Translations under genes and position numbers: made by a program
Origin: Chryseobacterium sp. ON_d1
GTDB lineage: Bacteria > Bacteroidota > Bacteroidia > Flavobacteriales > Weeksellaceae
Direction of reading: 5' to 3'
DNA length: 64,000 nucleotides
Assembly: GCF_006829085.1 (NCBI RefSeq)
Contig: NZ_BJTC01000003.1
Span: forward strand, 310,001 to 374,000
Notes under the pieces: model-generated
Database searches by the model: none
Seen by the model: only the letters and a program-made list of their open reading frames with translations
What the model was told of the DNA's origin: nothing
In this document: piece after piece, positions 1 to 64,000 of the stretch
Layout: the number at the start of each line of letters is the position of its first letter
How positions within the stretch are numbered: the first letter of the stretch is position 1

Positions 1-3000
1 CAATTATTTCCTGACATGATCAGCACCTGGCTTTCCGTTCCGTATTTGATCTCGTTAAGGAATATTTCTTTTCCCTCATCCAACGGAATCATAGAAATAC
101 CTCTTCGTTCGTATTCTGATTCAAGGGTGGACGAAACCATTCCGGCACCTTTCCATGGTCCCCAGTTGATGGAAATTACTTTCCCCTTTAATCTTTTGTT
201 TAAAGCATTGGCATAATCATCCAGTACACTGTTGGCGGCAGCATAATCTGTCTGGCCTTTGTTACCATACACGGAAGCAATACTTGAGAACAATACCACA
301 AACTGACAGTCTGAACGAAGCTGTTCTGCCAATACACGAAGTGGTTTCACTTTGGTATCAAATACACGTCCAAAAGAGCTTATTGTCTTTTGCTTGAATA
401 ATTTATCTTCTAAAAGACCGGCTCCATGAATGACCCCGTCAAGACGGTTGTATTTTTCATAGATATGACTGATCAGATGACTCAAGCCTTCTTCGTCACA
501 AAGATCCAGTGATTGATAAATAATCGTATTTCCAAGTTCTTCCATATCGCGTATTGTGCGTAGGATCTGGTTATTTTTGAAAATCTTCGTCGTTTCTTTT
601 TCTATTTCTGCAGGGGATGTAAATTGACCTGACTTGATCAGGAAGCCTCTGATTTCTTCTTTGGTTTTCATGCCTTCAAAGTCTTTCGCAGAAAGTTCAT
701 TTCTGGGATCAGCGGATCTACCTACCAGAATATAAGTACAAGGATAAGCCTGAGACATATGTTTCACCAGTTCGGCAGTAATTCCCTGTGCACCTCCCAG
801 TACCAGGACTACAGATTTCTGATCTAACTGGATATGAGCTTCATTCAGACTTGTTGATAATGGAGAGGGAATGATATCTACTTTATGTCGTTGGTCATTT
901 TTATAAATGATTTCAACAGGTTTATCGTTGGTAAGGATTTCCTTTAAAGTAATCTCAGCAATCTGGTCTACTTCCTGAGGGGTGTTCAGGCTGATTAATC
1001 TACAAGTTGTATTATCAAATTCTCTTGCCAAACTTTTGAAAAGTCCAGGATATCCCTGATGATGACGTAATATGCTTGCATCTGTAATTTCCTGAAGGTG
1101 TGCCGGAATGTCTGAGATCAGGTATACCCATTTCGCCTTATCAAAATCCAGTTTTTTGATCAGATCTACATGATCAATAATGCTCGGTTTATCAGTTGCT
1201 GAGAACAGATCCAGCATAATTAATCCGTCAATATCGGAAAGATCTTTTTCTGTATCTGCCAATTCTACGATAGCTCCGTGTTTCTCCAAAGCTTCTTTGA
1301 TTGCAGAAGTTTGTTTGCTGTCATCCTGAGTGATAGCAAAACGTTTTCCATTCAAAACTTCTGTATTCTGTACTAAAGAAGCATCTGTAGGAGTGATGTC
1401 AAAACGGAGACGTGAAAGTATGTTTTGAGTTGGTTCTGTAGTATTTTTTTCTTTCACTTTCTGAGCTGCATCGTTGGTTTCACCATTCATCTCACTGATC
1501 CAGCTCGCCAGACCTCGAAGGGTTTTAATAGCAGCCAGTTTTTCCATGACATCATCGGCCTGTTCAAGGTTTTGACCAAATCCGATCTTGGTTTTAAGAT
1601 CACTGATGATTTCCATACGTTTGATGGAGTCTATACTTAAATCTGCTTCCAGGTCAAGATCAAGACCTAACATTTCTTTTGGATATCCTGTTTTTTCACT
1701 TACAATATTCAGAATGGCATTTTGAAGATCTTCCAGAGAGAATGCCGGTTGAGATTGTGATTTTGAAACTGTTGATTCAGTCGCAGATCCTTTTTTTTCA
1801 GGAGTAGCAGATGTTTCTGTTCCTGAAAATTCTGTAAGCCATGAAACCAGTCCGCTTAAGGTCTTTATTCCTGCAAGCTGTTCCATAACAGTATCTTCAC
1901 TGGTATTTCCGTTACCCAGCGTCCCCAGTTCATTGCGAAGTGTTCCGATAATTTCTACTCTTTTAATAGAATCGATGCTTAAATCGGCTTCAAGATCCAT
2001 TTCCATACCCAGCATTTCCTGAGGATATCCGGTTTTGTCACTTACCACCTGTAGTAATAAGGATTTGATATCTCTTGATGGTGCCTGTTGTATTGAGGCA
2101 ACTGCTGGTTTTTCCTGTTGAACAGGCTGAACCGGAATAGCAGATACGGGCTGATGGGCAGGAGCGGGTACCGGAGAATTATAGACAGGAGCGGGGAATG
2201 CCTGAGGGTTCTGTCCCATAAAGGAAAGCATTACATCACGCTGTGCCTGTATCATTAATTTCATACTGTTTAAATATTCCTGCAGCATACGTTCGGCAGT
2301 AGATTGTGCTTCGGCTGCTGGTGCCTGATGAGTTGTAGTAAAATTGTTCATGGGAATAGGGTTTATGAGTGGTGGTGCACCATTAGATGGCAGATTACCG
2401 GTAGTTGGGTGGGCAGTTTGCCCGTTAACACGCCAGATAGCAGGGCTTTTCTTATAAAGTTCAGGTTGATTAAGATCAATAACCTTCACGTTTCTGCCAT
2501 CAAACAGTTTGTCAATATTAAAGCTTCTGCCCGTTCCTAAATATTGTGCCAGCATGCAAAGCAGATGACTGAATTTATTGTGGCTGTTGTCTTCAACATA
2601 TAGGGTCAGCTGATCTTTTTCCAGGCAGGATTTGGTCAGTCCGGTAAGTACTTTTCCTGGTCCTACCTCGATGAATATTCTTGCACCGTCATTATACATG
2701 GCCTGCAGCTGTTCTACAAATCTTACAGGCTGTACCAGATGATCGGTAAGTCTTTCTTTTATTTCATATGGATTCTCTGGATATACCTGTGCTGTAGTAT
2801 TAGACCATACAGGTATCTGCATTTCCCCGAAAGGAATATCTTTCAACACTTCAGCATATAGTTCCTTGGATTTTGCCAATAAAGGACTGTGGAATGCACA
2901 GGCAACTTCCAGTTTTTTAGCAGAAATACCCTCCTGTTTAAGCATCTCAAGCAGTTTATTGATGGCTTCCGTACTTCCGGCAATAACACATTGTGTAGGA

Positions 3001-6000
3001 GCGTTGAAGTTCACAGGATAACATCCTTCTACTTTAGCAATAACAGGCTGAAGACGTTCCGGAGTAGCACTTGCAGCCAGCATTGAACCAGGGTCTCCGC
3101 CTTCTACTGAATCTAAAATAGACTGAGCTCTCTTAACACTTAAATCCACCAGCTTGTCTTCTCCGAATACTCCTGCAAAACATAAAGCCGGTAATTCACC
3201 ATAGCTATGACCTGCCAGCATATCCGGGATAATGCCTAATGATTCAAGGAATTTAGCCAATGCAAGATCAACAATTCCTAAAAGCGGCTGAGCCAAACGG
3301 GTATCTCTGATCGTTTCTTTCTGTTGCTTTAAATCAGCTTCGTTAAAGGTTTTAGAAGGAAAAATTACTTTTTCAAGATCAGGGTATTCATCAAGAAGTT
3401 TACGCATGGCCGGGAAAACTACAAACAGGTCACGGGCCATATTAATTCTCTGACTGCCCTGTCCAGGAAATGTAAATGCGACTTTACCTTCTTTTTTATT
3501 TACAGTAAAGGTGTCTTTTGTCTCAATCCCTAGCAATACCAGCTCAAGCTTCATCATCAGATCTTCCACCGTATCTGCTACGATGCTGAACTGGATAGGC
3601 TTTTCTGAACTGATGCTTAAGCTGTACGCAATATCCTGTAACGGAATACCATCATTAATTTCTAATAAAGTTTTAATCTGACCGGACTGTTCTTTTGCCT
3701 CTTCATAAGTATCTCCACGGAAAACAAATAATTCTGAAGGCCATGACTGCATGGCAATTGAATTATCCTGTTTAGGATGGTTGGCAATGACCGTATGAAA
3801 GTTGGTTCCCCCAAATCCAAAAGCACTGATTCCTGCATAACGGTTTTTTTCTGACCATAATCCACTTTCTGAATGGAATGCAAATGGGCTGGTTCCAGCA
3901 TTGTAATAGGCATTAGGCTGCTGAAGATGAAGGGTAGGTGGTTTTACACCATGATATACCGCAAGGGAAGCTTTGATTAATCCTGCTAATCCGGCGGCGC
4001 ATTTCGTATGTCCGATCTGTGTTTTCACTGAACCTAGATGGGTTTGCCCAGGTAGCGCCCCTGAACGGCTGAACAGATTTGTCAGGGCACTCAATTCTGT
4101 TTTATCTCCCACGACAGTTCCGGTACCGTGAGCTTCCACTAACCCTACGGAAGCAGGGCTGATGCCTGCCTGGGTGTAAGCACGTTCTAATGCCCTTACC
4201 TGGCCTATTTTTCTAGGGGCAGTCAATCCCAGAGCTTTACCGTCACTGGATCCGCCTACTCCTTTAATTACAGAATAGATACGGTCACCATCGTTGATAG
4301 CATCTTCATATCGTTTCAGGACAAGGATAGCAATTCCTTCTCCAAGAGCGATGCCGTCTGCATCACTGTCGAACGTAGCACATCTTCCTTTTCTGGAAAG
4401 CGCATGGGTACTGGAGAACATCAGGTAATCGTTGATGCCGTTGTGTAAATCTGCTCCTCCTGCAAGAACCATATCGGATTTTCCTAAGACAAGTTCCTGG
4501 CAGGCAAGATCAATAGCGGCTAGTGAAGAGGCACAGGCTGCATCTACGGTGAAGTTTCTGCCTCCCAGATCCAGTCGGTTTGTAATTCTACCCGCGATTA
4601 CATTCGCCAGGATACCTGGAAAAGAATCTTCTGTGGTGTGCGGAAATGCTTCTTTTACTTCTTCGTGAATTTCTCCGAAAACCTGCTTATAATATCCTCT
4701 GAAACTATAGCTGTTGGCAAGATCATTTCCCCCTTCAGCTCCTATAATGACAGAAATGTTTTCTCTGTTGATGTGTTTTTCACCATATCCGGCATCTTCC
4801 ATGGCACGTTTTGCTACCAATAAGGTCAGTAATTGTGTAGGTTCAATGGCTGCCAATGATTGTGGCGGAATTCCAAATGCCAATGGATCAAAATCGATTT
4901 TAGGAATGAATCCTCCCCATTTTGAATGGGATACATCCGGACCGTCAGAATCCGGGTGATAATACAGTTCTTTATTCCATCTTTCATCCGGTACTTCGGT
5001 AACACTGTCTTTTCCTAAAATGATATTTCTCCAGTATTCATCAAGGTTTTTAGCACCGGGGAAGATACATTCCATCCCTACAATTGCAATATCCAGCGGT
5101 TTTTCTGTAGAAACCGGCTTTTCCGGTAATGCTGCATTCTGAATATATTCGTAATTATCTGTAATGTTTTGGTGAAGAGCTGCCAGTGAAATTACACGGT
5201 TGTGCATCGTAGCCACCTGACCGATCATATACATTCCTAGATCCAGCTGGTCGTCTTTGGGGATATTGACAAGTTTATCGCCCTGACGCTCTATACCTTT
5301 AGCAGCAATACGTAAACGGCCTACGTTTAATTTTTCAAGCTGTTCCCATACCTCTTTTTTATCCATTCCTGCAGCTAAAAGCTTTGCTTTTTCAGTATTG
5401 AAATGATGTGCAAATGCCGTATTCAGGCAGCGTGTCTCATGTCCGGGAGCTGTTTCCAGAAGGACTGTATCTTTCGCCTGCATAGCCTGCGACTGGAATT
5501 CTTCCTGAATAGCTCCGGTCTGTACCGCTTCATGGGTGTAGAGATAGGCTGTTCCCATCAGTACACCTACTTTTACACCTCTTGCGGCTAAAGGTGCGGC
5601 CATAATGGATACAAAAGCGGTTGAAAATGCGTTATGAATTCCTCCTGCAAAAAAGACACTGATATTTTCAGGATGGTCTTCTTTCAAGATACGTTCGATC
5701 TGTTTTTCCCAAAGAACCATACTGGACAGAGGGCCTACGTGACCTCCACATTCGCGTCCTTCAAAAATGAAGTTTTTAGCGCCTTCTTTCAGGAAAATAT
5801 CCAGAAGGGCAGGGGACGGAACGTGTAGGAATGATTTTATTCCTGCTTTTTCAAATATTTTGGCCTGGGCGGGTCTTCCTCCTGCAATCAAAACTACAGG
5901 CGGTTTCGCTTCTAATATGTAGGAAGTCTGTTCATCTCTTAATTCCTGTGGTGCAAAACCTAAAATTCCCACTCCCCAGGTTTTCTCCCCAGCCAGCTTT

Positions 6001-7019
6001 TTGGTATCCATTACCAGAGACTTTGCAGACTCTCCTTTCAATAAGGATAAAGCGACAAATGGTAAAGCTCCGGCATCAGCAACTGCATTGGCAAATAAAG
6101 GAACATCACTTACGCGGGTCATAGGACCTTGGGCGATAGGATAATCTAAACCCAGTTCCTGAGCCATCGGATTACCTTTATCAATTACCTTCAGCGCCTT
6201 TGCCTGCTTCAAATGTCCATACATGGCTTCTTTGAATCCGAAAATCATTTTTTTCAGCGTCCTGAAGTCTTCATACAGGTCTGTTGCAAGTGAAATGTCC
6301 TGTCCCATAGGAATGTAGCATGTACTCAGGTTCAGTCCTTTAAAGTACTGTTTCAGATCTTCAGCGGTAACATTTTCTGGCAACAAAGGAGAGTTTGGTC
6401 TTACCAGCACCCGATGGTTGGCGATTATCTTAGTTTCTGTACCATTCAGTTTTGAGCATACATCCTTCAGTTCCTGGGGAACTGAGCTTTCAGGGAACAA
6501 AGCCAGCTGGCTGTCCAGTACTACTCCTGCAGCACCTAATGCTTTAGATGCAGCGGCAGTATGGAGACCTATTCCTCCCTGTACCCACACCGGAATACTC
6601 TGTATTTCTTTGATCACACGCTGAAATAATACAAACGTGGATTCATAACCTACCCATCCGCCAGCTTCATTCCCCTTAATAATAATTCCTTCTGCTCCGG
6701 ATTGTTCAGCCTGTCTGGCTTCTTCCACACTGCTTACCTGATAAACAGCAGGCAGATGAGAAGGCCCGGAAATTCCGCATGGAAGAATCGCAAACCTGAC
6801 TTTTTCAGGAATTTGCAGGGTAGTGAAATTGTTGTTAGAAAAATAAATACCATAGGATGGTACGTCTATCTGATCAAGTTGATGTAACGCTTCCTGGGCA
6901 GTTGTCAGCTCGTCACCTAGACTCAGGACGGGAAATGCACCCGCCTGATGTAGTTTAAGCATAAGGTTAACGTCAGGTTTTTCGAATGGCGTTAGTCCAA
7001 TAATGGTTAAGTTTTTCAT
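1..7019 (-). CDS. Type I polyketide / PUFA-like synthase (5' part; runs off window)
   Basis: Multidomain megasynthase, at least 2339 codons, with its C-terminus outside the window. Order seen: TIM-barrel nitronate-monooxygenase-like domain (about 1-280, GGWVGYES); a second such barrel (about 315-600, ECGGHVGP), like the PfaD enoyl reductase; ketosynthase (about 640-1080) with active-site DAACASS near 825 and the two later His motifs (EAHGTGT, GHTKCAAG); acyltransferase with GHSYGE near 1271; two acyl carrier domains near 1678 and 1793, both with DLEADLSIDSIKR; ketoreductase from about 2065 with GGAQGI and YAAAN. The tandem ACPs, KS-AT order and PfaD-like barrels resemble PUFA/secondary-lipid synthases, so the product is probably a reduced polyketide or unusual fatty acid (inference). 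Start chosen at the Met of MKNLTIIG; in-frame ATGs at 7055 and further upstream are possible. Confidence 0.9.
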   Translation of the reverse strand, partial: MKNLTIIGLTPFEKPDVNLMLKLHQAGAFPVLSLGDELTTAQEALHQLDQIDVPSYGIYFSNNNFTTLQIPEKVRFAILPCGISGPSHLPAVYQVSSVEEARQAEQSGAEGIIIKGNEAGGWVGYESTFVLFQRVIKEIQSIPVWVQGGIGLHTAAASKALGAAGVVLDSQLALFPESSVPQELKDVCSKLNGTETKIIANHRVLVRPNSPLLPENVTAEDLKQYFKGLNLSTCYIPMGQDISLATDLYEDFRTLKKMIFGFKEAMYGHLKQAKALKVIDKGNPMAQELGLDYPIAQGPMTRVSDVPLFANAVADAGALPFVALSLLKGESAKSLVMDTKKLAGEKTWGVGILGFAPQELRDEQTSYILEAKPPVVLIAGGRPAQAKIFEKAGIKSFLHVPSPALLDIFLKEGAKNFIFEGRECGGHVGPLSSMVLWEKQIERILKEDHPENISVFFAGGIHNAFSTAFVSIMAAPLAARGVKVGVLMGTAYLYTHEAVQTGAIQEEFQSQAMQAKDTVLLETAPGHETRCLNTAFAHHFNTEKAKLLAAGMDKKEVWEQLEKLNVGRLRIAAKGIERQGDKLVNIPKDDQLDLGMYMIGQVATMHNRVISLAALHQNITDNYEYIQNAALPEKPVSTEKPLDIAIVGMECIFPGAKNLDEYWRNIILGKDSVTEVPDERWNKELYYHPDSDGPDVSHSKWGGFIPKIDFDPLAFGIPPQSLAAIEPTQLLTLLVAKRAMEDAGYGEKHINRENISVIIGAEGGNDLANSYSFRGYYKQVFGEIHEEVKEAFPHTTEDSFPGILANVIAGRITNRLDLGGRNFTVDAACASSLAAIDLACQELVLGKSDMVLAGGADLHNGINDYLMFSSTHALSRKGRCATFDSDADGIALGEGIAILVLKRYEDAINDGDRIYSVIKGVGGSSDGKALGLTAPRKIGQVRALERAYTQAGISPASVGLVEAHGTGTVVGDKTELSALTNLFSRSGALPGQTHLGSVKTQIGHTKCAAGLAGLIKASLAVYHGVKPPTLHLQQPNAYYNAGTSPFAFHSESGLWSEKNRYAGISAFGFGGTNFHTVIANHPKQDNSIAMQSWPSELFVFRGDTYEEAKEQSGQIKTLLEINDGIPLQDIAYSLSISSEKPIQFSIVADTVEDLMMKLELVLLGIETKDTFTVNKKEGKVAFTFPGQGSQRINMARDLFVVFPAMRKLLDEYPDLEKVIFPSKTFNEADLKQQKETIRDTRLAQPLLGIVDLALAKFLESLGIIPDMLAGHSYGELPALCFAGVFGEDKLVDLSVKRAQSILDSVEGGDPGSMLAASATPERLQPVIAKVEGCYPVNFNAPTQCVIAGSTEAINKLLEMLKQEGISAKKLEVACAFHSPLLAKSKELYAEVLKDIPFGEMQIPVWSNTTAQVYPENPYEIKERLTDHLVQPVRFVEQLQAMYNDGARIFIEVGPGKVLTGLTKSCLEKDQLTLYVEDNSHNKFSHLLCMLAQYLGTGRSFNIDKLFDGRNVKVIDLNQPELYKKSPAIWRVNGQTAHPTTGNLPSNGAPPLINPIPMNNFTTTHQAPAAEAQSTAERMLQEYLNSMKLMIQAQRDVMLSFMGQNPQAFPAPVYNSPVPAPAHQPVSAIPVQPVQQEKPAVASIQQAPSRDIKSLLLQVVSDKTGYPQEMLGMEMDLEADLSIDSIKRVEIIGTLRNELGTLGNGNTSEDTVMEQLAGIKTLSGLVSWLTEFSGTETSATPEKKGSATESTVSKSQSQPAFSLEDLQNAILNIVSEKTGYPKEMLGLDLDLEADLSIDSIKRMEIISDLKTKIGFGQNLEQADDVMEKLAAIKTLRGLASWISEMNGETNDAAQKVKEKNTTEPTQNILSRLRFDITPTDASLVQNTEVLNGKRFAITQDDSKQTSAIKEALEKHGAIVELADTEKDLSDIDGLIMLDLFSATDKPSIIDHVDLIKKLDFDKAKWVYLISDIPAHLQEITDASILRHHQGYPGLFKSLAREFDNTTCRLISLNTPQEVDQIAEITLKEILTNDKPVEIIYKNDQRHKVDIIPSPLSTSLNEAHIQLDQKSVVLVLGGAQGITAELVKHMSQAYPCTYILVGRSADPRNELSAKDFEGMKTKEEIRGFLIKSGQFTSPAEIEKETTKIFKNNQILRTIRDMEELGNTIIYQSLDLCDEEGLSHLISHIYEKYNRLDGVIHGAGLLEDKLFKQKTISSFGRVFDTKVKPLRVLAEQLRSDCQFVVLFSSIASVYGNKGQTDYAAANSVLDDYANALNKRLKGKVISINWGPWKGAGMVSSTLESEYERRGISMIPLDEGKEIFLNEIKYGTESQVLIMSGNN

Positions 7020-7200
7020 GGCGTGATAATTATTGAATGATGGCAAGAGATTCATAACAAAGTGCTGGGCCTTTCGGTAATAAGACCCCATGCTTTTCAT
7101 TATGATATAATAAAATTGGTTTTTGTTAAATCGTTAACGAAATGTATCGTTTTGTGATAACTCATCAATAATTTGTTATTCTTCAATAACTTATTAGATG

Positions 7201-7301
7201 TAAGTTTAATGTCCGGCTTTTCAAAGGGCATTAGCCTGATTTTACTCAAGTTTTTCATAGCATTTACGGTATTGAATAGTTGGTAATATATCATAACAAA
7301 A
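7201..7301 (-). pseudogene. Degraded duplicate of the synthase 5' end
   Basis: This stretch aligns without gaps to 6962-7062, which spans the start codon of the neighbouring synthase, at an offset of 239 bp and about two-thirds identity (67 of 101 counted by eye). The copied peptide starts MKNLSKIRLMPFEKPDIKL against MKNLTIIGLTPFEKPDVNL in the gene, then loses similarity and stops. It is a partial tandem duplication or the last trace of a second synthase gene. Confidence 0.75.
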
Positions 7302-7956
7302 TATCAATTCAGACAGTTTTAACTGCAGATTTCTTGTTATGGTGAATAAAAATAATAAAAATATAATATATATTCAATCATAAATGAAATTTGATAATGA
7401 TTTTTTAATATAAAAAATTCAATTGTTCAAATTTTATTAAAGTATATTTATTGTTTTATTATTCTTAGAAACAGGTCGATACAATCTTATTAGCCATAAC
7501 TATAAATAATTATAGTTAAAGAAATGTTAAGCAAATATAGTAATAAAAAATAAAATATTTCAAAAAAGAGAGATTTGTTTTTGATATATTACAAAAAGAT
7601 AATATACAGTGAATAATGTTCAGAAATGCTAGAATAGTCTTTATCAATCTGATAAAACGATAATGCGAATATAAATAAAATTAATCAATATATTGTGATT
7701 TAATTTAAATTATTTGTGAATTTTTCATATCTTTTTGATAAATAAACATATAGGTATTTTTAAGAATAATTAATATATCTTTTCGAAATTCATAAAAAAA
7801 AGTAAATATCTCATATCAGTATTTTTTTTATTTTTTAGAGTAAATAATCTGTTTGTTAATGAGTTATATTGGCGTATAACCTCTTTGGGGATTTCGAAAA
7901 ACATCTGTCCTGCATTTACAATTTATGATAATACCAGTGTTTTGTAAAAACTTTTG
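7302..7956. other. AT-rich intergenic spacer
   Basis: Extremely AT-rich sequence with stops in all frames between the synthase and a hydrolase gene. I see no gene here. It must hold the divergent promoters for both sides, but no clear box for the synthase could be picked. Confidence 0.6.
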
Positions 7957-7964
7957 TATTTTTG
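7957..7964 (+). promoter_or_regulatory. Bacteroidota -7 box (TATTTTTG)
   Basis: TATTTTTG followed by C fits the TAnnTTTG consensus of flavobacterial sigma-A promoters. A TTTG lies only 12 bp upstream, closer than the usual 17-23, so the -33 box is weak. Use of this promoter would give a 5' untranslated region of about 270 nt before the hydrolase gene. Confidence 0.45.
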
Positions 7965-8062
7965 CACTGTTACAAACTAAATCATAATTTGATATCTGAT
8001 GAAATTATGATTGATATATGCCTGTACTTTATAATATGAAGCTCATTTTCTGATATTGATCA

Positions 8063-8164
8063 ATGATGGTGATCAAGAATGAGTTTCAATATTATCCATC
8101 CATTACTCATTCGTGTAAACCTGCCTTTTTTGAAATTGACCAGTTTCTGGTTGATCTTGAATAA
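8063..8164 (+). CDS. Possible 33-residue small ORF
   Basis: ATG ATG GTG opens a 33-codon frame ending at TAA, with a protein-like composition (NEFQYYPSITHSCKPAFFE). It lies in the long leader of the downstream hydrolase, right after an imperfect hairpin (about 8038-8088). It could be a leader peptide, a small protein or a gene remnant. I do not recognise it. Confidence 0.2.
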   Translation: MMVIKNEFQYYPSITHSCKPAFFEIDQFLVDLE

Positions 8165-8242
8165 CTGCATTCAGATTCCGGAGATCTGACTTTTTGGGGG
8201 TATCATACAGAAATTTGTTTTGGATTTAAAAAAATACTACAA

Positions 8243-9118
8243 ATGAAAACAGGTATATATATGAAACAGACAACAATTTTCAAATCAGATGCTCACAGAG
8301 AAAAGGTATTGGAGCAGTATGATACTGTGCTGGCAAATTTTAAAGGAAATATCCGTCAGCAAATGGTCCCAACAAATTTTGGAGAAACCCATGTTCTGAG
8401 TTATGGAAATGAAGATCATCCTAAACTTATATTACTTCATGGGGCTAATTCTAATGCTGCGTCCTGGATAAAAGATCTTGTTTTGTACGGCAAAGAATAC
8501 AAAGTATATGTTATTGATATTATTGGGGAACCAGGTAAAAGTGAGCAAAACAGACTTCCTTACAAAGGGGATCATTACAGTGACTGGCTGAATGAGATTT
8601 TCCAACAGCTGAAAATAGCAGAAGCATCTTTGGTGGGATTGTCTCAAGGCGGATGGCTTGCAATAAAGTTTGCATCCAGATATCCTGAAAAGGTCAGTCA
8701 GCTCATTCTTCTTTCTCCGGGAGGAATTGTAAAAACGAAGCGCAGTTTTGTTTTGAAAGCGATACTCTTTTCTTTTCTCGGGAATGCCGGGAAGAGAAAA
8801 ATCAATAAACTGATTATGGGTTCACAGAAAATAGATCAGCCGATTCTGGACTTTATGAATCTCATGCAGTCTTCTGTTAATGCAAGGATGGATAAGGAAT
8901 ATATTTTTTCTGATGAAGAATTGAAAAATATCACCATGCCTGTCTTCTTTATAGGAGGAGCAGATGATGTGATCCGGGATTCTCAACAGATAAAAGAAAG
9001 ACTTGAAAGATTACTTCCGGATTTTGAATCTTATATTGATCCGGAAAAAGGGCATGTACTGGTCGGTCTTGCAGATAAAATAAATACATTTTTAATAAAT
9101 AGGAGAGATCATCATTAA
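8243..9118 (+). CDS. Alpha/beta hydrolase family protein
   Basis: A 291-residue cytosolic alpha/beta hydrolase. The oxyanion-region motif LLHGANSNAASW sits near residue 75, the nucleophile elbow GLSQGGW near 140, an acid candidate in GGADDV near 240 and the catalytic His in KGHVL near 273, so the triad looks complete. There is no signal peptide. Proteins of this class hydrolyse esters or related bonds; the substrate cannot be read from sequence. It is a single gene with a long leader and is closed by a strong hairpin. A second ATG six codons in (MKQTTIFKSD) is an equally good start. Confidence 0.85.
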   Translation: MKTGIYMKQTTIFKSDAHREKVLEQYDTVLANFKGNIRQQMVPTNFGETHVLSYGNEDHPKLILLHGANSNAASWIKDLVLYGKEYKVYVIDIIGEPGKSEQNRLPYKGDHYSDWLNEIFQQLKIAEASLVGLSQGGWLAIKFASRYPEKVSQLILLSPGGIVKTKRSFVLKAILFSFLGNAGKRKINKLIMGSQKIDQPILDFMNLMQSSVNARMDKEYIFSDEELKNITMPVFFIGGADDVIRDSQQIKERLERLLPDFESYIDPEKGHVLVGLADKINTFLINRRDHH

Positions 9119-9132
9119 GCCTTTATGTAAGA

Positions 9133-9161
9133 GGGCTCCAAAACAAAATGTTTTGGAGCCC
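9133..9161. terminator. Bidirectional terminator hairpin
   Basis: Perfect 12-bp stem GGGCTCCAAAAC / GTTTTGGAGCCC with a 5-nt loop, placed between the converging hydrolase and glutaminase genes. No long T tract follows, but stem strength and position support termination on both strands. Confidence 0.75.
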
Positions 9162-9188
9162 CTTATGATACTTTATGTGCTTTAATCT

Positions 9189-10202
9189 TTAAAAAATACT
9201 TAATCCGTACTGTTTGGCCAGATCTAAAATCATGTGGTAACCTGCCAGCGAATTTCCATGCTGATCTAAGGCAGGACTGAATACCCCGATTCCTATTTTT
9301 CCGGGAACACTCACTGTAATTCCACCACCGACACCGGATTTACTTGGCAGACCTACCATTCTGGAATATTCTCCGCTGAACTCATACATTCCGGCAGTCA
9401 GCATCTGTGATTCTATCAGTTTGGCCATGTCAGCATTTTTATATGTAGAATCTCCGTCAAATCTTACACACTGATTGGCAAAGAAATACCCGATTTTTGC
9501 AAGGTCTTCCGCGGTAAGTTCAATAGAACACTGTTTGAAATAATTGTCCAGCTGGTCTTCGTTTCCTGAAATAAGACCACTGTTTTTCATGATGTAAAAC
9601 ATGCCACGGTTGCGATGTCCCGTTGATTTTTCGGATTCATAAACGGATTTGTTATACTCTATTGAAGGATTTTTGGTAATGTACCTCACCATGTCCAGTA
9701 TTTTAAGGAAAGGTTTTTCACCATCTCCTGATATTAATGAAGTGGTAAGAATAGCTCCTGCATTCATCATTGGATTGAGCGGTTTTCCTGTGGTTTCAAG
9801 ATTTGAAAAATGATTAAAAGGTTTGTCTGAACCGTAGTACCCCATTTTATCAAAAATATGGGTTTCTCCTTTTTCGTTAACTGCAACCATCAGTGAAATG
9901 ATTTTAGAAATACTCTGCATTGTGAATTTCTTGCTTACATCACCAGTATTGAATACCTTTCCGTTCTTATCCACCACTGAGAAAGCAATGGCTTTAGCAT
10001 CCATTTTTCCCAGTTCAGGAATATAATCGGCTACTTTTCCCTGGGTATAATATGCTCTGTTTTTCTCAAGAATGGTATTTAAAGTTTTCTCTGATATGGT
10101 TGAAATATCTGCTGCTTTCTGAGCATAAACAATGGTGTTTAAGGATAAAAAAGCCGCGGTGCAAATTCCTTTTGCAGAAAATAAAAAGCTGTTGTTTTTC
10201 AT
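9189..10202 (-). CDS. glsA: Glutaminase A, exported
   Basis: Serine-dependent glutaminase (L-glutamine to L-glutamate and ammonia), about 337 residues. Family motifs: FTMQSISK with the catalytic Ser-x-x-Lys near residue 90, PLNPMMNAGAI near 140, and SGVGGGI near 305. The length matches the single-domain bacterial enzyme with an added N-terminal signal sequence (KGICTAAFLSLNTIVYAQ), so it is probably periplasmic, unlike the cytosolic E. coli enzymes. The start at MKNNSF is preferred; an upstream ATG would add five residues. It is monocistronic and converges on the hydrolase gene. Confidence 0.93.
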   Translation of the reverse strand: MKNNSFLFSAKGICTAAFLSLNTIVYAQKAADISTISEKTLNTILEKNRAYYTQGKVADYIPELGKMDAKAIAFSVVDKNGKVFNTGDVSKKFTMQSISKIISLMVAVNEKGETHIFDKMGYYGSDKPFNHFSNLETTGKPLNPMMNAGAILTTSLISGDGEKPFLKILDMVRYITKNPSIEYNKSVYESEKSTGHRNRGMFYIMKNSGLISGNEDQLDNYFKQCSIELTAEDLAKIGYFFANQCVRFDGDSTYKNADMAKLIESQMLTAGMYEFSGEYSRMVGLPSKSGVGGGITVSVPGKIGIGVFSPALDQHGNSLAGYHMILDLAKQYGLSIF

Positions 10203-10217
10203 AGGGAAGATCTTCAA

Positions 10218-10715
10218 ATATATATTTATGATAAGCCTCGAGAAACAAAGATAAAATATTTTAATCGTGCCGGCAATTCTATCCTGTATATGCCTTCGGT
10301 GATCAGTATTATTTAAGGTAATAAATATGGTTATACAGATCTATATGTGGAGAGTAAGTTCATGGCAAAATTAAAGGATAGGGAATTGATATGAATTGCA
10401 TGTTTTGTATGTGTAATGATTTAAGTATTAATTTATTTTAACTATAAAAAAATAACATTAATTTATATTTTAGTTATTATTTTATTTTTAATATGGTATA
10501 AATGTAGAATTTTATTTTATTTATACTCAAGAACCCGCGAGAATGCTGACTTTTCCTGCATAATTAATAGGTGTGTGAAATAACATATACTTATGAATTT
10601 CTTTATATTGTTGAAATTCAATAGTGAAATAATGTTATTTTTTCACTATAAAATGATTTTTATATTATTTTTTTTATTAATTTGACAAAAAATTAATAAC
10701 ACTTTTTTAATAACT
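10218..10715. other. Intergenic region with hairpin
   Basis: AT-rich spacer between divergent genes. A hairpin at 10621-10649 (ATAGTGAAA paired with TTTCACTAT) lies about 65 bp before the large T9SS gene and could be a terminator or leader structure. Nothing else stands out. Confidence 0.5.
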
Positions 10716-13700
10716 ATGAAAAACAACACCTATTTTGGTAGGCAGTACATCTTCAGATGGCTACTACTATGTTGGCTTTTGGTACCATGGGTACTGCAGG
10801 CACAAGCTCGAATTACATGGACTGAACAGGTCGGATGCCAGGAATTCCGTGGCGAAAAAGAAAGTCAGGTCCCTGATAATGGGATCGCCAGTTCTTACAT
10901 CAACTCATCCCAATGCCTCCGTGTCTGTGAGAAATCAGTCACTCCTGTTAAATATGAGGTTCAGGGATCAAATGTTTCCAATGTACAGTGGACTGTTTCC
11001 GGAGGAACTGCAGCCATTTCCGGACCAGGAAATACGGTTGCGAACGTTATTTGGGGAGCGGCAGGCAGCGGTTCTTTACAGGCAGTTATCACCTACAGTG
11101 ACGGAACTATTGAAACCCAGACGATCTGTATTGAAAAGATCAACAGGCCCATCGCCAAATTTGAATTGTTAAATCTGGATTATACCGTATGTAAAAATAC
11201 AACGGTCTATTTTGATAATCTTTCTGATCAAAACGGAGGATCGGATATTATCAATTATTTCTGGGAGTTTGGAGATGGAGCTACTTCCACATCCACAGCT
11301 TTTGAACCTTCCCATACGTATACCAATCCCGGTAATTATGTTGTTCAGCTGACGGTAACGAACAAGTGCGGCTGCCAGAGCAAATATAAAAAAGAGATCA
11401 AGGTGATAAAAACGGATCCTGTACAGATCAACTGTGCTTCTGTAGTATGTGAAAACAGTTTGGAAAAATACAATGTGCAGGATAACTGTAAAGGAGAATG
11501 GAAAGTTATCGGAGGCTCAATTGTCAGCAATAATGGTAACGAAATTGAAGTGAAGTGGGATCAGGTAGATCCGCTTGATGGCTTCGGTTACGTGATGTAT
11601 CGGTCTGAATGCGGCTGCCCTGAGTGGACTACTATTAAAATTCCTGTAGTGCTAAAAAATGCGAAAGTTAATGGCCAGGCAGTAATATGTGCAGGAAAAC
11701 AGTATACTTATTCAATTCCTCAATGGCCTACAACCAGTGTTCAATGGAATGTATCAGGTCCTGCAGGAGGTATGCTGGTCAATACCCAGCAGAGAAATGA
11801 AATTGTTTTTTCAGCTACGCAACCGGGGACATATCATCTTACGGCTAATTATCTGAATACCTTATTAAAATGTGGGGGGAGTGCCTCTATCGATATCGTA
11901 GTGGAAGCACCTGTGGTGATAAGCGGAGGAACAGATGAGATCTGTGCAGAAACAAGCCAGGCATTTACAGCTACACCAAACGTACCTGTTATCTGGAAAG
12001 TAACGACAGGAGGATCTACTTATACATCTCCACCAACAACAGGTACATTTACCTACAACTTTGCAACAGCAGGTACTTATACCATTACAGCTACCAAACA
12101 AGGGGGAGGCTGCGAGAGTAATTCAAGAATCATTAAGGTACTCCCAATTCCACAGCCACCTTCCGGAACAATCTCTGGAGAAACAAAAGTGTGTCCGGGA
12201 AAACCTTATGTATATACCATCAGTTCTGTAGATGCAGGAATGATACCGGTTTGGAGTGTTACGAACGGAACAATTCAGGGCAGTAATGCCGGTTCTTCTG
12301 TAACAGTGATCTTTAACTCTGGCGCTTCATCATACACCGTTTCAGCGCAGAACAAATCAATCAGTAATGCAGGTTGCCTTTCGGCTCCTATTTCATTCAA
12401 TGTTACGGCGCTGGATCTTAACACGATTACGATCACCCCTAATTCAGGACCTTTCTGTCCGAGCAGTACCCAGACTTTCAGTGCCAATCTGAACGGTATT
12501 GTTCCCGACTTTATGGAATGGACATTCGGAAGTGCCAACTTTGGAAGTGTTATAGGAGGTCAGGGCACCGCTAATATTACGGTAAACTTCAACGAAATTT
12601 CTTCAACAAGCAACACCATGCTGAACTTAAGAGTGGTAAAATGTGGAGTAACGAAAATTATCAGCATGCCGGTATCTTTAATACCGCTTCCGGTAGTAAG
12701 CTTTACTAATATTGGAGGAGTCTGTTTAGGCTCAAACCTTTCTTTCACCGTGAATCAGGGAACAATCACTTCAGCAACAAATGTGATATTCACTTTTGCT
12801 AATGGAACTCAGTTTCCTGCAACCTTTAACCCGACCGGAGTTTACAGCTTCCCAAATAACGGATATATCCAGAACAATTCAGGAAGCAATGTTTCCCAAA
12901 CGGTTACTGTAACATATGAAGGAACTAACGGATGTAACTATAAGCCTACTGCAAGCGCAAACTTTACGATATATCCTGAAACCATTATAACAATTTCTCC
13001 GGTATATAATATCCTGGTATGTGATCCTGCAACTATGACACCATATACCCTTACGGCAAACAGTTCTACCGGGCTTACCAATATTACTTCATGGCAGTGG
13101 TTTAAAGATAATACATCTATACCAGGTGCTACTACCAACTCTTACACGATAGCTGGAGCAGGTGCTTTTGGAACCTATAAAGTACGGGCTATAGATGTTA
13201 ATGGGTGTGTGGTTTATTCACAGGACGTTAATGTGGCTCAGTTATGCCCAAGCAGCGGGACATGTACAGCAGATCCTCAGATCAGTTTTGCTGCTTCGTG
13301 GTCAGGTTGTAATACGATTTCTGTTTCAGGTTTAACCTATAACGGAACTCCTGATGAGATTCAATGGTCATCAGACAATGTTCTTACTTTAACTTCTCCT
13401 CAGGGACAGCCTACAGCTACATACCAGACTGGTCTTGCAGGGGCACATATTGTTTTTGTACGTTTGAGATACGGTGCATGCTGGTACAGCAAAGCCGTAG
13501 AAGTAAGAAAAAATTATGAGCCTAAATTCAATATCAGTACAGTGTGTAATGGAAACGGGTATAATGTGACTCTTTTCAACACTTCTACAATATTTGAGAT
13601 CAATCCGGCATCTGTTACCTACACATTCACCAGTCCCGGACAGCCAACTCAGACAGGTCAGACGGCTACATATAATAATCTGGCGCCAGGTACTTATACC

Positions 13701-15599
13701 TTCACAATGACAATGTCTGCGCCAGGGAAACCAGTGTGTACCACTACACAGACCATCACATTAGCTCCGGTTCCTAGTACCAGCTTCCTGGTTCCGGCAT
13801 GGATATGTGTACGTGAACCTATTACATTTACTGCGCCAGGATACACCCCGGCTAATACATACACATGGCTTTTTGATGGTACAGCGTATGTAGCTACCGG
13901 AGCAGGCGCTACGGTTACGTATAATACAAGTGGTGCCAAAACAGTACAGCTAAAAATCACGACCCCTAACGGATGTGTGTATACTTCACCAATTGCAAAC
14001 ATTAGCGTGAATGAAGCTTTCATTGATGGTAATATCTCACCTGTTAACGTAGTTGCCTGTGCAGGATCTGTTCCTACACTTGTATTTAATGGTTCAGTAG
14101 GAACGGCCAGCCAGTATATCTGGATGAACGGTTCCCAGCCAGTGCCGGGAGCACCAAATTCAATGACGTTCACACCTACTCAGTCGGGAACTTACTGGCC
14201 GGTACTGGTATCATCTGATGGTTGTAGAACAAGCATCATGAGTACTAAAGCAGCAACAGTGACAGTTAAAAATGTTCCCTATGTAAATATCTCAGGTAAA
14301 GCGAATATCTGTGCAGGATCTTCTGCAACACTCAGTGGTCTTGTAACTGACAATACATTAGAATACCAATGGAAAAAAGCCGGTTCAGTGGTTGTTCCAT
14401 GGACTTCTGCTCCTTATCCTATCACTTATAATACAGGAGCATTAACGGCAGGAACCTATGTTTATACACTGGAGGTAAGAACTCCAGGAACATCAGGGTG
14501 CATAAGTTCTAAAAACTTTACCCTTACAGTAAGTAATCCGCCATCATCTATTACTGCAACGTATAGTTTGGTGAGTTGCCAGCCTTATAAAATTCAGTTA
14601 ACTGCATCAGGACCATCTTCAGGAGATTATAACTGGAGCAATGGAATGTCAGGCCAGACAATCACCGTAAATGAAGGTGGTGCGTACCAGGTTATTTATA
14701 CAGCGCCAAGCGGTTGTAAAGTATCTAATTATGTAGAAGTGCCATTAAGTCTTGAAAGCCTGATGTGGGTATTCCCTACAGGATGCTATGACGAATGTAT
14801 CAGAGAGAATAACTATATCTTAGGGCCTAAAGGAGTATTTGACCACCATGACTGGCAGCTGTTCGGAAACAATATCCAGAGCGGAAACAATGACTTCATC
14901 TTTCCGCTGTACATCATTAATGCAGGAACTTACCAGTTACAGGTTAACCATTTAGGATGCCAGTACACATCCGGAACTATGAATTACTATCCGGGTAAAG
15001 AATGTGGATCCGAAGACTGTAAGATCAAAGGAGAAATTAAAGGAATGAAGTGGGTTGGAGATCATTATGCTGTTTATGGTTTTATTTACAACACAGGAAC
15101 CCAGCCGATAAGTCTTACGGTATCAAGTGTTAATGGATTCGGAATCTATGTTCCATCTATTATTACAATTCCGGCAGGAGGAATGTATGACATGAACGCA
15201 AATCCGTTGGCATTCTATCCAAACTCAAGCTTCCAGGGAGCAGATGAGATATTATTCTCTAACGAAACCTGTAAGTTTACCATTAAGGCAGTAGATCCGG
15301 ACTGGATGGGGATGAAAAATGCAGGAAGAGGTGTAAGCTCAGCTTCAGTTTCTTCTCTGAAAATGATCCCAAATCCTGCAAAGGAAAAAGTGAAAATCTC
15401 GTATAATACGGGCGATGAAAAATTACTGGCAAAACAGATTACAGTTTTTGATGCTATGGGCAATATCAAATTCCGTAAGGAACTTAAAACGGCTTCAGGA
15501 GAACTGGACGTGGAAGTTTCCAGCTGGCTGCAAGGTGTTTATATCGTTATTGTACAAACGGGAGATACATCATTACAAGGAAAACTAATTAAAAATTAG
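10716..15599 (+). CDS. Giant secreted PKD-domain protein with T9SS type A sorting tail
   Basis: A 1627-residue surface or secreted protein. The N-terminal signal peptide has a hydrophobic LLLCWLLVPWVLQAQA core. A clear PKD domain (FWEFGDGATS, residues about 165-230) is followed by many Ig/PKD-like beta repeats of roughly 80-90 residues, each rich in Thr, Gly, Asn and paired Cys (CAGKQYTYSIP, CPGKPYVYTIS). The last 80 residues form a Por-secretion tail (MIPNPAKEKVKISY ... GVYIVIVQTG ... LIKN), the signal for type IX secretion. There is no catalytic domain, so an adhesin or matrix role is likely, as for SprB-like proteins (inference). Single gene with a strong terminator. Confidence 0.9.
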   Translation: MKNNTYFGRQYIFRWLLLCWLLVPWVLQAQARITWTEQVGCQEFRGEKESQVPDNGIASSYINSSQCLRVCEKSVTPVKYEVQGSNVSNVQWTVSGGTAAISGPGNTVANVIWGAAGSGSLQAVITYSDGTIETQTICIEKINRPIAKFELLNLDYTVCKNTTVYFDNLSDQNGGSDIINYFWEFGDGATSTSTAFEPSHTYTNPGNYVVQLTVTNKCGCQSKYKKEIKVIKTDPVQINCASVVCENSLEKYNVQDNCKGEWKVIGGSIVSNNGNEIEVKWDQVDPLDGFGYVMYRSECGCPEWTTIKIPVVLKNAKVNGQAVICAGKQYTYSIPQWPTTSVQWNVSGPAGGMLVNTQQRNEIVFSATQPGTYHLTANYLNTLLKCGGSASIDIVVEAPVVISGGTDEICAETSQAFTATPNVPVIWKVTTGGSTYTSPPTTGTFTYNFATAGTYTITATKQGGGCESNSRIIKVLPIPQPPSGTISGETKVCPGKPYVYTISSVDAGMIPVWSVTNGTIQGSNAGSSVTVIFNSGASSYTVSAQNKSISNAGCLSAPISFNVTALDLNTITITPNSGPFCPSSTQTFSANLNGIVPDFMEWTFGSANFGSVIGGQGTANITVNFNEISSTSNTMLNLRVVKCGVTKIISMPVSLIPLPVVSFTNIGGVCLGSNLSFTVNQGTITSATNVIFTFANGTQFPATFNPTGVYSFPNNGYIQNNSGSNVSQTVTVTYEGTNGCNYKPTASANFTIYPETIITISPVYNILVCDPATMTPYTLTANSSTGLTNITSWQWFKDNTSIPGATTNSYTIAGAGAFGTYKVRAIDVNGCVVYSQDVNVAQLCPSSGTCTADPQISFAASWSGCNTISVSGLTYNGTPDEIQWSSDNVLTLTSPQGQPTATYQTGLAGAHIVFVRLRYGACWYSKAVEVRKNYEPKFNISTVCNGNGYNVTLFNTSTIFEINPASVTYTFTSPGQPTQTGQTATYNNLAPGTYTFTMTMSAPGKPVCTTTQTITLAPVPSTSFLVPAWICVREPITFTAPGYTPANTYTWLFDGTAYVATGAGATVTYNTSGAKTVQLKITTPNGCVYTSPIANISVNEAFIDGNISPVNVVACAGSVPTLVFNGSVGTASQYIWMNGSQPVPGAPNSMTFTPTQSGTYWPVLVSSDGCRTSIMSTKAATVTVKNVPYVNISGKANICAGSSATLSGLVTDNTLEYQWKKAGSVVVPWTSAPYPITYNTGALTAGTYVYTLEVRTPGTSGCISSKNFTLTVSNPPSSITATYSLVSCQPYKIQLTASGPSSGDYNWSNGMSGQTITVNEGGAYQVIYTAPSGCKVSNYVEVPLSLESLMWVFPTGCYDECIRENNYILGPKGVFDHHDWQLFGNNIQSGNNDFIFPLYIINAGTYQLQVNHLGCQYTSGTMNYYPGKECGSEDCKIKGEIKGMKWVGDHYAVYGFIYNTGTQPISLTVSSVNGFGIYVPSIITIPAGGMYDMNANPLAFYPNSSFQGADEILFSNETCKFTIKAVDPDWMGMKNAGRGVSSASVSSLKMIPNPAKEKVKISYNTGDEKLLAKQITVFDAMGNIKFRKELKTASGELDVEVSSWLQGVYIVIVQTGDTSLQGKLIKN

Positions 15600-15611
15600 T
15601 AGCTTATAAAG

Positions 15612-15642
15612 CAGTGTTCTCTTCGGAGAGCACTGTTTTTTT
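15612..15642 (+). terminator. Rho-independent terminator (UUCG loop)
   Basis: CAGTGTTCTC / GAGAGCACTG 10-bp stem around a TTCG tetraloop followed by seven T residues, 13 nt after the stop of the PKD protein. Confidence 0.93.
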
Positions 15643-15669
15643 ATAGTATGTTATAATTAAATGATTTTT

Positions 15670-17532
15670 ATGATACAATTAAAAAACAAACTCTGGGGAT
15701 TGCTTCTTATGATGCCGGTATTATCTTTTAGTCAGACTTACCAATGGCAATGGGCAAAACAGGCTGGTGGACAATCTGGTTCTGCCGATCCGGGATTTAA
15801 TTACCAATTTGATGAATCTATCCGGGATATTGTTGTTGATAATAATAACAACACCTATTATCTCGCAAGTGTATGGAATGGTGATCAAAATTTGAACGGT
15901 GTATCTGTTCCTAATTATGGACTTCGTGATCTTATTTTGTTTGCCACAGACTGTCAGGGTAATACATTATGGTCTACCGTTATCGGAGGGTCAGAAGATG
16001 GAGAAAATGCCTGGCATATTGAAGTGGATAATAATGGTGGATTATATGTAATGGCTACTCTTTATAATAATTCATATAGTGGAGATCCAACTGCTGTTCC
16101 TATGCATTTTGATGCTGCTCATACACTGCCTTTGTATACCTATTATGATCAGACGGTAGAACCCGCACATAAAGCAGGTTATCTGCTTAAATATAAAACG
16201 GCTGATGGAACACTGGATTGGAGTAAGGCTTTACAGGGAGATGTCAGTTATCTTAGCAGACGTTGTGATGTACAGATGATGTATATGGATTCATCCAAAA
16301 ATATTCATGCTATTATGGGTTTCAGAGCAGGTACTCATTTAAATGGTTTGATTACAGTGCCTTCAACATTCACTACATCGTTGCAGTATTATCTGGTCAA
16401 ATTTAACTATGACAATGGGAATATGACACCTGCAACACCTTTGTTACTTCCTATTACAGGAGGATTAACAGCGGGAGGAACAGATGGTAAAGTGAATCTG
16501 CTGTATGATGAAACTTTAAACAGGTATTATCTGGCTGGTAAAAGAATGGTTGGAAACTATAGCAGTAATATGGAGAGCTTTTCATACAATAACGTTCCGT
16601 TTACAAAAAATGCCTATCTGCTTGCGTTTAATGGCAGTACCGGGGCAGAATTATGGAGAAAAGAATTTGATAACAGCTTACCTGGGTTTATGGATGATGA
16701 AATTCATTCTGTTATCAAAGCTGCAGGTTCTTCAGATATTTATATTTCAGGACGTTATTTTTCAGGAACGGTTCCTACAACTTTCGGAAGTTACTCTTTT
16801 CCTGTCCAAATATATCAGGGGCAAACTCCTTTTGTGATGAAGCTTAATGCTGATGGGATAGTACAATGGGCGAAGGTTCCCGACGGGCTTACCAGTTTTT
16901 CTGCTTACCGCTTTATGAAAGGCAAAATTGCACTTAACGGGAATGAATTAGCATTTGCTAAAGGAAGCTGGAATGAAATTTGGGGAGCTTTTTCAATGAC
17001 ACGTCCAAATTCGGATTTGTCTGATCCTTTGTTAGTGCGTTTTAATAAAGATACAGGAATGGTAATAGGTACCGGGGAGATTCACAGTAACTTTCAGATT
17101 CAGGATGAATTTACAGCGATTGCTGTAGACAAGAACGGGAATTATGTTTTAGGGGGTCTTTTTCATGACCAGCTGTTTACAGAATCCAATGATAATGTCA
17201 ATACGATGACAGTCAATGTAACGGGAGGGAAGTCCCAGTCTTTTATTACAAAATATTCCAAATCGGCATGCAGTCAGATGTCGGTAGAGGAAACGGCTGT
17301 CCAGGCAGGAATACAATTATATCCGAATCCGGTTCAGGATGTGCTTAGCATCCGGAGTAAGGAGCCTTTGATTTCCTATGAAATTTTTGGACCGACAGGA
17401 CAGCAGGTACAACAGGGAGCTCTGAATATGATGCAGGAGCAGGTGGTAGTATCTTCTCTTCAGACAGGAGTATATTACATTAAACTCAAAACCAAATCTT
17501 CGACAGTAACAGAGAAAATATTGAAGAAGTAA
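15670..17532 (+). CDS. Secreted beta-propeller-like protein with T9SS sorting tail
   Basis: About 620 residues with a signal peptide (LLLMMPVLSFSQ), a body of repeated propeller-like strands (LVKFNYDNG, LLAFNGSTGAELW, VMKLNADGIVQWAK, AVDKNGNYVLGG) similar to SBBP-repeat proteins, and a C-terminal type A sorting domain (IQLYPNPVQDVLSI ... GVYYIKLKT ... EKILKK). It is probably exported through the T9SS and kept on the cell surface or released. Function unknown. It follows the giant PKD gene in the same direction but each gene has its own terminator, so they are probably separate units. An ATG three codons upstream is an alternative start. Confidence 0.88.
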   Translation: MIQLKNKLWGLLLMMPVLSFSQTYQWQWAKQAGGQSGSADPGFNYQFDESIRDIVVDNNNNTYYLASVWNGDQNLNGVSVPNYGLRDLILFATDCQGNTLWSTVIGGSEDGENAWHIEVDNNGGLYVMATLYNNSYSGDPTAVPMHFDAAHTLPLYTYYDQTVEPAHKAGYLLKYKTADGTLDWSKALQGDVSYLSRRCDVQMMYMDSSKNIHAIMGFRAGTHLNGLITVPSTFTTSLQYYLVKFNYDNGNMTPATPLLLPITGGLTAGGTDGKVNLLYDETLNRYYLAGKRMVGNYSSNMESFSYNNVPFTKNAYLLAFNGSTGAELWRKEFDNSLPGFMDDEIHSVIKAAGSSDIYISGRYFSGTVPTTFGSYSFPVQIYQGQTPFVMKLNADGIVQWAKVPDGLTSFSAYRFMKGKIALNGNELAFAKGSWNEIWGAFSMTRPNSDLSDPLLVRFNKDTGMVIGTGEIHSNFQIQDEFTAIAVDKNGNYVLGGLFHDQLFTESNDNVNTMTVNVTGGKSQSFITKYSKSACSQMSVEETAVQAGIQLYPNPVQDVLSIRSKEPLISYEIFGPTGQQVQQGALNMMQEQVVVSSLQTGVYYIKLKTKSSTVTEKILKK

Positions 17533-17567
17533 ACTCAAAACTGAAAATCACTAACTTTATATATAAG

Positions 17568-17599
17568 CAGTGTTCTCCGAAAGAGGATACTGTTTTTTT
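17568..17599 (+). terminator. Rho-independent terminator
   Basis: CAGTGTTCTC / GAGGATACTG stem with a short CGAAA loop and seven T residues, 35 nt after the propeller-like gene. Its 5' arm is identical to that of the terminator at 15612. Confidence 0.88.
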
Positions 17600-17690
17600 A
17601 TGACTCGGTCTGTCGGTTCAGAGTATATATTTGTTCGCAATTTTACAATTTTTTACCTGTAGGAAAGATTTGCTTTGTAAAAAAAATAAA

Positions 17691-18140
17691 ATGAAAAAAT
17701 TACTTATTCTAAGCGGATTACTCATGTTCACATTCTGGTGTAATGCTCAGGCTAAAGGCCCTGTGAACGCTGTAAGAAAAACTATTGAAGCCAGTAACGC
17801 AGTTTATGCTGATCTGGCTAATAAAGATGACGGATCAATCCTCACCAGGTATACCGGCGATGCCTGTCTGTTTCCTCCCAATGCAGCACCGGTATGCGGA
17901 AGAGAAGCTATACTTGGTTTCTTTAAGAACGGACCAAAGGTACATGTTAAGTTCACGATTCAGAATTTATATGGAGATGGAAAAACGGCAGTTACTGAAG
18001 AAAGTTATTATGAGATGACAGATTTAGAAGGTAAAAAAATGGATGACGGAAAGGTGATTGTGATCTGGAAGAATACAAAAGACGGCTGGAAGATGCACAG
18101 GGATATGTTCAGCAGTAATCATCCTGTGAAACCGAATTAA
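17691..18140 (+). CDS. Exported SnoaL-like / DUF4440 protein
   Basis: About 149 residues with a signal peptide (LLILSGLLMFTFWCNAQA). The mature part has the NTF2-like pattern: a helical start (AVRKTIEASNAVYADLANKDDG), RYTGDACLFPPNAAPVCGREAILGFF and a C-terminal strand VIVIWKNTKDGWKMHRDMFSSN. Such SnoaL-like domains bind small hydrophobic ligands or act as isomerase folds. The exact role is unknown. The start is set at the ATG before KKLLIL, because upstream codons give no signal sequence. Its stop overlaps the converging AraC gene by 4 bp. Confidence 0.82.
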   Translation: MKKLLILSGLLMFTFWCNAQAKGPVNAVRKTIEASNAVYADLANKDDGSILTRYTGDACLFPPNAAPVCGREAILGFFKNGPKVHVKFTIQNLYGDGKTAVTEESYYEMTDLEGKKMDDGKVIVIWKNTKDGWKMHRDMFSSNHPVKPN

Positions 18141-18955
18141 AAACCAATATTGAGAGCCTGCTGGAGATCTGTATCGTTTTTGATCAGCGACAGCCTGGTT
18201 GCAGAAGGGGGAATGCCGGTGAACTTTTTAAACTCTTTGATAAAATGGGCCTGATCGTAATACCCGCATTCATAAGCTATGGCTGTAAGAGATTCCGAAG
18301 TATTGAGCACGTTGTGCAGGCTTTTGTTAAACCGGATTACGGCTGCAAAAGCTGACGGACTTATCCCTATGTTCATAAGGTAAAGCTTTTGGATATATCG
18401 TTCTGATAATCCTGAACTTTTTGCGAGAGCAGGTAAATTCAGCTGATAATGGTCCATGATAAGCTGTTGGCTGAGGGTTTGAACTGTTGTTGCTTTCTTT
18501 AGTCTGGATTCATTTTTTTTCAGTTGCTGAAGAAAATAAATTTCTAAAATATTGATTTTGGAGGAGAGGTTTTCAGCCTGCATTATGCGGTCATACAAAT
18601 CTCTGCTTTCGCTTTTTGCAATGTCATACATATCAGTAGCATAGTTTGTGAATTCTGATAGGGGATCAGAAAAAAATAAAGTGCTGGCATAAGGATAAAT
18701 CCTTGCGATAAGCACCGAAGTTCCCTTTGCAGCTGTAAGCCGTGTGGGAAGGGTAAGATGTCCCAGCAGTTCTATATCCGGGGTGTCCTTTTGCTTTCCA
18801 TTGATGATAGTTGCTGCAAAACCTCCGGAAATGTTAATGATCAGATCAACATATCCGCTCGGGTAAAATACTTCATCTTTGAGGGCCTTTTCAATCGTAA
18901 TAACGGTGTAACTTTTTATATAAGGCGCTAAGCGGGGAGAAGGGAGAATCTGCAT
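18137..18955 (-). CDS. AraC-family transcriptional regulator
   Basis: A 272-residue regulator. The N-terminal part (PSPRLAPYIKSYTVI ... FYPSGYVDLIINISG) matches the DUF6597-type sensor region. The C-terminal about 100 residues carry the two AraC helix-turn-helix motifs (LPALAKSSGLSERYIQKLY and LTAIAYECGYYDQAHFIKEFKKFTG). The ligand is unknown. It converges with the SnoaL-like gene and may control that gene or the divergent DUF1826-type gene (inference from position). Confidence 0.9.
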   Translation of the reverse strand: MQILPSPRLAPYIKSYTVITIEKALKDEVFYPSGYVDLIINISGGFAATIINGKQKDTPDIELLGHLTLPTRLTAAKGTSVLIARIYPYASTLFFSDPLSEFTNYATDMYDIAKSESRDLYDRIMQAENLSSKINILEIYFLQQLKKNESRLKKATTVQTLSQQLIMDHYQLNLPALAKSSGLSERYIQKLYLMNIGISPSAFAAVIRFNKSLHNVLNTSESLTAIAYECGYYDQAHFIKEFKKFTGIPPSATRLSLIKNDTDLQQALNIGF

Positions 18956-19107
18956 AGCTGTTTTTGGGGTTAATTGACTGATGGATCATTAATTCGAAGT
19001 TAGGAATAAATACAATACGAATAAAAAAAGAGTATATTAAAATAAAAATAACCATTTAAAAATCTATCAGAATTTTTTATAGTCAAGATTTTAAATAACC
19101 TATTCCG

Positions 19108-19115
19108 TATTTTTG
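19108..19115 (+). promoter_or_regulatory. Bacteroidota -7 box (TATTTTTG)
   Basis: TATTTTTG fits TAnnTTTG and lies 35 bp before the start of the DUF1826-type gene. No convincing -33 TTG at the usual spacing. Confidence 0.45.
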
Positions 19116-19150
19116 TAAAAAAATAAGCCGCTGAAAGGTTTCTCAAAATT

Positions 19151-19849
19151 ATGAACAATACATTTTCCGGGCATCATCAAATTGATGTGGTCTCTTCTTT
19201 TTCTGAACTTGTAAATACTCAGTTTCATGGAACCGTGAATGCAATTTGCTGGCATAGAAATTTAGCCGGGGATTTTAAAGAAATTGTCTCCAATCTTCAG
19301 TTAAAAGATAATATTACAGTAGTTTCCGCTAAAGATCTGCTGGCATTGCAATTATCAGATGAAGGAAATCTGGCAAGAGAAACCATCTTAAAGGATTTGG
19401 AATTATTGACCGATTGGGGAGCTTCTCCAGTTCTTAATTTACTTAAATGTTATGAGCGGGATGAAGAACTCGGTTTTATATCAACGGATGTATATTCCTA
19501 TCATGTAGATCGTTCACCCATTGGTACAGATACTTTCCTTTGTACGTATCACGGAGCAGCCAGTGATATTATTCCCAATGATCAGGCTGAACAGAAAATT
19601 TTAGTTCCTGAAATACGTGAACAGCTCAAACAGTTACACGGAGGTCCTGAAGAAGAATTTGAAGATTTCCTGAAAGATTATTTCTTTGATCTTCATTACC
19701 AGCCTAAGCCTGGTGCAGAGCCGGTCAATTTAGAGACGGGTCATCTCTGGCGAATTGCAGTAGATCATCCTGAGCAGCAGGTATTGCCCTGTGTACACAG
19801 AGCTCCTGTGGAAAATGATGGTGAATACCGGCTGTTACTGATTTGCTGA
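19151..19849 (+). CDS. DUF1826-family protein
   Basis: A 232-residue cytosolic protein. The C-terminal half carries the family-like signatures VDRSPIGTDTFLCTYHG (about residues 118-134) and GHLWRIAVDHPEQQVLPCVHRAP. The H-x-D arrangement in YHVDRSP followed by a later His resembles the metal triad of 2-oxoglutarate-dependent oxygenases, but I cannot confirm that fold. No signal peptide or membrane segment. Monocistronic. The DUF1826 assignment is from memory of the motif and is moderately secure; the function is unknown. Confidence 0.65.
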   Translation: MNNTFSGHHQIDVVSSFSELVNTQFHGTVNAICWHRNLAGDFKEIVSNLQLKDNITVVSAKDLLALQLSDEGNLARETILKDLELLTDWGASPVLNLLKCYERDEELGFISTDVYSYHVDRSPIGTDTFLCTYHGAASDIIPNDQAEQKILVPEIREQLKQLHGGPEEEFEDFLKDYFFDLHYQPKPGAEPVNLETGHLWRIAVDHPEQQVLPCVHRAPVENDGEYRLLLIC

Positions 19850-20234
19850 TGATTTATTTTTAAAATACTTGAGTTCACTTAATAAGTTTAAGATGATACT
19901 GCAGAAAAGCTCACATAAGATGAAAATCAAAGATTTTCACAAAACTTAGGGATGCTTTATTACGTAAAAGGTCTGGTTCTGAAAAAACTTAAGTGTTTAA
20001 AACCTGATTGAAGAACACAGAAAAAAATAACCATGCACAAAATATTTTCCAGATAACAATATCAAAATACAAATGTTTTTAATGAACTGGTGGCTAACCG
20101 GGGTGCATAATCAGCGATAGAAAAACATCGCGGATACCTTTCGTGATGAACTTTCCAGCACAATGAATTTGGATTTTTCAGCAAAACATGCTACTGACTT
20201 TTCCAGCGATCTTTGCATTATAAATTCAAAGAAT
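19850..20234. other. Intergenic region
   Basis: No RNA gene, hairpin terminator or clear promoter recognised. An in-frame ATG at 20163 would add 24 unconserved-looking residues to the SDR protein and was not chosen. Confidence 0.4.
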
Positions 20235-21278
20235 ATGACAAATTCAAATAATGGGATAACCGTTCTGGTAACAGGCGGATCCGGTTTCATCGCTGTTCAT
20301 TGTATTATAAAGTTACTTGAGCAAGGTTATAAGGTCAGAACAACGCTTCGGACTCTTAACAGGCAGCATGAAGTGAGGGAAATGCTGAGGAAAGGAGGCA
20401 TCAGCTCTTTTGAAGAACTCTCCTTTATTGAGGCTGACCTTTCGAAAGATAAGAATTGGGATAAGGCAGTGCAGGGCTGTACTTATGTTCTGCATGTAGC
20501 ATCTCCAACGCCTGTTGTTAATTATAAACATGAAGATGAAATGATCATTCCTGCAAAAGAAGGTGTATTAAGAATTCTGAAAGCGGCAAGGGCTGCCCGT
20601 GTGAAACGGATTGTATTAACATCGGCCTATGGAGCGATAGGGATGGGAAATAGAAACCGCACAACACCATATACGGAAAAAGACTGGTCTAATCTTAATG
20701 GAAATCTTCATCCCTACCAAAAATCAAAAACAATTGCTGAAAAAGCGGCATGGGAATTTATCAAAAGTGAAGGGGGAGGACTTGAACTGTCTACGGTCAA
20801 TCCTGTTGCTGTAATGGGGCCCGTACTCGGAACAGATTATTCTCATTCCAATCAGGTGGTGAAAAAAATGCTGGAAGGTGAGATAAAAGCATGCCCGAAA
20901 GTGTACTGCTGCTATGTGGATGTCCGTGATGTTGCTGATTTGCATCTGCTTGCCATGATACATCCGGAAGCCAACGGTGAAAGATTTCTGGCTACCACAG
21001 GGAATGCACTGTCAATGCTTGATATAGCTCAGATACTGAAGAAAAATTTAGGAGAAACAGCAGCAAAGGCTCCCGCTAAAGAACTGCCCAATTGGTTCGT
21101 AAGGGCAGCTGCTATTTTCAATCCATCATTAAGAATGCTGGCTACTTTACTTGGTCAATATGCAGAAACAAGTGGCGAGAAAGCAAGACAATTATTACAC
21201 TGGTCACCCCGTTCCGGTGAAGAGGCGATTATGGCAACGGCAGAAACTATGTTACAGCTGGGGTTAATTAAAAAGTAA
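20235..21278 (+). CDS. NAD(P)-dependent SDR reductase, DFR/CCR-like
   Basis: Extended short-chain dehydrogenase, about 347 residues. The Rossmann glycine motif is VTGGSGFIAVH at the N-terminus, the catalytic YxxxK is YQKSK near residue 160, and the active-site Ser lies in IVLTSAYGA. The overall pattern (LHVASPTP, NPVAVMGPVLG, YVDVRDVADLHLLAM) is that of dihydroflavonol/aldehyde reductase-type SDRs. It probably reduces an aldehyde or ketone with NADPH; the substrate is unknown. The start is at MTNSNNG, just before the Rossmann strand. An AraC regulator follows 103 bp downstream and is its likely controller. Confidence 0.88.
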   Translation: MTNSNNGITVLVTGGSGFIAVHCIIKLLEQGYKVRTTLRTLNRQHEVREMLRKGGISSFEELSFIEADLSKDKNWDKAVQGCTYVLHVASPTPVVNYKHEDEMIIPAKEGVLRILKAARAARVKRIVLTSAYGAIGMGNRNRTTPYTEKDWSNLNGNLHPYQKSKTIAEKAAWEFIKSEGGGLELSTVNPVAVMGPVLGTDYSHSNQVVKKMLEGEIKACPKVYCCYVDVRDVADLHLLAMIHPEANGERFLATTGNALSMLDIAQILKKNLGETAAKAPAKELPNWFVRAAAIFNPSLRMLATLLGQYAETSGEKARQLLHWSPRSGEEAIMATAETMLQLGLIKK

Positions 21279-21381
21279 AAGATATTATAAGAGGTGCTGT
21301 ATTAGGAGGCTGGTCTTAGTTTTTTATTGAAAAGTAGTTATATTAGGCATCTGACAAAGCAATATTTATTAAATTTATCCT

Positions 21382-22194
21382 ATGAAAGAATCAGCTATTG
21401 CTTCCTGTTATATGACTCCGTCCCCTCATACGGAGCAGTTTATACAGGACCATTGCTTTATGTATCTGGTTTCAGGAGCTATGCTTGTTTATGATGGACA
21501 CAAGGAATATAAAATCAGTTCCGGAGATTATGGAATAGGCAGAAGGAACCATCTTGCAAAATATACCAAAAAGCCTGACAATGAGGCCTTCAAAAAGATA
21601 TTCATTTTATTTGAACAGGATTTTTTAAAGACCTTTAATGATACTTACAAATTCAGTGCTGAAGGGAGTAAAACAACTGATGCAATCATTCCGATGGCAA
21701 AACATAAACTGGTCAAAAATTTTATGGAATCCATTATTCCTTATTTTAATGAAAACGGGATCATAGAAGAACAGTTTTTAAATGTTAAACGGACCGAACT
21801 TTTATTGGTTCTGCTGAAGGTAAATCCGAAGCTTGCGAATGTTTTTTTTGACTTCACTAACCCTGAAAAAATAGATCTTGAGGAATTTATGAACCGTAAT
21901 TACAGATTCAATGTGAGTCTACAGCGGTTTGCTTATCTCACTGGCAGAAGTCTGTCCGCTTTCAAACGTGATTTTGAAAAGATATTCTGTGCAACTCCCA
22001 AGCATTGGCTTGTACAGAAACGACTGGAAGAAGCTTATTACCTTATCGATAAGAAAGGTAAAAAGCCTTCTGAAATTTATCTTGATCTTGGCTTTGAGAA
22101 TTTTTCTCATTTCTCTTTTGCATTTAGAAAATTGTTCGGGCATCCTCCGACACAATTGATTGAGAAGAGAAATAAAGATGTGAAGAGTCCATAA
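21382..22194 (+). CDS. AraC-family transcriptional regulator
   Basis: A 270-residue regulator. The N-terminal cupin-like sensing domain (MLVYDGHKEYKISSGDYGIGRRN) is followed by a C-terminal pair of helix-turn-helix motifs (VSLQRFAYLTGRSLSAFKRDFEKIF and PSEIYLDLGFENFSHFSFAFRKLFG). This layout is common for regulators that sit next to a reductase they control. Same strand as the SDR gene, 103 bp gap, so co-transcription is possible. Confidence 0.9.
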   Translation: MKESAIASCYMTPSPHTEQFIQDHCFMYLVSGAMLVYDGHKEYKISSGDYGIGRRNHLAKYTKKPDNEAFKKIFILFEQDFLKTFNDTYKFSAEGSKTTDAIIPMAKHKLVKNFMESIIPYFNENGIIEEQFLNVKRTELLLVLLKVNPKLANVFFDFTNPEKIDLEEFMNRNYRFNVSLQRFAYLTGRSLSAFKRDFEKIFCATPKHWLVQKRLEEAYYLIDKKGKKPSEIYLDLGFENFSHFSFAFRKLFGHPPTQLIEKRNKDVKSP

Positions 22195-22359
22195 ATTATG
22201 CTGATTTAAAAGATAATTCAAATAAAATCCCGATAAAATAGCAGATCTGTTTTCTGAAGGTTTTAAATTAATTAAGGATAGTAACCTATGGTTTCTGTCC
22301 TTTTTTATGTACGTTTGTATCCAAAGAATAAGAACCTGTAAGATTTAATTCAGTAATAA

Positions 22360-22410
22360 GAAAGAAGCTGTTTCAAAGTATAAAAACTTTCAATACAGCC
22401 TCTTCTTTCG
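22360..22410. terminator. Bidirectional hairpin terminator
   Basis: Imperfect inverted repeat: GAAAGAAGCTGT-TTCAAAG pairs with CTTTCAA-TACAGC-CTCTTCTTTC, loop about 8 nt. It lies between the converging AraC and surface-protein genes. Confidence 0.65.
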
Positions 22411-22490
22411 TTTGTGCTATCAGAATTAAATCATTGAATAAAAAAATATTCAAAAGCGTTCAATATAGGTATTCGTATAGATACATCTCA

Positions 22491-23708
22491 TTATTGAGCT
22501 TTCACTTGTTCCAGCTTTATAAATATTTTTGAAAGGTTAGGCTGAGCACTGCCTGTAGTAGGAGCTCCCACCATAATGGTTGCAGTATAAGCTGTTTTTG
22601 AAGAAGGATTGCTGTCTATCCAGGTATATCTCCTGTGTTCAGGTCCCCCACCGGATCCATCTATAATCCCTACATTCCCCCAGTACGCACTTCCCACTGC
22701 TCCTGTGCCTTGTGGATACCATGTAGCTGATGCATCTCCCATACCTCCCCATACTCCTGAAGTGATATTGTTTGTCGTTACAGCAGCACCAATATACCCG
22801 CCATATTCAGTATTATAATTCCAGTATAGATTAACTGTAGAACCGGTATTATTATATAATTGAACATTAGGGATTGCAGGAGTTGTTCCGCTTGTGGTAT
22901 CAAATATAACCCTAATCGAATATTTACCATCCGGGGTAGGTAGCGCTAAGGTGTAAGCCTGCTTTCCGTTAGCATCAGTCGTTAAGGAAGGATAACCCAT
23001 TACAGCGACAGGGGTAATATCCGCATGACTGTTGTTTCCCACGGTAGCCGTACAGTTTTGTGCTGCGGTTAAGAAAGGAATTGCTGCGGTGGTCATAGGA
23101 AGGAGCATGTTGTTATCATTAGTAGGAGTTCCCGTCACAGAAAATACCAATTCCCCATCTCCGAACTCAAGAGTCCCCGGCCTTAATTGGAAAGTTAATC
23201 CATTTACTGTAAATGGAGCTCCTGAGTTATATCGCCCTCCGTTTCCTTGGCTATAGGTAATTCTTAAGTTACCATTGAAAGGAGTCCCAGCGGTATAAGT
23301 AGAAGGATTCAGATAAGCAGAGTTGCATTGTAAAGCACTAATTGCAGGAGCGATGGTATTGGTAGCTTCTAAAAGTTTTTGCCATACCGTTCCATCGAAA
23401 TAATAGTAGCCCATCGAAGTTATATTTACACGTTGTCCCGCATTATCTCCACCGGTAACATCTGTAATATAAATTAAAGCTCCTCTCTGATCACTATTAT
23501 AGGTAGCTGTGTTTACTGTTAACTCGGCTCTGGTAAGTCTTGGGGCCTGCAATCCAAAAGTTTGTGTATTGTCTGTAATCTGTCCGGAATTATCTCTTTT
23601 AGCAGATATATCCATTGTTGCTTTAGGTAAGGCTGTATTAATCCCTACTTGTGCAATCGAGAATCCGGAAATAAGTACTATACTCAATTGTGTAAATTTT
23701 GCTTTCAT
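22491..23708 (-). CDS. Secreted hypothetical protein (QVGINT-type)
   Basis: About 405 residues. Signal peptide FTQLSIVLISGFSIAQ, then the mature start VGINTALPKATMDISA shared by many Bacteroidota secreted proteins. The head region (QTFGLQAPRLTRAELT ... RGALIYITDVTGG ... GYYYFDGTVWQKL) resembles the shaft-like repeats of tail-fibre or adhesin-type proteins; the rest is beta-rich and Gly/Thr/Asn-rich. No T9SS tail seen. The start is placed at MKAKFTQL; upstream codons are AT-rich leader. A box TAAATTTG (23742-23749, -) lies 33 bp upstream. Function unknown. Confidence 0.8.
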   Translation of the reverse strand: MKAKFTQLSIVLISGFSIAQVGINTALPKATMDISAKRDNSGQITDNTQTFGLQAPRLTRAELTVNTATYNSDQRGALIYITDVTGGDNAGQRVNITSMGYYYFDGTVWQKLLEATNTIAPAISALQCNSAYLNPSTYTAGTPFNGNLRITYSQGNGGRYNSGAPFTVNGLTFQLRPGTLEFGDGELVFSVTGTPTNDNNMLLPMTTAAIPFLTAAQNCTATVGNNSHADITPVAVMGYPSLTTDANGKQAYTLALPTPDGKYSIRVIFDTTSGTTPAIPNVQLYNNTGSTVNLYWNYNTEYGGYIGAAVTTNNITSGVWGGMGDASATWYPQGTGAVGSAYWGNVGIIDGSGGGPEHRRYTWIDSNPSSKTAYTATIMVGAPTTGSAQPNLSKIFIKLEQVKAQ

Positions 23709-23741
23709 ACGATTATTGGTGTTATGTGATTGTCGTTCAGT

Positions 23742-23749
23742 CAAATTTA
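23742..23749 (-). promoter_or_regulatory. -7 box for the secreted-protein gene
   Basis: On the minus strand TAAATTTG fits TAnnTTTG. A TTTG/TTG lies about 14 bp further upstream, closer than the usual spacing. Confidence 0.4.
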
Positions 23750-24000
23750 CTATTATTTTTTCACAAAAAAAAATAACACATTCACATTTTAGTGAATTTT
23801 TGTCATTAAAAATCTTTTTAAAAATAAAATAGTCTATTAAGAAGTATAGCAAAGGCTTTTGCAAAACATATATTTATTTTGAACACTTCTAATTTTCCTG
23901 GTTGAAGAGTACAAAAGATGTGCATAATATAAAATAGAAAAACAAGCAAGGGTGAATAGAGGTAAGGAATATTTTAATAAAATAAAACAAAGGTTATTTC

Positions 24001-24015
24001 CCGATACAAAACGTA
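24001..24015 (+). repeat. mnmE 3'-end-like attachment site (left copy)
   Basis: CCGATACAAAACGTA matches the last codons of mnmE at 36699-36713 (CCGATACAAAACTTA) at 14 of 15 positions, and continues AAATCCTTA as in the copy at 33629. It probably marks the left end of an integrated island. Confidence 0.7.
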
Positions 24016-24187
24016 AAATCCTTAATAATAAAAGTTTTATCTAAATCGTGGGAAATAAGGTTTACCTTTTTTCAACTATTAATAATTATCACAAAATATA
24101 AATAATTTTAAAAGAAAGAATTACTACTACATCACACTAATGATAAAATCCAAAAATTACAATCAATGACTAGCCTTAATTAGAAAA

Positions 24188-25630
24188 TTAGAATTTTGAT
24201 AAATAAGTGTATAATTCTTCTTCTGGGTTAAGATTTATTTTCTTTCTAAGGCGATATTTCTTTGCGTCCACAGATCGTATGGTAGAATTAGTAAAAACAG
24301 CAATTTGTTTGGTGTCAAAATTCATTTTTAAATATGCACATAATCTAATGTCAGCTGTGGATAGTTTTGGAAATTTTTCAGTTATATTTATTATAAAGTG
24401 GGGATATATTTCTTGGAATTTTGTATAAAATGCCTGTTCATTTTTTGTAGCAAGATCTGTAAGTTGATTCAACTGTTCTATGGTGGCATATGATAAAATA
24501 TTTTGTTTATGATTTTCTTTCTCAGTCGTTAGCGTTATTTCTGATCTGGGCGTTTCTACTATATCTTGCTTAGGTATAATCATAAGAATAATAAGCAATA
24601 AACATACTCCAAGTATACTGTAGTCAAAGAAATCAAAGCTTTGGTAATCTTTATTCTCAAGATTTTTTATTTTATTTATTACTTTTTTTGTTTCAAAATT
24701 CAAGCTGTCATTGATTTTCTTGTAATTATTATGTTGATTAAGAGCTTTTTGATAATCCTTTAATGCCTCATAAGCTTCTGATAGCATTGGATAGATATTT
24801 TTTAACTCGTCATTCTGATTATATTTTTTTGCAAGAAAAATAGATTTATTAAAATAATCTATGGCCAGTTCATGTTGATTTTCCTTCATTGAAATTATTC
24901 CTAATGCTTTGTATATTTTTACCAGAGTCGCCTTATCTGGACTATTAATAAGATTTTTTTCAGCATTAAGAATATATTTTTTAGCATCTTTTACATTTCC
25001 TTTATATAATAAAATATGACCTATTACAGTGGCTGTTGCTGAGAGGTATCCTTTTTTATCTGGATTCGAACTTTTGATATGGAAAGCGTATTGATATGCT
25101 TTTTTTGCTTGCGATAGCATTGAATCAGTATCTGATCTATAAGCTTCGTAATAAGAGGCCATAGTAGAACTAATGTTCATTAAAGATTTGTATTTTTGAT
25201 CATTGTCAATAATATTTGAAGCAATTTCTGCAGCTTTTTTTAATTCATTTTTTGCTAGATTATATTTGCCTATTTTAATATACATCCATGCTCTATATCT
25301 GAGCGCTCTGCTTAGAATATAATTATTATCCAACTCTGTAGCCAGTCTAATTGTTTTATCAGATTTTTCATATATACCATTGATATTGTTTGTGTTATAA
25401 TATATTTCCAGAAACTTAATTAATGATGCTAAACGGCCTCCATCATAGCCCCGGTCCTTTGAAAGATAATAAGCTTCGGTGATTAACCTTAGCATTTCTT
25501 TATCTCCTAAATTTGAATATGCATTTTTATTGTTTGCTACATTGATGAGGCTATCAATTTGACGTTGGGATGGATCTTTAGCATTCACGATTAATATCAT
25601 GAATGAAAACATTAAGCAAAAAAATTTCAT
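24188..25630 (-). CDS. TPR membrane regulator with C-terminal LuxR-like HTH
   Basis: A 480-residue regulator of a common Bacteroidota layout. N-terminal signal/anchor (FFCLMFSFMILIVNA), about six TPR-like helical pairs (AYYLSKDRGYDGG, ALGIISMKENQHELAIDYFNKSIFLAKKY, AYEALKDYQKALNQHNNY), one membrane segment near residue 330 (YSILGVCLLLIILMIIP), then a cytosolic HTH (LSTADIRLCAYLKMNFDTKQIAVFTNSTIRSVDAKKYRLRKKI). The TPR part is periplasmic and the HTH cytosolic (inferred). AT-richer than the core genes and placed right inside the left mnmE-like repeat, so it belongs to the island. The signal sensed is unknown. Confidence 0.85.
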   Translation of the reverse strand: MKFFCLMFSFMILIVNAKDPSQRQIDSLINVANNKNAYSNLGDKEMLRLITEAYYLSKDRGYDGGRLASLIKFLEIYYNTNNINGIYEKSDKTIRLATELDNNYILSRALRYRAWMYIKIGKYNLAKNELKKAAEIASNIIDNDQKYKSLMNISSTMASYYEAYRSDTDSMLSQAKKAYQYAFHIKSSNPDKKGYLSATATVIGHILLYKGNVKDAKKYILNAEKNLINSPDKATLVKIYKALGIISMKENQHELAIDYFNKSIFLAKKYNQNDELKNIYPMLSEAYEALKDYQKALNQHNNYKKINDSLNFETKKVINKIKNLENKDYQSFDFFDYSILGVCLLLIILMIIPKQDIVETPRSEITLTTEKENHKQNILSYATIEQLNQLTDLATKNEQAFYTKFQEIYPHFIINITEKFPKLSTADIRLCAYLKMNFDTKQIAVFTNSTIRSVDAKKYRLRKKINLNPEEELYTYLSKF

Positions 25631-26250
25631 AATCTAATTTATTGTATAAATTATTTGTGTTTATAGCATGAAACTGCTGAATTGTAGGTGCAAAATTATA
25701 TATAAATTATTAAAAAATAAATCTATACTGTATTCTGTACAAGCTTATACTAAAAAAATAAGGGTTTAGGCAATCTAAACCCTTGTTTTAATAATGTACA
25801 GACATCATTTAAACATCCAAAATGACTATCAGATATTAAACATTAATCCTACAAGCTTTTGATAACATGTGAATTCATAGTACTAAGATACTCTTATGTT
25901 GCGAGCTACTGGCATTTTAGTGTAAATAAGAGTTTTTATGACGGGTAATAAGTTATTTCAATTTTTTTTTAAAACTCCGTCAATTGTTTTATTGGTAATA
26001 TGGTTTAAAGCAGGTATAAATGAGTATTTGTGGATAGTATATTTTTTTAGAGGAAAGATGTTTTTTTTCAATTTTGCGATGCAAAACGAATCCATTTGTA
26101 TTTACGAAAGTTTAGTAATGACCTGTCAGACAGATAACTTTTGCAAAGGTGGAGTACAATAACCAGACAGGGGCTTTTAAAGTATTAAGTCCAGATATGT
26201 TTTAGAGATTACATTTTAAATTCAATTTATAATTAAAATTATATGTACTT
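25631..26250. other. Intergenic region of the island
   Basis: 620 bp of AT-rich sequence. It holds one hairpin (25760-25790) and a 74-codon frame at 25938-26162 rich in Phe, Ile and Leu that I do not accept as a gene. It provides the upstream region of the secreted protein that follows. Confidence 0.5.
25760..25790. terminator. Hairpin terminator, best on minus strand
   Basis: Perfect 10-bp stem AAGGGTTTAG / CTAAACCCTT with a 5-nt loop. On the minus strand the stem is followed by TATTTTTTTA; on the plus strand by GTTTTA. Confidence 0.75.
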
Positions 26251-26883
26251 ATGAAAAAGGTTACTTTTATGGTAAGTTTTTGTTTATCAGCTAGTTTTTT
26301 TAGTCAGGTAGGGATAAATACTACTAATCCTAATGCAAGCTTAGATGTCGTAGGTAAGCCCGAAAATCCCGCTTTTTATGATGGTATTATTGCTCCAAGA
26401 ATTACAGGAAATCAGCTTTCTGAAAAAAACTATACTTCAAGTCAGAAAGGGGCAATTGTATATGTTACCTCAGCAGCTAATAATTCCACAGGGCAAACTA
26501 AAAACGTTAAAGAAGAAGGTTATTATTACTTTGATGGTAGTATCTGGGTGCGATTTAGTTCTGGCCTGGATTCCACAACCTATTCAGGAAGTGGCATATA
26601 TGCCAAGATCAGAGAAGGAAGTGGTTCTGTACTTGATGATGATTATACTATCATTCTTAAAGGAAATATAACTTTACCTCCGCCAGGTGGCAAAAATATT
26701 AATAGAATTCTGGTTTTGTGTACAGCAAATTCTGGAGGGAAGTTAATATCTTCTTCCTCCGGGTCACAAATATACTTGCCATTACATGGACCAACTCCAA
26801 GCACAATAGTCAATCCAAATACTAATAAATGTTTAACATTTCATTCGAAAGGAAATTATTGGTATATAACAAGCTCTTACTAA
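26251..26883 (+). CDS. Secreted hypothetical protein (QVGINT-type, short)
   Basis: 210 residues. Signal peptide (FMVSFCLSASFFSQ), then VGINTTNPNASLDVVG, the same mature start as the 22.5-kb protein. The region IIAPRITGNQLSEKNYTSSQKGAIVYVTSA ... GYYYFDGSIWVRF is clearly homologous to that protein's head; the C-terminal half (GNITLPPPGGKNINRILVLC) looks like a C1q- or head-fibre-like beta domain. Lies within the mnmE island. Function unknown, probably surface exposed. Confidence 0.78.
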   Translation: MKKVTFMVSFCLSASFFSQVGINTTNPNASLDVVGKPENPAFYDGIIAPRITGNQLSEKNYTSSQKGAIVYVTSAANNSTGQTKNVKEEGYYYFDGSIWVRFSSGLDSTTYSGSGIYAKIREGSGSVLDDDYTIILKGNITLPPPGGKNINRILVLCTANSGGKLISSSSGSQIYLPLHGPTPSTIVNPNTNKCLTFHSKGNYWYITSSY

Positions 26884-26930
26884 AAATGAATTCTTTTTAG
26901 CTTTAGAAAAGCTACGAAAAGTATTCATTT
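26884..26930 (+). terminator. Terminator-like inverted repeat
   Basis: ATGAATTCTTTTTAGCTT pairs imperfectly with AAGCTACGAAAAGTATTCAT just after the stop codon and is followed by TTTTACTT. Probably terminates the secreted-protein transcript. Confidence 0.55.
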
Positions 26931-27033
26931 TACTTGAAAGTAGTTAGCTGTTTTCCCTCACTCAATGTTGACTGCAGTTTAAGAATATTAGCCAATTTCA
27001 TTCGTAGATTCTAAAGACATAAATGACTAGGAT

Positions 27034-27250
27034 AAAATAAATTATTGTGAAGAAAATTGAATATCCGGAATATAATAAAATCGATATCTCCAAAAAGTAT
27101 TCTGATAAATTAAATCTAGGATTTTTATTAAAGAACTAGTAATCAGTATTATTATCTTCAAAATGTACCGGAAAGATAAAGTGATTGGTATGATGCTGTA
27201 TACTTTTGGAAAAGTTTTTTTTCATTTAAAAATATTTTTTAGTCTTTTCG
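27034..27250 (+). pseudogene. Possible decayed reading frame
   Basis: From about 27047 a GTG-led frame reads KKIEYPEYNKIDISKKYSD before stopping, and the following stretch (MYRKDKVIGMMLYTFGK) is protein-like in another frame, then ends at a strong terminator. This looks like a small gene broken by frameshifts. I do not recognise the parent. Confidence 0.3.
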
Positions 27251-27254
27251 GTTA

Positions 27255-27285
27255 TCCTGTCTCTTTTTTGGAGACAGGATTTTTT
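27255..27285 (+). terminator. Rho-independent terminator
   Basis: Perfect 9-bp stem TCCTGTCTC / GAGACAGGA, 7-nt loop, then six T residues. Confidence 0.88.
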
Positions 27286-27290
27286 AATAC

Positions 27291-27408
27291 CCTACAAAAT
27301 AAAAATTTCATTGCTGTCATTGTGTTTTATCTTTATAAGGGTAGGGACAACTGGGGGGTAAATATTTACAAACCAATAATAACTATTACAAAGGACAAAT
27401 TATTATGA
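27291..27408 (+). repeat. Degenerate attachment-site block, copy A
   Basis: CCTACAAAA at 27291 resembles the att core. About 50 bp later comes GGGACAACTGGGGGGTAAAT at 27344, then ACAAACCAATAATAACTA and a TTATTATGAAA motif. The same order and wording occurs at 33629-33745, so this is a second, more worn copy of an element end. Confidence 0.6.
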
Positions 27409-27611
27409 AAACAAAACAGTCATAATTAATATAAATAATTCACTTTCAAAATAGTACCTAAATTATTTTGATAATGATATACTTAAATGTACCAAATGTT
27501 TAGTCGTATAAAATAGGACGTTAATTAACTTAAAATATTTGATCTGCCAATCTATAAAATTCTATTATTTAAAAAATAAATTTTGGTACATTCAAGTATA
27601 TTGTCACCTTT

Positions 27612-27992
27612 TTAAAGAGCGAATTTTACAGTAAAACCAATATTTCCTTGCCAACCAGTGCCAGGAGAATACGATACGTTACCAGTGACTTCCCCTGTAG
27701 TGGATCTTGCCTTTTTTTGTTCAGCAGTAGCATTAACGGGTACATCTCCAAATTCAACATAATCCCTGCATAGAATAGAAGTTGCAGTCTGCCAGCCAAG
27801 CACCAGCCTAAAACCCTCTTCCATGCCTTCATAATATTCCTGCTGGGATTGGGTTACTACAAAATTGGCTAAAACCCAAGATTTTAAATCAGTTGCCATT
27901 TCGATGGCAACCTGTTGCAATTCGTTGTCTGAAAGCTGAAACAATTCAGCCTGCTTTTGTTTTACACCAACAGGTGTTAATGGATAACTCAT
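27612..27992 (-). CDS. Hypothetical protein, island cargo
   Basis: 126 residues starting MSYPLTPVGVKQKQAELF, mostly helical in the first 75 residues (LSDNELQQVAIEMATDLKSWVLANFV), then a Gly/Thr-rich end (GEVTGNVSYSPGTGWQGNIGFTVKFAL). No signal peptide or membrane segment. I do not recognise the family. It lies between two att-like blocks, on the same strand as the VgrG cassette but 800 bp beyond it, and stands alone. Confidence 0.6.
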   Translation of the reverse strand: MSYPLTPVGVKQKQAELFQLSDNELQQVAIEMATDLKSWVLANFVVTQSQQEYYEGMEEGFRLVLGWQTATSILCRDYVEFGDVPVNATAEQKKARSTTGEVTGNVSYSPGTGWQGNIGFTVKFAL

Positions 27993-28793
27993 GTTTTAAT
28001 GATTTTATGGTTAATAAAAAGTATTTAATAATATGAATGTCTAATAAAACAATGTGATTAAAATATGATTCGAAAGTTGAACATCACAAATGTTATTGCA
28101 CTATGCACTATCTTGGCGATTTGTATTCAATGACTAGTGAATAATATGTTGTAAATATAATTTTTACTTATTGTAAATCAGGTAATTATCGATAGATTTT
28201 ATATATGTGTTAAATTTGAAAACCTAATTGTCTAAAGTCATTTGTATTATCAAGCAATGCTATGTAGAGCTGTGGTTTACTTTCTCAGTGACTTCATTTT
28301 TTAGAAATGAATTTTTATTATTATATATTTTGGACTCAGGCTAATTTATTTGTTTTCCTCACTCAAATTCTCTCAAAGTGGATGATATAGAATGTTGAGA
28401 GAACTTTAACAATCAGCTTTTGAAAATTGTTAATCAATTTATTAAGTATAGTAAATTAACCTTTTAATGGACGTAATAAATTCTTCAAAGTGAAGAAATA
28501 GGCCAACTATCCAAACTAAACTAATGATATGTTCTTAATCGATTATTTGAAAAACTGGTGAAAATTCTGAAAAATTCTGTTGAAATAAATAGTAATTGAT
28601 TATTTATAAAGTGATAGTGTCTGTTAAGTGCAGTGAGTTAACCTATAAAATCTTGAATTTTTTACTTTAGAATTGGGACAAAACTGGAGACAAATTCAAA
28701 TGATTCACAATGTTAATTTTTTTATTTAAAAAACATAGGTTTATGAGTGGAGTAGATGCTTTTTAAATTATGTCATCAGTGAAACCAAATTAT
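27993..28793. other. Intergenic, probably decayed island DNA
   Basis: 800 bp of AT-rich sequence without an acceptable reading frame on either strand. It contains one short direct-repeat copy (28675-28697). Probably debris of earlier insertions. Confidence 0.45.
28675..28697 (+). repeat. GGGACAAA repeat, copy B
   Basis: GGGACAAAACTGGAGACAAA matches the conserved block of the att-associated repeats at 27344, 33679 and 36566, without a good att core beside it. Possibly a residual integrase-binding site. Confidence 0.5.
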
Positions 28794-29147
28794 TCACCGC
28801 GCCTCATGGTCTTCTTTATGCCCTTTGTTTTTTATACTTATTTTACCTCCTATACTACACATACAAAATGAATCTTCTGTAAGGATTTTATAGCTATTGA
28901 TGGTATCTTTTTCTGTTGTTTTCTGCCAAGCCGTTGGTGCTGGCATACATGGTAAATATCCAGCTGAAGTAGGTTTTAATTTACATTGTCCAAAAGGTTT
29001 TATATTTACATTCGCCTGCTCATCCTGTTCTGTAGCAATATATTTTCCTTCAACCGTAGAGAAGTTCTGGCTGGTAACACTTAGAATACTTGGTGTTGTT
29101 CCTTGGTTACAGGATAATTGGGCGGTATCAGTAATTTTTTGTGGCAT
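28794..29147 (-). CDS. PAAR-like DUF4280 protein (T6SS spike tip)
   Basis: 117 residues beginning MPQKITDTAQLSCNQGTTPS with CKLKPTSAGYLPCMPAPTAWQ in the middle and CMCSIGGKISI near the C-terminus. This Cys pattern and the initial 'L-C-x-x-G' are those of DUF4280 proteins, which act as PAAR-like tips in Bacteroidota T6SS. It is the third gene of the cassette, 5 bp after the lipoprotein gene, so it is co-transcribed with the VgrG effector. It presumably sharpens or loads the spike (inference from family). Confidence 0.82.
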   Translation of the reverse strand: MPQKITDTAQLSCNQGTTPSILSVTSQNFSTVEGKYIATEQDEQANVNIKPFGQCKLKPTSAGYLPCMPAPTAWQKTTEKDTINSYKILTEDSFCMCSIGGKISIKNKGHKEDHEAR

Positions 29148-29152
29148 AAAGG

Positions 29153-29866
29153 TTATTTTTTTTCATATAGAATTTCAACAGAATCATTATGTTTGCCATT
29201 GATGCAAGTTACCTTTTGAATCTCACCGGTATTACCTTCAAGCTCAATTATTATACTTGAACCATATTTACCGTCATATTTTCCTCTATATTCTATTTCC
29301 CAAGTACTTTTTTTAGTTATGTCATCAACTCCTCGGCTTATTGAAGTATATTCATTATGCAAATCAATATTATTTTTGTTGCAATAATTGATAATATCGT
29401 CAGGTGTTATTTTAAAATCTTTGTCTGTGTCTGTTTGTTTGATAAGTTTTCCTGAATCGTCAAACTCATATTTGATACCGATAGCTCCAATACCATTTTT
29501 GAAATTTACCCATTTTTGATGAATAACTCCCTTGTGATTATATTCTTTATGAATTGTAAATAAAGAATTTTTAGGAGTCGTGTCATTAAAGTAGCCACTT
29601 TCTTTATCTCCAAATATTTTTATTTCTGAACCGAAGTTGTCTGTGTAAATTAAATTTTCTGCCTCATCTTTATGATTATCAAAATATTTTATGTCAAAAT
29701 ATTCTACTTTATCATTAATAAGATTTTTATAATTGTTTTGTGTATGCATAGCTGAATGTTTTATAGAGGTCGGTATATTTGGTTTATCTGCGGTACTTTG
29801 TTTTTTATTTTGTCCTTCGCAAGAAAGAAATAAGAATATAAAGGTTATATAAATTAAGTTTTTCAT
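29153..29866 (-). CDS. Lipoprotein, putative immunity protein to the VgrG effector
   Basis: 237 residues with a lipoprotein signal (FIFLFLSCEGQ; lipidated Cys near residue 16). The body is soluble, rich in Asp/Lys/Tyr, with repeated beta hairpin-like segments (FGSEIKIFGDKESGYF, GIGAIGIKYEFDDSGKLIK, STWEIEYRGKYDGKYGSS). No known domain recognised. It sits directly downstream of an effector-bearing VgrG (46 bp) and upstream of a PAAR-like gene, the usual place of a T6SS immunity gene. An outer-envelope lipoprotein would fit neutralising a protease delivered to the periplasm. The role is inference from position. Confidence 0.7.
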   Translation of the reverse strand: MKNLIYITFIFLFLSCEGQNKKQSTADKPNIPTSIKHSAMHTQNNYKNLINDKVEYFDIKYFDNHKDEAENLIYTDNFGSEIKIFGDKESGYFNDTTPKNSLFTIHKEYNHKGVIHQKWVNFKNGIGAIGIKYEFDDSGKLIKQTDTDKDFKITPDDIINYCNKNNIDLHNEYTSISRGVDDITKKSTWEIEYRGKYDGKYGSSIIIELEGNTGEIQKVTCINGKHNDSVEILYEKK

Positions 29867-29912
29867 TTTATTTTTTTTATAATATTATTACTCTTTAAAA
29901 AAATCAGGCAAA

Positions 29913-32900
29913 TTATTCTTTTTCACATCTTTTTTGTGCTTTTGTCCATTGCCAATGATAAATGCTAATAACAGGGACAGGAGGAGTTGCCATATCAGAA
30001 TAGTCCATTATATTATCAGTAATATTTTGTTCAAGAGTAAATTCTCCATCATTATCAAAGCTATGATACAAACCTAAAGAATGTAAAGTTTCATGAGCCA
30101 CAGTGCTGTCATTGAATCCCTTTGCGTAAACTATAATTGTTCTCAAATCTTTATCTACACTTCGTCCAATACCATATAAACCACCAGCTGATTCATTTAT
30201 AAAATAAATTTTATAATAATCCCTATAATTCTTTGTTTTATCATATTTTTTATAAAGCTCATTATTTAAAAAATTGTAAATGTTATCAGACCATCCGTTT
30301 TCAATTCTCTTTTTTGCATTTGAGCCAACAATGACAAGCGTATTATTAAAATTAGTTTTGCGATTATGTTTTTGTTTCGTTATTGAATCAACATCTTCAT
30401 GGAATTTTAATGTTAATTTATTTTCAAAATGTGGATTTATTAATGCTTGGTTCATGTATTGTGTAAGCTCAATACTTCGACCTACTGGTTGCGCTTTTTT
30501 TATACCATTGCCAATATTTGTCCATACTTCAATAAAAACAATTTTGGCTTTATATCTATTTTTATTTTTCGCAACTTTTAATTTACCTGCCAAAGATAGT
30601 TCTTCTTTACCTTGAGAGTCTTTATAAGTTGCGATAACCTTAATAGGCTGGTCTGTTGCAAATTCTTTCAGACAAGTAATGTTCATTTCTAATTCATGTT
30701 TTCCTATAGTTAAAGGAAAAGGTGCATGGGTTATGTTGAAAAACTTATTTTCATATTCTAATGTTAATTTTTCAGGTTTCTTTTTTATATCAACTATTAC
30801 TCTTAATGTAGCTAAAGTATTTTTATATGTGGTTGCAAGTTCTTTAGGTATAACTTTTCCATTACTCTGTTTAATATTTTTGATTATTATTTTAGGATAT
30901 AAGCTTAACCAAGGAACACAATAGTTTATCTTTATTTTTTTACCTTTTTTATTTTTTACAGTATAGACATGAGGATTGAATAATGACATTAATTTAACAA
31001 ACTCAGTTTTATCACTAACAAAAAAACTTACAGGAGGAAGATTAGGATCATTATCATATACTTGTCGTAATGCTCCATTACTATCTCGATATTTTCCTAT
31101 TCTATTTCCATAGTAAACATCTCCTGGGATTTTCGTATCACCAACTCTTATCCAGTCAAAACCATATCCTTTGCCACCCCAATCATCTTTTGGTCTAAAA
31201 CTTACGAGACATCTTTCATCCACATAAACAGGAGCATATTTATAGTTTTGAGGTTTGTTAGTTTGATTATTTCCCTGTTTACCATGCATATCTACAATTC
31301 CCTTACTGTTTACAATTGTATTTTTATCAGAATGCATAAACAGTTTTTGGGTTCCAGCTACATTGGTTTCCTTTGCTTCAATTTTGATCTCATTTTCAGA
31401 ATTAAATACAGCTTTACCTGCTTGTGTATGGAAAAATTCTGTTATATTTTGCAATAAAGTCGGAGAGTTAACCATCATTTTTTGTAAAATGTTGAGCATT
31501 GCATTATTCACAACATTGAATGTCATATTGTTTCCAATATTCATATCCAAATTATTTCCAGCCTCAAGTATAATATTGTTAGGAGCATTTATTCTGATAT
31601 TCCCTTCACCATCTAAATAAATAAAGTTGGTACTTCCATCCTCTGTTCGTATACTTCCCTGTCCTTCAGTATCATTAAAAAGAATTTTATTTCCGCTACG
31701 TGTTTGTATGGATTTAAGATGATTATCAGCCCCTCCGCCTAAACCAATTTTACCATGAAACATTCCACCCATTGCAAAAGGGAAATCTGGATTGTGATAT
31801 TCAAAACCAACCATTACCTGATCTCCGATTTCAGGGACTGCAACAAATCCTCTGTTTTGACTTACTGCATCTGTTCCGCCCGCATCAGGGCTCATCATTC
31901 TGATAAAATGGGTGGTATCATTCAACTGCCAATCAAATCTTACCTGTATTCTTCCTTGGTTTAAAGGATCAACGTTAGAGATTACAGTTGCTACTTGTGG
32001 TTCAGCTTTTGGTATTAGAAAATCAGGTTTAGGTATAAAGCCAGTTCCTTCGGCAATAGCTTCAAAATCTCCAGTATAGTATCCTCTTGCATCCACCTCA
32101 TGATTTACTTCAGTTATCATCAATCTAGTGAAGTGTGAAGTTTGGTTGCTATCTGGTTTTCTCATGGCTAGATCTGCTACACAGCCTGTATATAGAAATG
32201 GTACAGTTGTTTTTCCTGAAACTTTAAAAACATCTACCGCTTTACTTCCTCTTGCACTTTTCTGTGAATCATCTATATCTAGAAACATATTAGGATTTAC
32301 AGGAGCAGGAGTCAATGAGCGGGTTTTAAATATATTGTTGTTAAGTTCATAAGTTTCAGATGATAGTTCACCAAGATGCTTGATCTGATTATCAACACCA
32401 ATCATCTTTGCGTGATTACTGCTATTGTATCCAAAATATTCAGGCTTTATATGTATCGCATTTAACTCTATCTGTATCCCATTGATATTACTGCCATCAA
32501 TAAGCTTTATAGACTTTTCATGAGGAGGTAACTTTCCGAAGTGTAGCGTTTCTCCATCATAATAGAATTGTTCCCCATAAGCTTCTGCAATTCTGGCAAG
32601 GTAATTATAATGGGTTTCGCAATATTGTGAACTGTAGTTGATATAACTATTGTTTTGCGTATCTATTCTAATATCAAAATCATTGTTACTCAATGCTTCT
32701 TTGATCACTCTATCAGCAATAATGGAAGTATTGACTGGTTGGCTGCCTCCAAAACTTTGAGTATGCGGAGCAGAATCCATCAGAATGGTAGGACTATTTC
32801 CTTTCAATACAATATTTCCCAGACGCATCTTTTCCTGATTAAATGCTACCTTCATAATAACTCCTACAAATGTGCGTTCTGGACTTTCGTTTTCAGGGTC

Positions 32901-33161
32901 TTTATACTTGAAAATAACTGTTAATCTTTTTCCCAAAAACTGTTTTGTCTGCTCTAAATTATGGCTTTGTGTTTTACCTAATGAATCGTGTGCTAGAGTA
33001 AGTTCAAAGTAATGGTGTGTTCTGACACTTTGCTGTAGACGGAAATGCTTAAAGTGGCTGATGGGTTTTCCATCAATCATAATGTCAAGCTTCACCACAC
33101 GGTTAATGCCTGCAATATGATTATCCGAAATTTTCTCGGCATTAGATCTATTTTTTTTCAT
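29913..33161 (-). CDS. vgrG: Evolved VgrG with C-terminal metzincin-type metalloprotease
   Basis: 1082 residues. The N-terminal gp27-like region is about 20-385. The gp5 OB-fold is about 388-475 (ATVISNVDPLNQGRIQVRFDWQ, RGFVAVPEIGDQVMVGFEY). Beta-helix spike repeats run about 485-620 (NKILFNDTEGQGSIRTEDG, NIILEAGNNLDMNIGNN). The spike of the T6SS subtype iii normally ends here. About 450 extra residues follow, ending in HETLHSLGLYH (about 1024-1034), which is the HExxHxxGxxH zinc signature, and IMDYS about 20 residues later, the likely Met-turn. This is a VgrG with a built-in protease effector. First gene of a three-gene cassette with a lipoprotein and a PAAR-like gene. No other T6SS structural genes are in the window, so it depends on an apparatus elsewhere. 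Confidence 0.92.
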   Translation of the reverse strand: MKKNRSNAEKISDNHIAGINRVVKLDIMIDGKPISHFKHFRLQQSVRTHHYFELTLAHDSLGKTQSHNLEQTKQFLGKRLTVIFKYKDPENESPERTFVGVIMKVAFNQEKMRLGNIVLKGNSPTILMDSAPHTQSFGGSQPVNTSIIADRVIKEALSNNDFDIRIDTQNNSYINYSSQYCETHYNYLARIAEAYGEQFYYDGETLHFGKLPPHEKSIKLIDGSNINGIQIELNAIHIKPEYFGYNSSNHAKMIGVDNQIKHLGELSSETYELNNNIFKTRSLTPAPVNPNMFLDIDDSQKSARGSKAVDVFKVSGKTTVPFLYTGCVADLAMRKPDSNQTSHFTRLMITEVNHEVDARGYYTGDFEAIAEGTGFIPKPDFLIPKAEPQVATVISNVDPLNQGRIQVRFDWQLNDTTHFIRMMSPDAGGTDAVSQNRGFVAVPEIGDQVMVGFEYHNPDFPFAMGGMFHGKIGLGGGADNHLKSIQTRSGNKILFNDTEGQGSIRTEDGSTNFIYLDGEGNIRINAPNNIILEAGNNLDMNIGNNMTFNVVNNAMLNILQKMMVNSPTLLQNITEFFHTQAGKAVFNSENEIKIEAKETNVAGTQKLFMHSDKNTIVNSKGIVDMHGKQGNNQTNKPQNYKYAPVYVDERCLVSFRPKDDWGGKGYGFDWIRVGDTKIPGDVYYGNRIGKYRDSNGALRQVYDNDPNLPPVSFFVSDKTEFVKLMSLFNPHVYTVKNKKGKKIKINYCVPWLSLYPKIIIKNIKQSNGKVIPKELATTYKNTLATLRVIVDIKKKPEKLTLEYENKFFNITHAPFPLTIGKHELEMNITCLKEFATDQPIKVIATYKDSQGKEELSLAGKLKVAKNKNRYKAKIVFIEVWTNIGNGIKKAQPVGRSIELTQYMNQALINPHFENKLTLKFHEDVDSITKQKHNRKTNFNNTLVIVGSNAKKRIENGWSDNIYNFLNNELYKKYDKTKNYRDYYKIYFINESAGGLYGIGRSVDKDLRTIIVYAKGFNDSTVAHETLHSLGLYHSFDNDGEFTLEQNITDNIMDYSDMATPPVPVISIYHWQWTKAQKRCEKE

Positions 33162-33622
33162 TATGATTTGTGTGTTTTATATCACTAAATGTAGATAAAA
33201 ACAATGCCAAAACTGAATTTTTTTGATATTATTTCAAAAATTGTAGTAAAACTACGATTCAAATAGCACAATGCAATTTTGACATTAAAACAATCGAAAT
33301 AGCCTATTCTTTAACTATATGTCTAAAGATTGACCAGGTGTTTGTATACCTTTATTCTTTAGTACCTTGGCACTTTACCGCTTTTATATTTTTAAAACCT
33401 AATGCTTTTATTGCCTTAAGTAAAAGAGGACGTAAATAAATTTTGAAAATACTTATATTAAACTCTTACCAATGATCAAAATCGTATATTCTCGCCCCCT
33501 CGCTGGCGCAAGCGTTACGTTCGTCACCCATTATTTCATAAAACTATAAAAACAAAAAAAGCAAGCTAACAGCTTGCTCTGATTTTTTATAAAAAACTCA
33601 ATTATATAATCTTAAAAACATC
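33162..33622. other. Intergenic region upstream of vgrG
   Basis: Holds the vgrG promoter region and a short GC-richer patch at 33490-33532 with a CGCTGGCGCAAGCG hairpin, unlike the surrounding AT-rich DNA and typical of REP-like palindromes. A terminator hairpin lies at 33560. Confidence 0.5.
33560..33588. terminator. Bidirectional terminator
   Basis: Perfect 8-bp stem AGCAAGCT / AGCTTGCT with a 3-nt loop, preceded by a run of A and followed by CTGATTTTTT, so it can act on both strands. Confidence 0.75.
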
Positions 33623-33745
33623 TACTTTCCGATACAAAACTTATAAATCCTTATCTTACAGTTTTTTATCTCGCTTGAGGGACAAATGGGGGATAAATAT
33701 CCACAAACCAATAATAACTAGTACAAAGGTAAAGTTATTATGAAA
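33623..33745 (+). repeat. Attachment-site block, copy C
   Basis: TACTTTCCGATACAAAACTTA (33623-33643) equals the end of mnmE (36693-36713) except for one base. GGGACAAATGGGGGATAAAT follows at 33679, then ACAAACCAATAATAACTA, as in copy A. This is the clearest internal att copy and splits the island array into two units. Confidence 0.8.
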
Positions 33746-33967
33746 TCAAACCAAAAATAACTGAATTAAAAATTCTTGCTTCCCTATGAAGTTCAATATG
33801 TTTTTTTAATTGTTTGTCGCAGCATTTGCATTTGGATATCTAAATTGTTCACCAGCAATGGTCTTCAATATTTCTCATCAGAAATGAAAGATTCAACATA
33901 GTAGTGACAAAGGTTTGGGTTATTTGATTTTATATGATCATAACTTCCTGTTTCCCATTTCCTTGCC

Positions 33968-35035
33968 TTACTTTGTTTTTATACTTCTGAAGATTTTATA
34001 TTGAGTATCCACCACAGACTGGTTAAATCCGTGTGCTGCTTTAGGCAGTAAGAAATATTCTTTTTTAGGAGCTTTCAGGGTATCAAAATAGTTTCTGGAC
34101 ATTTCCTTAGGCGTCAGAATATCTCCTTCACCCTGGATCAGATAAACAGGAATTTTAAAATTCAGATTATCTCTCATCATATCAATGGAAGCTCCCATCG
34201 ATTGTACACCCAGTTTCTGATCTCCGACAAAATTGACAAATGAGTAATCGTCACCGTCTTCTCTGTTTTTACGGTCCTTTTCATTGTTGTATTCTGGAGC
34301 TACTACAAACCAGTTTTCCGGAGCGGGAGTAGAATTTGCTTTCTCATATTTTTTGATCACTCTGTAAAGCATGCCTGTGCTTTTTGCGCTGGAGTAGGGC
34401 GGCTTACCTATGGTGTTCAATATTTTCAGAGCGTCATTATCTTTTTGGTCTTCTGCTGTTTTGTAAAGCTTTGAATATCTTTCTGTACTGAAATTAGGAT
34501 TCACAATCTGAGAATGTCCTACATACGCATAAAAAAGCTCAGGAGCTTTGGTGGCTATTTTTACACCAAGAGCAGATCCCCAGGATGTACCAGTAAGGAT
34601 GATTTTTTTCTTTTCAAGGTGCTGTAGAAGATATTGGGAAAGCATAATGCCATCATTTGTCATTTGTTCCAGGGTGAGTGGGTGGGTTTTTAAATATTCT
34701 GGAGTCAGTTCATCAGGAGGATTATTATGTCCATATGTTCTTCCAGAACCGCGCTGGTCCCACTGCACAACAATGAAATCTTTTTCGAGATCTTTATACA
34801 GAACATCAATATATGGGGTAATGGGACTTCCCGGCCCACCATGCAAAAACAAAATAACAGGTTTGGAAGGATTCCCGTTAATAGTTACCCATTGTTCAAT
34901 TCCATTGATGGGAATATATTGCTCTTCGTGAATCTGACGGGTAGAAATTGTGTTATTCAGGTTTTTTTTTGATTGTGCAGAAGCCAGAAATGGAAGCATG
35001 AATGAAAACAGGAAAATAGATAATTTAATGTTCAT
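33968..35035 (-). CDS. Secreted alpha/beta hydrolase, proline iminopeptidase-like (S33)
   Basis: 355 residues with a signal peptide (IFLFSFMLPFLASAQ). S33 features: oxyanion motif FLHGGPGSP near residue 64, VVQWDQRGSGRTYG near 92, nucleophile elbow GTSWGS near 150, acid in QGEGDILTP near 302 and His in KAAHGFNQS near 333. Such enzymes remove N-terminal proline or hydrolyse other small substrates. Exported, so it probably works in the periplasm or outside. It lies between att copy C and mnmE with other mobile-element remains, so it may be island cargo. Monocistronic. Confidence 0.9.
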   Translation of the reverse strand: MNIKLSIFLFSFMLPFLASAQSKKNLNNTISTRQIHEEQYIPINGIEQWVTINGNPSKPVILFLHGGPGSPITPYIDVLYKDLEKDFIVVQWDQRGSGRTYGHNNPPDELTPEYLKTHPLTLEQMTNDGIMLSQYLLQHLEKKKIILTGTSWGSALGVKIATKAPELFYAYVGHSQIVNPNFSTERYSKLYKTAEDQKDNDALKILNTIGKPPYSSAKSTGMLYRVIKKYEKANSTPAPENWFVVAPEYNNEKDRKNREDGDDYSFVNFVGDQKLGVQSMGASIDMMRDNLNFKIPVYLIQGEGDILTPKEMSRNYFDTLKAPKKEYFLLPKAAHGFNQSVVDTQYKIFRSIKTK

Positions 35036-35390
35036 AAGTGATGATGGATATTGAAATGGTTAGTTTAGAACGGTTTAAATTTACGTATAAATTCAGGAAA
35101 ATATCAGAATTATTTACATTAAATATCGATAAAAGACTTCCGGCTTCTTTTTAATATATCACGAAATGTCCGTCAAAAAAACTAATTTCATTTTTTAGAT
35201 TGGTAATATTAATCACTTCGGAAATTAACTCCAAGACAAGATTTATAATGATTGTTGAAGGCGGGATTTTTAGCCAAGGAAATCGATAAAATTTTATTTC
35301 GCAGTATTGAGAATTAAAATTTTATTTCTTAAGTTGAAGGTCTAAAAATTCTCTCTAGGGGATATTGACTATTCACTAAAAATTATTACC
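35036..35390. other. Intergenic region
   Basis: AT-rich. A 13-bp direct repeat AAAATTTTATTTC occurs twice about 28 bp apart near 35290-35330. No gene or clear promoter box. Confidence 0.4.
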
Positions 35391-35648
35391 ATGAAAAACC
35401 AGATTTACAAGGATGCTATTTCGAGCATCTTGAAGTACGAACAGAAAGTCAGTGGGGAATCACTGCGAATTATTGATGAAAGTTATCGAATGACCAAGTA
35501 CCTTCGAAAATTACTTGGCGAATTGAAAGATCATGTGTTACAATTTGGGTTCTCGGATAAATCTGGGGATTATCCGAAAAGTGTCCACTCATTCCTAACC
35601 AAAATGACCACTCATTTCGCTCCAAAATGTGCACAGATTACCGCTTAA
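35391..35648 (+). CDS. Truncated RteC-like / element-encoded small protein
   Basis: 85 residues. The first 55 (MKNQIYKDAISSILKYEQK ... MTKYLRKLLGELKDHVLQFGFSD) resemble the N-terminal helices of RteC-type proteins of Bacteroidota conjugative elements, which are normally over 250 residues long. From about residue 58 the similarity ends and the sequence runs into what looks like a transposon end. I read it as a truncated remnant, though a small functional protein cannot be excluded. The RteC assignment is from remembered pattern and is uncertain. Confidence 0.45.
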   Translation: MKNQIYKDAISSILKYEQKVSGESLRIIDESYRMTKYLRKLLGELKDHVLQFGFSDKSGDYPKSVHSFLTKMTTHFAPKCAQITA

Positions 35649-36005
35649 AGTGTGCAGTCGGCTGATTTTTAGCGTTTTTAAACTTGATTTTTAGCCTACC
35701 GGAATCTTTTATCATCCGGGTAATAAAACGCGCTGCAGATGCTTTAAAATCCGCTTAAAAAGAAAGTGTAGATTGTGCTAGGTGATCTGGTTTAGATGGG
35801 CTGTTTTTTCGTACCTGGGCACCTTTTGAATGATGCCTATTGGGCCTTTAGAGATTTAGGGATCCAAAATCTATTCTGAACACCTGGCAGAGCGGATCGC
35901 TGCACTTAAAAACTGAAAGCTGAAATTTCGGATGAACTTTTATCTTTGATACAGATTGAATCAAATTTCCCTGGATCCAGGGACTAAACCTGGGTGCACA
36001 CTTTG
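35622..36005. mobile_element. Possible insertion-sequence remnant (IS21-like ends)
   Basis: The left side has AAAATGTGCACAG (about 35625) and AAAGTGTGCAG (35647) as spaced direct repeats; the right side has TGCACACTTTGG (about 35993) in inverse orientation. Repeated termini are a feature of IS21-type elements. The interior is about 340 bp with stops in all frames, so no transposase remains. It is GC-richer than its surroundings. Tentative. Confidence 0.35.
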
Positions 36006-36024
36006 GATTGAAATCCGGTGTCTA

Positions 36025-36430
36025 CTATCCCTGAAATCCCCAACTACTTTCTTTCATTTTGAAAAGTGCATCAAGATCTTTTTTTAAGATTCTAATTCGT
36101 CTGATCGATAAATTAGCATAAGGAAGCCTGCCGGACTTAATTAATCTATAGATCGTCCTAGGGTCACATTTTAAAAGCTGGGCAGCTTCTTACAGATAAA
36201 TAGTCGAGTGTTTTTAAAGAAAAATAAGATTGATCATTAATCCTATCGATGAGCTTTTCATTTGAGTTTTCAGTAATTAATTGGCTTTGTGCAATTTTTT
36301 GATCTCTTTTTCTTTTTTTGTAGTATCGTTTTGCACAAATGTCACTACAACATTTGGTAACTGTTGTTCTGGCAATAAATGCTGCCCCACAATAATCACA
36401 GATACTTTTGATTTTCATATTTGAACTCAT
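36025..36430 (-). pseudogene. Frameshifted excisionase-type (HTH_17) protein
   Basis: The frame from 36430 begins MSSNMKIKSICDYCGAAF with a CxxC...CC zinc-finger-like part, then reads to TLDYLSV. One extra base near 36188-36192 shifts the frame. The shifted frame continues EAAQLLKCDPRTIYRLIKSG and RLPYANLSIRRIRILKKDLD, an unmistakable MerR/excisionase winged-helix motif, to a stop at 36025. In the original frame it ends after 88 codons. Such proteins accompany tyrosine integrases in Bacteroidota islands; here no integrase is left. Confidence 0.8.
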
Positions 36431-36465
36431 AATATTTTATTTGTGGGAGTTCAAACATCGCTTTA

Positions 36466-36515
36466 GATACAATAAGATACATTTAGATACAATAGGGTGC
36501 AATAAAGTACCTTAA
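36466..36515 (-). promoter_or_regulatory. Five 10-bp iterons upstream of the excisionase gene
   Basis: Five consecutive 10-bp units: GATACAATAA, GATACATTTA, GATACAATAG, GGTGCAATAA, AGTACCTTAA. The period equals one helical turn, and the array lies 36-85 bp before the excisionase start. Likely binding sites for a protein that polymerises along DNA. Confidence 0.6.
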
Positions 36516-36565
36516 GCGACATAATCTCTCCCGGATTAAAAAAAATAAAATATTAATCGTTGGAA

Positions 36566-36628
36566 GGGCAAATAGGGGGCAAATTGCGACAAACCAATCC
36601 AAATACATGAAAACCCTTACAAAACTTA
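36566..36628 (+). repeat. Attachment-site block, copy D
   Basis: GGGCAAATAGGGGGCAAAT then GACAAACCAAT match the block following the other att cores. A core-like CCCTTACAAAACTTA (13 of 15) lies at 36614-36628. This is the element end next to mnmE. Confidence 0.6.
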
Positions 36629-36691
36629 ATTTTTTGTAAGTAGTTGATAAATAGATGATTGGTTTGTTTTAGTTTGTTCTATTTTACCTAT

Positions 36692-38077
36692 TTACTTGCC
36701 GATACAAAACTTAGAAAAAATATTCCCCAGTACCTCATCATTGGTGACTTCACCAGAAATTTCTCCTATATGTTCCAGTGCGTTTCTGAGCTCATAAGCA
36801 AGCAACTCAGTAGAGATTCGGAAAGAAATGGCTTCTTTCACCTTATGAACAGCATCCAGAGATTTTTTTAATGCTTCAAAGTGACGCTGGTTGGTGATCA
36901 CAACGTTGTTTTCTTCGGATTTTAAATGCTCAACATACGATGAAAGCTCATTTTTCAGATCCTGAATATTTTGATTTTCAACGGCAGAAATCTTTATGAA
37001 ATCAAACTCGTGAGCAATGGCGTTTCTGAAAATGTCTTCTACTGTTTCGTATTTTGTAGGAGTGACTTCATCAATTTTTGTAGCACAGATAATCAGTTTC
37101 AGGTCTTCTCTCAGTAGAGACTGGATCATTTCAATATCTTCAGAAAAATCTTCGGTGGCAGCATCAGCCAGATAGACAAGAATGTTGGCATTTTCAACCT
37201 TTTCCTTTGCCTTTTTAACACCGATAGCTTCAATTTCATCTACTGTTTCACGGAGCCCGGCAGTGTCAATTAATCGGAAAGCATGTCCTTTAATATGGAG
37301 GACTTCCTCAATGGTATCTCTCGTGGTTCCCGCAATATTACTCACAATGGCTCTTTCTTCTTTCAGAAGGGAATTTAGCAGGGTAGACTTTCCTGCGTTG
37401 GGTTTTCCGATGATGGCAACGGCTGTTCCGTTCTTAATGGCATTTCCGTATTGGAAACTTTCGATCAGGGAATTTAATTTTAATTCAATTTTATCAAGTA
37501 ATCCGCTTAAGGCGCTTCTGTCTGCAAATTCAACATCTTCTTCAGCAAAATCCAGTTCCAGTTCGATTAGGGATACAAAATTTAAAAGATCGGTTCTTAA
37601 CAGGGAAATCTCATTGGTAATTCCTCCTTTCAACTGATTAATGGCCACTTTTCTGGAAGCTTCATTTTCAGATGCAATGACATCAGCAATAGCTTCTGCT
37701 TGGGAAAGATCAATTCTACCATTGATAAAGGCGCGGAGTGTAAACTCTCCGGCTTTGGCCATTCTCGCGCCGTTTTTTATAAGGGTTTCAAGAATACGTT
37801 TTCCGATATGCGGCGAGCCGTGAAAAGCAATCTCCACAGAGTTTTCAGTGGTGAAACTTTTTGGGGCCAGGAAAATGGAAAGCATTACTTCATCAATAGC
37901 TTCTGCCTCGTCCATAAAATAACCGTAATGAATGGTATGGGATTTCTGTTTTTCCAGATTTTTAGCCGGAAAACTTTTCTGAACTACAGATAAAGCTTCA
38001 TTTCCTGAAACTCTGATGATGCCTAAAGCACCTATTCCATTGGCCGTAGCCAGTGCACATATCGTATCGTTATTCAT
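36692..38077 (-). CDS. mnmE: tRNA modification GTPase MnmE
   Basis: 461 residues, full length. Works with MnmG to place the carboxymethylaminomethyl group on wobble U34 of some tRNAs. The N-terminal folate-binding domain has HGSP and GEFTLRAFINGRIDL. The G domain (about 210-370) has GKPNAGKST (P-loop), TTRD and DTAGLRE. The C-terminus ends FSKFCIGK, containing the conserved C-x-G-K with the catalytic Cys. The stop is intact although the 3' end (36693-36713) serves as the att site of the adjoining island; integration has restored the coding end, as for islands using trmE/mnmE in other bacteria. Confidence 0.97.
   Translation of the reverse strand: MNNDTICALATANGIGALGIIRVSGNEALSVVQKSFPAKNLEKQKSHTIHYGYFMDEAEAIDEVMLSIFLAPKSFTTENSVEIAFHGSPHIGKRILETLIKNGARMAKAGEFTLRAFINGRIDLSQAEAIADVIASENEASRKVAINQLKGGITNEISLLRTDLLNFVSLIELELDFAEEDVEFADRSALSGLLDKIELKLNSLIESFQYGNAIKNGTAVAIIGKPNAGKSTLLNSLLKEERAIVSNIAGTTRDTIEEVLHIKGHAFRLIDTAGLRETVDEIEAIGVKKAKEKVENANILVYLADAATEDFSEDIEMIQSLLREDLKLIICATKIDEVTPTKYETVEDIFRNAIAHEFDFIKISAVENQNIQDLKNELSSYVEHLKSEENNVVITNQRHFEALKKSLDAVHKVKEAISFRISTELLAYELRNALEHIGEISGEVTNDEVLGNIFSKFCIGK
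36693..36713 (+). other. Chromosomal attachment site at the mnmE 3' end
   Basis: TACTTGCCGATACAAAACTTA covers the final codons of mnmE. Near-identical copies occur at 33623 and, shorter, at 24001. The mnmE/trmE 3' end is a known integration target (for example SGI1 in Salmonella). Confidence 0.75.
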
Positions 38078-38464
38078 AATGCAAATTTACAATTTTTAAT
38101 ATGAATTTTTGCTGAGGTCTTTTATTCACATTATCTATTGTTTTATTCGGGATAAAACAGAAAGACCTGTAAAATTATTACGATTTTGAGTTAAACTATA
38201 ACCTCATCAGGTGGAAAAAACAACATTTAAAAATTAAATAATAGAATATATTTTGATGTTTTTTGAGTGGTTCAGTGTTTTGTTTTTCAATGATTTATGT
38301 TTGTTTTGAATGATGGGTAAGAATATAAATTCTGATGAAGTATTCTATAAGGATAGAAAAATTAAACACTTGTTTGGTATGTTAATTGTTTCTTAATGCG
38401 CCAATGATGTTGAAAATTTAAATATTTTTTATTTAAACGGTAATAATTCGTTAAAATATTATAA
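38078..38464. other. Intergenic region between divergent genes
   Basis: Upstream region shared by mnmE and a secreted-protein gene. AT-rich; no certain promoter boxes or hairpins picked. Confidence 0.4.
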
Positions 38465-39523
38465 ATGTATATGGATAGATTATTTTTCTTAAATATTAAT
38501 AAGAAATTTATTTTTTTATTAATGTTTGCTTTCAGTGCTTTTGCCAATGCTCAGTGTATTCCTTATACAGGACAGGCAATGACAGGTGGAAATACCTATT
38601 GTCTTAGTGGAAACCTTAGTGTAAGTACAAATATCAGTATTCCGAATGGGACGACTCTTATGATACGGTCTGGACAGCTTCAATCCAACAGTATTCAGGT
38701 GGATGGAATATTGGAAATTGGTGACGGGGCAAGTGTTCAGTCTACAGGAACCGTGAAAGTAGGTACTTTCGGATCTCAGAAAAATTCAAAGATTAAATTA
38801 GGAACGAAATCTTTCCTCTCTCTTGTTGGATCAGTAATTCAGGAAGATCCAACCTTTGGAGGCTTCTATCCCGGAACGACTTCAGTGATCGAGATGGGAA
38901 CAAACAGTGTAGTGGAAATTTGTGGAACATTTACCCAGCAGTCTACTACATATCCCTCTGTTGAATACATGGGTACTCCTACCGGTAAAGCGTACTGTAT
39001 TGCAAAAGCAGATGTAAGTGGAGGGGGAGGAGCTTCCATAATCAGTGATGATGCCCAGATTGTAACTATTGCGATGGGATCTGTTATAGGGTTAGGAATG
39101 GGGAACTCAAGCTTCTGTGGACCAAATGCCACGAAGGCTATGTGTCCTGCTCTTTGGCCCGAAGGATTATCAGAAGATAAAGCCAGCTGTGGGAATGCTC
39201 CAATTATTATTGATGATATCGACGGATTCTGTACTAAGCCTGGAGCTTCCGGTACACCTGACGGATACACCAGATTCGGAATTACTGTGCAGCAGAAAAG
39301 CGGTGCGTGGCCTGAAAATATCCCTAACGGATTTTTAGCCATGGAATCAAAAAACAAAGGATTTGTTATTACCAGGGTTCAGCATGTAAGTCAGGTGCCA
39401 CAGTCCGGAGATGCTATCGCAGAGCCGAAAGAAGGAATGCTTCTGTATGACATTCAGGACAAATGTGTAAAGCTTTATAACGGAACAGAATGGAAATGTA
39501 TACAAAAAAGCTGTAATGATTAA
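38465..39523 (+). CDS. Secreted hypothetical protein
   Basis: 352 residues with a signal peptide (KKFIFLLMFAFSAFANAQ). The N-terminal half reads like a right-handed beta-helix or autotransporter-like strand series (SISIP-type NISIPNGTTLMIRSGQLQ, IQVDGILEIGDGASVQSTG, IKLGTKSFLSLVGS). The C-terminal 70 residues (GFLAMESKNKGFVITRVQ ... GMLLYDIQDKCVKLYNGTEWKCI) match the protein encoded next. No T9SS tail. Overlaps the leader of the next gene by a few bases; the pair is probably one operon. Function unknown. Confidence 0.8.
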   Translation: MYMDRLFFLNINKKFIFLLMFAFSAFANAQCIPYTGQAMTGGNTYCLSGNLSVSTNISIPNGTTLMIRSGQLQSNSIQVDGILEIGDGASVQSTGTVKVGTFGSQKNSKIKLGTKSFLSLVGSVIQEDPTFGGFYPGTTSVIEMGTNSVVEICGTFTQQSTTYPSVEYMGTPTGKAYCIAKADVSGGGGASIISDDAQIVTIAMGSVIGLGMGNSSFCGPNATKAMCPALWPEGLSEDKASCGNAPIIIDDIDGFCTKPGASGTPDGYTRFGITVQQKSGAWPENIPNGFLAMESKNKGFVITRVQHVSQVPQSGDAIAEPKEGMLLYDIQDKCVKLYNGTEWKCIQKSCND

Positions 39524-39539
39524 CCCCAATGGTAACAAT

Positions 39540-40055
39540 ATGAAAAATATAAAAAACATAAGTATGGCAGTTGCTTTGGTTGCCTTTAATTCATTTTTTG
39601 CACAAGTTGCAATTGGTAAGCAATCGGTGGATGGGATCAGTACTGTCCTGGATTTTGATAATGGGTCCGGAAATACAAGAGGTTTGATTCTTCCTGCAAC
39701 ATCAGGTTTTCCCACAGGGAGCATTGCTAATGGAACATTTATCTTTGATGTTACAGATAAAAAGGTAAAAGTATATGAGAATAATACCTGGAAATCCTTG
39801 TCAGATACAGGGAGCTCAGGCGCGGTTGCTGTCAACAATTCAGCAGAATCCGGGAAGGGGGTTATTATAGGCAGTGATGAAAGTAGCGCTGATGGAGTAT
39901 TGGTATTGGAATCCCGGAATAAAGCAATGGTGCTGCCAAAAATAGCAACGCCGCATATCATTGTAAAAAATCCTTATCCAGGAATGATGTGTTATGATAC
40001 AGCCAGTAAAACGCTTGCCGTGTTTGACGGATCAGTCTGGAATTACTGGAAATAA
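39540..40055 (+). CDS. Secreted hypothetical protein, paralogue of upstream C-terminus
   Basis: About 171 residues. Signal peptide (SMAVALVAFNSFFAQ), mature start VAIGKQSVDGISTVLDFD. The end (GVLVLESRNKAMVLPKIATP ... YPGMMCYDTASKTLAVFDGSVWNYWK) parallels the end of the preceding gene and the 'GLILP...G...YDG..W' modules of the QVGINT-type proteins. The Met before KNIKN is chosen as start because it gives a proper signal peptide. 16 bp after the preceding gene, closed by a terminator. Confidence 0.78.
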   Translation: MKNIKNISMAVALVAFNSFFAQVAIGKQSVDGISTVLDFDNGSGNTRGLILPATSGFPTGSIANGTFIFDVTDKKVKVYENNTWKSLSDTGSSGAVAVNNSAESGKGVIIGSDESSADGVLVLESRNKAMVLPKIATPHIIVKNPYPGMMCYDTASKTLAVFDGSVWNYWK

Positions 40056-40080
40056 CAAGAAAATATCATATTTTAATAAC

Positions 40081-40114
40081 AAAAGCAGCTGTGAATTAAT
40101 ATACAGCTGCTTTT
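40081..40114. terminator. Bidirectional terminator
   Basis: Perfect 12-bp stem AAAAGCAGCTGT / ACAGCTGCTTTT with a 10-nt loop, between converging genes; A and T runs on both sides suit both directions. Confidence 0.93.
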
Positions 40115-40122
40115 CTTTTGAC

Positions 40123-40593
40123 TTAAACAATCTGAACACTTTCCTTGATGCTGTTCATCACAAAAATGCTTTTGGTCTGGCCAATTCCTTCGATTTCGGA
40201 TAATTTATTCACAAAAAACTCATGAAATTCATCCATATTCGGAGCCAGGATTTTGAGCATAAAATCAAAATCTCCACTGATGTTGTAAAACTCTACCACT
40301 TCTTTCAGTCTGCCGACTTCTTCAATAAATTTTCCTGCCGTTTTTTTATTGTGAACATTCAGGGCAATCATACAGATGACCATCATTCCTTTATTGACTT
40401 TCTTGCGGTCTACAACGGCGGTATATTCTTTAATGATGCCCTGTTTTTCCATACGTTTGATACGCTCGTGAGTGGGTGTAGGGCTCAGGTTGATTCTTGC
40501 TGAAATGTCCCGTACACTCATTTTAGCGTCTTTCTGAAGCAGACGGAGGATCGACAGATCTTTTTCATCGGGAATATAATTCTCAGTTGCCAT
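40123..40593 (-). CDS. Lrp/AsnC-family regulator
   Basis: 156 residues of the usual Lrp length. N-terminal HTH (DEKDLSILRLLQKDAKMSVRDISARINLS ... HERIKRMEKQGIIKEYTAVVD) and C-terminal RAM ligand domain (VICMIALNVHNKK ... VVEFYNISGDFDFMLKILAPNMDEFHEFF). Senses an amino acid or similar small molecule. Divergent from an MFS exporter 143 bp away, which it may control; Lrp-exporter pairs of this kind are common (inference). Confidence 0.93.
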   Translation of the reverse strand: MATENYIPDEKDLSILRLLQKDAKMSVRDISARINLSPTPTHERIKRMEKQGIIKEYTAVVDRKKVNKGMMVICMIALNVHNKKTAGKFIEEVGRLKEVVEFYNISGDFDFMLKILAPNMDEFHEFFVNKLSEIEGIGQTKSIFVMNSIKESVQIV

Positions 40594-40713
40594 TTTGTTC
40601 TGTTTTTATAGGGGGTTGTTAGCTGTATTAGGTAATTTGTTCTTTTAATGTTTTGTAATAGATGATTTCGTTCCAAATTTATGATTAAATTTTTATATAC
40701 GTTCTGTTAATTT

Positions 40714-40721
40714 TAATTTTG
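40714..40721 (+). promoter_or_regulatory. -7 box of the MFS gene (TAATTTTG)
   Basis: TAATTTTG followed by C fits TAnnTTTG and lies 15 bp before the start codon of the transporter, so the 5' leader is very short. No clear -33 box. Confidence 0.5.
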
Positions 40722-40736
40722 CAGGAAATTTGAAAT

Positions 40737-42125
40737 ATGGATACAAGGAAAAACTTAATATTAATTTTAGCATCGGTAGGAACATTTGTGGAGGCTTTGG
40801 ATATTGCCATTATTAATTTAACAATTCCTTCTATTCAGCAGCAGTTTCAGATCGGAGCAGAAACGGTTCAATGGCTGCAGACCCTTTATGTACTGTTTTT
40901 TGGAGGATTTCTGATTATTGGAGGTAAGCTTTCTGATCAGATCGGAAGAAAAAAGATGTTTTTACTCGGAGCTTTGATCTTTATGCTCACTTCATTGGGG
41001 GCAGGAGTATCTCAAAACTTTGAAATACTGTCAATATTCCGTGCTTTACAGGGGTTGGGAGCTGCTTTGGTGATGCCTTCAGCATTATCTATCGTAACGA
41101 ATACCTTCAGGGAGGAGCAGGAGAGAAACCGTGCGATCGGAATTTTCAGTTCATTTGCTGCTATCGGTTCCGGCAGCGGCCTTTCGGTAGGAGGAATTAT
41201 CAGTACTTACCTTAGCTGGCATTGGGTTTTCCTGATCAATGTTCCGATTCTCTTAATCACATTGGTACTTTCGTACTACTATCTTCCATCAGATGAAAAA
41301 AGTGAAACCGCTAAGAAAACAGATGTGGTATCCGGAATATTGATGGTGATGGGACTTTTAAGTTTAACATACGGAACTCATGAACTGGTTCATATTAAAG
41401 AACAGCCTTACCTGATAACAGGTTCTTTGGTTCTGGCATTGCTGCTTATTGTCATGGTTTATTACCGGTTGAGATCTGTTACAGAGCCATTGGTTGATCT
41501 GAAATTGTTTAAACATAGGTCTTTAGTCGTTTCCAATGCTGCATTCTTTATGCTGGGCGCATTTTTTATCGGGTTCTTATTCCTGATTTCACTGATGCTT
41601 CAGAAAGACATGGGATACAGTGCTGCAGCAGCAGGGTTAATGCTTGTTCCGTTCAGTATTATATCTGCCCTGACTGCCAAGTTCATTCTGCCTCATGTCT
41701 CAAAACGTCTGATTTCCTCTCAAATGGGCGTTTTAGGATGGCTGTTTATGTTGATTGGAGGTTTATTATTACTGATCTCTGTTTACACAGGACATCCGCT
41801 AACTTTGGTTTTATTGGGAGCGGCATGTATTTCGGGAGTAGGAATGACGTTCTGCTTTACTGCACTTTCAGTAATGGGAATTCAGGATGTTGAACCTTCC
41901 AATTATGGTCTGGCATCAAGTTTGAGCTCTACCAGTTACTTTTTGGGTGCCGGGATAGGGCTGTCTTTCATGACTTTGATGGGGCAGATCTTTCCGTCAG
42001 AATTTTCAGTGGGAAGCCTCAACCTGATGATATTGACAGGTTACGCTCTTTTGGCGCTTGGAATGTTATCTTATTTTATCTTGAAAAGCTTAAAAGTGAA
42101 GCGGGCAGAAGTAGCTGTTTCATAA
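40737..42125 (+). CDS. MFS drug exporter, DHA2 (14-TM, EmrB/QacA type)
   Basis: 462 residues of inner-membrane transporter with about 14 hydrophobic segments. DHA2 hallmarks: LDIAIINLTIPSIQQQF in TM1, GGKLSDQIGRKK (motif A) after TM2, and RALQGLGAALVMPSALSIV (motif B) in TM4, followed by GIFSSFAAIGSGSGLSVGG (motif C region). Proton-driven export of drugs or amphiphilic compounds. Divergent to the Lrp regulator, which may respond to its substrate. Monocistronic. Confidence 0.92.
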   Translation: MDTRKNLILILASVGTFVEALDIAIINLTIPSIQQQFQIGAETVQWLQTLYVLFFGGFLIIGGKLSDQIGRKKMFLLGALIFMLTSLGAGVSQNFEILSIFRALQGLGAALVMPSALSIVTNTFREEQERNRAIGIFSSFAAIGSGSGLSVGGIISTYLSWHWVFLINVPILLITLVLSYYYLPSDEKSETAKKTDVVSGILMVMGLLSLTYGTHELVHIKEQPYLITGSLVLALLLIVMVYYRLRSVTEPLVDLKLFKHRSLVVSNAAFFMLGAFFIGFLFLISLMLQKDMGYSAAAAGLMLVPFSIISALTAKFILPHVSKRLISSQMGVLGWLFMLIGGLLLLISVYTGHPLTLVLLGAACISGVGMTFCFTALSVMGIQDVEPSNYGLASSLSSTSYFLGAGIGLSFMTLMGQIFPSEFSVGSLNLMILTGYALLALGMLSYFILKSLKVKRAEVAVS

Positions 42126-42245
42126 TGAGCGGCCTTAAAAATACACAAACTATATGAGGAAAGAATCGGCGCCCAGGTGTCGGTTCTTTTTTTGCAAATT
42201 TGCTTATCATTTTTACCCAATAGTTTCTTCCTCTTGCTATTTCGC

Positions 42246-42253
42246 TATCTTTG
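42246..42253 (+). promoter_or_regulatory. -7 box of the phosphoesterase gene (TATCTTTG)
   Basis: TATCTTTG with a following C fits TAnnTTTG, 17 bp before the chosen ATG. This supports the downstream start rather than the ATG at 42154. Confidence 0.55.
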
Positions 42254-42270
42254 CTTCTTTACTATTTGTC

Positions 42271-43017
42271 ATGAAAATACAGGTTATTAGCGATCTTCAT
42301 CGGGAATTTGGGAGTACGGAATTATATTTTGATCATTCGGATATTGTTGTGCTGGCAGGGGATGTCAATCTCGGAACCAAAGGTATTGAATGGATTAAAG
42401 ATGTCATTCCTGACAAACCTGTCATCTATGTTTTGGGTAATCATGAATACTATAAAGGCTCATACCCGAAAACCCTTAACAAGATCAAAGAAGCGGCTCT
42501 GGATTCCAATGTTCATGTGCTTGAAAATTCATGTGTAGATATTGAAGGAGTGCGTTTTCATGGGGCCACCTTATGGACGGATTTTTCCATCTTTGGAAAT
42601 CCTGTTCAGTACGGAATGCTTTGTCAGTCCAAAATGAATGATTATAAAATGATCAGGAGAGATCCTTCCTATTCGAAAATGAGAACACTGGATACCTTTA
42701 AAATCCATCAGTTCTCAAAACAATGGCTGCAGGAAAGCCTGAAAGATTCAAGAGGACTTAAAAATATTGTCATTACGCATCATGCGCCCAGCATCAGATC
42801 AGTGCCGGAACAATATCAAGAAGATGAACTAACGGCTGCCTATGCTTCTGATCTGGAGGATGTAATAAAAGAATATCAGCCATTATACTGGATTCACGGC
42901 CACATTCACACTCCATGCAGATATAAAATTGATGAAACGGAAGTGATCTGCAACCCTCACGGTTATATTGATGAGAAGTACAACGGATATGATAAGGAAT
43001 TGATTATTGTTGTTTAA
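42271..43017 (+). CDS. Calcineurin-like metallophosphoesterase
   Basis: About 248 residues, cytosolic. Complete motif set: D-x-H in ISDLHREFG at the N-terminus, GDVN, GNHEYY near residue 65, VITHHAP near 170 and HGHIHTP near 210, which bind two metals. Hydrolyses phosphomono- or diesters; substrate unknown. The start at MKIQVISDLH is chosen because the metal-binding strand begins there and a promoter box sits directly before it. The upstream extension reads as Phe/Cys-rich non-coding sequence. Confidence 0.9.
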   Translation: MKIQVISDLHREFGSTELYFDHSDIVVLAGDVNLGTKGIEWIKDVIPDKPVIYVLGNHEYYKGSYPKTLNKIKEAALDSNVHVLENSCVDIEGVRFHGATLWTDFSIFGNPVQYGMLCQSKMNDYKMIRRDPSYSKMRTLDTFKIHQFSKQWLQESLKDSRGLKNIVITHHAPSIRSVPEQYQEDELTAAYASDLEDVIKEYQPLYWIHGHIHTPCRYKIDETEVICNPHGYIDEKYNGYDKELIIVV

Positions 43018-43085
43018 CAAAAATGTACTCAGCAGATGTTTCCTTAGATTTTCTTTTTTTGCTTTAGAATGATAAAGTAAAATTG

Positions 43086-43120
43086 AATCTGCTTCGTCTG
43101 TATTGATGAAGCAGATTTTT
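43086..43120 (+). terminator. Rho-independent terminator
   Basis: Perfect 10-bp stem AATCTGCTTC / GAAGCAGATT, 12-nt loop and five T residues. It ends the phosphoesterase transcript just before the next gene. Confidence 0.85.
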
Positions 43121-43134
43121 AATCCATTATCATT

Positions 43135-43686
43135 ATGAAGACAAATATACAGGAGGGGATCATTCTTATTCCGGATTTCAGCGGATTTACCGAGTTTGTG
43201 TTCAGTACAAAACTGTATACAGGTGAGTATATTGTACGACAGTTACTGTCTACGCTGATTGATGTAAATAATCAGTACTTTGAAATTTCCGAGATTGAGG
43301 GTGATGCCATTTTATTTTACCGTTATGATGAAAATCCATCTTACAAAAGTATATCAAAGATGCTGTGGAAGATGAGAAGTGCTTTCAACAGGAAAATAGA
43401 GGAACTGAGCAGGAGCTTAGGGACTACTATTGATCTGGCTCTCAAGTTCATTGTTCATTATGGCTCCTTTTCCCAATATAGTATTGGAAATTTCAGAAAA
43501 TTATATGGAAAAACAATTGTGGAAGCTCATCAGCTTTTAAAAAACGGAATAGCAGAGCAGCCTTCATATGCTCTTTTCAGCAATTCTTTCCTGGAAAACA
43601 GCAGAAAACAGAAATCTGATTTTAACGGGGACCCGCTTCGCCTGCCTGAAGTAGGAGTTATCCATTATTTTGAAAGTTTAAACTAA
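43135..43686 (+). CDS. DUF2652 protein, class III cyclase-like fold
   Basis: 183 residues. GIILIPDFSGFTEFV at the N-terminus and EIEGDAILFYRY near residue 60 match DUF2652, a family related to the adenylate/guanylate cyclase catalytic domain. D13 and D62 stand where cyclases bind metal. The C-terminal segment (YGKTIVEAHQLLKNGI) matches the cyclase region that marks the end of the core. Whether it makes a cyclic nucleotide is unknown. Between two terminators, so monocistronic. Confidence 0.8.
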   Translation: MKTNIQEGIILIPDFSGFTEFVFSTKLYTGEYIVRQLLSTLIDVNNQYFEISEIEGDAILFYRYDENPSYKSISKMLWKMRSAFNRKIEELSRSLGTTIDLALKFIVHYGSFSQYSIGNFRKLYGKTIVEAHQLLKNGIAEQPSYALFSNSFLENSRKQKSDFNGDPLRLPEVGVIHYFESLN

Positions 43687-43728
43687 CGTATATTTTAATA
43701 GTATTCCTTGTAAATTTACTATTGCTGG

Positions 43729-43756
43729 AGGTCCGGGTGAGATCCGGACCTTTTTT
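43729..43756 (+). terminator. Rho-independent terminator
   Basis: Perfect 8-bp stem AGGTCCGG / CCGGACCT with a 7-nt loop and six T residues, 43 bp after the DUF2652 gene. Confidence 0.92.
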
Positions 43757-44069
43757 GTCAGGTCTTTGAAGATCTGCTGATGAAGAAATTTTTTCCTGTT
43801 TTAATACAAATATTCATGTGCTCGTCATTAATTTAGAAATTTTTTATGCTATACTGAAATTACATATAAAATACTTTTTTAAGAGTATTTATTATTGAGG
43901 TAATTTATATTGTATTGATTTTTTGAATAGTTTATATTTTTTTTGAATTTATGTTCTTGTTTTCAGTTGGTATCTTATTGGAAATTAAATGCTTATTTTA
44001 ATTTTTTTTACTTTTTGATGTAACAAATACATGAAGATAGTGGTCTTATAGAAAAAACTATAATTTCAC
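43757..44069. other. Intergenic, AT-rich
   Basis: Upstream region of the outer-membrane barrel gene, very T-rich. No clean promoter pair or hairpin found. Confidence 0.4.
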
Positions 44070-46250
44070 ATGAAAATACTCATATTTCCAATCGCAATAT
44101 TAACGGGTTCATTAGCAATGGCCCAGCAGGCCACAGCTGCAAAGGATACTGTAAAAGGAAATGCAAAAGAAATAGAAGCGGTCACTCTGGTTGCCAGAAA
44201 ACCAACCGTAGAATCTAAAGTGGACAGAACTGTATTCAATGTAGCTAACAGTGCAATTCTGGCCGGAAATACAACATGGGATGTTCTTAGAATGACTCCT
44301 TTGGTAAGTATTAATAATAATGATGAGGTAAAAGCTGAAGGACAGCTGGTAACAGTTTATATTAATGACAGGAAATCAGTGTTTACAGGAAAAGAACTGA
44401 AAGAGTATCTTAAGACCATTCCCGCTGATAACCTGATGAAAATTGAAGTTATTACCAGCCCGTCTTCCCGTTATGAAACCTCAGGATCCGTGATTAATAT
44501 TGTCCTTAAAAAAAGGGATGACGAAGGGTTAAAAGGGAGTATCTCTCTCAATAACAGGCAGAGTACCAAAAATTCACAGTACACGAATTTTAATCTGAAC
44601 TACCATAAGAAAAAGTTTACACAGACCCTTATAGGAAGTTACAGTAGCGGAAATTATGTACAGAAGACTCAGACGTGGGACAACCGGTATGAGGGAAATA
44701 AGCTCACCCAGTTCAGTCTGGAAAACCTCATGCGAAATGAAAGCCCTTCTATTTCCTCTACTTCTGAATTTGAAATCAATGACAAAAATAATTTTGGGCT
44801 TGTACTGGAATACTCACAGAACAGGAATTTATCTTCGGCAGAATCCGACGGGATGACTTCCAAAGACGGAGATCCCGGTGAATCTTTTCACCAGACTCAG
44901 AATAACTGGGGCTTCAGCCGTAATCTGGGAACCAATGCTTTCTATAAGTATTATGATAAAGAAAAGAACAGAATTTTAGATGTTAATATAGGAACCAACT
45001 ACTCCAGTAATAATGATGATAATTTAATTGATAAACAGATTAACAAGCAGGGAGTAATAACAAACCAGCAGTTGGGAGTGATCAGTAAAAATCAGATGCG
45101 TAATTATTATCTGAAGGTTGATTATACACAGCCTTTTGGTAAATCAGGCGGTACTATGGAAGTGGGAGGGAAAACGGAATTGAATAATCATGTTATTCCC
45201 AACAGTCTTTACGGATTCAGTATGGATAATCCAACACCTGAATTTTCTAATTTATCAAGAAATGACAGGTTTCATTATGAGGATAATCTGAGCTCTTTAT
45301 ATGCTAACTACAGCAAGACATTTTTTGAAAAACTGGAAACCAGGATCGGGCTGCGGTATGAGTATATCGATTATAAAGTAAGACAGGATGTGGCAGGTAC
45401 GGAGAGGAGAGATTCTTACGGGACTTTTCTTCCCAATTTATTATTGAAATACAGTTTTTCAGAGAAATTTGATCTGAGCCTTACGTATAACCGGAGTATT
45501 TGGAGACCATGGTATTCAGAATTTAATCCTTTTCTGGTACCCGAAATTAACGGAACTTATTCCAGGGGGAATCTTTATCTGAATCCAAACCCTAATGATC
45601 GGCTTTATCTGAAGTTTGGAATTCTGAAAAAATACTTTATTTCTGCAAGGTATATGCATACCAATCAGGATTACTGGACGACTTATGTAACGGAGAACGG
45701 AAGAACAGTCTCTTTACCCGGGAACTTCGATGGAAAGGTTGAAAAGTATTATCTTTTTGCCAATACCAATCAGAATTTCCTGAAAAATAAGCTGAACGTA
45801 AATGCCGGATTTGGGTGGTACTATATTAACAATAAAGATTTCAATCAAAAAAATGATTTAAGAGGGAAAGATTATATCAGCTATTGGGGGGCTTCCGCGA
45901 ATGTCTCTTATACCAACCTTTTCAATAAAAATATTAACCTCAGCGCATGGGTAGAATTGGCCAATCAGAATAACGGAAACTCTTATGCAAATAATACCAA
46001 TGTTTTCCATAATATTTCAGTGACCAAAATATTCCCGAAAACCCAGATGGAGCTGAGCATGCAGCTGATGAATATCTTTAAAAGGCCTTATGGGGATAAT
46101 ACGACTTATAGCCCTGACGGAACTTTCAGAGAATATTCAAAATGGGACTGGTACGGTGTTTCGCTTACTTTTGTAAAACGCTTTGGAAATCAGAAGGTAA
46201 AAGAAAATACCAAAACAGATGTAGAGAAAAATGGTGGAGGCGGAAAATAA
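44070..46250 (+). CDS. Outer-membrane beta-barrel (TonB-receptor-like) protein
   Basis: 726 residues. Signal peptide (IFPIAILTGSLAMAQQ), then a plug-like region (IEAVTLVARKPTVESKVDRTVFNV ... WDVLRMTPLVSINNNDEVKAEG ... VITSPSSRYETSGSVINIVLKK), then a long barrel of alternating aromatic strands to the end. The plug resembles TonB-dependent receptors, but the typical carboxypeptidase-like N-domain is absent and the barrel matches the OMP beta-barrel family 3 type. Takes up or senses an unknown nutrient or peptide in the outer membrane. No SusD partner. Monocistronic. Confidence 0.87.
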   Translation: MKILIFPIAILTGSLAMAQQATAAKDTVKGNAKEIEAVTLVARKPTVESKVDRTVFNVANSAILAGNTTWDVLRMTPLVSINNNDEVKAEGQLVTVYINDRKSVFTGKELKEYLKTIPADNLMKIEVITSPSSRYETSGSVINIVLKKRDDEGLKGSISLNNRQSTKNSQYTNFNLNYHKKKFTQTLIGSYSSGNYVQKTQTWDNRYEGNKLTQFSLENLMRNESPSISSTSEFEINDKNNFGLVLEYSQNRNLSSAESDGMTSKDGDPGESFHQTQNNWGFSRNLGTNAFYKYYDKEKNRILDVNIGTNYSSNNDDNLIDKQINKQGVITNQQLGVISKNQMRNYYLKVDYTQPFGKSGGTMEVGGKTELNNHVIPNSLYGFSMDNPTPEFSNLSRNDRFHYEDNLSSLYANYSKTFFEKLETRIGLRYEYIDYKVRQDVAGTERRDSYGTFLPNLLLKYSFSEKFDLSLTYNRSIWRPWYSEFNPFLVPEINGTYSRGNLYLNPNPNDRLYLKFGILKKYFISARYMHTNQDYWTTYVTENGRTVSLPGNFDGKVEKYYLFANTNQNFLKNKLNVNAGFGWYYINNKDFNQKNDLRGKDYISYWGASANVSYTNLFNKNINLSAWVELANQNNGNSYANNTNVFHNISVTKIFPKTQMELSMQLMNIFKRPYGDNTTYSPDGTFREYSKWDWYGVSLTFVKRFGNQKVKENTKTDVEKNGGGGK

Positions 46251-46270
46251 TTCAGGCCTTGTCAGATACA

Positions 46271-46306
46271 ATAAAAGCAAGTTTCCCATTGGAATCTGCT
46301 TTTTAT
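46271..46306 (+). terminator. Terminator-like hairpin
   Basis: AAAAGCA / TGCTTTTT arms around a 17-nt interior with a small inner stem, 20 nt after the barrel gene. Confidence 0.5.
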
Positions 46307-46388
46307 TTTTGGCTGGAAGCACGAAGAGAGAATCCACTCTTGATAATCTCAAAAAACTGTGGAATCTCTGTGATCTGTGAGAAAAAAA

Positions 46389-46559
46389 TTAACGCAAAGT
46401 TTCATTTGAGTTTCTTATTATTTTAAGGCAGCAAAGTTTTGAATCAATGAAATTGATTCTTTCTAAGCAAACATACAGTCATGATCCTTCGTAAACAAGA
46501 GTGTTGCTTTCTTAGCCCCCTTAAAAGTATTACTTTTTTCATTTAAAACTTTGCGTTAA
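46389..46559. repeat. REP-like element bounded by inverted repeats
   Basis: TTAACGCAAAGTTT at 46389-46402 and AAACTTTGCGTTAA at 46546-46559 are a perfect 14-bp inverted repeat enclosing about 140 bp without a gene. Probably a dispersed intergenic repeat of the genome. Confidence 0.55.
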
Positions 46560-46600
46560 AAAACTTTCGTAGATCTGACAGCTTTCAAAAAACCTTGGAT

Positions 46601-46630
46601 AAAAAAACAGATCCCGATCTGGAATCTGTT
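46601..46630 (-). terminator. Terminator of the beta-glucosidase gene
   Basis: On the minus strand AACAGATTCC / GGGATCTGTT (one G-U) with a 5-nt loop and seven T residues, 60 bp after the bglX stop. Confidence 0.85.
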
Positions 46631-46688
46631 TAGCATTCAATCAAATAATTATCAAATAGAGTTTATACTCTTAACGCTCAGTTTTTAT

Positions 46689-48953
46689 TTACTTAAGGGT
46701 AAACTTCACCTTCGTTTTAATCGCATCTGACGAATTTCCAATCAGTGCTTCAAAGTCTCCCGGTTCAGCAACCCAATCGTGCTTTTGAGGATCAAAATAG
46801 CTTAAAGCCGTTTTGTCAATGGTGAAAGCAACTTCTTTCTGTTCTCCCGGATTCAGATATACTTTTTCAAAGCCTTTCAGTTCTTTTGCAGGACGGGGAA
46901 CAGATGATTTTAAATCACTGATGTAAAGCTGGGCAACTTCGGCACCTGCTTTTTTACCCGTATTTTTAACCGTTATTGTAAAGGTAATCTTACCATCCTG
47001 TGATATTGTGGTCTGATCTGCTTTTGCTTTCCCGAATTCAAAAGTGGTATAGCTCAATCCATGTCCGAAACTGAACAATGGTTTTATGTTTTTGGTGTCA
47101 TGCCAGCGATACCCTACAAAAATGCCTTCGTTGTATGTGATATTGATTGGGTTTTTCTGGTCTTTACCTTTTCCTGCAGCGAATTCATCCTTTTGGCCAG
47201 GGTATTCCCCGAGCTGGTGGGCCGAATTGTCTTCAAGTTTTACCGGGAATGTAAACGGAAGTTTTCCTGATGGGTTGGCATCGCCCCCTAAAATTGCAGC
47301 AATGGAATTTCCAGCCTCAGAACCCAGATACCAGGCCTGTACAACGGTAGGAACTTCTTTAATCCATGGCATGGCCACAGCATTTCCTGAAACTAAAACT
47401 ACCGCAAGGTTTTTATTGGCTTTTGCCAGAGCAGAGATGATCTGATCCTGATTGTAAGGCAGTCCATAGCTTTTTCTGTCATTTCCTTCACTGTCCTGGA
47501 AATCTGCTTTATTAAGGCCGCCTACAAAAATTACATAATCTGATTTTTTGGCCAGTTCTACAGCTTCATTCAGTAATTCTGCTTCAGAACGGGTATCTTT
47601 CAGATCCTGTCCGGATTTTACACCATTATACTCACCTCCGATATCTCCTACATACCCTCTTGCATACTGTACGTCAGACTGTTTTCCAAATCTGGATCTG
47701 ATCCCATCTAAAGGCAACGTTTCATATTTCACTTTTAATGATGAAGAACCGCCGCCTACCGTCATGATTTTGATGGCATTTTCTCCGATAACTGCTATTT
47801 TTTTAGCCTTATTAATATCAATTGGAAGAATATTTCCCTGGTTTTTTAATAAAACGATTCCTTCTTCACCTATTTCTTTGGCAACCGCTTTGTGTTCTTC
47901 AGAAGCAATATTTCCGAAAGGTTTATTACGGTTCATTGTTGTTTTATAGGCGAGACGAAGCAGTCTTGTGACTTTATCATCAAGTTCTTTGGTTCCTACT
48001 TTTCCTGCTTTAATCAAATCGAGATAAGGCTTTGCCAGATAATAATTGTCATAGGCATTTTTTGTTCCTGCAGAAAGTCCGTTGGTCCATGATCCGAATT
48101 CAAGGTCAAGACCATTGTGAATAGCCTGTTCCGTATTGTTGACAGCACCCCAGTCGGATACCACAACGCCTTTATAGTTCCATTCTTTCTTCAAAATATC
48201 ATTTAAAAGATACTGATTCTGGCTGGCATACTGGCCTTTGTACATATCATAAGCTCCCATGATCGTCCATGAATCACCCTCTGTTACCGCTGCTTTAAAT
48301 GCAGGAAGGTAAATTTCATAAAGCGCTCTGTCATCTACATTCACATTACTTGTATGGCGGAACATTTCCTGGTTGTTCAGCGCAAAATGTTTTACAGAAG
48401 TTGCAACACCGTTAGACTGTACTCCTTTGATATAAGGAACCACCATCTTTGAAGTCAGATAGGGATCTTCACCCATATATTCGAAATTTCTTCCGTTCAG
48501 CGGTGTTCTGTAGATGTTTACTCCAGGCCCCAGAAGAATATCTTTTTTTCTGTAACGGGCTTCCTCACCCAGAGCTTTTCCATAATTCCATGCCATTTTT
48601 TTATTCCATGTTGCAGATAAAGCAGTCAGGGCAGGGTAAGCAATAATGGAGTCGTTGGTCCATCCTGCCTGGTCCCATTCATCCCACATGACTTCAGGAC
48701 GAACCCCGTGAGGTCCATCTGTAGTCCAAAATTCCGGGATTCCCAATCTTGGTACACCCGGTGAACTGAATTTAGACTGTGCATGCAGCATAGCCACTTT
48801 TTCTTCCAGAGTCATTTTTGATAATGCATCCTGAATACGCTGTTCTATAGGTTTGGATTCATCCAGATAAACGGGAATGGGAGTATTGGTCTGAGCCATA
48901 TAAGATGCAGAAATAAAAGTGAGTAAACTTATAATGACGGTTTTCTTTAACAT
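46689..48953 (-). CDS. bglX: Beta-glucosidase, glycoside hydrolase family 3
   Basis: About 754 residues, the length of BglX-type GH3 enzymes. Signal peptide (TVIISLLTFISASYMAQ) suggests the periplasm. N-terminal (alpha/beta)8 domain with KHFALNNQE and catalytic nucleophile Asp in GVVVSDWGAV near residue 270. The second alpha/beta domain has AVIGENA and VVLVSGNAVAMPW. The C-terminal fibronectin III-like domain begins about 655 (ITFTITVKNTGKKAGAEVAQLYI). Releases terminal beta-glucosyl units from oligosaccharides. Start set at MLKKTV; an ATG nine codons up lies in the promoter leader. Monocistronic. Confidence 0.94.
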   Translation of the reverse strand: MLKKTVIISLLTFISASYMAQTNTPIPVYLDESKPIEQRIQDALSKMTLEEKVAMLHAQSKFSSPGVPRLGIPEFWTTDGPHGVRPEVMWDEWDQAGWTNDSIIAYPALTALSATWNKKMAWNYGKALGEEARYRKKDILLGPGVNIYRTPLNGRNFEYMGEDPYLTSKMVVPYIKGVQSNGVATSVKHFALNNQEMFRHTSNVNVDDRALYEIYLPAFKAAVTEGDSWTIMGAYDMYKGQYASQNQYLLNDILKKEWNYKGVVVSDWGAVNNTEQAIHNGLDLEFGSWTNGLSAGTKNAYDNYYLAKPYLDLIKAGKVGTKELDDKVTRLLRLAYKTTMNRNKPFGNIASEEHKAVAKEIGEEGIVLLKNQGNILPIDINKAKKIAVIGENAIKIMTVGGGSSSLKVKYETLPLDGIRSRFGKQSDVQYARGYVGDIGGEYNGVKSGQDLKDTRSEAELLNEAVELAKKSDYVIFVGGLNKADFQDSEGNDRKSYGLPYNQDQIISALAKANKNLAVVLVSGNAVAMPWIKEVPTVVQAWYLGSEAGNSIAAILGGDANPSGKLPFTFPVKLEDNSAHQLGEYPGQKDEFAAGKGKDQKNPINITYNEGIFVGYRWHDTKNIKPLFSFGHGLSYTTFEFGKAKADQTTISQDGKITFTITVKNTGKKAGAEVAQLYISDLKSSVPRPAKELKGFEKVYLNPGEQKEVAFTIDKTALSYFDPQKHDWVAEPGDFEALIGNSSDAIKTKVKFTLK

Positions 48954-48977
48954 AATGCCTTTCAGTTTGATTAAAAA

Positions 48978-49008
48978 CAAAAGTAAAGAAAATTTTTATT
49001 ATCTCAAA
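48978..49008 (-). promoter_or_regulatory. Promoter of bglX (TTTG-N19-TACTTTTG)
   Basis: On the minus strand a TTTG box (complement of 49005-49008) and TACTTTTG (complement of 48978-48985) are separated by exactly 19 bp, the flavobacterial consensus spacing. The -7 box is 24 bp before the chosen start. Confidence 0.8.
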
Positions 49009-49032
49009 TTGAGAAAATAAAAAATAATGAAT

Positions 49033-49061
49033 AAAAAAACTGCCTGCTTGTTTGCAGACAG
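49033..49061 (-). terminator. Terminator of the met operon
   Basis: On the minus strand CTGTCTGC / GCAGGCAG with a 6-nt loop and seven T residues. Confidence 0.88.
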
Positions 49062-49176
49062 CATATTCTTAAATATTTTATTTTTTTGGAGCTGAAAAAG
49101 AAAGAGAAAAAGAGAAATGTCAAATCTGAAAAGAAATTATCTCTAATACTCTCAGTCACTCAAACCCTCCAACTCA

Positions 49177-49986
49177 TCAGTCCCATCCTTTCACAGCACC
49201 TCCTTTGAAAATTTCTTTGGCTTTCTTTTCCACTTCAGGAGACTCATAGGCTTTTACAAAGTTTTTTACTTTCTGACTGTTTTTATTATCCTGTCTTGCC
49301 ACGACTACATTCACATAAGGAGAGTCTTTATCTTCGACAAGGATGCCTTGCTTTTCCTGATCCAAACCGGCCTGTGCAGCAAAATTATTATTGATCACCC
49401 CTACAACAACATCTCTGTCATCCAGAACCCTTGGAATCTGGGCTCCTTCAATTTCCATAATTTTCAGCTGCTTCGGATTTTCTGTAATATCAGTTACCTT
49501 TGGAAGAAGTCCAACGCCTGCTTTTAATTTCAATAACCCGTTTTTCTGCAACAGAAGCAAAGAACGCCCTCCGTTGGTAGGATCATTGGGAATAACAATC
49601 GTGCTGCCGTTCTGGAGCTCGCTAATATTTTTAATCTTTTTTGAATAGGCCACAATAGGGTACACAAATGTATTTCCCACAGGAACAAGGTTATAACCTC
49701 TCTGCTTGGACTGTTCCGTTAAGTAAGGAATATGCTGGAATGCATTGGCGTCAATATCTCCGTTGGTCAAAGCTTCATTGGGAACTACATAATCATTAAA
49801 AGGAATAAGTTCCACTTCCAGGTTGTATTTATCTTTTGCTACTTTTTTTGCCACTTCAGCAATTTCCTGCTCAGGACCATAAGTGATTCCCACACGAATA
49901 AAATTCGGGTCATCTTTTCTTCCCGAACAGGCACTGAACAGTAATATCCCCGCAGCCAATAAACCAAAAATTTTTATTCTTTTCAT
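49177..49986 (-). CDS. metQ: Methionine ABC transporter substrate-binding lipoprotein
   Basis: 269 residues of NlpA/MetQ family. Lipoprotein signal GILLFSACSGRKD with the lipidated Cys near residue 20. Family motifs: IRVGITYGPEQEIAEVAKKVAK, ANAFQHIPYLTEQ, IVIPNDPTNGGRSLLLLQ. Binds D- or L-methionine in the periplasm and hands it to the MetNI complex. Last gene of the operon; the 78-bp gap to metI contains a tract of the GAGAGTTTGAG-like repeat, and the terminator follows about 115 bp downstream. Confidence 0.95.
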   Translation of the reverse strand: MKRIKIFGLLAAGILLFSACSGRKDDPNFIRVGITYGPEQEIAEVAKKVAKDKYNLEVELIPFNDYVVPNEALTNGDIDANAFQHIPYLTEQSKQRGYNLVPVGNTFVYPIVAYSKKIKNISELQNGSTIVIPNDPTNGGRSLLLLQKNGLLKLKAGVGLLPKVTDITENPKQLKIMEIEGAQIPRVLDDRDVVVGVINNNFAAQAGLDQEKQGILVEDKDSPYVNVVVARQDNKNSQKVKNFVKAYESPEVEKKAKEIFKGGAVKGWD

Positions 49987-50064
49987 TCTATTTTTTATTT
50001 AAATACTATTAGGGTAAAAGATAAATGAAATTACTCTCAAACCCTCAAACCCTCTCACTCAAAA

Positions 50065-50721
50065 TTACCTGTGGTCAAATCTTTTGGACAGCCTGTCACC
50101 CATAAACTGAATGATGAATACCAGGAGTACCAGTAATATCAGTACTGTATTCATAATAACAATATCATACCCGATATATCCGTACTGGTAGCCCACCTGC
50201 CCAAGTCCTCCGGCACCTACGGCTCCCCCCATTGCTGAGTATCCTACAAGGGTAATCAAAGTGATGGTGGCATTGTTGATTAATGAAGGAAGTGCTTCAG
50301 GAAGCAAAACTTTTCTGATAATCTGTAACGGAGAAGCTCCCAGCGCTCTCGCAGTCTCTATAAGCCCGTGAGGAACTTCAATAAGACTGTTCTCCACAAG
50401 TCGTGCAATAAAAGGAGCGGCTCCCACACTTAGCGGAACCAAAGCTGCATTCACTCCGATAGATGTTCCTGCCAGAACTCTGGTAAAAGGAATCATCCAG
50501 ACGATTAGAATAATAAAAGGGATGGCACGGAAGATATTAACGATGATGGAAAGTCCTCTATGATAGAAAGTGTTTTCCAGCAACTGGCCTTTTCTGGTTA
50601 AAAATAGCAGAATTCCTACCGGAAGTCCCAGTACAAAACCAAAAAAGCCGGACAAAAATGTCATATAAACCGTTTCCCAGGTTCCTTTTGCCAAAAGGGC
50701 AATTACCGCGTCACTAAGCAT
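50065..50721 (-). CDS. metI: Methionine ABC transporter permease
   Basis: 218 residues, inner membrane, five hydrophobic segments. The permease signature EAA loop is seen in GLIETARALGASPLQIIRKVLLPEALP. The ending GGLGQVGYQYGYIGYD ... VLLVFIIQFMGDRL is typical of MetI. Forms the channel with MetN. Its start overlaps metN by 8 bp, which indicates translational coupling. Confidence 0.95.
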   Translation of the reverse strand: MLSDAVIALLAKGTWETVYMTFLSGFFGFVLGLPVGILLFLTRKGQLLENTFYHRGLSIIVNIFRAIPFIILIVWMIPFTRVLAGTSIGVNAALVPLSVGAAPFIARLVENSLIEVPHGLIETARALGASPLQIIRKVLLPEALPSLINNATITLITLVGYSAMGGAVGAGGLGQVGYQYGYIGYDIVIMNTVLILLVLLVFIIQFMGDRLSKRFDHR

Positions 50722-51742
50722 ATCCTTTTACTGTATTTTGAATTTTATTTTGATTGAAATAATAGATCGCCTGCTGGTTTTCTTCTGTTCCTCCCTGGAG
50801 CTGCAGCAGAAGTTTACCGAAATTGGAATTTCCGAAGTATTCTACGTCGGCTTTTAAAAGTTTATAAGGGATTTTAAATTGATTATATAGCGCCGAAAGA
50901 ATTTGTTCAACGCTGATATTTTCGTTAAGTTCTATCTCTACCAGCGGAAATAGACCGTCTTTCGGTTCTTTCTGCAGTCTGGTAATGAGTTCCTGCGGCA
51001 GGGTCATGATATCTGAATTTATAAATTGGCGGATAATCGGGTTTTCTCTGTCCGAGATAATCTCGCTTAATGTACCTTTTGTTAATAATTTTCCTTTGTC
51101 GATCACTGCAACGTGGTTGCATACCGATTTGATCACTTCCATTTCGTGGGTAATTAAAAGGATGGTAATTCCCAATCTCTGATTGATATCTCTTAAAAGC
51201 TGGAGAATAGACTGTGTAGTTGCCGGATCCAAAGCACTGGTGGCTTCGTCACAAAGAAGAAGATAAGGATCATTGGCCAGGGCCCTTGCAATAGCTACCC
51301 TTTGTTTTTGTCCCCCGGATAGGCTCTTGGGATAATCGTTGGCTTTATCTTCAAGTCCTACAATCTTCAGTAATTCATTGACCTTTTTGTTAATCTGATC
51401 TTTATTGTTGTGATCCAGCTCCAAAGGAAGCGCTACATTATCAAAAACAGTTCTTGAAGAAAGAAGGTTGAAATGCTGGAAGATCATTCCTATTTTTTTA
51501 CGTTCCTCAGCCAGTTGCTGGGAACTGAGTGTAGTAAAATCTTTTCCGTTAATAATGATCTGTCCCTCATCCGGTCTTTCCAATAGATTCACGGTACGGA
51601 TCAGGGTACTTTTTCCTGCACCCGAAAACCCGATAATTCCCACAATATCTCCTTTTTCTATAGTAAGACTCACCTTATCCAATGCCTTAAAAGACTGTTT
51701 TTTCTGGTGGAATGTTTTTGATATGTTTCTGATTTCTATCAT
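50714..51742 (-). CDS. metN: Methionine ABC transporter ATPase
   Basis: 342 residues. Walker A GFSGAGKST, Q-loop in GMIFQHFNLL, signature LSGGQKQRVAIARAL, Walker B LLLCDEATSALD, H-switch LITHEME. The C-terminal about 100 residues (EIELNENISVEQILSALYNQF) form the NIL domain that binds methionine and inhibits transport when the cell is replete. 18 bp after the EamA gene and overlapping metI by 8 bp, so it is part of a four-gene operon. Confidence 0.96.
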   Translation of the reverse strand: MIEIRNISKTFHQKKQSFKALDKVSLTIEKGDIVGIIGFSGAGKSTLIRTVNLLERPDEGQIIINGKDFTTLSSQQLAEERKKIGMIFQHFNLLSSRTVFDNVALPLELDHNNKDQINKKVNELLKIVGLEDKANDYPKSLSGGQKQRVAIARALANDPYLLLCDEATSALDPATTQSILQLLRDINQRLGITILLITHEMEVIKSVCNHVAVIDKGKLLTKGTLSEIISDRENPIIRQFINSDIMTLPQELITRLQKEPKDGLFPLVEIELNENISVEQILSALYNQFKIPYKLLKADVEYFGNSNFGKLLLQLQGGTEENQQAIYYFNQNKIQNTVKGYA

Positions 51743-51760
51743 TCTGATTTTATATACTGC

Positions 51761-52759
51761 TTAAATAGGCTGATAGGGTCTGCCTGTTCTGTTTAAAAAT
51801 CTTCTTATTCTTCTGATTTTGACCTTCGACCGTTTTGAAAGTTTGAAATACTTGGTCACATTTGTTAGAAGTACTCCCAGCAATATGATGAACAAACCAT
51901 AAAGCTGACCTCCATTGATGCTTTGATGAGCAACAACCCAGCCTGCAATCACTGTTACGATAGGATTGATATAGGTGTGAGTGCTTACCAAAGCAGCGGG
52001 TTTTACGGACAAGAGCCAAATGTACGACAAATAAGCGACTATCGATCCAAAGAAGATCAAAAATAGAACCCCGGACCATGCAGATAACGGAACCGAAGAA
52101 ACTGAAAAACCTGTCCATTCTTTTCTGAAAAAAGCGATCAAAAAAGATGCTAATCCCGCTACTATAAGCTGTTGGGCAATATTCATAAAGGTAGATTGTG
52201 ACGCCGGATTTTTCTTTGAATATAAAGAACCAAGCACCCATGCAATAGAACTTAATCCCAAAACCACAAATGCAGTAATGCGGAGATTTCCGTCAACGGC
52301 TGCATGGGCTTCATTAGCGTGTACGCTGCCTTTTAAAAAGAGTACCAGCCCTACAAAACCAATAACCAATCCTATAGGAATAAACTTATCTGAAAAATAA
52401 TACTTCCAGTTCTTTCTGTCGATGGCAATAAACCAGAACGGTCCGGTTGCAATAGAAATTGCAGCTTCAGAAGCCGTTACATATTGTTCTCCCCAGGCAA
52501 CAAGACCGGTTCCTCCGGTAAGGATAAGAATACCGGTAATTGCATTTTTCTTCCAGTTGATCAGAGAGTTTGGTTTTTCTCCTTTAGAAAGAAGATATCC
52601 GATCATCAGAATTCCGGCCACCAGAAATCTTAATCCCGAAAGAATGAATGGCGGAAAACCTTTCAAGCCAAATGAAATAGCTAAAAACGTAATTCCCCAT
52701 ATCACATAGATGTTTGTAAACGCCAATGGAATCAACCATTTGTTTTTAGAATTGCTCAT
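51761..52759 (-). CDS. EamA/DMT-family permease
   Basis: 332 residues with ten hydrophobic segments in two EamA halves (FTNIYVIWGITFLAISFGL at the start; VVLGLSSIAWVLGSLYSKK in the second half), and a basic cytosolic tail (KLSKRSKVKIRRIRRFLNRTG). Drug/metabolite transporters of this group export amino acids or other metabolites. First gene of the eamA-metNIQ operon and directly behind the attenuator, so its substrate is likely connected with methionine or sulfur metabolites (inference). 18 bp before metN. Confidence 0.88.
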   Translation of the reverse strand: MSNSKNKWLIPLAFTNIYVIWGITFLAISFGLKGFPPFILSGLRFLVAGILMIGYLLSKGEKPNSLINWKKNAITGILILTGGTGLVAWGEQYVTASEAAISIATGPFWFIAIDRKNWKYYFSDKFIPIGLVIGFVGLVLFLKGSVHANEAHAAVDGNLRITAFVVLGLSSIAWVLGSLYSKKNPASQSTFMNIAQQLIVAGLASFLIAFFRKEWTGFSVSSVPLSAWSGVLFLIFFGSIVAYLSYIWLLSVKPAALVSTHTYINPIVTVIAGWVVAHQSINGGQLYGLFIILLGVLLTNVTKYFKLSKRSKVKIRRIRRFLNRTGRPYQPI

Positions 52760-52792
52760 TTTTATGTTTTTAATGTTGTTGTGTTCAATGAA

Positions 52793-52820
52793 AAAGGCTC
52801 TACCATGTGGTAAAGCCTTT
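52793..52820 (-). terminator. Leader terminator (attenuator stem)
   Basis: On the minus strand AAAGGCTTTACC / GGTAGAGCCTTT with an ACAT loop, followed by a run of five T residues, 33 bp before the eamA start. It is intrinsic-terminator-like yet inside the leader. Confidence 0.82.
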
Positions 52821-52855
52821 GAAAATATGTCTAAATAAAAGTAAGGTCAACCACA
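52806..52855 (-). promoter_or_regulatory. Antiterminator pairing
   Basis: The segment read TGTGGTTGACCTT on the minus strand (complement of 52843-52855) can pair with AAGGCTTTACCACA (complement of 52806-52819): TGTGGT/ACCACA and CCTT/AAGG. The second segment is the 5' arm and loop of the terminator, so the two structures exclude each other. The first segment contains the last two codons and the stop codon of the leader peptide. Confidence 0.7.
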
Positions 52856-52894
52856 GTATTCTTGATGTATAGGCATACACATATCCTTCATCAT
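52847..52894 (-). CDS. Methionine-rich leader peptide MMKDMCMPIHQEYCG
   Basis: 15 codons and TGA. Four of the first seven codons are Met (positions 1, 2, 5, 7), with Cys at 6 and 14. It ends 27 bp before the terminator stem of the eamA-metNIQ operon, and its last codons form one arm of an antiterminator. This is the layout of a translation-coupled attenuator: scarce Met-tRNA would stall the ribosome early, leave the antiterminator arm free and allow read-through; finished translation would cover it and let the terminator form. No Shine-Dalgarno is evident, as usual in this group. Expression is not proven. Confidence 0.65.
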   Translation of the reverse strand: MMKDMCMPIHQEYCG

Positions 52895-52968
52895 ATTTTT
52901 GATGGTATGTTTTTTTATTGAATTATTTAATTCTGCCTTCATTTTGCTTTATTTCCTGAATACGGTTG

Positions 52969-52976
52969 CAAATATA
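52969..52976 (-). promoter_or_regulatory. -7 box of the met leader (TATATTTG)
   Basis: On the minus strand TATATTTG followed by C fits TAnnTTTG, about 75 bp upstream of the leader peptide start. No good -33 TTG at 19 bp; instead an inverted repeat occupies that place. Confidence 0.6.
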
Positions 52977-52993
52977 TAATATAATTTTTATTA

Positions 52994-53012
52994 GTCCACT
53001 AAAAAAGTAGAC
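52994..53012. promoter_or_regulatory. Operator-like inverted repeat
   Basis: GTCCACT and AGTAGAC (6 of 7 complementary) separated by 5 A residues, covering the -33 region of the met leader promoter. A plausible repressor or activator site, regulator unknown. Confidence 0.4.
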
Positions 53013-53245
53013 AATTTAGATATTAATTTATTGTTAATGATTTAGTTTATTTAAAATCAGATTGTTATGTATTTTGTGTTTTAGCGTTTTAGAATGCTTT
53101 ACCTGGTGTTTTCTGATAGTTAACCGAAACTTTACTGAAATTATACTGTTATTGATGTTATGAAAAATATAAAATAAGTCAAGATTTTTGGGAATTGTAC
53201 AAATTTTATTCTAGACTGAAATATTTTGAGAAAATGGAGAATCTG

Positions 53246-53272
53246 CATTTATTAAACTAGTTAAATGCACAG
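53246..53272 (+). promoter_or_regulatory. Shared operator, copy 1
   Basis: A 27-bp sequence with core AAACTAGTTAAATG, identical at 25 of 27 positions to 60051-60077. Outer parts GCATTT and AAATGC are complementary around a central AACTAGTT palindrome. It lies about 40 bp before the dioxygenase start and just upstream of a -7-like TAATTTAG, so it probably binds a MarR-type or similar repressor. Confidence 0.7.
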
Positions 53273-53312
53273 GATTTTTGTTCACTGTAATTTAGCATCA
53301 AAATTAAAAGAC

Positions 53313-54245
53313 ATGGACAATAGAATATTAGGTCTGCATCATATTACAGCAATAGCAGACAATGCGAAAAGAAATTTAGATTTTTATACAAAAGTTTTAG
53401 GAGTAAGACTGGTAAAGAAAACAGTAAATTTCGATGATCCGGGAACATATCATTTCTATTTCGGAAATGAAAACGGAACTCCGGGAACCATTCTTACTTT
53501 CTTTCCATGGGAAGGAATCGGTAAGGGAACCAATGGAAGCGGAATGGCTACCCATATCGGTTATTCTGTGCCTAAAGGAAGTCTTGAATTCTGGAAAAGC
53601 CGTTTGCAGGATTTTAATGTCAATGTAGAAGAAGGCGAAGTATTTGGTGAAAAGATGATCTCTTTTACGGATCCGGACGGACTTCAATTGCAGTTTATAG
53701 AACCTTCGGGTGATGATAACAGAAAAGTATGGACAACTGATGATATTAAGGAAGAAAATGCACTGAAAGGATTTCACAATGTTACTTTAACCCTAAAAAA
53801 AGCAGATCCTACGATCAAAGTTCTGACTGATATTTTAGGATATGATCTTAAAAAACAGGAGGGGGGAAGATACAGATTGGCTACTGATGCCATTGATACC
53901 GCTAATCTGGTAGATATTATTGAAAACGATACCATTTCTGCAGGAAGAAATGCTGCCGGAACCAATCACCACATTGCATTCAGAGTAAAAGATGATAATG
54001 TTCTGATGGAGTATCGTGAAAAGGCTTTATCTGCGGGATTGAGCATCACTCCGAAAATCAACAGGGATTATTTCTATTCACTGTATTTCCGTGAACCGGG
54101 TGGTGTTTTATTTGAAATCGCTACTGATAATCCGGGATTCACAGTGGATGAACCTCTGAATGAACTGGGAACCAACCTGAAGCTTCCTGTACAATACGAG
54201 GGAATACGCGAGAAAATAGAAGGGGTGCTTCCGAAATTATCATAG
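53313..54245 (+). CDS. Ring-cleaving dioxygenase, VOC family (MhqO/MhqA-like)
   Basis: About 310 residues, two glyoxalase/VOC modules. The first starts ILGLHHITAIADNAKRNLDFYTKVLG, the second GFHNVTLTLKK with NHHIAFRVK later; the C-terminal FREPGGVLFEIATDNPGF supplies the Glu ligand. Members cleave hydroquinone or catechol rings or related electrophiles with Fe(II). The start at MDNRILG is chosen because the upstream ATG lies inside the shared operator. Heads a gene group with GNAT, a second dioxygenase and an esterase, like mhqNOP/mhqED of Bacillus (comparison from knowledge). Confidence 0.9.
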   Translation: MDNRILGLHHITAIADNAKRNLDFYTKVLGVRLVKKTVNFDDPGTYHFYFGNENGTPGTILTFFPWEGIGKGTNGSGMATHIGYSVPKGSLEFWKSRLQDFNVNVEEGEVFGEKMISFTDPDGLQLQFIEPSGDDNRKVWTTDDIKEENALKGFHNVTLTLKKADPTIKVLTDILGYDLKKQEGGRYRLATDAIDTANLVDIIENDTISAGRNAAGTNHHIAFRVKDDNVLMEYREKALSAGLSITPKINRDYFYSLYFREPGGVLFEIATDNPGFTVDEPLNELGTNLKLPVQYEGIREKIEGVLPKLS

Positions 54246-54304
54246 ATCATCGGCAGGCTCTGATAAAGATGCTAATTTTGAATTAAGAATTAAAAACAAA
54301 CAAA

Positions 54305-54601
54305 ATGGAAAGAACAGAAGTAGTGTTAGAAGTAAGAAAAGGAGAAATCCAGCTCTTCTCAGACGATCATAAAGCAGGTAAAATGGATATTTCAGTCATT
54401 GGACAAAAGCTGACTGTTTATCATACCGAAGTGGATCCGGAATATGAAGGAAAAGGCTTTGCCAAAATTTTATTGGAGAGGCTGGTGTCTTATGCAAGAG
54501 ATAATGATTTAAAGATTCTGCCGCTGTGTCCGTATGTTCACGCTCAGTTCAAACGCCATCCGGAAGAATATAATGATGTCTGGCTGAAGGATGAACTGTA
54601 A
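54305..54601 (+). CDS. Small GNAT-like acetyltransferase (YjdJ type)
   Basis: 98 residues, shorter than classic GNATs and matching the single-domain YjdJ/COG2388 group. The acetyl-CoA loop is EYEGKGFAKILLERLVSYARD near residue 42 and the end is ILPLCPYVHAQFKRHPEEYNDV. Acceptor substrate unknown. 59 bp after the first dioxygenase gene, so the two are likely co-transcribed. Confidence 0.88.
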   Translation: MERTEVVLEVRKGEIQLFSDDHKAGKMDISVIGQKLTVYHTEVDPEYEGKGFAKILLERLVSYARDNDLKILPLCPYVHAQFKRHPEEYNDVWLKDEL

Positions 54602-54715
54602 TGAGTTTGAGAGTCGGGTTTCGGGATTCGAGTTTGAGTTTGAGAGTAAGATGGTTTGAGAGTCTCGACCTTATCAACCCGAATCCCCGAATCTCGAATC
54701 CCATCATAATAACCA
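54602..54715. repeat. Intergenic repeat (GAGTTTGAG family)
   Basis: Tract of GAGTTTGAGAGT-type units ending in an inverted repeat (GGGATTCGAG ... CTCGAATCCC). Related tracts occur at 49140-49175, 50031-50062 and 58495-58570. Confidence 0.55.
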
Positions 54716-54734
54716 TTTAATAATTATCAATACT

Positions 54735-55688
54735 ATGAACCTTATCACAGGACTGCATCATGTTACGGCAATTACCGGCAATGCACAGGAAAATATAGAC
54801 TTTTACACAGGAGTATTAGGACTTCGTTTAGTCAAAAAAACAGTCAATTTCGATTACTCAGATGTTTATCATTTTTATTTTGGTGACGAATACGGAACAC
54901 CGGGAACAATTATGACTACTTTTCCGTATGGTAAAGATCTGATCAATGGTAGGCATGGTAAAGGAATGCTCAATACCACAGCTTTTTCCGTTTCCATAGA
55001 TGCTCTGGATTATTGGATGAACCGTCTGGAGCAGTTTAATATTCCTTTTAAGCAGCCACAGCAAAGATTTTCAGATGAAGTTTTTATTTATCTTGAAGAT
55101 TTTGACGGGCTGGGACTGGAATTGGTTTTTAATAATAAGGATGAAAGAAAAGGATATTATAATGGTTATATTCCTAAAGATTACGCGATCAGGGGAATTC
55201 ATCATGTAGAAATCTGGCAGGATGCCTATGAAAGAACGGCTGCTCTGCTTACGACACAGATGGATCATAAAGTGATCAAAGAAAGCCCTGACAGACTGAG
55301 ACTGGGAACAGAAAATATGCCGGGGAAATATGTAGATCTGCTTTCCACTCCTAATGCCTTAAAAGGATTGGCAGGAAGAGGAACCGTTCACCACGTGGCT
55401 TTTGCTACTCCGGATGCGGCATCTCAGCTTGAAATGGTAAAGAGATTAAATGCATACGGATTGGAACATACAGAAGTGAAGGACAGAAAATATTTTACCT
55501 CTGTCTATTTTAAAGAGCCGGGAGGTGTATTGTTTGAAATTGCCACTTCAGGCCCTGGATTCGATGTCGATGAAGAAGCAGAGTTTTTAGGACAGGATCT
55601 GATGTTACCGCAGCAATTTGAAAAAAGAAGAGAACGTCTTACAGAAGTTCTTCCTGTAGTCGATTATCCAACAGAAAAATTCAGATAA
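54735..55688 (+). CDS. Ring-cleaving dioxygenase, VOC family (second copy)
   Basis: 317 residues, paralogous to the dioxygenase at 53.3 kb. LITGLHHVTAITGNAQENIDFYTGVLGLRLVKKTVNFD opens it, GIHHVEIWQDAY starts the second module, VHHVAFATPD and FKEPGGVLFEIATSGPGF supply metal ligands. Likely Fe(II)-dependent cleavage of quinol-type compounds. Only 5 bp before the esterase gene, so they are translationally coupled. Whether the two dioxygenases differ in substrate cannot be read here. Confidence 0.9.
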   Translation: MNLITGLHHVTAITGNAQENIDFYTGVLGLRLVKKTVNFDYSDVYHFYFGDEYGTPGTIMTTFPYGKDLINGRHGKGMLNTTAFSVSIDALDYWMNRLEQFNIPFKQPQQRFSDEVFIYLEDFDGLGLELVFNNKDERKGYYNGYIPKDYAIRGIHHVEIWQDAYERTAALLTTQMDHKVIKESPDRLRLGTENMPGKYVDLLSTPNALKGLAGRGTVHHVAFATPDAASQLEMVKRLNAYGLEHTEVKDRKYFTSVYFKEPGGVLFEIATSGPGFDVDEEAEFLGQDLMLPQQFEKRRERLTEVLPVVDYPTEKFR

Positions 55689-55693
55689 AAATA

Positions 55694-56314
55694 ATGAGTC
55701 ATATTATCAATATAAAAACAGCAGGAATACCATTGAATCAGGCAGAAAAAGCCTTGATCATGATTCATGGACGTGGAGGAACTGCTCAGGATATTTTAAG
55801 TTTATCCCAGCATTTGAACGTGAAAGATTATGCACTGCTGGCACCACAAGCTTTGAATCATACGTGGTATCCCTATTCATTTATGGCACCGGCAGAACAA
55901 AATGAGCCCTGGCTTTCATCAGCTCTGGAAATGGTTGGCGAAACAGTAAAAGCAGCGGTGGATGCAGGAATTAAACCAGAAAATATATACTTTTTCGGGT
56001 TTTCACAGGGAGCCTGTCTTACCCTTGAGTTTCTGGCCCGCAATGCTCAGAAGTTTGGAGGAGCAGCAGCTATTATCGGAGGAGTGATAGGAGATAAGAT
56101 CAATCGTGAAAATTATAAAGGTGACTTTGCCGGAACTCCTGTTTTCCTGGGAACCAGCAACCCTGATTTTCATGTTCCTGTAGAAAGAGTATATGCTACC
56201 GCAAATATTTTAAGAGAAATGAATGCTGAGGTAACCGAAAAAGTATATGCCAATTTCGGACATTCCATCAATACAGAGGAAATTGAATTGACTAACTCAA
56301 TACTATTTAAATAA
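55694..56314 (+). CDS. Carboxylesterase / phospholipase family (MhqD-like)
   Basis: 206 residues, alpha/beta hydrolase of the YpfH/MhqD class. MIHGRGGTAQDIL near residue 22, nucleophile elbow FFGFSQGACL near 100, Asp in LGTSNPDFHVP near 157 and His in ANFGHSINTEE near 190. No signal peptide. In Bacillus the MhqD relative belongs to a quinone-stress regulon together with ring-cleaving dioxygenases, and the same gene pair is seen here. Confidence 0.9.
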   Translation: MSHIINIKTAGIPLNQAEKALIMIHGRGGTAQDILSLSQHLNVKDYALLAPQALNHTWYPYSFMAPAEQNEPWLSSALEMVGETVKAAVDAGIKPENIYFFGFSQGACLTLEFLARNAQKFGGAAAIIGGVIGDKINRENYKGDFAGTPVFLGTSNPDFHVPVERVYATANILREMNAEVTEKVYANFGHSINTEEIELTNSILFK

Positions 56315-56438
56315 GTACTTTAACAGCAAAAGCCGCAAAGATCTTATTAACTGCGTTTAAAATACCGGATAATAGTTTTGCGACTTTCGCGGTTAACTTT
56401 AATTGAATTTAAAAAAATCTTATTCTAAATCAGACACA

Positions 56439-56786
56439 ATGAATATCACACGTATTTTTAGTGATGAAAGAGGTGAAACTCATTTTGAGGAGATAGAAAT
56501 TCCTCTTGTTGATCAGGGAGATATCGGTTTCCTTTCAGAAGCTATTGATGTTAAAAAATTACAGTTCAGAAAAGTATCGGCAGATTATGATTTCGATTTT
56601 CATTGTGCACCGCAGAAGCAATATATTGCCCTTTTGGATGGAGGTGTGGAAATAGAAACCTCCCTGGGAGATAAAAGAAAATTCCTAACGGGTGAAATTC
56701 TTCTGGTAGAAGATACTGCCGGAAAAGGACACAGAACGAAAAATCTCGAAAAAAAGGAAAGAACTTCATTGTTTATTTATATTTAA
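56439..56786 (+). CDS. Cupin-fold protein
   Basis: About 115 residues. MNITRIFSDERGETHFEE start, strand-rich body with FDFHCAPQKQYIALLDGGVEIETSLGDKRKF and GEILLVEDTAGKGHRTK, matching small cupins that bind a metal through His residues. Function unknown; perhaps a dioxygenase-like or sensor protein. The ATG before NITR is chosen; earlier codons belong to the 124-bp spacer, which contains a GCCGCAAAG / CTTTCGCGG repeat. Confidence 0.8.
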   Translation: MNITRIFSDERGETHFEEIEIPLVDQGDIGFLSEAIDVKKLQFRKVSADYDFDFHCAPQKQYIALLDGGVEIETSLGDKRKFLTGEILLVEDTAGKGHRTKNLEKKERTSLFIYI

Positions 56787-56873
56787 AAGACTAAATTTCA
56801 ATAGAAATGGGTTTGAGCCCGCCTGAAAAGTATATTTCACTGGCTTTGGCTAAAATTTGTAACCTTCAGAGAA

Positions 56874-58484
56874 ATGCATGAACAACTACTTTTAATACTG
56901 GGGCTTTTATTACTCGTTATGATGCTGGTAATGCTGGCGCAACGGATTAAAATTGCTTATCCTATTTTTCTGGTGCTTGCCGGATTAGGGATCAGTATGA
57001 TTCCCGGTGTACCCATTTTAAAACTGGATCCGGATATTATATTTTTAATTTTCCTGCCGCCTCTTTTATATGAAGCGGCCTGGTATACCTCATGGAATGA
57101 TTTCTGGAAATGGAAACGCACCATCAGCCTGCTGGCTTTTGGTCTCGTATTTCTGACTTCCCTGGTGGTTGCCTATACTTCACAGATGCTGATTCCAGGC
57201 TTCACTTTGGCATTAGGATTTTTATTGGGCGGAATTGTTTCGCCGCCGGATGCGGTTGCTGCGACTACCGTTTTAAAAGGACTGAAGGTTCCCAAACGTA
57301 CCATCGCCATACTGGAAGGGGAAAGCCTGATTAATGATGCTTCATCATTGATTGTTTTCAGGTTTGCACTGGCTGCTGTCATGACAGGTGCTTTTTCCAT
57401 GCATGAAGCAACAGGACAGTTTTTTCTGGTAGCAGGAATGGGAGTCGTGGTAGGAATTGCCGGGGCTCATATTTTCTATGCCATCCACCGCTTTTTACCT
57501 ACAACACCGGCGATTGATGCTGCTGTTACGGTGATTACTCCCTATATTCTGTTTCTTTCTGCGGAGCATTTTCATTTTTCAGGAGTAATGGCTGTGGTGA
57601 GCGGAGGGCTGTTTATGTCTTTCCGTGCGCATGAAATTTTCAAAACAGGAACCACAAGAATCAATATGACGGGAGTCTGGAATACCCTGATCTTCGTCAT
57701 GAATGCTTTGGTTTTTGTATTGATAGGGCTTGAACTTCCGGATATTATTAATGGACTGGGTGAAACCTCATTAATGGAAGGAATAAAATATGGTTTAATC
57801 ATAAGTCTGATCGTTATTGCAGTACGTTTGTTGTGGATCTATCCCGTAGCCCATCTTCCGAGATGGTTCAGCGAAAAGGTCCGACGTGATCCAAGTCCGG
57901 GATGGAAAAATCCTTTAATTATAGGGTGGGCAGGGATGAGAGGAGTGGTTTCGCTGGCTACAGCACTCTCAATTCCGGTCATGATGAACAGCCAGGAAGA
58001 ATTCCCCATGAGAAACCTGATTATTTTTATCACATTTGTCGTCATTTTTGTGACCCTGGTGTTCCAGGGATTGACATTACCTCTGATTATTAAACTGACC
58101 AAAATCAGGGAGATAGATCCTATTCTTCCTTCTCACGAGCAGCAGGCAGGGATTCAGATCAGATTGGATAAACTGGCCGCAGACCAACTTGACAAAAAGT
58201 ATGCTGAATTGCTAAATAATAATACTTTGCTGATCAACTTGAAAAGAACGCTGGAAAATGATATTAAGGCACATCAGAATCATTTAAATTCCATTGAGAT
58301 GTGTACCAACAGACAGAACGATATGGCAGAATATCATCAGGTAATGCTGGATATATTTGCACTGCAGAGAAAAGAACTGTTTAAAATGAAACGCGAAAAA
58401 CTCTTCAGTGATGATGAAATAAGAAAAGCTGAATCACAGCTGGATCTGAATGAGCTGAAGATTACGGGAAACAGACATTTGTAG
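56874..58484 (+). CDS. Na+/H+ antiporter, CPA1/NhaP type
   Basis: 536 residues, inner membrane, about 12 hydrophobic segments up to residue 410 and a soluble helical tail of about 120 residues (DKLAADQLDKKYAELLNNNTLLINLKRTLEND). Signature LLGGIVSPPDAVAATTVLKGL near residue 115 and LEGESLINDASSLIVFRFAL near 143, with the paired acidic residues of CPA1 exchangers. Exports Na+ in exchange for H+. 87 bp after the cupin gene; membership in the dioxygenase operon is possible. Confidence 0.93.
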   Translation: MHEQLLLILGLLLLVMMLVMLAQRIKIAYPIFLVLAGLGISMIPGVPILKLDPDIIFLIFLPPLLYEAAWYTSWNDFWKWKRTISLLAFGLVFLTSLVVAYTSQMLIPGFTLALGFLLGGIVSPPDAVAATTVLKGLKVPKRTIAILEGESLINDASSLIVFRFALAAVMTGAFSMHEATGQFFLVAGMGVVVGIAGAHIFYAIHRFLPTTPAIDAAVTVITPYILFLSAEHFHFSGVMAVVSGGLFMSFRAHEIFKTGTTRINMTGVWNTLIFVMNALVFVLIGLELPDIINGLGETSLMEGIKYGLIISLIVIAVRLLWIYPVAHLPRWFSEKVRRDPSPGWKNPLIIGWAGMRGVVSLATALSIPVMMNSQEEFPMRNLIIFITFVVIFVTLVFQGLTLPLIIKLTKIREIDPILPSHEQQAGIQIRLDKLAADQLDKKYAELLNNNTLLINLKRTLENDIKAHQNHLNSIEMCTNRQNDMAEYHQVMLDIFALQRKELFKMKREKLFSDDEIRKAESQLDLNELKITGNRHL

Positions 58485-58494
58485 GATGACGAGC

Positions 58495-58680
58495 AATGCG
58501 GGTTTGAGTTGGAGAGTCGGAGGGTTTGAGATTTACTAGGGGTGGAGGCAGGTTTCGAGGTTCGGTTATTGAGTGGGAGCATTTGGAAGTAAAAGTGTTT
58601 AGGTTTCTACTGAATGGACAAACTAGGCACTTTATTTATGCACACACTAGGTCATTCCGCAGGAATCTAAATCGTCATTT
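58495..58680. repeat. Intergenic repeat tract
   Basis: GGGTTTGAGTTGGAGAGT units as at 54602, then GTCATTCCGCAGGAATCTAA at 58651, which is also an arm of the palindrome at 59844-59911. The stretch between the antiporter and the next gene carries no gene of its own. Confidence 0.5.
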
Positions 58681-58763
58681 TACCTTTTACCTAAACAATA
58701 TAAACATAAACCCTGAACCTTAAACTTTAAACCTTGAACTTTGAATTTTAAACCTTAAACAAA

Positions 58764-59075
58764 ATGAAAACATTACATTTTTTAGTGATTGGAAAGAATC
58801 AGGAGATTCTTGATACTTTAAAAAGAATTATAGAGAATAATGAAGGTTGGACAGCAGAAATACAAAGTGATGAAGATTTCTGCTATGACTATATAAAAAA
58901 TAATACGGTAGATATCGTCCTTTTGAGCTCCGGCTTGGAAGATGATTTTGAGAAAGATATAAAAATATTCTGTGCCGGTTTAGATAAAGATGTGAAAGTA
59001 ATTGACCATTATGGAGGAGGAAGTGGACTTTTAAAGAACGAAGTTTACAGTCTTTTTCCTAATTTGCAGGGGTAA
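58764..59075 (+). CDS. Receiver-like protein lacking the phosphoacceptor Asp
   Basis: 103 residues with the strand-helix pattern of a receiver domain (LHFLVIGKNQEILDTLKRIIEN ... VDIVLLSSGLEDDF ... DVKVIDHYGGGSG). Where a receiver has its phosphorylated Asp after the third strand, this protein has Ser-Ser, and the N-terminal acidic pair is absent. It is probably a pseudo-receiver that works through protein contact. 10 bp before a Crp-type regulator gene, so the two are co-expressed. Function unknown. Confidence 0.7.
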   Translation: MKTLHFLVIGKNQEILDTLKRIIENNEGWTAEIQSDEDFCYDYIKNNTVDIVLLSSGLEDDFEKDIKIFCAGLDKDVKVIDHYGGGSGLLKNEVYSLFPNLQG

Positions 59076-59085
59076 ACTCTGCGCT

Positions 59086-59670
59086 ATGTTTGAAAATATC
59101 ATCAAAAATATTACCCGGTTCATCTCTATCACTCCGGAAGAAGAGAAAATTTTTACAGATTTGCTGATTTGTCAGTCATTTCCCAAGAAAACAGTTTTGT
59201 TGAGAGAAGGCGAGGTATGCCAGTTTGAAGGGTATATTCAGAAAGGATGTTTGCGAATGTATTGCCTGGATGATGATGGTACAGAAGTGACTCTTCTGTT
59301 TGCTATTGAAGACTGGTGGATCAGTGATATCGCTTCATTTCAGGAACAGAAGCCTTCTAAAGTTTTTATTGAAACGCTTGAAGATTCTGAAATTTACATG
59401 CTGAACCCGGCAACAAAAGAAAAATTACTGCAGGAAGTTCCAAAATTCGAAAGAGTCTTCAGAATGTTGGTTCAAAGGAATCTGGCTACCCTTCAAGGCA
59501 GATTGGTAGACACCATTTCTAAAACAGCATCAGACAGATATCTCGAATTTATCAAATTATATCCTTCCATCCCGCAAAGAGTGGCTCAATATTATATCGC
59601 TTCCTATCTTGGTGTTTCAAAAGAATTTGTGAGCACCATCAGAAAACGTCTTGCCTCAAAAGAGAAATAG
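59086..59670 (+). CDS. Crp/Fnr-family transcriptional regulator
   Basis: 194 residues. Cyclic-nucleotide-binding-like beta roll (KKTVLLREGEVCQFEGYIQKGCLRMY ... VTLLFAIEDWWISDIASF) and C-terminal HTH (QRVAQYYIASYLGVSKEFVSTIRKRLASK). No Cys cluster for an iron-sulfur cluster, so it is not a typical Fnr; cNMP-binding residues (RxS) are not evident. The ligand is unknown. Possible controller of the neighbouring stress genes. Confidence 0.92.
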   Translation: MFENIIKNITRFISITPEEEKIFTDLLICQSFPKKTVLLREGEVCQFEGYIQKGCLRMYCLDDDGTEVTLLFAIEDWWISDIASFQEQKPSKVFIETLEDSEIYMLNPATKEKLLQEVPKFERVFRMLVQRNLATLQGRLVDTISKTASDRYLEFIKLYPSIPQRVAQYYIASYLGVSKEFVSTIRKRLASKEK

Positions 59671-59843
59671 ATCTTTGAAAAATGTTTTATCCGCAGATTT
59701 ACCATGACTTTACCTTTGAAACCACCCCGTCAAAAATTCTTTGAATTTTCGCCGCCTCTCCGGAGGAAGGGAATTTTTTACATCTTATTTGTTGAATTTG
59801 TGAATAGGGTAAAGATCGTGATTAAATAGGAAATTGTAAGACT

Positions 59844-59911
59844 GGATTCCTACGGAATGACAAATAAGACGCTTTAGTTTATCCGTATAGCTTGTCATTC
59901 CGTAGGAATCT
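59844..59911. repeat. Palindromic repeat (REP/MITE-like)
   Basis: GGATTCCTACGGAATGACAA and TTGTCATTCCGTAGGAATCT pair at 19 of 20 positions around 28 bp. A single arm recurs at 58651. Likely a dispersed palindromic repeat of the genome. Confidence 0.65.
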
Positions 59912-60008
59912 AAATAAAGTTACTCTTTAAAATATCTATAAAATTAAATAGGTTTAAGAGTAAAACATACTTGTGTTTTCCAAAAAAACAGCAATCCACT
60001 ATAGTTAC

Positions 60009-60043
60009 AATGCCGAATACAAAAATATCCGGCATTTTTTTTT
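60009..60043 (+). terminator. Rho-independent terminator
   Basis: AATGCCG / CGGCATT with inner pairing around a 14-nt loop and nine T residues. Ends transcription from the left, directly before the shared operator. Confidence 0.88.
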
Positions 60044-60050
60044 GCAAAGT

Positions 60051-60077
60051 CATTTATTAAACTAGTTAAATGTGCAG
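60051..60077 (+). promoter_or_regulatory. Shared operator, copy 2
   Basis: Same 27-bp sequence as 53246-53272 with two differences. Here TAAATTTG at 60093-60100 is a good -7 box, and the operator ends 15 bp upstream of it, covering the -33 region. The AATTT-rich sequence between operator and box is also similar in both places. Confidence 0.72.
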
Positions 60078-60129
60078 AATTTCCAGTATCCCTAAATTTG
60101 TCTCATCAAAAACGAAAAAACAATCTGAT

Positions 60130-61005
60130 ATGGACAGAAAAGATTTTTTAAAGAAAGGATTATTGGGAACAGGAATGTTTGTAGCATCAGGCTCTCTGGC
60201 AAGTGCTATGAAAAATGACATCGATGAGATCGAACCATTAGAACCGATCGGATACAATCATCTCCCTAATACAGAATCAAAAATAAAAGAAAACTCTGTG
60301 ATCCACAGAGCAGACTCAAGAGGAAAAGCAGATCATGGATGGCTGTTGAGTAACCATACTTTCAGTTTTGCCAATTATTATAATCCTGAAAGAATGCATT
60401 TCGGAGTCCTGAGAGTTCTGAATGACGATAAAGTGGAAGCGGGAAGAGGTTTCGGAACACATCCTCACGACAATATGGAGATCATCAGCATTCCTTTGGA
60501 AGGCGACCTTGAACACAAAGACAGCATGGGAAATACAGCAGTGATCAGAAGCGGAGATATCCAGGTAATGAGTGCTGGTACCGGAATCATGCACAGCGAG
60601 TTCAATAAAAACAGCGATAGGCTGGTAAAATTTCTTCAGATCTGGATTTATCCGAAAAAGAGAAATGTGACACCGAGATATGATCAGATTACTTTAGACA
60701 AAACGAAAAGCCACAATCAGTTTCAACAGATCCTTTCTCCCAATGCAGATGATGAAGGTGTGTGGATTCATCAGGATGCATGGTTTCATCTGGGAACTTT
60801 TGACCAGGGCAAAGAAACATTGTATCAGATCAGAAAAAAAGGAAACGGAGTCTATGCTTTCATTCTTAAGGGAAGTGCGGAAATAGGAGGAGAGACTTTG
60901 GAAGAACGTGATGGATTCGGGGTATGGGATATTCAGGATCTCAATATCAAACCCCTTAAAGAAGGTACGGAAATTCTTTTAATGGAAGTGCCGATGACGC
61001 TCTAA
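60130..61005 (+). CDS. Pirin-family protein with Tat-like leader
   Basis: About 291 residues. Leader MDRKDFLKKGLLGTGMFVASGS resembles a Tat signal with Arg-Lys in place of twin Arg. The pirin N-domain has RADSRGKADHGWLLSNHTF, FGTHPHDNMEIISIPLEG and LEHKDS, giving the His/Glu metal site; QVMSAGTGIMHSEF is also typical. Pirins may act as quercetinase-like dioxygenases. The start at MDRKDF is chosen; the ATG at 60070 lies in the operator. Followed 48 bp later by the M17 N-domain gene. Confidence 0.9.
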   Translation: MDRKDFLKKGLLGTGMFVASGSLASAMKNDIDEIEPLEPIGYNHLPNTESKIKENSVIHRADSRGKADHGWLLSNHTFSFANYYNPERMHFGVLRVLNDDKVEAGRGFGTHPHDNMEIISIPLEGDLEHKDSMGNTAVIRSGDIQVMSAGTGIMHSEFNKNSDRLVKFLQIWIYPKKRNVTPRYDQITLDKTKSHNQFQQILSPNADDEGVWIHQDAWFHLGTFDQGKETLYQIRKKGNGVYAFILKGSAEIGGETLEERDGFGVWDIQDLNIKPLKEGTEILLMEVPMTL

Positions 61006-61053
61006 GATGATGTAAAAGCAAACTTACACCCACATCAAAAACAATAGAAAATC

Positions 61054-61764
61054 ATGAAAAATAACTTAAAAAAACTATATATTACCGCAGGACTGCTGCT
61101 CTTTACACTGAGCTTTGCACAGACCACAACAACTGCCATCGGAACTTCCAAAACCTGGGGAACCGTAGACGGAATATCTTTGGTTGGACTGGTACAGGGT
61201 CCCTCGTCTGCTGATGCCCAGCTTCAGGTAGCCTGTGTTTTTGAATATACAGAAGGGGATATCTTTAATGCTCAGGCTTTACCCGCAAAACTAAATGGAT
61301 TAGTTCATTTGGATGAAGCTTTAAAAGGAGAACTGACCAATATCAGAAAAACAGGGCAGTTTCAGGGACATTCTTTGGAAACTATTTTAATAACACCACC
61401 TGCAGGAACGATGTCTGCAAAGAAATTGTTATTAATCGGTTTAGGTGACCGTAACAAATTTACACCCGGTTTAATGACTTCCGTAGGTGAAGTGGCAGCC
61501 CGCGAAGCCATGAGACTAGGCGTTACCAATTTTGCCTTTGCCAGCGATCTGAAAGATGCCGGAATAGATTCTCCAACGGCTTTGGTAGCCGGAAATGTAG
61601 TAAGAGGAATCGTACATGCCAACCGTTCTGAAAATTACCTGAAAGAGCATCAGCTATCCACCACAAAAAAATTAGAAAAAGTATACCTTCTGGCTGGTCC
61701 TGCCTTCTTTGAAACCGCAGGCGGAGGAATTGCCGATGCCATTTCAGAAGCTCAAAAGAAATAA
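61054..61764 (+). CDS. Exported M17-peptidase N-domain protein (no catalytic domain)
   Basis: 236 residues with a signal peptide (LYITAGLLLFTLSFAQ). The mature part matches the N-terminal macro-like domain of leucyl aminopeptidases (ILITPPAGTMSAKKLLLIGLGDRNKFTPG ... GEVAAREAMRLGVTNFAFASDLKDAGID ... VAGNVVRGIVHANRSENYL). The metal-binding catalytic domain of M17 enzymes is absent, so it is not a peptidase. It may bind a nucleotide- or electrophile-like ligand (inference from the macro-like fold). Co-transcribed with pirin and closed by a terminator. Confidence 0.83.
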   Translation: MKNNLKKLYITAGLLLFTLSFAQTTTTAIGTSKTWGTVDGISLVGLVQGPSSADAQLQVACVFEYTEGDIFNAQALPAKLNGLVHLDEALKGELTNIRKTGQFQGHSLETILITPPAGTMSAKKLLLIGLGDRNKFTPGLMTSVGEVAAREAMRLGVTNFAFASDLKDAGIDSPTALVAGNVVRGIVHANRSENYLKEHQLSTTKKLEKVYLLAGPAFFETAGGGIADAISEAQKK

Positions 61765-61793
61765 TGAACTGGTTTCATTACTATTGTTGATTT

Positions 61794-61819
61794 AGCCTCC
61801 TTTTATAAGGGGGCTTTTT
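61794..61819 (+). terminator. Rho-independent terminator
   Basis: AGCCTCCTT / AAGGGGGCT (one wobble pair) with a 4-nt loop and five T residues. Confidence 0.9.
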
Positions 61820-61847
61820 GTTATATTTATAAAATTACTTAATAGCG

Positions 61848-64000
61848 ATGAAAAAAGACAATAGATATATCAGAAAAGAAGCGAATGGATTACTTACTAG
61901 TCAGCTAAGGCGATTGTTTTTAAATAAAAATATGAGATTAGGAGAGAATCCATCAACTGCAGATGAAGATATGGGTATAGATTATTTTTTTGAGGTTCTA
62001 GATGATACTATTTCACAAGAACCTAAGCACTTATTTTTATTCTATAATCAAAATAAAGGTACGGATAAAGAAATAAAAAAAATTAAAACAAAATCTCATG
62101 AACATTTTGGGAAAATTCCTTTTACAATATCATTGAGACATGCTGAATATTTTTATAATGAGTTGGAAGAAGGATTATTATTTACTTTGTGTGATATAAA
62201 TAATAAAAATATTTATTGGTATGATATTCAAAATGATCCAATGCTACCAGAAAGAATGTTGGAACAAAAGGCTGAAGGACATAGTTTTATACAAATCTAT
62301 ATTCCCGCAGATAATTTACTAGGCGAAAATACTTTTGAAAGATTATTTAAACAAATAGACTATGCAAAGTATAATCAGATACGGAAAAAAAGAATTGTTA
62401 AAAAAGATATTACTGCTGATTATTCAAAAACAAAAATTACTGATAGTAATATTCTAAATGAGATTTTGCATACTTTAAAACTATTTGAGGGAATAAAAGT
62501 ATTACCAACAAATGTAATATCTCAACTATATCCTTTTAAAGGAAGTGACAAAACATTTTTTAATGACTGGGGTTTTTACACAGATAATGAAAAGTTTTTT
62601 GATTTTATGGATTCAATTGTTATAAATAGAAATAAGTTAGAGTCTTCAGAAAATTTAGAATATGAGAGTGATAAATTAAGAGAGGTTATTAATTTTTTTC
62701 AATATAATAAAATATCACACATAAGATGGTCAGGAAGTAATAGTAAAAATCAAATTTGCATACATAAATTATATGATTCATCTAAATGTGATTGTGAGCG
62801 ATGTAATTTAGAAAATCTTAATTTTGTAAGAACTAAGGAGCTTTTAAGAGATCATAAATCTGATTCTAAACAAGATTTAATGAGAAAAGGTTATACTTAT
62901 TACTTAATGGGTGACTATATTAAATCAAGTAAAATTTTTTTAGAAGTTTATAATGATGCAAATAAAACAATTAACCCAATAAATTATACAATTTCAAAAT
63001 ATAATTTAATTAAACTTAGAGGTTTTATTAAGTCGTCTTATTATGGTGATGATAAACATGAGATACTTGAAAAAATAAATGATTTGGAATTTGATGATGA
63101 TGAAAGATTCATTAAGAAAAACGCACCTCATTTTGTAGATATTTATAAGAACATTAAAGAAATTCAGTTTTATGATGATGTTGAAAATAAAATAAATAAT
63201 TGTTTTTTAGAAATCCAAAAAATACATTACAGAGATAGTAATGGAGGAGGCCAGTCAATTGACTCTTATTATAAACTAAAATCTAGTTTTTTAAGATTTA
63301 ACTCTTATATAGAGCATAATTTTATAATTTTCAACTCTTACCAAGAATATATTGATATATCAAAAAAGGTTTTAGAAAGTTTATTTATTCTCTATTCTTT
63401 AAAAAATCCAAATTCTGAAAAATATGAAATATTTGAATGGTATGCTATAAAGGTTTTAATTTTTAATGTTAATGAAGAGTTTATAAAGTATCTTTTCAAC
63501 AGATATGCAATATCTAATCTCAAGGTTTATGAAAATGTATTATTTAAAATAAACGAATTATTAGAGAACCTCTTATTTTCGTATGATGAACTTGCTGACC
63601 AAATTGATATTTTTAAACCTTTAAGGTTAGAAAAAATAATTAATAATTTGGTTATGATTTTAAGCATAATAGATATAGAAAATAAAGAAAAAGAAAAGTT
63701 TATTTTAAAAATTTTAATAGCTTCTAAAAAGCTTTTAAAGCTTAATTTAATACCTTATGATGGATTATATTTCTTTGTTGAAAAGGTAGATGTAAATAAA
63801 AAAACTCTTAAAAAAATACTGGATTTATTTATTTTAAAGGAGTATAAAGGAATAGGATTTACCTATATACTAGATAAGTATGTGAAAATATGTTCAGCAG
63901 ATGAAGTTGAACAACTTATAAAAGATATATTTAATATTTCTGAAATTACACAACTGGCAATGGGCCATGAATATTTTGATGATTTAGTTTATTCTCTAAC
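61848..64000 (+). CDS. Large protein with DUF4365/PDDEXK-like N-terminus (runs off window)
   Basis: At least 717 codons, open at the window end. The first about 130 residues fit a DUF4365-type nuclease-like domain: ADEDMGIDYFFEV (Asp45, Glu49), FYNQNKGT (Gln68-x-Lys70), a helical middle and NIYWYDIQND. The D...QxK spacing agrees with a restriction-endonuclease-like active site. Then come about 180 uncharacterised residues, a Cys motif CDCERC (314-319) and a long helical, TPR-like region (DLMRKGYTYYLMGDYIKSSKIF). Strikingly AT-rich against its neighbours, a sign of recent transfer. Such fusions occur among defence genes, but the function here is inferred. Confidence 0.72.
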   Translation, partial: MKKDNRYIRKEANGLLTSQLRRLFLNKNMRLGENPSTADEDMGIDYFFEVLDDTISQEPKHLFLFYNQNKGTDKEIKKIKTKSHEHFGKIPFTISLRHAEYFYNELEEGLLFTLCDINNKNIYWYDIQNDPMLPERMLEQKAEGHSFIQIYIPADNLLGENTFERLFKQIDYAKYNQIRKKRIVKKDITADYSKTKITDSNILNEILHTLKLFEGIKVLPTNVISQLYPFKGSDKTFFNDWGFYTDNEKFFDFMDSIVINRNKLESSENLEYESDKLREVINFFQYNKISHIRWSGSNSKNQICIHKLYDSSKCDCERCNLENLNFVRTKELLRDHKSDSKQDLMRKGYTYYLMGDYIKSSKIFLEVYNDANKTINPINYTISKYNLIKLRGFIKSSYYGDDKHEILEKINDLEFDDDERFIKKNAPHFVDIYKNIKEIQFYDDVENKINNCFLEIQKIHYRDSNGGGQSIDSYYKLKSSFLRFNSYIEHNFIIFNSYQEYIDISKKVLESLFILYSLKNPNSEKYEIFEWYAIKVLIFNVNEEFIKYLFNRYAISNLKVYENVLFKINELLENLLFSYDELADQIDIFKPLRLEKIINNLVMILSIIDIENKEKEKFILKILIASKKLLKLNLIPYDGLYFFVEKVDVNKKTLKKILDLFILKEYKGIGFTYILDKYVKICSADEVEQLIKDIFNISEITQLAMGHEYFDDLVYSL

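Follow-up and report, generated by a model that had tools for sequence, protein, structure and literature searches.

A probable ribosome-mediated attenuator with a methionine- and cysteine-rich leader peptide in front of methionine uptake genes in Chryseobacterium and related Bacteroidota

The window analysed here is a stretch of 64,000 nucleotides from Chryseobacterium sp. ON_d1 (contig NZ_BJTC01000003.1, positions 310,001 to 374,000). On its minus strand a promoter-like motif is followed by a short open reading frame, an intrinsic terminator and four genes in the order eamA-metN-metI-metQ, with eamA beginning about 35 nt past the terminator. The features of the locus are:

52969..52976, minus strand: TAnnTTTG promoter element TATATTTG, assigned by motif match
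52847..52942, minus strand: leader peptide frame of 31 codons plus TGA, MKAELNNSIKKHTIKNMMKDMCMPIHQEYCG, from the ATG at 52942 to the TGA at 52847
52874..52894, minus strand: putative control codons 17-23, ATG ATG AAG GAT ATG TGT ATG (Met Met.. Met Cys Met)
52843..52855, minus strand: 5' half of the predicted antiterminator, S1, consisting of TGTGGT (the last two codons) and CCTT past the stop
52806..52819, minus strand: 3' half of the predicted antiterminator, AAGG and ACCACA, in the 5' arm and loop of the terminator
52791..52820, minus strand: intrinsic terminator with a 12-pair stem, loop ACAT and T-run, -16.9 kcal/mol
51761..52759, minus strand: eamA, EamA-family transporter (closest NCBIfam model YedA, below its cut-off)
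50714..51742, minus strand: metN, methionine ABC transporter ATPase with NIL domain (TIGR02314, 444.8 bits, below the cut-off of 499.7)
50065..50721, minus strand: metI, methionine ABC transporter permease (NF008049, over cut-off)
49177..49986, minus strand: metQ, methionine-binding lipoprotein (NF008285, over cut-off)

The arms of the terminator stem occupy 52820-52809 and 52804-52793, with the T-run at 52795-52791; a simple pattern scan for terminators did not pick this structure up. In 63 of 71 loci, mostly from Chryseobacterium, the TAnnTTTG motif, which we take to be of the Bacteroidota -7 type, is found no more than 70 nt 5' of the leader ATG, as against 0.044 in shuffled sequence, and in 57 of those 63 loci the distance to the ATG is 24-27 nt. 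Several features of the attenuator class are thus present at the locus: a short frame between a promoter, recognised by motif alone, and the operon, an intrinsic terminator before the first gene, and a frame rich in codons (Met, Cys) for amino acids that are tied to the downstream metNIQ genes.

A preceding sequence-only reading of the window had described a frame of 15 codons starting with the ATG at 52894 (MMKDMCMPIHQEYCG followed by the stop at 52849-52847). This start and stop are real, but they delimit only the 3' half of the leader, which we take to have 31 codons because the frame is open for 16 codons further up to the ATG at 52942 and the frames of relatives begin at the corresponding position. 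The same reading placed the frame 27 bp before the terminator, which agrees with the 26 nt counted from stop to stem, or 27-28 nt without the outer A-T pairs. The pairings it proposed between the end of the frame and the terminator are correct (TGTGGT, 52855-52850, with ACCACA, 52811-52806, and CCTT, 52846-52843, with AAGG, 52819-52816), its methionine uptake operon is borne out for metNIQ by family models, and the SAM riboswitch that it did not see is indeed absent from the locus, an Rfam search giving no RF00162 match in the window. Its description of the signal as Met-rich was right with regard to codons 17, 18, 21 and 23 and too narrow in that Cys (codon 22) is part of the signal as well.

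Conservation was assessed in 80 related eamA loci kept from an EamA search of genome contigs, with a rule that asks for an ATG frame of 12-60 codons containing at least four Met plus Cys, with no more than 60 nt from its stop to the chosen hairpin. The rule was satisfied in 74 of the 80 loci. For the six others, leaders are apparent by inspection in L063, L072 and L075, L060 is cut by a contig end, and L077 and L078 have no leader either by rule or by inspection; none was found in four more distant EamA loci (L098-L101, 36-46% identity). The frame is open in all 64 Chryseobacterium-type loci (L060 left out), with a pooled, uncorrected pN/pS of 0.52. The averages for these 64 leaders, per 32 residues, are 4.5 Met (the start not counted) and 2.2 Cys, and the spacer 3' of the stop measures 24 to 30 nt. 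Chryseobacterium leaders have a common core such as MMMYCCMPM, relatives often read MMMxCCMPM or CCC, and some Flavobacterium leaders read, for example, MKTLHHNEMCHKSCRCMKMRLCCC. A Met/Cys leader is also present in record CP034120.1, which is titled Glaciecola amylolytica and whose eamA-metNIQ genes share 72-80% identity with those of the window; either the record is mislabelled or the locus was transferred.

The leader is also linked to metNIQ operons without eamA. MetI is rare, being present in 7 of 395 genomes of a class sample, 59 of 395 of an order sample and 84 of 197 of a family sample, and the samples overlap. In the class sample, all five metNIQ operons without a preceding eamA (L091-L095) possess Met/Cys leaders, that of L095 by inspection, while L096 is truncated by the end of its contig. 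Forty further metNIQ regions, mostly outside the window's genus, were taken from the overlapping family and order genomes with metI; L205, L207 and L208 are near-duplicates, the leader of L209 is that of L080, and L220 and L221 come from the window's genus. The strict rule detected a leader in 13 of the 40. With a relaxed rule, set after the strict-rule results had been seen, at least five Met plus Cys precede a hairpin in 17 of 40 regions and at least four in 20 of 40; the background, scored by the same relaxed rule, yields 0 of 732 genes with at least five and 2 of 732 with at least four before a terminator-like hairpin. The 732 genes of this background are ATG frames that run to 250 codons or more and have 330 nt of upstream sequence; a hairpin was found in 165 of them. 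For relatives as well as background, the frame richest in Met plus Cys was always picked. Of the 45 metNIQ regions, 20 fall short of four Met plus Cys under the relaxed rule. Inspection revealed nothing leader-like in 14 of the 45 (L189, L190, L196-L198, L200-L202, L204, L210-L214), and the leaders of L191, L192, L203, L215, L217 and L219 are doubtful. In view of these leaderless regions the element is to be regarded as common, not universal. The sequence-only reading had named conservation in relatives as the way to check its proposal of ribosome-mediated attenuation: Met codons and alternative pairing do recur, which supports the proposed logic by sequence comparison, but some metNIQ-bearing genera lack them.

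Some of these loci have peculiarities of their own. Tandem leader-terminator units, which we count in favour of attenuation, are present in L094 (5870-6300, before metN) and L097 (3250-3690, before eamA). The regions L191-L195 and L215-L219, all from one genus, have short, often Cys-rich frames and weak AT-rich terminators, and in several of them an extra inverted repeat flanking the frame is visible by eye, e.g., AACACTAT / ATAGTGTG. In two genomes, metI is represented by a pair of overlapping matches (G470:C1:2102670-2103318 and G839:C84:23073-23724).

Within the window's own genome, chance expectation was derived from 1,661,423 bases (the window plus 80 stretches, 1.66 of 5.40 Mb) containing 900 terminator-like hairpins. 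Fifteen of these hairpins are preceded by a short ATG frame in which Met plus Cys number four or more, and nine by one with five or more, the window element included; the other eight of the nine resemble the ends of genes, precursors of bacteriocin type or frames arising by chance. In a smaller pilot scan, 9 of 231 hairpins were preceded by a frame with at least four Met plus Cys. No second Met/Cys leader was recognised in the 1.66 of 5.40 Mb covered.

Since the 3' half of the antiterminator lies inside the 5' arm and loop of the terminator, the two structures are mutually exclusive. How well S1 pairs with the arm of its own terminator was evaluated in 45 leaders, a subset of those found in which 13 of Chryseobacterium type were kept. 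The mean is -11.41 kcal/mol, compared with -8.34 kcal/mol for dinucleotide-shuffled S1, and 0 of 500 shuffles were as low. With a single leader per clade (n = 19, the representatives L079 and L187 being among the best pairers of their clades) the values are -12.29 and -9.10, again with 0 of 500 as low. The difference between native and partner-swapped pairing amounts to -4.17; shuffling of S1 reduces it to -1.39 (0 of 150). A further feature of the attenuator class, an exclusive antiterminator that beats shuffled sequence across clades, is hence present. When the clade representatives are tested singly, 7 of 19 fall below 0.05, and pairing is weak in the Flavobacterium-type eamA leaders L070 and L073-L076 (0.24-0.49). 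Plain swap tests resulted in z values of -7.1 (29 leaders), -6.1 (21 leaders) and -9.5 (45 leaders); as a reversed-S1 control reached -4.8, part of this signal is base composition and the plain swap is not our main evidence. Terminator arms were placed by eye in L095, L184, L186, L193, L195 and L203 and in several leaders of the 29- and 21-leader swap tests.

Covariation was counted in fixed columns. For the antiterminator in 54 Chryseobacterium sequences, 90.0% of cells are paired, compared with 89.9% after shuffling, and 0 pairs changed on both sides, the columns varying little. The terminator in Chryseobacterium has 28 two-sided cells, and 0 of 500 shuffles were as high. Judged by eye and after the fact, the register of the antiterminator pairing seems to vary between subclades (GGT/ACC, GGA/TCT or GGG/CCC for Gly codon versus arm), and a fixed-column count is unable to follow a pairing that shifts in this way.

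Taken together, comparison of sequences makes it very likely that uptake of sulfur amino acids is controlled here by ribosome-mediated transcription attenuation, with the supply of charged Met- and Cys-tRNA as the signal; most of the sequence tests favour this reading, and the covariation count for the antiterminator within the genus lends it no additional weight. The transcript would begin about 20 nt before the 31-codon frame, as judged from the promoter element. With ample Met and Cys, the ribosome would reach the stop codon and cover S1, the terminator would form and eamA-metNIQ would be off. When charged Met- or Cys-tRNA is short, we infer that the ribosome would stall at codons 17-23 and leave S1 free; S1 would then capture the 5' arm of the terminator before the 3' arm is made, and RNA polymerase would read through. 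This scheme presupposes that transcription and translation are coupled in Bacteroidota. In the window leader the pairing of S1 with the arm amounts to -9.4 kcal/mol when the 3' arm is left out, as compared with -16.9 kcal/mol for the terminator. The latter is thermodynamically stronger, so that read-through would need kinetic trapping.

The RNA of 75 leaders, mostly from Chryseobacterium, was folded up to the start of the 3' arm. The best S1 bases pair with the arm with a median probability of 0.99, both in untranslated RNA and with the ribosome masking the RNA up to the last control codon, and S1 pairs with upstream sequence with a median probability of 0.37, indicating some competition. Among 18 leaders viewed individually, L054, L066, L067, L074, L076, L079 and L081 do not fully conform in one or both states. 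As no dominant hairpin hides S1 in the untranslated RNA, failed initiation on the leader is predicted to give read-through as well. Met shortage would slow initiation too, which we count against the attenuator; read-through without translation would, on the other hand, suit a methionine sensor.

The same layout could also work with a ribosome that is stalled by its nascent peptide upon binding of a ligand, be it an amino acid (free Met or Cys), SAM or a metal like copper. Peptides rich in Met, Cys and His are able to bind metals. The CMP core of the leaders is well conserved within Chryseobacterium, and in a set of 20 leaders (two from the window's genus, start codons chosen by hand, L070 and L073 nearly identical) His and Arg reach 6.5% and 8.3%, above a long-frame background of 1.7% and 3.4%. 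In these leaders, however, 76 Cys and 74 Met account for 13.4% and 13.0% of 569 residues, compared with 0.63% and 2.14% in the long frames of the window's genome, and between genera these codons are kept while the order of residues is not. Retention of Met and Cys in a changing order fits codon-based stalling and not an arrest peptide, for which conservation of the peptide sequence across relatives would be the characteristic feature; such conservation is seen for the core in Chryseobacterium and not between genera. As most of the targets are, moreover, amino-acid transporters of unrelated families, we regard peptide-mediated arrest as quite improbable. A variant within the attenuator reading itself is that mainly Cys, or sulfur in general, is sensed, with Met being secondary, and that the operon also imports cystine or other sulfur compounds. 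Cys is enriched as much as Met and some leaders are dominated by Cys (MTGKMFCCCDLTFRIYMKK in L193), but codons 17-23 of the window leader comprise four Met and one Cys and the downstream genes are metNIQ, so this variant appears rather unlikely to us, if worth keeping in mind.

The mild purifying selection on the frame (pN/pS 0.52) would also be expected of a stand-alone gene for a small peptide with its own terminator and without a part in operon control. Such a gene would hardly explain the linkage to the operon across genera, the steady promoter spacing and the complementarity between the end of the frame and the terminator arm, and its sequence is not conserved between genera; we consider it very improbable. 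Even less credence is due to an accidental frame in an operon governed by a riboswitch of known class or by a T-box. The genome does contain three SAM-I riboswitches elsewhere, one of them preceding a gene which we take to be metX-like, but no Rfam match at gathering score was obtained in the window, and the eight matches at E up to 10 round the leader are far below their cut-offs, none being a riboswitch or T-box. At the leader itself there was no match to the SAM-I riboswitch (RF00162), to the Rfam T-box models, or to the Bacteroid-trp (RF01692) and Flavo-1 (RF01705) motifs. An Rfam search of the 14 leaderless metNIQ regions and six other loci returned two tRNAs and one SAM riboswitch, none of them before metN. 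This SAM riboswitch lies about 1.6 kb downstream of the leaderless eamA of L077 (L077, 5567-5685).

The attenuator we propose also precedes transporters other than MetNIQ. A BcaP-like permease gene follows eamA in four of six Flavobacterium loci (L073-L076 of L072-L076 and L079) as well as in L070 and in Taibaiella koreensis (L081). The assignment is based on NF053761, the best model, albeit below cut-off, in the scanned L073, L075 and L081, and on the N-termini in the others. The substrates of Lactococcus lactis BcaP are branched-chain amino acids, Met and, to some extent, Cys according to the accessible text of PMC7058034, and we count the occurrence of such permease genes behind leader and eamA in favour of the attenuator. 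L072 has an SDF symporter gene, and in L079 no same-strand gene directly follows eamA. The gene after eamA in L097 is NhaC-like without an evident link to sulfur, which counts against a sulfur-related reading. Between eamA and metNIQ, L063 carries a DUF4395 gene (6054-6518) and L069 a peroxiredoxin gene (6635-7273), each hinting at a sulfur- or thiol-related role. The shared leader suggests Met and Cys as substrates of uncharacterised EamA, BcaP-like and SDF transporters.

In simple terms, a tiny Met/Cys-rich frame and an on/off RNA hairpin precede uptake genes, which are most likely switched on by a shortage of sulfur amino acids. One and the same genome would then use SAM riboswitches alongside a probable sensor of tRNA charging for uptake. 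Whether the leaders form an undescribed class of dual Met/Cys attenuators, distributed over several Bacteroidota families and unrelated transporters (metNIQ, a BcaP-like APC permease and an SDF symporter, with or without eamA), with a three-segment layout and on by default when the leader is untranslated, is in our estimation evenly balanced. Methionine is special in that it also starts every protein, and a default-on layout, if real, would allow Met to be sensed even though Met starvation blocks initiation on the sensor. The element also offers a ready reporter for whether transcription-translation coupling in Bacteroidota is tight enough for attenuation. On contig C1 of the window's genome, a His leader, MKPTFLALHHYHHHLC, is followed by a terminator and then by a hisG-like gene (L141, 10186-10380, plus strand; TIGR00070, 45 residues, below cut-off); it has no Rfam match, and its stop region forms the pairing TAGACGG / CCGTCT at -13.0 kcal/mol. 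We count the occurrence of a His leader with the same layout in this genome as support for the attenuator reading.

Among known systems, the trp- and his-type attenuators of E. coli and Salmonella have the layout that is proposed here, with a translated leader containing control codons, an intrinsic terminator and an exclusive antiterminator. Unlike these, the window element has Met and Cys control codons, transporter genes downstream and three segments, with S1 in the last codons. In trp, the terminator forms when leader initiation is shut down (PMC1183508, accessible text), whereas folding of the Met/Cys leaders predicts read-through when the leader is untranslated. Cys codons in a short frame before a terminator also characterise the uORFC-8-2 motif in front of cysS in Rhodobacterales, for which tandem Cys codons are described and ribosome-mediated attenuation has been proposed (PMC8632094, accessible text); that motif differs from the window element in containing Cys codons only and in being alphaproteobacterial and located before cysS. 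In Mycobacterium and others, Cys leader peptides precede cys operons, and for Met operons of Actinobacteria the authors report having seen no conserved RNA structure upstream (accessible text of PMC1262725). These leaders share with ours the position of Cys codons upstream of sulfur genes; they differ, as far as that text goes, in having runs of Cys codons and in that no terminator was found. A target of the same kind is found in L. lactis, where a T-box precedes the met ABC-transporter operon (PMC7058034, accessible text). There, too, charging of tRNA-Met is read by RNA, yet by a riboswitch that senses the tRNA directly and without a leader peptide.

Closer to the window's genus, the Bacteroid-trp motif works by attenuation. 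It is listed as a cis-regulatory motif of Bacteroidetes (RF01692; accessible text of PMC2864571) and is related to trp by name; the window leader does not match it. Leader-peptide attenuation has been suggested before amino-acid biosynthesis operons of Flavobacterium psychrophilum (PMC9723704); these leaders share phylum and proposed mechanism with the element described here, and the word methionine is absent from the main text of that paper. The claim of novelty made by the sequence-only reading consequently needs to be divided. No described leader peptide for Met, and no Met/Cys leader for Bacteroidota, was found among the listed results of open-access literature searches, though Lopatovskaya 2010 or Table S7 of PMC9723704 could list one; attenuation leaders as a kind had already been suggested in flavobacteria. 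As far as we have seen, the attenuator belongs to a known kind, and it is the combined Met and Cys signal and the targets that are new.
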